DNA of 18,702 nt from Candidatus Sumerlaeota bacterium (GTDB lineage Bacteria > Sumerlaeota > Sumerlaeia > JADFCT01): assembly GCA_026398575.1 (NCBI GenBank), contig JAPLSP010000199.1, positions 1 through 18,702 on the forward strand. The letters are read 5' to 3'. Both the position numbers and the translations under genes were made by a program. The notes beneath the pieces were generated by a model. It was not told the origin of the DNA and made no database searches. It saw only the letters and a program-made list of their open reading frames with translations. Positions 1 through 18,702 of the stretch are shown here, piece by piece. Every line of letters starts with the position of its first letter. The stretch's first letter is position 1.

Positions 1-1230
1 CTCGTGCCGGCCTTCGGCGGCGTCGAACAGCACGAGCTCGCCCATGCGCGGATTGTCGTGGTGTCCGCCGACAACGGCCACGAACTTCGTCGCATGATTC
101 GGCGCGGGGCGCGCATAAAACATGGCGTTGGGCCAGTAGCTGTTGCTGCCGTAATATTCCATCTGCGCGGCGCCGTCGGGGTCCATGTGGAAGAGGATGC
201 GCGAGACGAAGTGCGGGATATCGGAATATTCCCAGCGCAGATAAAGCACGCGCCCGTTGGGCAACGCCGTGGGGCACCAGTTGTGATCCTGATCGAAGGT
301 CAGCTGGCGGATGGTTCCGTTCGCCGGCTCATAGCGGTAAAGGTTGGCCACGTGCGAGGCGCCCGTGACGCACGGCACGCCCACGAACGGCGCCGTCGAG
401 CTGAAGATAACCGCTCCATCCGGCAGATAGCAGGCGTCGTAGTTGTCCACCTCGCCATGCTCGATCAGCGGAAGCTGGCGCAATCCCGAGCCGTCGCTCT
501 TGATTTCCCAAATCCGCCAGCGATTGTCCGTGGCGCCGCTGGACATCGAGAACAGCATCCGGCCGGCGCCGAAGTGCAGGTCCACGTCGCCAACGAACTC
601 GCCCTTGGGCGGTTTGAAGAGCGTCGTCAGTTTGCCGTCCGGCCCGAGCGGCGACAGGATGGCGATCTCATTGTCATATCCATTGCGCGGGAGCGAGTCA
701 TTGCCCTCCCAGTTCTGCGGCAGGCCGAGCTGCTTTGGATCGCGGCGGATGACAAGAAGGCGGTCGAAATCCAGCAGCGGATTTGCGAATAGCGCTTCGC
801 GCTTGAGCGCTTCAAAGCGCGCGTTAAAATCCTTGGTTGGAGCGGCAGCGTTTGCGGCTTGTGAGGCGTTTGAGGTTACAGCTGCGCCGGCGAACGCGAA
901 GTCCTTCTCCAATTGAGACAGTTTTTCGAGATACGCCGCCGCGCTGGGATATTTTTCTCCAAACTCCTTGCGGAGATCAGTAATCGCCAGCCGCAATGCC
1001 TGGAAATCGGGAGACGGATTTATAGCAGACTCGGGAATCTTCGCCGGTTGAGGAATCTTTGCCGGTCGAGGAGTCTTTACCGGTCGAGGAGTCTTTGCAG
1101 CCGGCGAGATCGGAATGATCGCAGCGATCGCAGCGATCGAAGCGATCAAACTCAGAAATAAAAAACTGGCCGCTATCGTCGGGAAGAGGTTCCAATGCGC
1201 GTCATGCCTGCTTTTGTTTTTAGCTGTCAT
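1..1230 (-). CDS. HzsA-related exported protein (partial, C-terminus beyond left edge)
   Basis: The minus strand is open from an ATG at 1230 to the window edge (410 codons). The N-terminus has a short basic stretch and a hydrophobic segment (about residues 15-44, ending ISPAA), so export to the periplasm or membrane anchoring is expected. Next come four copies of a Lys-(Thr/Ile)-Pro-x-Pro motif at about 46-66, then a helical stretch. From about residue 150 the protein reads as a WD40-like beta-propeller: FANPLLDFDRLLVIRR, YLPDGAVIFSS, CPTALPNGRVLYLRW, and GGHHDNPRMGELVLFD near the edge. This pattern is familiar from proteins named HzsA-related (hydrazine synthase alpha-subunit middle-domain family), common in Planctomycetes-like genomes. 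No CxxCH haem motif is visible, so nothing supports hydrazine metabolism; the true role is unknown. No clear Shine-Dalgarno precedes the ATG. The family call is by recall, not by search. Confidence 0.72.
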   Translation of the reverse strand, partial: MTAKNKSRHDAHWNLFPTIAASFLFLSLIASIAAIAAIIPISPAAKTPRPVKTPRPAKIPQPAKIPESAINPSPDFQALRLAITDLRKEFGEKYPSAAAYLEKLSQLEKDFAFAGAAVTSNASQAANAAAPTKDFNARFEALKREALFANPLLDFDRLLVIRRDPKQLGLPQNWEGNDSLPRNGYDNEIAILSPLGPDGKLTTLFKPPKGEFVGDVDLHFGAGRMLFSMSSGATDNRWRIWEIKSDGSGLRQLPLIEHGEVDNYDACYLPDGAVIFSSTAPFVGVPCVTGASHVANLYRYEPANGTIRQLTFDQDHNWCPTALPNGRVLYLRWEYSDIPHFVSRILFHMDPDGAAQMEYYGSNSYWPNAMFYARPAPNHATKFVAVVGGHHDNPRMGELVLFDAAEGRHE

Positions 1231-1282
1231 GAAAAACGGGAGATGACCCCGACACTGAGCGATAAGTTTGGCGCCGGCTATA

Positions 1283-1361
1283 CTCCGCGCTGGAACCAGC
1301 ACTGGGAGCGCCGGCATCCCTGCCGGCGTGTCAGCCAGCTCCGCTCCGCGCTGGAACCAGC
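1283..1361. repeat. GC-rich hairpin repeat flanked by an 18-bp direct repeat
   Basis: CTGGGAGC (1302-1309) is followed by a hairpin: GCCGGC (1310-1315), loop ATCCCT, GCCGGC (1322-1327). The hairpin lies between two copies of CTCCGCGCTGGAACCAGC, at 1283-1300 and 1344-1361; that unit itself contains the dyad GCTGG-AA-CCAGC. A variant of the same hairpin unit recurs three times, inverted, at 5389-5529. It is intergenic, downstream of the vWA gene. Confidence 0.8.
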
Positions 1362-1530
1362 GCCAACTGAAGTTGGAACTACGAACGAACTACCAGCGCC
1401 AACTGAAGTTGGAACTACGAACGAACTACCAGCGCCAACTGAAGTTGGAACTACGAACGAACTACCAGCGCCATGGAACTACGAACGCACTACCAGCGCC
1501 AACTGAAGTTGGAACTACGAACGCACTACA
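1362..1530. repeat. 36-bp tandem repeat, 4.9 units, one unit shortened
   Basis: Units start at 1362, 1398, 1434, 1470 and 1498. Each begins GCCAACTGAAGTTGGAAC and ends ACGAACGAACTACCAGC (ACGAACGCACTACCAGC in unit 4). Units 1-3 are identical. Unit 4 (1470-1497) is 28 bp: it lost ACTGAAGT, the centre of the dyad CCAAC-TGAA-GTTGG. Unit 5 is whole at its start and stops short at 1530. With the hairpin repeat this fills the roughly 300-base gene-free stretch 1231-1533. The array reaches within three bases of the vWA stop codon. Any reading frame through it is repeat translation, not a gene. Confidence 0.9.
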
Positions 1531-1533
1531 AAC

Positions 1534-4500
1534 TTACTGTCCCTGCTGCATCTCAAAACGGCATCCCGGATTGCGCGCGGGAGCGGGACCGGCGGAATAA
1601 TAGAATCCCCGCGCCGGCCCATTCGTGACCTTCACTCTCTTGAATTCGCCTATTGACGTTGGCGTCAGCGTTGTCGTCCCCGAAGTTGTAACTGCCTGCG
1701 CGCCCGCAAAAACATCCGCCCGGATGCTTGACGTCGCCGACAGGAGCTTGACGTTGGGCTTCTTTTCCGGATCCACGCCCGAAGCGATCAAAGGATAGCC
1801 GCTTGTCCGCGAGGCGCTTGCCACCTGGTCCGCGGCCAGAGTCAGCGACGTGCCCGGCTCGGCAATCGGCCCGATATGTCCTCCCGCCAGCACGACGCCG
1901 GAGAGCGGGGCATACCTCTTGGCGACGGATGAAATCGCGGTGATTTCGCCATCGGCCGCCAGCGTGTCCACCAGCCAGTCGCCGCCGGTGACGGTGGCTT
2001 TCAATGCATTTGCCTTGGCGCTGATCGCCGCGGTCTTGACATCGGACTGGTATAGCGCGCCATCCAGAACCAGACTCTTGGCGGAGATGGTCGCAATGGC
2101 CCCGATGACGTCGCCCTGAATCGAGCTGCCGTTTGCGGACAAGGTCTTTGCGCTCTTGACGTTGATGCAAGTGCCCGTGCCGGTAGTCAGGCGGATATCG
2201 GCTTTGGCCACGTCGCCCCGCGCTACTTTTTTCGATGAGACATTGATGGTCGAGAAGCCTTGAAGCGGCGCCGACAGAGACGCCAGATTGACGCCGGCGA
2301 GTTGCACGCTGCCAAGCGCTGCAACGCCCAGCTTCGCCACGATTTGCGTCGTGGGCGTGGTGAGGGTGACATTGGCCGGGCCGCGCGTCATTTTGATGCT
2401 GCCGATGGCGCCGGCGGCTGAAACCTTCCCCACCGTGCAATTCGTCGCGGTGAGAGAGAAGATGGAATAGACGGCGTTCACTTCCTGAATGGGCGCCACG
2501 GTGGACAGCTTTTTGAAGCCTCCGTTGGTAAGGATGCTCTTGATGCCGGGCGCATGGAGCTTGTCGGCGTTTCGCTTCCATACGATGCTCAGCGTGTCAT
2601 TGTTCGAGGCGTTGGCCGGCATCGTCAGAACCCCGTTTTTGACGTCCCCCTCCATCCTCACGACAGGCCCCTTGCCCTCCCTGCGATAAAGGATCTGAAA
2701 ATAATTCGATACCGGCGTGGGAGTGGCCGAGGGGGCGGGATGGGAAGTAGGCGTGGGATGGGGCGTCTGCGCCGGCGTATGAGACGGCGTGGGATGCGGC
2801 GTCGGACTAGCCGTGGGATGAGGCGTGGGGTGAGACGTCGGACTGGGAGAGGGAGTGCGGGTCGGATGCGGCGTGGGATTCGGCGTCGGATTCGGCGTCG
2901 GAGATACCGTGGGTGTCGTCGCGTTGACGGTGAGGGTCACCGTTCGATTGGCATTGCCAAAACCATTGACGTCATTGGAAAAACGGATGGTGGCATTATA
3001 AACGCCCGCGGTGAATGAATTCACATTATCGGCGAGACTCACGACGACGTCCTGGATCATGTTGGGATCCAGCGTACCGGAATTCGGCGCGATAGTGATC
3101 CAGGGTTGATTGGCGCTGGCGCTCCAGTTCAGGGGCGCCTTCCCGTCATTGAGCACGGTATAAATCGTGGCTTGCGGCGCAATGGGGCCTCCCGCGGGTC
3201 CTGAGGGGGTGAATGCGTCCGGGGGCGTCAAGGACATGCCTGCGACAGGCGGGATATCCGGGAAGTAAGTAACCTGGAGAGTTTGGCCGTTTAAATAGAT
3301 CGAATCATCCACCGTCACGCTGAAATTATCCGGCAGCGCTAAAAATTCCCGGTTGGGCAATCCTGTGAAATGCAACTTCAGGATTTTCCCGAAGGCTGCG
3401 AAAGGTATCGCGGACTCAAGAACGTCCGGCGCCGGACTTGCCAATTGAATTGTTTTCCCATTGGGCGTGTCCTGCATCGCCATGGTCCAGTTGGCGCACA
3501 GTCCGTCTTCATCCGCCTGAACCAGGCTTGCGGTATAGGAGGTCGTGGACTGTATGGTCAGGTTTATCCGGGTGATATAGCGGGGAACATAGATGGCGCG
3601 CAGGTAAACATCCGTTTCGCCGTTGAGGGTTGGCGCGGCGCTCAGATAGAGCACGCCTGCCGTGACATCTCCGGCATGGCTGGTCACATCATAGAGTTCT
3701 TCCGGATGCTCTTTATCTTTATTCATTACGACCTTAAAGGAAGCGCTGCCCAGTTGGATGTTAAAGGAAGGTTGGAAGGGACCCGTGTCCGGATTTCTCC
3801 GTTTCAACGTCGCCCATTGCAGCTGATATTTCATCAGAAGGTCTTGTGCGATCTCATTGTAAATAAGCGTGATGCTTGTGACGTCCGCAGCCTCAAAAAA
3901 ACTGCCATCCGTAAAGCCAGCAATATCCCTCATCCTATCCCGTCCCAGGTACAACTCCTTGCCATAACCGATGAAGATGATTCTCACTCCGTTGTCCTTA
4001 GCTTCCTGAGCGAGCGCTTGCGTCGTAATCACGCTGGATTCATCCGCGCCGTCGGTGAGACATATAATGACTCGCTCTTCATCGGGCACCGTCTGGCCGT
4101 TATAGTTTTTAACCGCCAGGTCCAGGGCGTCCCAGCAGCGCGTGGAAGCGGGGAAACCGGTTACGTTATCCGTCCAGATATGATCAATTTTGTCCGTGAG
4201 ATAAGTTTGGCTGGTGGCGAAATTTGAGACGATCGTGGGCGCCTTGTCCTCGCGATGAAACTCGCACAGGCCAACCCAGCTGTCCACCGACTTGGTTGAC
4301 ACAAAATCTTTGGCGCCTTGTTCCATTGCGTCAATCGCATCGGATTTCCCATCGCCATTCGAGTCGCCATTTTCCGATAGTGAGGCCATGCTGTTGGTAT
4401 AATCCATCACCAAAAAGGCTTTCAGAAGCTTTTTCTGCCGCACAAAATTCACGCCGGATTCCGAAAGGCTGATCGTCGTTCCATCTTCATAGCAATTGAC

Positions 4501-4773
4501 GGTAAAGTCAGTGGGAGGGAGAAAGACTCTATTGTTATTTTGATCCAGGATATCAAAATCGAAGCGCAGCAAATAAGGCGAATAATAGGTGTAGAAAATA
4601 TCCCATGGCCGGATGTCGGTGACGTCCGCCGATACCGTGGCGCTCAATTGCCATAGTGACATGAAGCCAAGCAGAAAAGAATAAAAGGCCAGTTTGAGGT
4701 TCGGCCTGACATGAGGACGATAGGGACAAAGAATCCGTCCATCTTTTATATTCTGTGATCGCTTGCTTTTCAT
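1534..4773 (-). CDS. Large secreted von Willebrand factor A domain protein with BACON-like domain and Pro/Thr linker
   Basis: The 1079-residue product begins with a basic N-terminus and a hydrophobic export segment (about 27-49, ending ATVSA). A vWA domain spans about 117-315: the metal site reads D124-Y-T-N-S128 (a DxSxS variant with Thr in the middle), with T240-D-G further on. An EF-hand-like loop (D137-S-N-G-D141-G-K-S-D145) sits just after the first metal motif. A beta-rich part follows (about 330-510), then a BACON/Ig-like domain (about 525-617; [20 protein letters not shown]). A Pro/Thr/His/Ser linker of about 70 residues (618-688) comes next. The C-terminal 390 residues are rich in Ala, Thr, Ser and Gly with repeating short strands, as in a beta-solenoid surface domain. 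The start is supported by AAGGAG at 4780-4785, six bases from the ATG, and by a strong promoter further upstream. A role in surface adhesion or protein binding is inferred; no specific partner can be named. Confidence 0.85.
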
Positions 4774-4826
4774 GGCTGTCTCCTTATGCCCTGGTGTATC
4801 TGAACGCGCAAAACCAAGCTTCTTTG

Positions 4827-4855
4827 CTTATAAACAGCGGCTTCCGCCAAGTCAA
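4827..4855 (-). promoter_or_regulatory. Sigma70-type promoter of the vWA protein gene
   Basis: On the minus strand TTGACT (4855-4850) and TATAAG (4832-4827) are separated by exactly 17 bases. Each hexamer matches the consensus at five of six positions. A Shine-Dalgarno AAGGAG (4785-4780) and the ATG at 4773 follow, leaving a leader of roughly 50 bases. Confidence 0.7.
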
Positions 4856-4939
4856 GACAAAAAACTGAAAAGGAAGGACTAACTCCGAATTGCCCAGGCA
4901 AACTTCGGGGCTTGCGCGGCGCTATAGATCCTCTGGCGC

Positions 4940-5311
4940 ATGGCCGGAAATTTCAGGCTTGAAAGAAACGCGCAAATGAAATCAAATTCCGCCTCAGCAA
5001 TGGACGAAGACTTGACCATTCTTTGCAAGCGGCGCCGGCGCGTTTGGGCGCGGCATTTCTGGATGGATGATGAACGCAAACCCACCCAGGGCTGGGTGAT
5101 TTATTGTCCTTTCGCGAATGTGTGGATCGGAGAAGATGGGCGGCGCGCCTCGAACATCACAATCCTCCGCGATCCGGCCGCCGAAGCCAAGGCCAGGGCG
5201 AAAAAACGAACGAGCCGGCAGGGCCTTGCGCGCGCCGCCGAGCAGGCAGCGGACCGCAAAATCAAGGCCGATCAGACCGACATTTTCGATTCGCCTTGGA
5301 AACTCTATTAG
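4940..5311 (+). CDS. Small hypothetical protein
   Basis: The product is 123 residues from the first ATG; in-frame ATGs at 4976 and 5000 are also possible starts and none has a good Shine-Dalgarno. The middle is compact and aromatic (VWARHFWMDDE, then GWVIYCPFANVWIGEDG), and the C-terminal 40 residues are an Ala/Arg/Lys-rich helix followed by a conserved-looking end, DIFDSPWKLY. The acidic and basic distribution and the sharp end just before a repeat array favour a real gene over a chance frame. It stands alone, divergent from the vWA gene and convergent with recN. I do not recognise the family. Confidence 0.5.
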   Translation: MAGNFRLERNAQMKSNSASAMDEDLTILCKRRRRVWARHFWMDDERKPTQGWVIYCPFANVWIGEDGRRASNITILRDPAAEAKARAKKRTSRQGLARAAEQAADRKIKADQTDIFDSPWKLY

Positions 5312-5312
5312 C

Positions 5313-5388
5313 TTCCCGCGTCTCCGTGTCTCCGCGTCTCCGTGTCTCCGCGTCTCCCCATCTCCGCGTTTTGCCTCCCCGCGTCTCC
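5313..5388. repeat. 8-bp tandem repeat (CCGCGTCT / CCGTGTCT)
   Basis: The 8-mers CCGCGTCT and CCGTGTCT alternate right after the stop of the preceding small gene and then decay (CCCCATCT, CCGCGTTT). The same 8-mers reappear inside and after the 47-bp repeat up to about 5549, so the two arrays are interleaved. Low-complexity intergenic DNA; reading frames through it give Ser-Pro-Arg-Leu-Arg-Val-type artefacts. Confidence 0.8.
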
Positions 5389-5529
5389 ACTACTCGCCAC
5401 CAGGATGGTGGCGCTCCCAGTGTCTCCGCGTCTTCACTACTCGCCACCAGGATGGTGGCGCTCCCAGTGTCTCCGCGTCTTCACTACTCGCCACCAGGAT
5501 GGTGGCGCTCCCAGTGTCTCCGCGTCTCC
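5389..5529. repeat. 47-bp tandem repeat, three units, carrying a hairpin
   Basis: Units start at 5389, 5436 and 5483. Each contains GCCACC-AGGAT-GGTGGC (first copy 5396-5412), a perfect 6-bp stem with a 5-base loop, followed by GCTCCCAG and then the 8-mer CCGCGTCT. Read on the minus strand the core is CTGGGAGC followed by the hairpin, the same layout as the single element at 1302-1327 but with a different stem sequence. It ends about 25 bases from the recN stop codon. Confidence 0.9.
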
Positions 5530-5554
5530 CCTCTCCGTGTCTCCGCGTCCCCGC

Positions 5555-7366
5555 TTAGCTCTTGCGCCCTTCCAGCATCGCGCGGGCGTGTTCGCGGCTT
5601 TCGGGGGTGGGATGGTCGCCGCTGAAGAGGGAGGCGATTTCTTCGTGGCGTTCTTCTTCGCTCAGCCGGCGCGCGCGTGCGATTGTCCGGCCGCTCTGGG
5701 TTTTCTTTTCGACGGTGAAGTGCGCGGCGCGGCGCGCGGCGATCTGCGGCAGATGGGTGATGCAGATGATCTGGTGATGACGCGCAAGGGCTTCGATCTT
5801 TTCGCCGACGCGCGCTGCCGCCGCTCCGGAGATGCCGGCGTCCACTTCGTCGAAAATCAGCGTCGGGACGCGGTCGCGCGCCGCCATGATGGTCTTCAGG
5901 GCCAGCATGATGCGCGACAGCTCGCCGCCTGAAGCGATCTTGCGCAGCGGGCGCAGCTCCTCGCCGGGATTGGGAGAGATCAGCAACTCAACCTGGTCGG
6001 CGCCCGTCGGCCCTACCTGCACAGCGCGCCCGTCCAGCATGATAAAGGAGGCGTCAGAAACATCCGACTGATCCGACTGGTCCGACCGGTCCGACGCGTC
6101 CGACTGGCCCAGCTTTTCCGACTTGCCCGGCTTTCTCGCAGCCCCGGCGGCTTCCACGCGGGTCAGCGCCACTTCGCAACGTGTGTTGGGCATGCTTAGC
6201 TCCGCCAAGCGCTTTTCGATTTCCCTGGTCCAGCGCTTGGCGGCCGCCTGGCGCTTGACTGAAAGATCATGCGCAATCCCGGCAAACGCGGCGCGCGCCT
6301 GCTCAAGGCGACGGCGCGTCTCGGCAACCCGCTCGTCGCGATGTTCGATATTGTCGAGGCGCTGGCGGCAGGCGGCGGCTTCGGCAAGGATTGCCTCGAT
6401 CGTGTCGCCGTATTTGCGCTTGAGTTTTCGGATCAGATTCAGGCGATCCTCGACCTCCTGCAGCCGCGCGGGATCGGCCTCGATCCGTTCGCTATAGGCG
6501 CGCAGCTCATTGGCTGCGTCTTCAACGGCGGCGCGCGCCGAACCGAGCGCCTCGCCGAGCGATTTGAGCGTGGGATCGAGACGCGCCAGATTTTCGATTT
6601 CATTCTGCGCGCCGGAAAGCAATTGAATCGCCGGCGCTTCCGTATGCTCGCCCTCATAGAGCTGATCCAAGGCGGCGCGCGCGCTGGCAGACAGCATTTC
6701 GGCGTTGGCCAGCCGGTTGCGCTCGATCTCGAACCGTTCGTCTTCGCCCGGCTCCAACTTCGCTCCTTCGATCTCCTCGATCTGGAATTTCAGCATGTCG
6801 CGGTCGCGCTCGGCCTGGCGTTCGTCGCGCAGCAGACTCCGCAACTCGGAGGCCGCTTCCGTGAATTCATGATACGCCCGCGCGCATTGCTCCAGCAGAT
6901 CGCCATGTCCGCCATAAGCGTCGAGCGCCTCGCGGTGCGAATCGCTGTCGAGCAGCGACTGGTGCTGATGCTGGCCATGCAGGTCCACCAGCGCCCCAGT
7001 GATCGCGCGCACTTCGGCCAACTGCACGGAGGCGCCATTGATGAAATGGCGGCTTTTACCTTCGGCTTGTATCTCGCGGCGGACGAGAAGCAGATTCGCG
7101 TCTTCTCCCGCGAGGCCCCGCTCGGCAAGGGCTTTGCGCACGGCGGGCGCGTCGCCAAGCGAAAACTCTGCCTCCACCCGCGCCTTTGCAGCCCCCGTGC
7201 GCACGTCATCGCTCGACGCGCGTTCGCCGAGCACCAGGTTCAGCGCGCCAACAATGATGGACTTGCCCGCCCCCGTCTCGCCGGTCAAAATATTCAACCC
7301 CGGTTCGAACTCAATCTCGCAGCGTTCGATGATGGCCAGATTCTCAATGTGAAGGCGATTTAACAT
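5555..7366 (-). CDS. recN: DNA repair protein RecN
   Basis: RecN is an SMC-like ATPase acting at DNA double-strand breaks. The start MLNRLHIENLAIIERCEIEF is the family's classic N-terminus, which fixes the ATG at 7366 although the frame is open further upstream. Walker A is GETGAGKS (29-36), with VLGERAS shortly after. A long Glu/Arg-rich coiled-coil centre follows. Near the C-terminus are IASGGELSRIMLALK (about 475-490) and Walker B TLIFDEVDAGISG (about 500-512). The 603 residues exceed the usual 550-560, mostly because of a Ser-Asp-rich insertion at about 411-438, between the helical part and the VELLISPNPGE strand; it is encoded by a short tandem repeat. The start lies one base after the stop of the methyltransferase gene (TAATATG), with no strong Shine-Dalgarno, so translation is probably coupled to it. 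Confidence 0.97.
   Translation of the reverse strand: MLNRLHIENLAIIERCEIEFEPGLNILTGETGAGKSIIVGALNLVLGERASSDDVRTGAAKARVEAEFSLGDAPAVRKALAERGLAGEDANLLLVRREIQAEGKSRHFINGASVQLAEVRAITGALVDLHGQHQHQSLLDSDSHREALDAYGGHGDLLEQCARAYHEFTEAASELRSLLRDERQAERDRDMLKFQIEEIEGAKLEPGEDERFEIERNRLANAEMLSASARAALDQLYEGEHTEAPAIQLLSGAQNEIENLARLDPTLKSLGEALGSARAAVEDAANELRAYSERIEADPARLQEVEDRLNLIRKLKRKYGDTIEAILAEAAACRQRLDNIEHRDERVAETRRRLEQARAAFAGIAHDLSVKRQAAAKRWTREIEKRLAELSMPNTRCEVALTRVEAAGAARKPGKSEKLGQSDASDRSDQSDQSDVSDASFIMLDGRAVQVGPTGADQVELLISPNPGEELRPLRKIASGGELSRIMLALKTIMAARDRVPTLIFDEVDAGISGAAAARVGEKIEALARHHQIICITHLPQIAARRAAHFTVEKKTQSGRTIARARRLSEEERHEEIASLFSGDHPTPESREHARAMLEGRKS
6055..6112 (-). repeat. 9-bp tandem repeat inside recN (Ser-Asp-x peptide)
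   Basis: On the plus strand TCCGACTGG-like 9-mers repeat about six times (TCCGACTGA, TCCGACTGG, TCCGACCGG, TCCGACGCG, TCCGACTGG). They are in frame with recN and encode repeated Ser-Asp-Gln/Arg/Val triplets. The position lies between conserved RecN segments, where other RecN proteins have only a short loop. Confidence 0.8.
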
Positions 7367-7367
7367 A

Positions 7368-8909
7368 TTACGAAAATAGCTCCATCTGCCGTACGGTAGA
7401 AGATGAAAGACCGGAGGCGGCAAGCACCTCAGAGGGCAATGGCAACTGTTCCAATGAGCGCGGCTCGACTTTTATCGCTCCCGACCCGTAGGATTTTCCT
7501 ACCAGCGACAGATTAGCGATCGTTTTGGGATCGCTTAGGATACTCCATAGTTTTTCAATAAATTCCGGAGTGTCAGTTTTGGGATACACGCAAAGTAAGC
7601 ATGTCAGGGGCACAACGCCTGCAAGATTTCGAATAAAGCGCGCATCGCGCCTTCCCAGATAGGCAAACAATATCGGCGGGACTCGACGCGATTCCATCTT
7701 GTACCAAGGCTTTCGCGTTGAAATGAGAGTTTTTCGAGATACTCCCATTTCTTCTCCATGCCGCAAATATTCCTGAACGCTCGCTGGAAGGGTCTCCATA
7801 CCGCAACCATTGACCGACAAAAGCAGCGTCGGCCTTCCATGCGCATCAAGCCGCTCCAAATCGTCTTTCGTGAGCCGTTTTCCATCTACGTCACGAGTTC
7901 GCCCAATTGCCAGAATAAGATATTGCTCCGGAATTCCCAATTCCACGGCGCGCTTTCGGGTAAAGAAGAAGAAATCATTGTCTCCCGATGCGATGCCTCG
8001 CATAACCGTCGCAAAATCGCCTAAGCGGGCAATGCCCGTGGGATTTGTTTGGGGGGGTCTTGAAAAGCCACTGCGTAGTCCTTCCGTTAAATCGCGTGTT
8101 GCTATCGTGAGATCACCATCTGCGCTCTGATCGGGCAAGTCCGAATCAATCCATTGTTTGAGCGAAGGCGAATTGGATTTCAGACAACGCGCCCAAAGAA
8201 AAGTGTCTTTCGGCGCCCTGTTGCCAATAAGAAAAAGGATTGCATTGGTATCCACTTCCGGAAAAGGAGCGGCTTCAGCGGCATAGGTTATCACTGCGTC
8301 CAGGCAGAATTTTGAGCAAATCCAATCCCATAAGGCCGGCGCATAGACGCCCTCGCATATATCTGCGGAGACAATGAATGCCAGACGTCCATTCTCTTCC
8401 AGTGCCTCCAAACATCGCAAAAGAAAATAGAGTTGCAGCCCAGCCCTCCCATCAAATACTCGGCCGGTTAGCCTCCTGGAGAAATTTTTCAACTGCGCTT
8501 TGGTTTGTTCCGGCAGACGATGGTGCCGAATATAAGGAGGATTAGCCACAATGGAAGGATAGCGGCGGAGCAATGGCGACAAAATAAAATCCCCCACGCG
8601 CACATGCTCCAGTTCGGCGCCGGTGAGGCCATTGCTCCGGCATTGATTCAATGCGTCAGGATCGAGCTCGCATCCAAGCAGCTCAATCCGGCGATGATGC
8701 GCTTGGGCATATTTACGAGCGGCAAGCAAAAACACGCCCGCGCCCACCGCTGGATCAAAAAGCGCATTCGCGCCTGCGCCGAGCGAATAAGAAACCATCG
8801 CCTCAGCCACCCAATTCGGCGTCCAGAACTGGCCTTTTTTCCGAAGCGCCTCGCGCGCGGCGCCGGAACGGGGAATTTTGGATTTTTGCTGCCTCGATGC
8901 CATACTCAT
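7368..8909 (-). CDS. Type II N6-adenine DNA methyltransferase (gamma class, M.TaqI/Eco57I-like)
   Basis: The modification enzyme of a restriction-modification pair; it transfers methyl from S-adenosylmethionine to adenine N6. Motif X is KKGQFWTPNWVA (25-36), motif I DPAVGAGVFL (52-61), the acidic SAM-binding end CELDPDAL (80-87), GDFI (106-109) and the catalytic motif IV NPPY (123-126): the gamma-class order, with the target-recognition region in the C-terminal half. The block RKPWYKMESRRVPPILFAY in that half is typical of such enzymes and recurs as a broken copy at 10740-10818. I take ATG 8909, preceded by GGTGA; TTG at 8912 or ATG at 8903 remain possible. It follows the endonuclease gene by about 20 bases and ends one base before recN. 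The 513-residue length is normal. Confidence 0.9.
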   Translation of the reverse strand: MSMASRQQKSKIPRSGAAREALRKKGQFWTPNWVAEAMVSYSLGAGANALFDPAVGAGVFLLAARKYAQAHHRRIELLGCELDPDALNQCRSNGLTGAELEHVRVGDFILSPLLRRYPSIVANPPYIRHHRLPEQTKAQLKNFSRRLTGRVFDGRAGLQLYFLLRCLEALEENGRLAFIVSADICEGVYAPALWDWICSKFCLDAVITYAAEAAPFPEVDTNAILFLIGNRAPKDTFLWARCLKSNSPSLKQWIDSDLPDQSADGDLTIATRDLTEGLRSGFSRPPQTNPTGIARLGDFATVMRGIASGDNDFFFFTRKRAVELGIPEQYLILAIGRTRDVDGKRLTKDDLERLDAHGRPTLLLSVNGCGMETLPASVQEYLRHGEEMGVSRKTLISTRKPWYKMESRRVPPILFAYLGRRDARFIRNLAGVVPLTCLLCVYPKTDTPEFIEKLWSILSDPKTIANLSLVGKSYGSGAIKVEPRSLEQLPLPSEVLAASGLSSSTVRQMELFS

Positions 8910-8929
8910 CAAATATTCACCAGATTTTT

Positions 8930-9877
8930 CTAGGTCCTTGCCGCGAACAGAATCCCAAGTGCTGTATTGGATAGCCGCAATTTTCCGCCGCTAAATTTGA
9001 CATAAGGAAGAATATGGCCATTCTTATCCGCGATGCAATCCGCAACCAATTTGGGCTCTTCATCCGCTGTCCCAAGCTCGTAGGCATAATGATGATAAAC
9101 CTTATAGATTGCTTTCTCTGTCGTGGCGCCGCCTGGCGCTTGAAAGACTTGACGCGTCGCTTCGATCTTACCGGAGCGAATAAGCGCCTCGAAATCGTCA
9201 AAGGCCAACCCAAAGGCCAAGTCATAAAACACATGCCAAATGTGAATGGGCAGGTGATGTTCTTCTTGCCATGTTCGCAGCGGCACGCGGTCTTCCTCTT
9301 TGATAATTACAGTAGGCAAGACAGCGCTCTTTTTAAACCCCAGCTGTCCGCCCAACCGTTTTTGAGGCTTCATCACAGATTGGAAATCAGGCATCTGCCT
9401 TGCGCGCCAAAGACTGTTTTCGCATTCAACCGCAATAATGGCTTTTGCGAGCAGATTCTGCATGAGGGGATGATTTTCTAGCGTGAAGGGCAATTCACCC
9501 AGACCATTCAACTGCGCAACAATCGAATCCACGCTTGCTTTATCAGCAGCCTGGAATATCAGAAGATCAGGCCTCTTTATCTTGCCCAAGCCTGCCTTTT
9601 CAAGCCGCTCAAAGTATAACTCAAACGCTCTGACATCGTCGTCGGGCGCCGTTCCACTTGGCCCGTAGGGAAGCGCATAAAACTTCCCCGTTTCATTCAC
9701 AGCCTGCACCAGTCGCTCCTCGCTCCACACACCTTGGGACCAACGCATAAGAAAGTCGCTGCCACGCAAACGGCGGGGATTCAGGATGAAGTTGGCCCAT
9801 ACATCCCAAGGACAGCCTCGCAAGGCAAATTCTATTTCTTCAGCAGAAACGCTAAGATTTGCTTCGAAAGGATGCAT
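8930..9877 (-). CDS. Type II restriction endonuclease, AccI-like
   Basis: Partner of the adjacent methyltransferase; expected to cut unmethylated host-foreign DNA at the site the methyltransferase protects. The 315-residue sequence resembles what I recall of the AccI family (GT^MKAC cutters): NPRRLRGSDFLMRWSQGVWS (33-52), ALPYGPSGTAPDDDVRA (68-84), KRPDLLIF (101-108), IIAVECENSLWRARQMPDF (147-165) and HIWHVFYDLAFG (212-223). A plausible metal site is D104 with E151 and E153, a PD...ExE variant of PD-(D/E)xK. Gamma N6-adenine methyltransferases are the expected partners of AccI-type enzymes, which supports the call; the actual recognition site cannot be read from sequence alone. The upstream DNA has no recognisable control-protein gene. 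Confidence 0.82.
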   Translation of the reverse strand: MHPFEANLSVSAEEIEFALRGCPWDVWANFILNPRRLRGSDFLMRWSQGVWSEERLVQAVNETGKFYALPYGPSGTAPDDDVRAFELYFERLEKAGLGKIKRPDLLIFQAADKASVDSIVAQLNGLGELPFTLENHPLMQNLLAKAIIAVECENSLWRARQMPDFQSVMKPQKRLGGQLGFKKSAVLPTVIIKEEDRVPLRTWQEEHHLPIHIWHVFYDLAFGLAFDDFEALIRSGKIEATRQVFQAPGGATTEKAIYKVYHHYAYELGTADEEPKLVADCIADKNGHILPYVKFSGGKLRLSNTALGILFAART

Positions 9878-9931
9878 GATCTAAATCCATTCTGGAGGAA
9901 GATATCTTTGCTGTGGAGCGCTCATAGCGCG

Positions 9932-10007
9932 TTTTGCAAGCAACGAACAGTATTTCAAACCTGCGGCGGCTGAATTTCAATGGCTTTTTCAGAAAAGCAG
10001 GTTGCGG
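9932..10007 (+). other. Decayed copy of the region upstream of the radical SAM gene
   Basis: Segments 9945-9961 (GAACAG, TATTT, CAAACC) and 9980-10007 (ATGGC then GAAAAGCAGGTTGCGG) match 13080-13098 and 13102-13127 in order and orientation. The 16-mer GAAAAGCAGGTTGCGG is identical at 9992-10007 and 13112-13127. The rest has small insertions and deletions. It belongs with the gene-start fragment at 10693, which continues the match after an insertion holding the gene at 10113. Confidence 0.5.
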
Positions 10008-10112
10008 CAGCAAAGGCCTGATCCTATTCTCCTTCAAGTGATGGTTGGCAGTTTGATGAAATTGAGGAAGCAATGTTTCTAGTCCTGAATATGCCTCTTA
10101 TTGGTGAAAGAC

Positions 10113-10646
10113 ATGCATAAAAAGAAATTTCTGATACCCAATCCGTATATGTGTGTTGTGGAGGTTTCAAGCGCCACTCCCAGCGCAATATTGAAATATG
10201 CGCTTACTGATAAGCAGGCGCTTCTTGGCATCATACGATATAATCACCTCTTGGACACGTTTTTAGGCATGCCTTGCTACTCCCTGCAAAATAATCCGCG
10301 CTTCAGTTTGCCGACCATTGGCGTTGTGGAAACGGATGAGATTTATATCGGTGTGGGCAAGAAGGGAAATCACTATGTAATCCCTGTCCAAGCCAAAGGA
10401 TATCTGGGCCATCTTGATTTCGCACATACTGAGCGGGACATAGCCATTTGCGCGCATAAATACGGCTCGCTAATCTGCTGTCCAGTGGGGGCGCAGCTAA
10501 TCAAAGAAGGCATCATCGCATTGTTCGAGTTTGCGACGAATGATGGTCATGTGGGCCTCTCTTGCGAAAAGCATTACAAGCTGATTCAGCCGGATTTGGT
10601 CACCGACGTTGATCTGGAATCATATCCCAGGAAACCAAGCGGCTAA
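10113..10646 (+). CDS. Hypothetical protein with PD-(D/E)xK-like core
   Basis: From ATG 10113 (GGTGAAAGAC just upstream) the product is 177 residues; a TTG at 10101 would add four. The core reads VETDEIYIGV, then HYVIPVQAKG after about ten residues, then a helix (ERDIAICAHKYG) and CCPVGAQLIKEGIIALFEF. An acidic pair on a strand followed by Q-x-K on the next strand fits a PD-(D/E)xK nuclease-fold variant with Gln in place of the second acid. I recall related proteins reading E(T/L)DE(V/I)Y(I/V)GVDKxGxHYV(F/L)PVQAKG in many bacteria, often longer at the N-terminus, so this one may be 5'-truncated. It sits between the restriction operon and the ParA/AlbA_2 operon, inside a duplicated flank. Nuclease activity is inference. 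Confidence 0.6.
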   Translation: MHKKKFLIPNPYMCVVEVSSATPSAILKYALTDKQALLGIIRYNHLLDTFLGMPCYSLQNNPRFSLPTIGVVETDEIYIGVGKKGNHYVIPVQAKGYLGHLDFAHTERDIAICAHKYGSLICCPVGAQLIKEGIIALFEFATNDGHVGLSCEKHYKLIQPDLVTDVDLESYPRKPSG

Positions 10647-10692
10647 TAAGATGAGCATCGAAAAAAATCTATATTTCTGCTAACGTAGTTCT

Positions 10693-10755
10693 ATGCGAAA
10701 ATCAGTCATCATCAGACGTAAGCTCAATTCTCTTGCCCGGCGCCTTCCCCAATAG
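10693..10755 (+). pseudogene. Truncated start of a radical SAM gene homologue
   Basis: The 20-codon frame encodes MRKSVIIRRKLNSLARRL, then Pro-Gln and a stop. The intact gene at 13202 begins MKRSVIIRRKLNSLARRL. The nucleotides differ mainly at synonymous third positions (CGT/CGC, TCT/TCC, CGG/CGC) plus a swapped second and third codon, so this piece comes from a diverged functional homologue, not from a recent copy of the neighbour. Similarity stops at GCGCCTTCCC, where methyltransferase sequence takes over. Confidence 0.8.
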
Positions 10756-10818
10756 GCAAACAATATCGGCGGAACGCGACGCAATTCCATCTTGTATCAA
10801 GGCTTTCGAGATAAAATG
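10740..10818 (-). pseudogene. Fragment of an N6-adenine methyltransferase gene
   Basis: On the minus strand this reads a Lys-Pro-stop-Tyr-Lys-Met-Glu-Leu-Arg-Arg-Val-Pro-Pro-Ile-Leu-Phe-Ala-Tyr block, matching KPWYKMESRRVPPILFAY of the intact methyltransferase (DNA 7648-7727). The Trp codon has become TGA. Nucleotide identity is high but with scattered differences, so it derives from a related, not identical, methyltransferase gene. It joins the radical SAM fragment through the shared decamer GCGCCTTCCC (10740-10749 and 7648-7657). Confidence 0.8.
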
Positions 10819-10888
10819 ATCGCTTACATGCATTGGTTTCTCATTCTGCTCTATGGAAGCAAAGGCAGATATAAATTTTCTTAGGCGA

Positions 10889-11737
10889 CTATGAAATGAC
10901 TACACCAGTCCATTGGGCGATTTCATCTGAAAGCCTCTCAAACAAGAATGCTTCATCAGATGAAAACGGCTCATTCAACATGACTTCACTGTAAAGCCCA
11001 GGAATTCTGGCTGCCCATATTGCATCACCTTTGGTTGGTTTGTTTAGGCGTTCCGAGTGCTGCATGACAATATATCCTATGGGCTGAATGGGCTTTGTCG
11101 GAACGGAGAGATCGCTCGCAGGATTTTTTTGCAATCGTTCCGCCCATTCCTTATTCCAACGGCCAAGAGTTGGGCCTAAGTTTTTTAGGCCTTGTAGCGA
11201 AAAAAGGTCAAGCGCCAATGGCATAACGATATAATTAGCGGATATCAACGCCGCCCGATTAATAGCGCCTAAATTGGGGCCAAGATCTACAAGAACCAAA
11301 TCAGCCTCTGCGTTAGAAGCGGCAGTTTGCATTATACGCCAAAATGCGGATGTGACTCGAAAAGCACGTTCATCGCCATCACTGCATTTAGGCCATGCTT
11401 CAGATAGCTGATCTTCAAATTTCGACAACGCAAGATCGCCGACGACTAATGATAGATAGTCAGTGATTGGCTCTAAATGAGGCGCTTGAATATCCCCTAA
11501 TCCGAGGATTAATGGTTGAAGACAGCCGTAAATCGTCTGTTCATGGGCTTCGTCAGGCCATAATTCCTCCAGGCGGTCTTCCGCCAAAAATGCTGCCGTT
11601 AAATTTGCCTGGGGATCGAGATCAACTGCAACAGTTCTCACGCCTTTATCCGCAAACATCCAGGCAATATGATAAACAAGCGAAGTATTTCCAACTCCTC
11701 CCACGGCACTAAAAAATGCGATTATTGGGGCGGTCAT
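10889..11737 (-). CDS. ParA/MinD-like ATPase with degenerate Walker A
   Basis: A 282-residue SIMIBI-class protein of the ParA/Soj type, a fold that normally binds ATP as a dimer and moves or positions DNA or protein cargo. The N-terminus is FFSAVGGVGNTSLVYHIAW; the canonical motif is KGGVGKT, so the signature lysine is V12 and the phosphate-binding lysine is N17. The remaining core is intact: VAVDLDPQANLTAAFL (36-51, A' motif) and ADLVLVDLGPNLGAINRAAL (Walker B region). A MPLALDLFSLQGLKNLG segment (about 196-212) is typical of these proteins. It overlaps the stop of the AlbA_2 gene by four bases (ATGA), so the two are translationally coupled. No ParB gene is near, so ordinary plasmid partition is unlikely. 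ATP hydrolysis is probably lost or much reduced unless homologues show compensating residues. Confidence 0.88.
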   Translation of the reverse strand: MTAPIIAFFSAVGGVGNTSLVYHIAWMFADKGVRTVAVDLDPQANLTAAFLAEDRLEELWPDEAHEQTIYGCLQPLILGLGDIQAPHLEPITDYLSLVVGDLALSKFEDQLSEAWPKCSDGDERAFRVTSAFWRIMQTAASNAEADLVLVDLGPNLGAINRAALISANYIVMPLALDLFSLQGLKNLGPTLGRWNKEWAERLQKNPASDLSVPTKPIQPIGYIVMQHSERLNKPTKGDAIWAARIPGLYSEVMLNEPFSSDEAFLFERLSDEIAQWTGVVIS

Positions 11738-12942
11738 GGTTTTCTCCTGAGAATTGCCAATACGGCGTTTTCTTCAACAACAAACTCAATCTCCGGATTG
11801 CCATTCTTTGCCATTTCTTTTCTGGCCGTGTGAATGCCCCATCCAAATCTCTGCACATACCCAAGGTTTTTCATGGCTTCCGCGAGGTTGGGATTGCGGT
11901 AGTCCACCGCTCCAGGCTTTCCAAAATTATCGCGATGGACCCGCCCAAAAGGTCCTCCGGGATTTTCAATTTCGATGCGGTCGCTAAACCAAGTTATTCG
12001 AACGGGCGCGTATGTTCCTTCATAGGTTCGATGCAACACCGCGTTCCTGGCGATTTGCTGAAGCGCAGCCAAAGGGTAATCCGGCGATTTGATTTCCTGT
12101 GGCGTTGATAAAAAACTGGTCGCCACTGAAATATTGGCCGAAAGTATCTCATCAAGGATTCTTAGAGACTCCGGCAATGGATTAGAGATTTCTTTCTGGT
12201 CCTTAATCGGATCGCCTACTTCCGTTCCTTCGACTCTTAGAAATTGAATATAGGCGCCTGGCACAAAAACCGTGGGGATTTTGCCGCACACAATAAGTCC
12301 AAGATTAGTTGGCGCCGGTGGTTCCGCAGTTGTCGTAAATCGGAGCGAGACCAGCTGCTGTTCTGCTGATCGCTGGTTTTGCAGGAGAACATCTGGATTA
12401 ACCGCGCAAGGCAAATAGGTCCGGCTGAATAAATCAAGATCAAGATCGCTCAAGGCAGCAGAATCATTGGGCCTGATATCAAAAGGCAAATCTTTGCCGC
12501 GCCGCTTTTCGCTCAGCCTTAATTCCTCTTCCATTGTGGCTGTTGCGCGTCTGGGACCCACTCTAATCCATACACGGCCATTGAATCTCACAGGAGGAAA
12601 CAAGGAAGGCTGGACTATAACAACAGCCATCTCACATCCATCAATGCAACGTTTTTCAACACTCATTACTGGAAAAGGAAGTATATTGCCATCAGAGCGT
12701 ATATGTGAAAGATTGAGAAGCAGCTCATCCGTTATTGGAAGTCCAGCGCAAGACCCATCATCATGAACCCCGATAAAAACAATCCCGGGCTTTTGATGGT
12801 TGGGCATATCATTGGCAAATGCGCAAATTGCCTCACGAATCTTGTTAGAATCAGAAAAAGATGATTTTCGCTCCACTCGATCTGACTCTAAATCATGTAT
12901 GAGCTGACGAAGTTCCTGATCTGTGAAGTGACTCGTCATCAT
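11734..12942 (-). CDS. AlbA_2 (Schlafen)-HATPase domain protein
   Basis: The 402-residue protein has an N-terminal AlbA_2/Schlafen-type domain (about 15-130): ERKSSFSDSNKIREAICAFAND, then GIVFIGVHDDGSCAGL and RVWIRVGPRRATATMEEE. In the family this domain is linked to nucleic-acid binding or cleavage. The C-terminal part is a HATPase_c_4-type domain: QQIARNAVLHRTYEGTYAP, DRIEIENPGGPFGRV and NPNLAEAMKNLGYVQRFGWGI. Two adjacent ATGs at 12942 and 12939 compete; AAAAGG lies upstream. It is the first gene of a two-gene operon with the ParA-like ATPase, overlapping by ATGA. Such proteins are often annotated as transcriptional regulators or ATP-dependent helicases by domain similarity; direct function is not known. 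Position beside a restriction system suggests defence. Confidence 0.87.
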   Translation of the reverse strand: MMTSHFTDQELRQLIHDLESDRVERKSSFSDSNKIREAICAFANDMPNHQKPGIVFIGVHDDGSCAGLPITDELLLNLSHIRSDGNILPFPVMSVEKRCIDGCEMAVVIVQPSLFPPVRFNGRVWIRVGPRRATATMEEELRLSEKRRGKDLPFDIRPNDSAALSDLDLDLFSRTYLPCAVNPDVLLQNQRSAEQQLVSLRFTTTAEPPAPTNLGLIVCGKIPTVFVPGAYIQFLRVEGTEVGDPIKDQKEISNPLPESLRILDEILSANISVATSFLSTPQEIKSPDYPLAALQQIARNAVLHRTYEGTYAPVRITWFSDRIEIENPGGPFGRVHRDNFGKPGAVDYRNPNLAEAMKNLGYVQRFGWGIHTARKEMAKNGNPEIEFVVEENAVLAILRRKP

Positions 12943-13166
12943 TGGTGGCCTTTTGAAAACGAAAATTTGCTCTTAAAAGCGGTGCTGATTTTCATTAGAT
13001 GGTCAATTGCTGTTCTTTTGAATCATTCTCTGCCCTGATTTCATGCGTTCCGGCGGGCGGATGCAACGGGATTTTGTATGAACAGGATTTATCAAACCGT
13101 ATGGCGCATCGGAAAAGCAGGTTGCGGAGGGCAGGCTTTGGGCATAATCTGCGAATGGCCGCAAGC

Positions 13167-13196
13167 AAAAAAAGGTTCGTCGCGACGGCTTTTTTT
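13167..13196. other. A-tract/T-tract hairpin just upstream of the radical SAM gene
   Basis: Seven A, then GGTT, the palindrome CGTCGCGACG (13178-13187), GC, and seven T. The sequence folds into about 14 pairs with one bulge. It looks like a bidirectional terminator, but it lies six bases from the start codon of the gene at 13202 and downstream of no recognised plus-strand gene, so it could instead be an attenuator or a relic of a lost gene. The rest of 12943-13201 shows nothing recognisable beyond the sequence matched at 9932-10007. Confidence 0.4.
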
Positions 13197-13201
13197 GAAT
13201 A

Positions 13202-14488
13202 ATGAAACGATCAGTCATCATCAGACGCAAGCTCAATTCCCTTGCCCGCCGCCTGGGCTGGACGTGGGCGCCGGCGCGGCCGGTGCAGGCTTGGATTTCG
13301 CCGACGACGGTCTGCAACCTGAACTGCCGCACGTGCGGGCGGTTTATCAGTCATGCGAAATTTCAGCACATGTCGGCGGAGACCTATCAGATCGTGCGGC
13401 GCGAGATCATGCCGGCGTTGGGGAGCGTGATCCTGACGGGCGTTGGCGAGCCGCTGCTGGCGCCGCTGTTGCCGGAGATGATCGCCGACTGCCGCCGCTA
13501 TGATATTCGTCCCGAGTTGACCACCAACGGGATGATCTGGAACGAAGAGATTTTCGGAGAGATCGCGGCGCTGGGCGGACGCGTGGCGTTGTCGGTGGAT
13601 GGGGCGGACAAGGAGACGATGGAATACGTCCGCCGCGGGCTGAATTATGAAACTTTTCTGAAGACGGCAGAGGGTTTGGCAAGGCTGAAACGCGGAGCTC
13701 GGGAATCGGGATTCGGGGCTAGGGATTCGGGGCTTGGGGCTTGGGGCTCGGGACTCGGAACTCGGAACTCGGAACTCGGAACTCGGAACTCTACGTTCGA
13801 GTTTTATTTGAACGTTGTGCTACTGCGGATGAACCTCGGCCAACTCGGCGCGATTGTGAATCAGGCTGCGCAATGGGGCGTGGACTGCATATATTTCAGC
13901 AACTTCGGCGCGACGGATAGCCCGGACAAGGATTTCATTCAACAATCGCTTGAAACGCGGCCCGATATCGTCAATCCTGTGCTCGACAAGGTTTGCGCGC
14001 AATGCGAGGCGAAAGGAATTCGTTTTTCGCGCCCGCAATTTCTAAGCGGCGCCGAGGGCGAAACCAAGCGAGCGCAAGGCGCAGTTCCGAGTTCCGAGTT
14101 CCGAGTTCCGAGTTCAAAGGACCAGGTTCCGAGTTCCGAGTTCCGAGTTCCGAGTTCAAAGGACCAGGTTCCGAGTGCCGAGTTCCGAGTTCCAAGTCCC
14201 GAGTCACGAACCCCGAACCACGAATCCCAAATCCCAAATCCCGAACCCAGAACCCCGAACCCCGGGCGCCTGCTACAGTGCGCGCTGCCTTGGTGGGCGA
14301 TTTATATCGAGGCCGACGGATCGGTTTTTCCCTGTTGCCAATGGTGGCCGCCGATTGCCAATCTGCGCGACGCGCCATTCGCGCGCATCTGGAATAGCGC
14401 GGCCTATCGGGAAATCCGGCGCACGGTCAATCGTACGCCGCTGCCGGGCGCTTGCCGGCGATGCATTTTGGGGGAAAGACGATTTTGA
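13202..14488 (+). CDS. Radical SAM/SPASM protein with in-frame repeat insertions
   Basis: A 428-residue radical SAM enzyme. C38-NLN-C42-RT-C45 is the canonical CxxxCxxC that binds the SAM-cleaving 4Fe-4S cluster; TGVGEPLL (79-86) stands in for the GGE motif, and LTTNG (106-110) and LSVDGADKETMEYVRRG (130-146) are typical of the SPASM group. The C-terminus has a SPASM-like cysteine set: C360, C378, C379, C418 and C421, with ADGSVFPCCQW. Such proteins modify peptides, sugars or other small substrates; the substrate cannot be named. Two blocks are foreign: residues 165-198 (Gly/Ser/Arg-rich) and 291-355 (repeats of SSEFRVP, then Pro/Asn/Glu-rich). Both are translated 7-bp repeats and both lie between conserved elements. 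The ATG has only a weak upstream Shine-Dalgarno. A broken homologous start lies at 10693. Confidence 0.88.
   Translation: MKRSVIIRRKLNSLARRLGWTWAPARPVQAWISPTTVCNLNCRTCGRFISHAKFQHMSAETYQIVRREIMPALGSVILTGVGEPLLAPLLPEMIADCRRYDIRPELTTNGMIWNEEIFGEIAALGGRVALSVDGADKETMEYVRRGLNYETFLKTAEGLARLKRGARESGFGARDSGLGAWGSGLGTRNSELGTRNSTFEFYLNVVLLRMNLGQLGAIVNQAAQWGVDCIYFSNFGATDSPDKDFIQQSLETRPDIVNPVLDKVCAQCEAKGIRFSRPQFLSGAEGETKRAQGAVPSSEFRVPSSKDQVPSSEFRVPSSKDQVPSAEFRVPSPESRTPNHESQIPNPEPRTPNPGRLLQCALPWWAIYIEADGSVFPCCQWWPPIANLRDAPFARIWNSAAYREIRRTVNRTPLPGACRRCILGERRF
13694..13795. repeat. 7-bp repeat array in radical SAM gene, copy 1
   Basis: Heptamers of the GGGATTC/GGAACTC type repeat, passing from GGGATTCG through GGGGCTTG to four perfect GGAACTC units, in frame with the gene. 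Read on the opposite strand the order is GAGTTCC units, then GGGG/CCCC-rich variants, the same progression as the second array. Confidence 0.85.
14081..14267. repeat. 7-bp repeat array in radical SAM gene, copy 2, inverted
   Basis: GTTCCGA heptamers repeat in three blocks, two of them separated by a spacer reading AAAGGACCAG, then shade into CCCGAGT, CCCGAAC and CCCAAAT variants. Three heptamers (21 bp) encode seven residues, so the protein shows a 7-residue period. The array is largely the reverse complement of the one at 13694-13795. Confidence 0.85.
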
Positions 14489-14531
14489 GAATGTAAAATG
14501 AGAAATGAAAAATGAGAAATGAAAAATGAGT
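14487..14531. repeat. ATGAGAAATGAAAA-type repeat at the 3' end of the radical SAM gene
   Basis: AATGAGAAATGAAAAATGAG-type units follow the stop codon directly. The reverse complement (CATTTCTCATTTT units) recurs inside the coding region at 15776-15836. From here to 14952 the window has no gene: it holds this repeat, the two elements below, and from 14775 to 14938 nothing I recognise. Confidence 0.75.
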
Positions 14532-14570
14532 TGCTCATGAAACAAGTTTTGCCCAAAACAAATGAATAAT

Positions 14571-14630
14571 TTGCACAGAGACGCAAAGGCGCAAAGGCTT
14601 ATTTCTTTGCGTCTCTGCGTCTCTGCGCGC
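14571..14630. repeat. Inverted repeat with CAGAGACGCAAA arms
   Basis: CAGAGACGCAAA (14576-14587) pairs perfectly with TTTGCGTCTCTG (14606-14617), a 12-bp stem with an 18-base loop; GCAAAGGC is repeated in the loop side and GCGTCTCTGCG continues to the right. It resembles a repeat commonly seen between genes in environmental genomes. It could act as a transcript end for the radical SAM gene, though no T-tract follows. Confidence 0.75.
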
Positions 14631-14672
14631 GGGCGCATCCCAAGGCAGCTACCGGCAGGACGCGGCGCCTAT

Positions 14673-14774
14673 TCTGACAAAAATAATGTCTGACAAAACA
14701 ATGAAAACACATTGGTGTTGAATCAGGCAGGAATGGCTTTGTGTTATTATTTTGTCGCACATTATTTTGTCAGA
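14673..14774. repeat. 102-bp inverted-repeat element with TCTGACAAAA ends
   Basis: The left arm begins TCTGACAAAAATAATGTC and repeats TGACAAAACAATG; the right arm ends ACATTATTTTGTCAGA after TTATTATTTTGTCGC. The arms (about 35-40 bases each) are imperfect reverse complements around a roughly 30-base centre with GAATCAGGCAGGAATGGC. Each arm itself holds two copies of GACAAAA(A)TAATG. There is no reading frame inside, so this is a non-coding, MITE-like or structured repeat. Confidence 0.8.
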
Positions 14775-14952
14775 CCTCTTCCAGCGCGCCAAGGTAGCTC
14801 GGCTGAAATGCGCCCTCTGCGCGAGAAATTGGATTTTTCGAAGCAGAAATAGTAAGCGCAAAATGGGGGACTATTGCGCTGTTTGGCATTAGACTTGCGA
14901 GGGTAATGGGGTATAGAAATATTTGCGTTTTGTAGGACAAGGAGGTTTGGCG

Positions 14953-15627
14953 ATGGCGAAAAAAAATAGATTGCACGGGCGGAATCGAAATAAAGGCGCC
15001 ACGGCGGCGCATGCCTTGCGCTTTGTCTTGAATGAGGCATGGCGTTCGTTGTTGTTGCTCATCCCGATTCTGCTCTTCTGCCTCCTGACAAACGCGAGTC
15101 TGACGGAAACTGGTTTGAGGCGCGCGCCGGCCAACGCCGAACCGACAGCGCCCGCGAGGGTTCGTCCAACGGCGCAACCCTCGGCGCCGATCATCTCGGC
15201 CGTGATGGAAGTCCTGCCCTTCGCCGATCACTCAACAACGGATACTCCGAAAACCGCCAAAGGCAAGCACGAATTTCCCAAGAGTTCTTATCAATACGCC
15301 CCGGCTGGGGCCTTTGGAAATATCACGGCCCAGGAACGAGCCAATACCGGAAAAGGCCAGGGCCTGTCCCGCAGCGATGGAATGATAGGCAAATCGGCGC
15401 CACTCGCCGTCGGCACGCCGCCTTCATCTGCTCTCAACAGATCAACCTCGCCCGCCCGGACTCCTTTTCGAGGGATGAATGACAATTCCGGAAATCCCAA
15501 CAGGATGTTGCAGCCGCCAGGCAATCCTGGCATTCCTGATGCGATGATAAACGTGCAGCCGATCCAGAATATGCCGCCAACGATAACGCCGATCATCCGC
15601 CTTCCGATCGAAACCAACGTCAGATGA
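14953..15627 (+). CDS. Single-pass membrane protein of unknown function
   Basis: AAGGAGG (14939-14945), seven bases before ATG 14953, is the best Shine-Dalgarno on this side of the window and fixes the start; an upstream in-frame ATG at 14923 lacks one. The 224-residue product has a basic N-terminus (AKKNRLHGRNRNKG), one hydrophobic segment at about 33-51 (SLLLLIPILLFCLLTNASL) and a roughly 170-residue exported tail rich in Pro, Ala, Asn, Ser and Thr without cysteines or clear domains. Repeated Pro-Asn-rich stretches (GMNDNSGNPNRMLQPPGNPG) suggest a disordered or cell-wall-spanning region. It is followed after a few bases by the next plus-strand gene, so the two probably form an operon. I do not recognise the family. 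Confidence 0.7.
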   Translation: MAKKNRLHGRNRNKGATAAHALRFVLNEAWRSLLLLIPILLFCLLTNASLTETGLRRAPANAEPTAPARVRPTAQPSAPIISAVMEVLPFADHSTTDTPKTAKGKHEFPKSSYQYAPAGAFGNITAQERANTGKGQGLSRSDGMIGKSAPLAVGTPPSSALNRSTSPARTPFRGMNDNSGNPNRMLQPPGNPGIPDAMINVQPIQNMPPTITPIIRLPIETNVR

Positions 15628-15639
15628 AAAGTGGCAAGC

Positions 15640-16713
15640 ATGTCTGAAGACGCAGCGAACAGCCCGGAGGAAAGTGGGATTTTTTTGCCGCCGGATACTC
15701 AGCATATTTCAATAAAAATAGATGGCGCCAATTCGCGCAGGCAATTCCATTCCCCTGCCTCCCGCGCGGTTTCCCATTTCGCATCTTTCGTTACTCATTT
15801 TGCATTTCTCATTTCTCATTTTGCATTTCTCATTCCCCTGTGCGCCTTGTTTTCGTGTTTCCCTTCGCGCACGGACCCGGCCTTTGAGCCGCATGAAAAC
15901 CTGCTCAGCGTTCTGGCGGATTTGCAGCGCTTCGCCGCGCTCGATCTTTACCGCTTCAACGCGCCGCTCGATCCCTCGGGAATCAATCTCTATCGCGCTT
16001 CGCTGGTGAGGCTGGCGAACTACGAGAAACTCTATCCCGACCGCTCGAAGGACATTCTGGCCTTCGCGCGCGGACAGATTCATGAGCGCCTGGGCGATCA
16101 CGTCATGGCCGCCGACGAATTCGCCGCCGTCATGAAGATGGGCACGCTGCTGGCGCCGGAGGCCGCCGAGTCATGCGCGATCAATCGCCGGTTTGCCCGG
16201 TTGCAGCTCCTCGCGCGCAACGCCGCCACGATGGATGAATACCTGACCGCCCTCGAAAAACAGCGCGAAGGATTCCTCGCGCTCGCTGACGAATACACAA
16301 CCGAAAGCCAGCGCGCAGTTTATGGCTCGCTGGCGCGCCGGCAGGCCGAACGCGCCGAAGTGATGCGCGCCGAGGCGCTCTGGAAATTCCGCAATCTGCT
16401 TCCCGACGGAACCACGCGCGCCCTCGAAGCCTGGACCGCCATCCTGAAGAATCACACCGACAGCGCGCGCGTCGAGCAGTACCGCCTGCGCGAGGGCGAT
16501 TGCTACGCCGAACAGGCGCGCGAATACGCGCAGGAAAACGATCCCGAAAGCGGCGACTTCAACTGGGAAGTTTTCGACCGCATCGCCGCCGTCGCCCTCT
16601 ATCACTATCGCGGCGTCGAGCGCGCCTACGGCTACGCCGAACGCCTCGAAGCCCGCGGCAAAATCGAAGCCCTGAACGCCTTCATCAACCGCGTGAGGGA
16701 AAGGTCGAAATAA
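15640..16713 (+). CDS. Putative lipid-anchored TPR-like helical protein with repeat-derived signal region
   Basis: From ATG 15640 the product is 357 residues; GTG at 15631 would add three. Residues 74 onward are an all-helical, Ala/Arg/Glu-rich protein with TPR-like pairs: LYRASLVRLANYEKLYPDR, FARGQIHERLGDHVMAADEF, ALEAWTAILKNHTDSARVEQ, and YRLREGDCYAEQAREYAQE. The export signal is odd: it starts 40 residues in, after SRRQFH (a fair twin-arginine-like motif at 32-37), with a hydrophobic stretch (45-72) ending CALFSC, a loose lipobox at C73. That stretch is encoded by a CATTTCTCATTTT-type repeat (15776-15836). The true start may lie further downstream. The 12-base gap to the preceding gene suggests cotranscription. 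A periplasmic or envelope assembly role is a guess from the fold. Confidence 0.72.
   Translation: MSEDAANSPEESGIFLPPDTQHISIKIDGANSRRQFHSPASRAVSHFASFVTHFAFLISHFAFLIPLCALFSCFPSRTDPAFEPHENLLSVLADLQRFAALDLYRFNAPLDPSGINLYRASLVRLANYEKLYPDRSKDILAFARGQIHERLGDHVMAADEFAAVMKMGTLLAPEAAESCAINRRFARLQLLARNAATMDEYLTALEKQREGFLALADEYTTESQRAVYGSLARRQAERAEVMRAEALWKFRNLLPDGTTRALEAWTAILKNHTDSARVEQYRLREGDCYAEQAREYAQENDPESGDFNWEVFDRIAAVALYHYRGVERAYGYAERLEARGKIEALNAFINRVRERSK
15776..15836 (+). repeat. CATTTCTCATTTTG repeat coding for a hydrophobic signal segment
   Basis: Units such as TCATTTTGCATTTCTCATTT repeat in the coding strand. The same family lies, in opposite orientation, after the radical SAM gene at 14487-14531. 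In frame it encodes Ser-His-Phe-Ala-Phe-Leu-Ile repeats that supply the hydrophobic core of the signal region. Confidence 0.75.
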
Positions 16714-16838
16714 AGCGGATCTGAAATGACAGAACCATTAGGGACAAAAAGCCCATGGTTTGTCTTCGATAATCCTTTCCCAAGTTATCTTAAAGAAAGA
16801 ACAGGATGTGTTTGGGCAAGAAGCGCGTGGGCGGGCTT

Positions 16839-17234
16839 CTAGACCGTGAAGACGTCGGGCTGGCTTTCTTTCATGGCGCGATTGACCACGGCAAGGAAGT
16901 CCTGAAAGTCAAACGGCTTGACGATATAATGGCAGACGCCCATGTCCAGGGCTTGTTTGATGAGTTTGCGCTCGGACAGGCCGGTCAGCATCACGATGGG
17001 AATCGTCGCGGTCTTGGGATTGTCGCGCAGGCGCTTCATCACCTCGAAGCCGTCCATCTCGGGCATCATGATATCGAGGACGATGAGGTCCGGCTTGGCT
17101 TCTTCGGCCAACGCCAGCGCGTCGAAGCCGTTGCTGGCCGTAACGACATCAAACCCCTCGCTCTCCAGAGAGGTGTGGATAATGAGCAGGATATCGCTTT
17201 CGTCATCCACCGCGAGCACTTTTTTTGCCGCCAT
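16839..17234 (-). CDS. Stand-alone response regulator receiver (CheY-like)
   Basis: A 131-residue receiver domain with no output domain. The acidic pair is D10-D11, the phosphorylated residue D54 (LIVLDIMMPEMDGFEV), followed by T84 and K106 (VKPFDF), all as expected for an active receiver. The start MAAKKVLAVDDE at 17234 is favoured over an upstream frame extension because it fits the fold and has AGAGGG about nine bases upstream. No histidine kinase is adjacent in the window, so it probably receives phosphate from an unlinked kinase. It lies downstream of the pilin pair on the same strand, 176 bases away, with a perfect dyad (17266-17292) between, so it has its own signals or is controlled there. 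Roles in pilus-based motility or signalling are suggested only by position. Confidence 0.95.
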   Translation of the reverse strand: MAAKKVLAVDDESDILLIIHTSLESEGFDVVTASNGFDALALAEEAKPDLIVLDIMMPEMDGFEVMKRLRDNPKTATIPIVMLTGLSERKLIKQALDMGVCHYIVKPFDFQDFLAVVNRAMKESQPDVFTV

Positions 17235-17265
17235 TAGACCGCCCTCTTCTGAATAAGTTTCCTGA

Positions 17266-17292
17266 TATTTTTCAAACTTCGTTTGAAAAATA
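17266..17292. promoter_or_regulatory. Perfect 12-bp dyad upstream of the receiver gene
   Basis: TATTTTTCAAAC (17266-17277), loop TTC, GTTTGAAAAATA (17281-17292): a perfect 12-base inverted repeat 32 bases upstream of the receiver start on the minus strand. It could be an operator or leader hairpin, or an AT-rich terminator for the pilin operon; no T-tract follows on the minus strand. Confidence 0.55.
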
Positions 17293-17410
17293 GGCCTCTT
17301 TGCGGCATTCATTGCATGGTAATGGCCAAGCGCCGCTAGCCGCCGTCAGCATAGTGTTGCGAGAGTATGATAAGCTCCCATCCCGGCCCAAGTCAAGGCG
17401 CATTGAGGCG

Positions 17411-18046
17411 TTAGTTGCCGAATCCAAGCAAGTCTCCCGCCGAAATAGTTCCGTTCGTGGGATCATATCTTGGAAAGGGGCCAAGGATGGGATTGAGGCA
17501 GTTGACTTTTTGATCCGGTCCGCGGCTGAGCAGAACATAGCGGCGATAGGGACCGCTTGTAACCAAATCATCCCCCAACGCATCCAACACGTTTGCATAG
17601 GAATAATGACTAGGGTGACCATATCCGGAGTAACCCCCGCTCCAGCCGAACGGGTCCAACGGCAGAAGGCCATGGAAATAGGCAATCGGCGTCGTCAGGA
17701 CGGTCAGGTCGTCCAGGGAATTGGCAGGCATGGGATAGACGCTGGGATCGCGATATCGGCTTCGCACGCTGATGGTATTGTGGATCGCGGAGGGAGGCCC
17801 GACGTGTCCGCGCGCGCATTCGATGAGGTAAGCGCGGCGTTCGGCGCTGTTGGAGGGATAGGCGTTATGATCCGAACAATAAGCCCGCAGCGAGCTGGCG
17901 AGATCGGAAAGATCGGTTTCGGCGCGCGCGACTTTGGAGCGGGTTTGGGCTTCGAGGAAATTCGGAATCGCAATCAATGCCAGGATGGCGATGATCGCGA
18001 TGACGATCAGCAATTCAATCAAAGTGAAGGCGAAACGGCGCCTCAT
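17411..18046 (-). CDS. Type IV pilin-like / type II secretion pseudopilin
   Basis: The 211-residue product begins MRRRFAFTLIELLIVIAI, a class III signal sequence for prepilin peptidase and N-methylation. Cleavage would fall after Ala6 (Ala in place of the usual Gly) leaving Phe1 and Glu5 (FTLIE). The hydrophobic helix is followed by PNFLEAQTRSKVARAETDLSDLASSLRAY and SDHNAYPSN, the common head of pseudopilins in Planctomycetes- and Sumerlaeota-type genomes; the C-terminal part (LLPLDPFGWSGGYSGYG, YVLLSRGPDQKVN) is also of that kind. ATG 18046 has GGAG eight bases upstream and fits the processing site. It overlaps the upstream gene's stop by ATGA, so the two are coupled. Function: assembly subunit of a pilus or secretion pseudopilus. 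Confidence 0.92.
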   Translation of the reverse strand: MRRRFAFTLIELLIVIAIIAILALIAIPNFLEAQTRSKVARAETDLSDLASSLRAYCSDHNAYPSNSAERRAYLIECARGHVGPPSAIHNTISVRSRYRDPSVYPMPANSLDDLTVLTTPIAYFHGLLPLDPFGWSGGYSGYGHPSHYSYANVLDALGDDLVTSGPYRRYVLLSRGPDQKVNCLNPILGPFPRYDPTNGTISAGDLLGFGN

Positions 18047-18486
18047 GGAATCTTCTCCATTGTTTCGAGTTTCCATGCGCCTGAAGGCGTTTGCCCGAGG
18101 GCGACGGTATAGCGCGCGGAAAAAACAACCTGTTCCGTTTTATTGCGCGTTTCAACGTTGAGTTTGATCATGCGACGCCCAATCTCAGGTTTTTCGGTAG
18201 AAGCCTTCGCGGGATTCTTCCCCATCTCCTCGAATCGCGCCACGCAATCGCCGATCCTGATTTCCGGAGGGGCGTCTTGCGGCGAATGAAGATACACGAC
18301 CACCGCTCCCTCGGCTGCCGCGAGCGCCTGCAGGCGCCATTGCCCCATCGCGGAGGCGTGATAAACCTCCATCGAACGCGCCAGCAGCGCGCCGCATCCG
18401 GCCGCGCAGATCGCGATCACCCCCAGCATCCCCAGCATCCCGAACCCGCGCTTCTGCCGGCGCAGTCTGTTTTCAATATTTTGCAT
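18043..18486 (-). CDS. Minor pilin-like protein (PilX/GspK-like)
   Basis: A 147-residue protein with a basic N-terminus (RRQKRGF) and a single hydrophobic helix (GMLGMLGVIAICAAGCGALL, 16-35), followed by QALAAAEGAVVVYL. A basic leader, Gly-Phe, a membrane helix and an Ala-Ala-Glu-(Ala/Gly) helix resemble PilX- or GspK-type minor pilins, although Glu5 is absent. The rest is a short beta-rich domain with VARFEE and VVFSARYTVALG. It is the first gene of the pair, overlapping the pseudopilin by four bases. No clear Shine-Dalgarno precedes ATG 18486. The function call is moderate; it may simply be an unrelated exported protein. Confidence 0.65.
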   Translation of the reverse strand: MQNIENRLRRQKRGFGMLGMLGVIAICAAGCGALLARSMEVYHASAMGQWRLQALAAAEGAVVVYLHSPQDAPPEIRIGDCVARFEEMGKNPAKASTEKPEIGRRMIKLNVETRNKTEQVVFSARYTVALGQTPSGAWKLETMEKIP

Positions 18487-18550
18487 AAAGTGGCCGAATC
18501 AAAAGGCGAAAATATCTACGCGAAATGCGCAAAACATTTGAGCTAAAATT

Positions 18551-18702
18551 TTAACCACCAATGCACACGAATAGACACTAATATCATGAGCAGGACGCTC
18601 CAATAAACCTTATATATCAAAAGCAATTCGTGTTTATTTGTGTTCATTCGTGGTTAACCACCAATGCACACGAATAGACACTAATATCATGAGCAGGACG
18701 CT
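18551..18702. repeat. Tandem 103-bp repeat with internal inverted arms (continues past right edge)
   Basis: A 49-base segment beginning TTAACCACCAATGCACACG and ending GAGCAGGACGCT occurs identically at 18551-18599 and 18654-18702 (the window end), a 103-base period. Between them, 18626-18657 (ATTCGTGTTTATTTGTG...TGGTTAA) is the reverse complement of the first 32 bases of the unit with five mismatches spaced every five bases. The arms can therefore fold together. It lies upstream of the minor pilin gene. Confidence 0.85.

Follow-up and report, generated by a model that had tools for sequence, protein, structure and literature searches.

What does a Schlafen-related AlbA_2 protein do together with a ParA-like ATPase, when the two are encoded by overlapping genes? 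This question is raised by a locus in an 18,702-nucleotide stretch of DNA from Candidatus Sumerlaeota bacterium (contig JAPLSP010000199.1, forward strand), which is referred to here as the window. From the DNA letters alone (hereafter the sequence-only reading) the locus had been taken for a coupled module in a defence island, in which a nucleic-acid effector or sensor is paired with a switch ATPase. The Schlafen RNase-ParA dyad is a real, conserved module. For its function and for the role of ParA an explanation is proposed below: taken as a whole, the pair is explained best as a conditional RNase defence effector with a ParA partner, a reading that is held with somewhat more confidence than doubt.

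The locus and its two proteins

Open reading frames and Pfam domains confirmed the two genes of the sequence-only reading, the stop and start of which share the letters ATGA (Table 1). The restriction-modification operon reported nearby was also recovered, as an Eco57I-type methylase and an AccI-type endonuclease. The neighbor that had been called PD-(D/E)xK-like does match a type II endonuclease, but the match covers positions 90-258 of the 260 of model PDLC03404, so that the N-terminal third of the gene is missing. The pair is flanked by a direct repeat of 45 bp, the two copies of which agree at 93% (BLAST E 1.4e-14), and further out a second, colinear repeat of 16 bp is found. To judge from these repeats, it looks as though the region was inserted or duplicated at the start of the radical SAM gene.

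Table 1. Positions of genes, domains, motifs and repeats in the window
Feature	Positions	Strand	Basis or remark
N6/Eco57I-type methylase	7368-8912	-	restriction-modification operon
AccI-type endonuclease	8930-9877	-	restriction-modification operon
'PD-(D/E)xK-like' gene, plus-strand flanking ORF on one side of the pair	10101-10646	+	type II endonuclease model PDLC03404, E 1.2e-52
Direct repeat of 45 bp, left copy	10701-10745	+	duplicate of radical SAM gene 5' end
ParA-family gene, degenerate copy	10889-11737	-	Pfam and alignments; 282 aa
Approximate junction of ~50 missing residues	10940-10960	-	alignments
Walker A region VGGVGNT	11684-11704	-	alignments; in place of KGGVGKT
AlbA_2-HATPase_c_4 gene	11734-12942	-	ORF list and Pfam; 402 aa
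HATPase_c_4 / histidine-kinase CA-like domain, residues 313-397	11752-12006	-	Pfam
Candidate third acidic residue D61/D62	12757-12762	-	alignments
AlbA_2 domain, residues 19-132	12547-12888	-	Pfam
Schlafen-type catalytic glutamates E19, E24 (ESDRVE)	12871-12888	-	alignments
109-aa ORF	13003-13332	-	ORF list
Plus-strand flanking ORF on the other side of the pair	13202-14488	+	
Direct repeat of 45 bp, right copy	13210-13254	+	within 5' end of radical SAM gene

In the Pfam scan, the larger protein contains an AlbA_2 domain (PF04326, E 5.9e-15) and a HATPase_c_4 domain (PF13749, E 5.6e-17), and it is 65-75% identical to 11 aligned homologues. Its glutamates E19 and E24 align with the ES-x-x-x-E motif of SLFN11/SLFN12; E19 is kept in 118 of 119 homologues (the remaining one has a gap) and E24 in all 119. 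The candidate third acidic residue aligns with the GVDD of SLFN11, D61 being present in 86/119 and D62 in 93/119 homologues and otherwise mostly replaced by N. E209 of SLFN11 is taken here to be a catalytic residue. It is this residue that is named in the title of structure 7ZEP. Sequence matches to the SLFN proteins are weak. The AlphaFold model of the window protein (pLDDT 90, pTM 0.68) shares its fold with 3LMM, SLFN11/12, the tRNase domain of SAMD9 and kinase CA domains. The protein is a Schlafen/SAMD9-type RNase domain followed by a kinase-type ATPase domain, and its catalytic glutamates are conserved; with the fold matches and the aligned glutamates, the nucleic-acid effector domain of the sequence-only reading is corroborated. 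The protein would be expected to act as an RNase, with tRNA as the probable target. A winged helix after the GHKL domain was not detected (no HTH match at E 0.1 in Pfam for the window protein), where HATPase_c_4 stops at residue 397 of 402, and the same scan gave no HEPN domain.

The ParA partner belongs to a distinct subfamily of ParA-family ATPases, the closest structure of which is 3PG5. The window copy is still recognized as AAA_31/ParA (PF13614, E 3.1e-23), but it has 282 residues versus 320-347 in the relatives listed. In its Walker A region the signature lysine K12 has become V and the P-loop lysine K17 has become N. Near the C-terminus, an in-frame loss of about 50 residues has taken away the stretch SL(I/M)PxxQxxxxPxFxLxxxDGxxGxH as well; in the model of an intact relative's ParA, the missing part forms a strand (270-274) and a helix (278-287). 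Counted over sites that are otherwise conserved, the window ParA has 24 deviations, made up of 10 substitutions and 14 gap columns. In 119 other ParA proteins the mean is 0.6 and the maximum 8, the latter in P0002, which is the closest relative of the window copy. For AlbA_2, on the other hand, the same count is 0 in the window protein, where its other homologues have a mean of 1.0. The two partners are therefore under different constraint here. ATP binding has very probably been lost, and the switch ATPase that had been assumed for the window is not supported, its Walker A lysine being gone. With ParA wrecked and the RNase gene unblemished, either the RNase works without ParA or the module is starting to decay; the window copy is probably one of the two, ParA-independent or a relic.

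Changes in the Walker A motif also occur in other members. KGGxGKT[S/T] is carried by 107 of the 119 ParA relatives and departed from in 12, and the P-loop lysine is lost in some relatives of ordinary length (P0099 and P0019; genome loci L006 and L054). In Walker A columns 12-18, 19 cells are substituted versus 0 in 11 other motif columns, which were picked after looking; assembly errors are possible.

Linkage of the two genes and relatives of ParA

Across genomes, 74 of 80 loci have ParA directly downstream of AlbA_2, on the same strand; a few are cut by contig ends. These loci were picked by AlbA_2 alone, as the best 80 of at least 561 confirmed relatives, so the sample leans towards close relatives. 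Both ends could be resolved in 61 pairs, of which 52 show an overlap of exactly 4 bp, and chance coupling was rejected on these two counts. The six other loci contain AlbA_2 without ParA. Seen from the ParA side, 43 of the 49 whole genomes behind the non-cyanobacterial loci, which were chosen for carrying AlbA_2, contain ParA (E up to 1e-40), and AlbA_2 adjoins 44 of their 45 ParA matches; the exception is a contig piece (G018:C44). In a phylum sample of 345 genomes, which takes in some of these 49, ParA was present in nine, each time with an AlbA_2 neighbor, and AlbA_2 (E up to 1e-60) in ten, two of which lack ParA (G110 and G073). A seemingly lone ParA in G222 was dismissed, as AlbA_2 is split in two ORFs directly upstream. 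The coupling proposed from the sequence alone is thus upheld from both sides, and the opposing idea that ParA homologues occur apart from AlbA_2 was rejected.

In a mirror-tree comparison the distances of the two proteins correlate with r 0.72, the highest of 1000 permutations being 0.25, and the AlbA_2 tree (71 rows) mixes phyla, with 33 phylum changes where the minimum is 15. From the two together, the module seems to travel as one. The two genes make up a module that has spread horizontally, and the tight linkage of ParA to AlbA_2 has been shown by computation.

Among the matches listed, and leaving aside the window's own entries, the best relatives are 61-70% (ParA) and 64-75% (AlbA_2) identical. 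Relatives on plasmids and phages in annotated collections all stay below 60% identity, at 36% or less among the matches listed. This includes 34/34 plasmid matches of AlbA_2 (21.7-35.7% among the matches listed) and 28/28 of ParA, and when plasmids were searched for distant DNA matches to the pair, none was returned. An AlbA_2 relative was found in seven viral contigs, one of which (L081) contains the pair.

The 28 plasmid records were obtained with the ParA of an intact relative as query (best identity among the matches listed 33.7%). Ten of these were examined, plus one from Salmonella that was among the 21 records of a second search, for which the ParA of Spirosoma was the query. In six of the 11, a distant ParA relative is directly followed by a SIR2-type gene that overlaps it by 4 to 17 bp, as seen by annotation in Spirosoma, Vibrio ponticus and Salmonella, and by ORF reading in Burkholderia stagnalis, Photobacterium and Neorhizobium. 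All six ParA-coupled SIR2 proteins match ThsA-type models. The other five of the 11 have no SIR2 neighbor (Vibrio campbellii, two Pantoea agglomerans, one Pantoea sp. and E. coli, the last judged by eye), and in the two of six phage records that were examined (a P22-like phage and a prophage) SIR2 is not annotated beside ParA. One SIR2-coupled ParA could be aligned with the Schlafen-coupled ParA family over 302 columns (E 1e-47), and the C-terminal stretch that the window copy lacks is common to the Schlafen- and SIR2-coupled groups and partly to the phage type.

To judge from the ParA-SIR2 pairs, killing enzymes that are unrelated to one another may be served by the same kind of switch. It is possible, though doubtful, that the ParA subfamily with the C-terminal stretch acts on toxic effectors as an interchangeable gate, namely on Schlafen-GHKL proteins, SIR2 proteins and HEPN RNases. 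If so, abortive-infection effectors would have a general trigger that was taken over from partition-type ATP switching. As to their location, the Schlafen-GHKL partners are found on the chromosomes of many phyla and the SIR2 partners, probable NADases, on plasmids; the partnership with HEPN RNases comes from the 2013 prediction discussed below.

Genomic context and candidate functions

Outside the cyanobacteria, the surroundings of the pair abound in defence genes. At a threshold of 1e-15, 160 PADLOC families were matched in 111 next-door genes of 61 non-cyanobacterial loci (~48,757 residues; one 2105-aa gene of L032 was left out of the original 112 for its size). Hma, SoFic, type III methylase, PDC-S02 and PD-T4-6 are among the commonest, as are BREX/DISARM/Zorya-type helicases. 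The baseline, which was taken from the uvrA neighborhoods of 20 of the genomes concerned and favors housekeeping areas, gave 10 families in 111 genes (~33,655 residues); of its 14 protein-family matches, 5 are to a single ATPase model (mad3). Genes at least 5 kb from the pair gave 27 families in 63 genes (~22,459 residues), some of them in the same Hma/BREX islands; since these genes also match defence models, any effect of closeness as such is putative. The totals count families, not genes, and the flank genes are longest-ORF calls made without a gene finder; in some loci a spurious antisense frame took the place of the real gene.

A specific test was made for Hma. In the 49 genomes, 7 of 20 DUF1156 (Hma) matches lie within 10 kb of AlbA_2, where 0.10 would be expected (binomial P 7e-12); three of the seven may be remnants, as their open frames are short (54, 62 and 228 aa). 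In L014 and L048, AlbA_2, ParA and the DUF1156 methylase are linked by 4-bp overlaps. Their immediate upstream neighbor in L014 is a gene from the HmaA-like helicase cluster; in L048 such a gene is also found upstream, separated from them by one 707-aa ORF. HmaC-type ATPases are present in L013 and L048. The embedding of the pair in Hma operons in some genomes has thereby been shown by computation. Two copies lack ParA: in L034, AlbA_2 stands between BrxC and PglX, and in L036 the gene right after it encodes a nucleotidyltransferase that belongs to PDC-M05A, a PADLOC family. A broad enrichment of Fic or N6 methylases near the pair is unsupported, with 2 of 102 Fic matches within 10 kb (0.5 expected, P 0.10, not significant) and one near N6_Mtase match among the matches listed. 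Many non-cyanobacterial neighbors of the pair are housekeeping genes, which argues against a purely defensive reading.

The cyanobacterial copies have a different setting, as the gene is found within 5 kb of uvrA in 11 of 19 genomes, where uvrA is single-copy except for one extra fragment in G054. Such a vicinity is a stable chromosomal place, which is unusual for defence and counts against the defence reading. Outside the cyanobacteria, 0 of 74 UvrA matches (in 44 of the 49 genomes, many contigs being short) lie within 10 kb of AlbA_2, and a general link to uvrA or DNA repair was rejected, as it is confined to cyanobacteria in the genomes examined. The defence context of the sequence-only reading is supported outside the cyanobacteria, by DUF1156 and the PADLOC families, and is not universal.

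If the pair is a conditional RNase defence effector, the constant part of the module would be a Schlafen/SAMD9-type RNase fused to a histidine-kinase-type ATP-binding domain, and the second part a ParA-family ATPase, the translation of which is probably coupled through the overlapping stop and start. The RNase would be held off in healthy cells and its activity released upon infection, with the nucleotide-driven dimerization of ParA as one input to this release. It would then serve as a last-resort effector, alone or inside Hma/BREX-related operons. Infection as the trigger and ParA as the gate are inferred. In the window, the RNase would act without ParA, like the minority of ParA-less loci, or the module would be beginning to decay. 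The absence of ParA in some loci and its degeneracy in the window count against this explanation, and the third acidic residue, which in the alignments appears not to be strictly conserved, may do so as well.

Four other explanations have been weighed. That the window copy is a decaying relic without present function is rather unlikely: the loss of the ParA Walker A lysine and C-terminal stretch and the truncated endonuclease next to the pair would fit such decay, but the AlbA_2 frame is open and free of deviations, and the frame is preserved across the deletion in ParA. Another explanation is a constitutive toxin-antitoxin system, with AlbA_2 as RNase toxin and ParA as antitoxin, in the way that has been proposed for HEPN-ParA dyads. 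In the available part of PMC3710099 (Anantharaman 2013), the HEPN (MAE_18760)-ParA/Soj dyad is predicted as toxin-antitoxin with ParA as the postulated antitoxin, some members of this HEPN family are fused to Schlafen, and nucleotidyltransferases such as the one in L036 are the partner type of MNT-HEPN modules. For the present pair this remains unlikely, as AlbA_2 occurs without ParA (in the loci and genomes given above) and beside the wrecked ParA of the window, which would not be tolerable for a ParA-dependent constitutive toxin; moreover, the member that is not found alone, bar the one contig piece, is ParA rather than AlbA_2.

It is quite unlikely that AlbA_2 is a housekeeping regulator, whether a RecG-like/COG2865 transcriptional regulator or a uvrA-linked DNA-repair accessory. 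The cyanobacterial uvrA neighborhood, the clean AlbA_2 of the window and the names 'transcriptional regulator' and 'ATP-dependent DNA helicase RecG' that homologues bear in the sources are in line with such a role. Set against these are the lack of uvrA proximity in the (often short) non-cyanobacterial contigs, the presence of AlbA_2 in only 10/345 genomes of one phylum sample, the embedding in Hma and BREX operons, and a window protein without winged helix match. A partition pair of plasmid or chromosome, finally, would require a ParB-like partner and is very improbable: the ParA fold and the label 'chromosome partitioning protein' for its relatives are what one would expect of it, but the partner is an RNase-GHKL protein. 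ParB gave no match in the eight window proteins scanned, nor in the first 25 of the 125 Pfam families of the 111 neighbors. A plasmid partition role, which the sequence-only reading itself had named as a possible objection, was rejected based on the low-identity plasmid matches and the empty DNA search. The window copy and the ParA-less loci are natural experiments on the purpose of ParA.

Comparison with known systems

The pair is a conserved two-gene operon, found from archaea to cyanobacteria, without a name in the defence library or in the literature searched. PADLOC 2.0.0 has no specific model for it, in agreement with the sequence-only reading, which could not match it to a named system. 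The window AlbA_2 matches pAgo-type models only (best E 1.2e-10), and the window ParA only a 39-residue stretch of PDC-M28B. No AlbA_2/Schlafen-ParA dyad was recognized in the literature search except for the HEPN-ParA prediction; a preprint by Taboada et al. may cover the family. COG2865 or AlbA_2 is mentioned in other contexts in the available parts of PMC7641849 and PMC6299218.

The closest described proteins are the Schlafen-kinase-wHTH RNases, which, according to the available part of PMC12839542, serve BREX and BREX-related systems as backup effectors, in at least 1017 taxa. They too combine a Schlafen RNase with a kinase-type domain and occur in or beside BREX-related/Hma operons. However, they possess a wHTH, whereas none was found in the window protein, the gene of which is coupled to ParA. 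The main text of that paper contains none of the words ParA, Soj, MinD and SIMIBI. With the Hma (Type-1 BREX-related) system, the likeness lies in the embedding of the pair with 4-bp overlaps in some genomes. The Hma definition, as given in the available part of PMC8565338, does not include the pair, and most sampled loci are without Hma. The Hma set of helicase, DUF1156 methylase and ATPase is present in relatives such as L013 and L048 but was not among the window proteins scanned.

The HEPN-ParA dyads are similar in that a predicted RNase shares a two-gene operon with a ParA/Soj ATPase (PMC3710099, available part), but the effector of the window is an AlbA_2-GHKL protein without HEPN match, and ParA is missing in some AlbA_2 loci. 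ParABS ATPases (Soj) share the fold and, with most intact relatives, the Walker A motif; the ParA of the pair differs in that its partner is an effector instead of ParB, and in the C-terminal stretch that is common with its SIR2-coupled relatives. The best structural matches of the AlbA_2 and ParA proteins are both from Corynebacterium diphtheriae, namely 3LMM (DIP2311) and 3PG5 (DIP2308), with 16% and 23-28% identity and with entry titles that name no function. Their locus tags are three apart, which suggests that they may be a diverged pair. Animal Schlafen/SAMD9 RNases, lastly, share the catalytic glutamates and the core fold, but the C-terminal half of the AlbA_2 protein is a kinase-type ATPase domain and its substrate is a predicted one. 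If the proposal is true, there would be a link between these animal antiviral RNases and a module of bacteria that carries its own ATP switch.

Direct repeats enclosing the pair

The AlbA_2-HATPase and ParA-like genes are enclosed, together with a type II endonuclease-like gene, by two direct repeats that are colinear with each other (Table). The duplicated sequence comes from the radical SAM gene beside the pair, of which it covers the start and the promoter side, and this arrangement suggests nested insertions. The product of the endonuclease-like gene lacks the N-terminal third of the matching type II endonuclease model, and the gene is probably a remnant. The radical SAM coding frame also contains short 7/14-bp repeats, in two mutually inverted arrays (window 13690-13790 and 14085-14270).

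Table. Coordinates of features in the window and at related loci
Feature	Position	Detail
Type II endonuclease-like gene	window 10101-10646	model PDLC03404, positions 90-258 of 260
45-bp direct repeat	window 10701-10745 and 13210-13254	93% identical
16-bp direct repeat	window 9992-10007 and 13112-13127	100% identical
Second AlbA_2-ParA pair and third AlbA_2-HATPase-like protein	L091 3873-6043 and 11238-12629	genome G025
Split AlbA_2/HATPase ORFs	L088 1730-2591	
ParA-SIR2 pair	L114 3492-5380	plasmid
ParA-SIR2 pair	L118 3492-5347	plasmid
ParA-SIR2 pair	L119 3468-5337	plasmid
ParA-SIR2 pair	L120 3492-5355	plasmid
ParA-SIR2 pair	L121 3420-5349	plasmid
ParA-SIR2 pair	L125 3001-4919	plasmid

Neighborhood and variants of the pair

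In 11 of the 19 cyanobacterial genomes, uvrA lies less than 5 kb upstream of the pair (loci L001, L002, L003, L005-L008, L010-L012 and L021). Besides its first AlbA_2-ParA pair, genome G025 has another that has diverged, with a third AlbA_2-HATPase-like protein nearby. At locus L088 the AlbA_2 and HATPase parts are split between two overlapping ORFs, from which the middle region is missing; the ParA that follows them is full-length. At three loci an AlbA_2 gene without ParA adjoins protein-kinase genes, as identified by Pfam in L051 and judged by eye in L089 and L090.

ParA relatives

Changes in the Walker A motif, including loss of the P-loop lysine, recur among ParA relatives that are otherwise well conserved (P0019, P0099, L006, L054 and others). 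Six plasmid loci carry ParA and SIR2 genes as overlapping pairs. No specific PADLOC model was found for the three ParA proteins of these pairs that were scanned. In the P22-like phage SE1, a ParA of the wider family is located close to the phage's CI-like repressor (L116 3489-4562).
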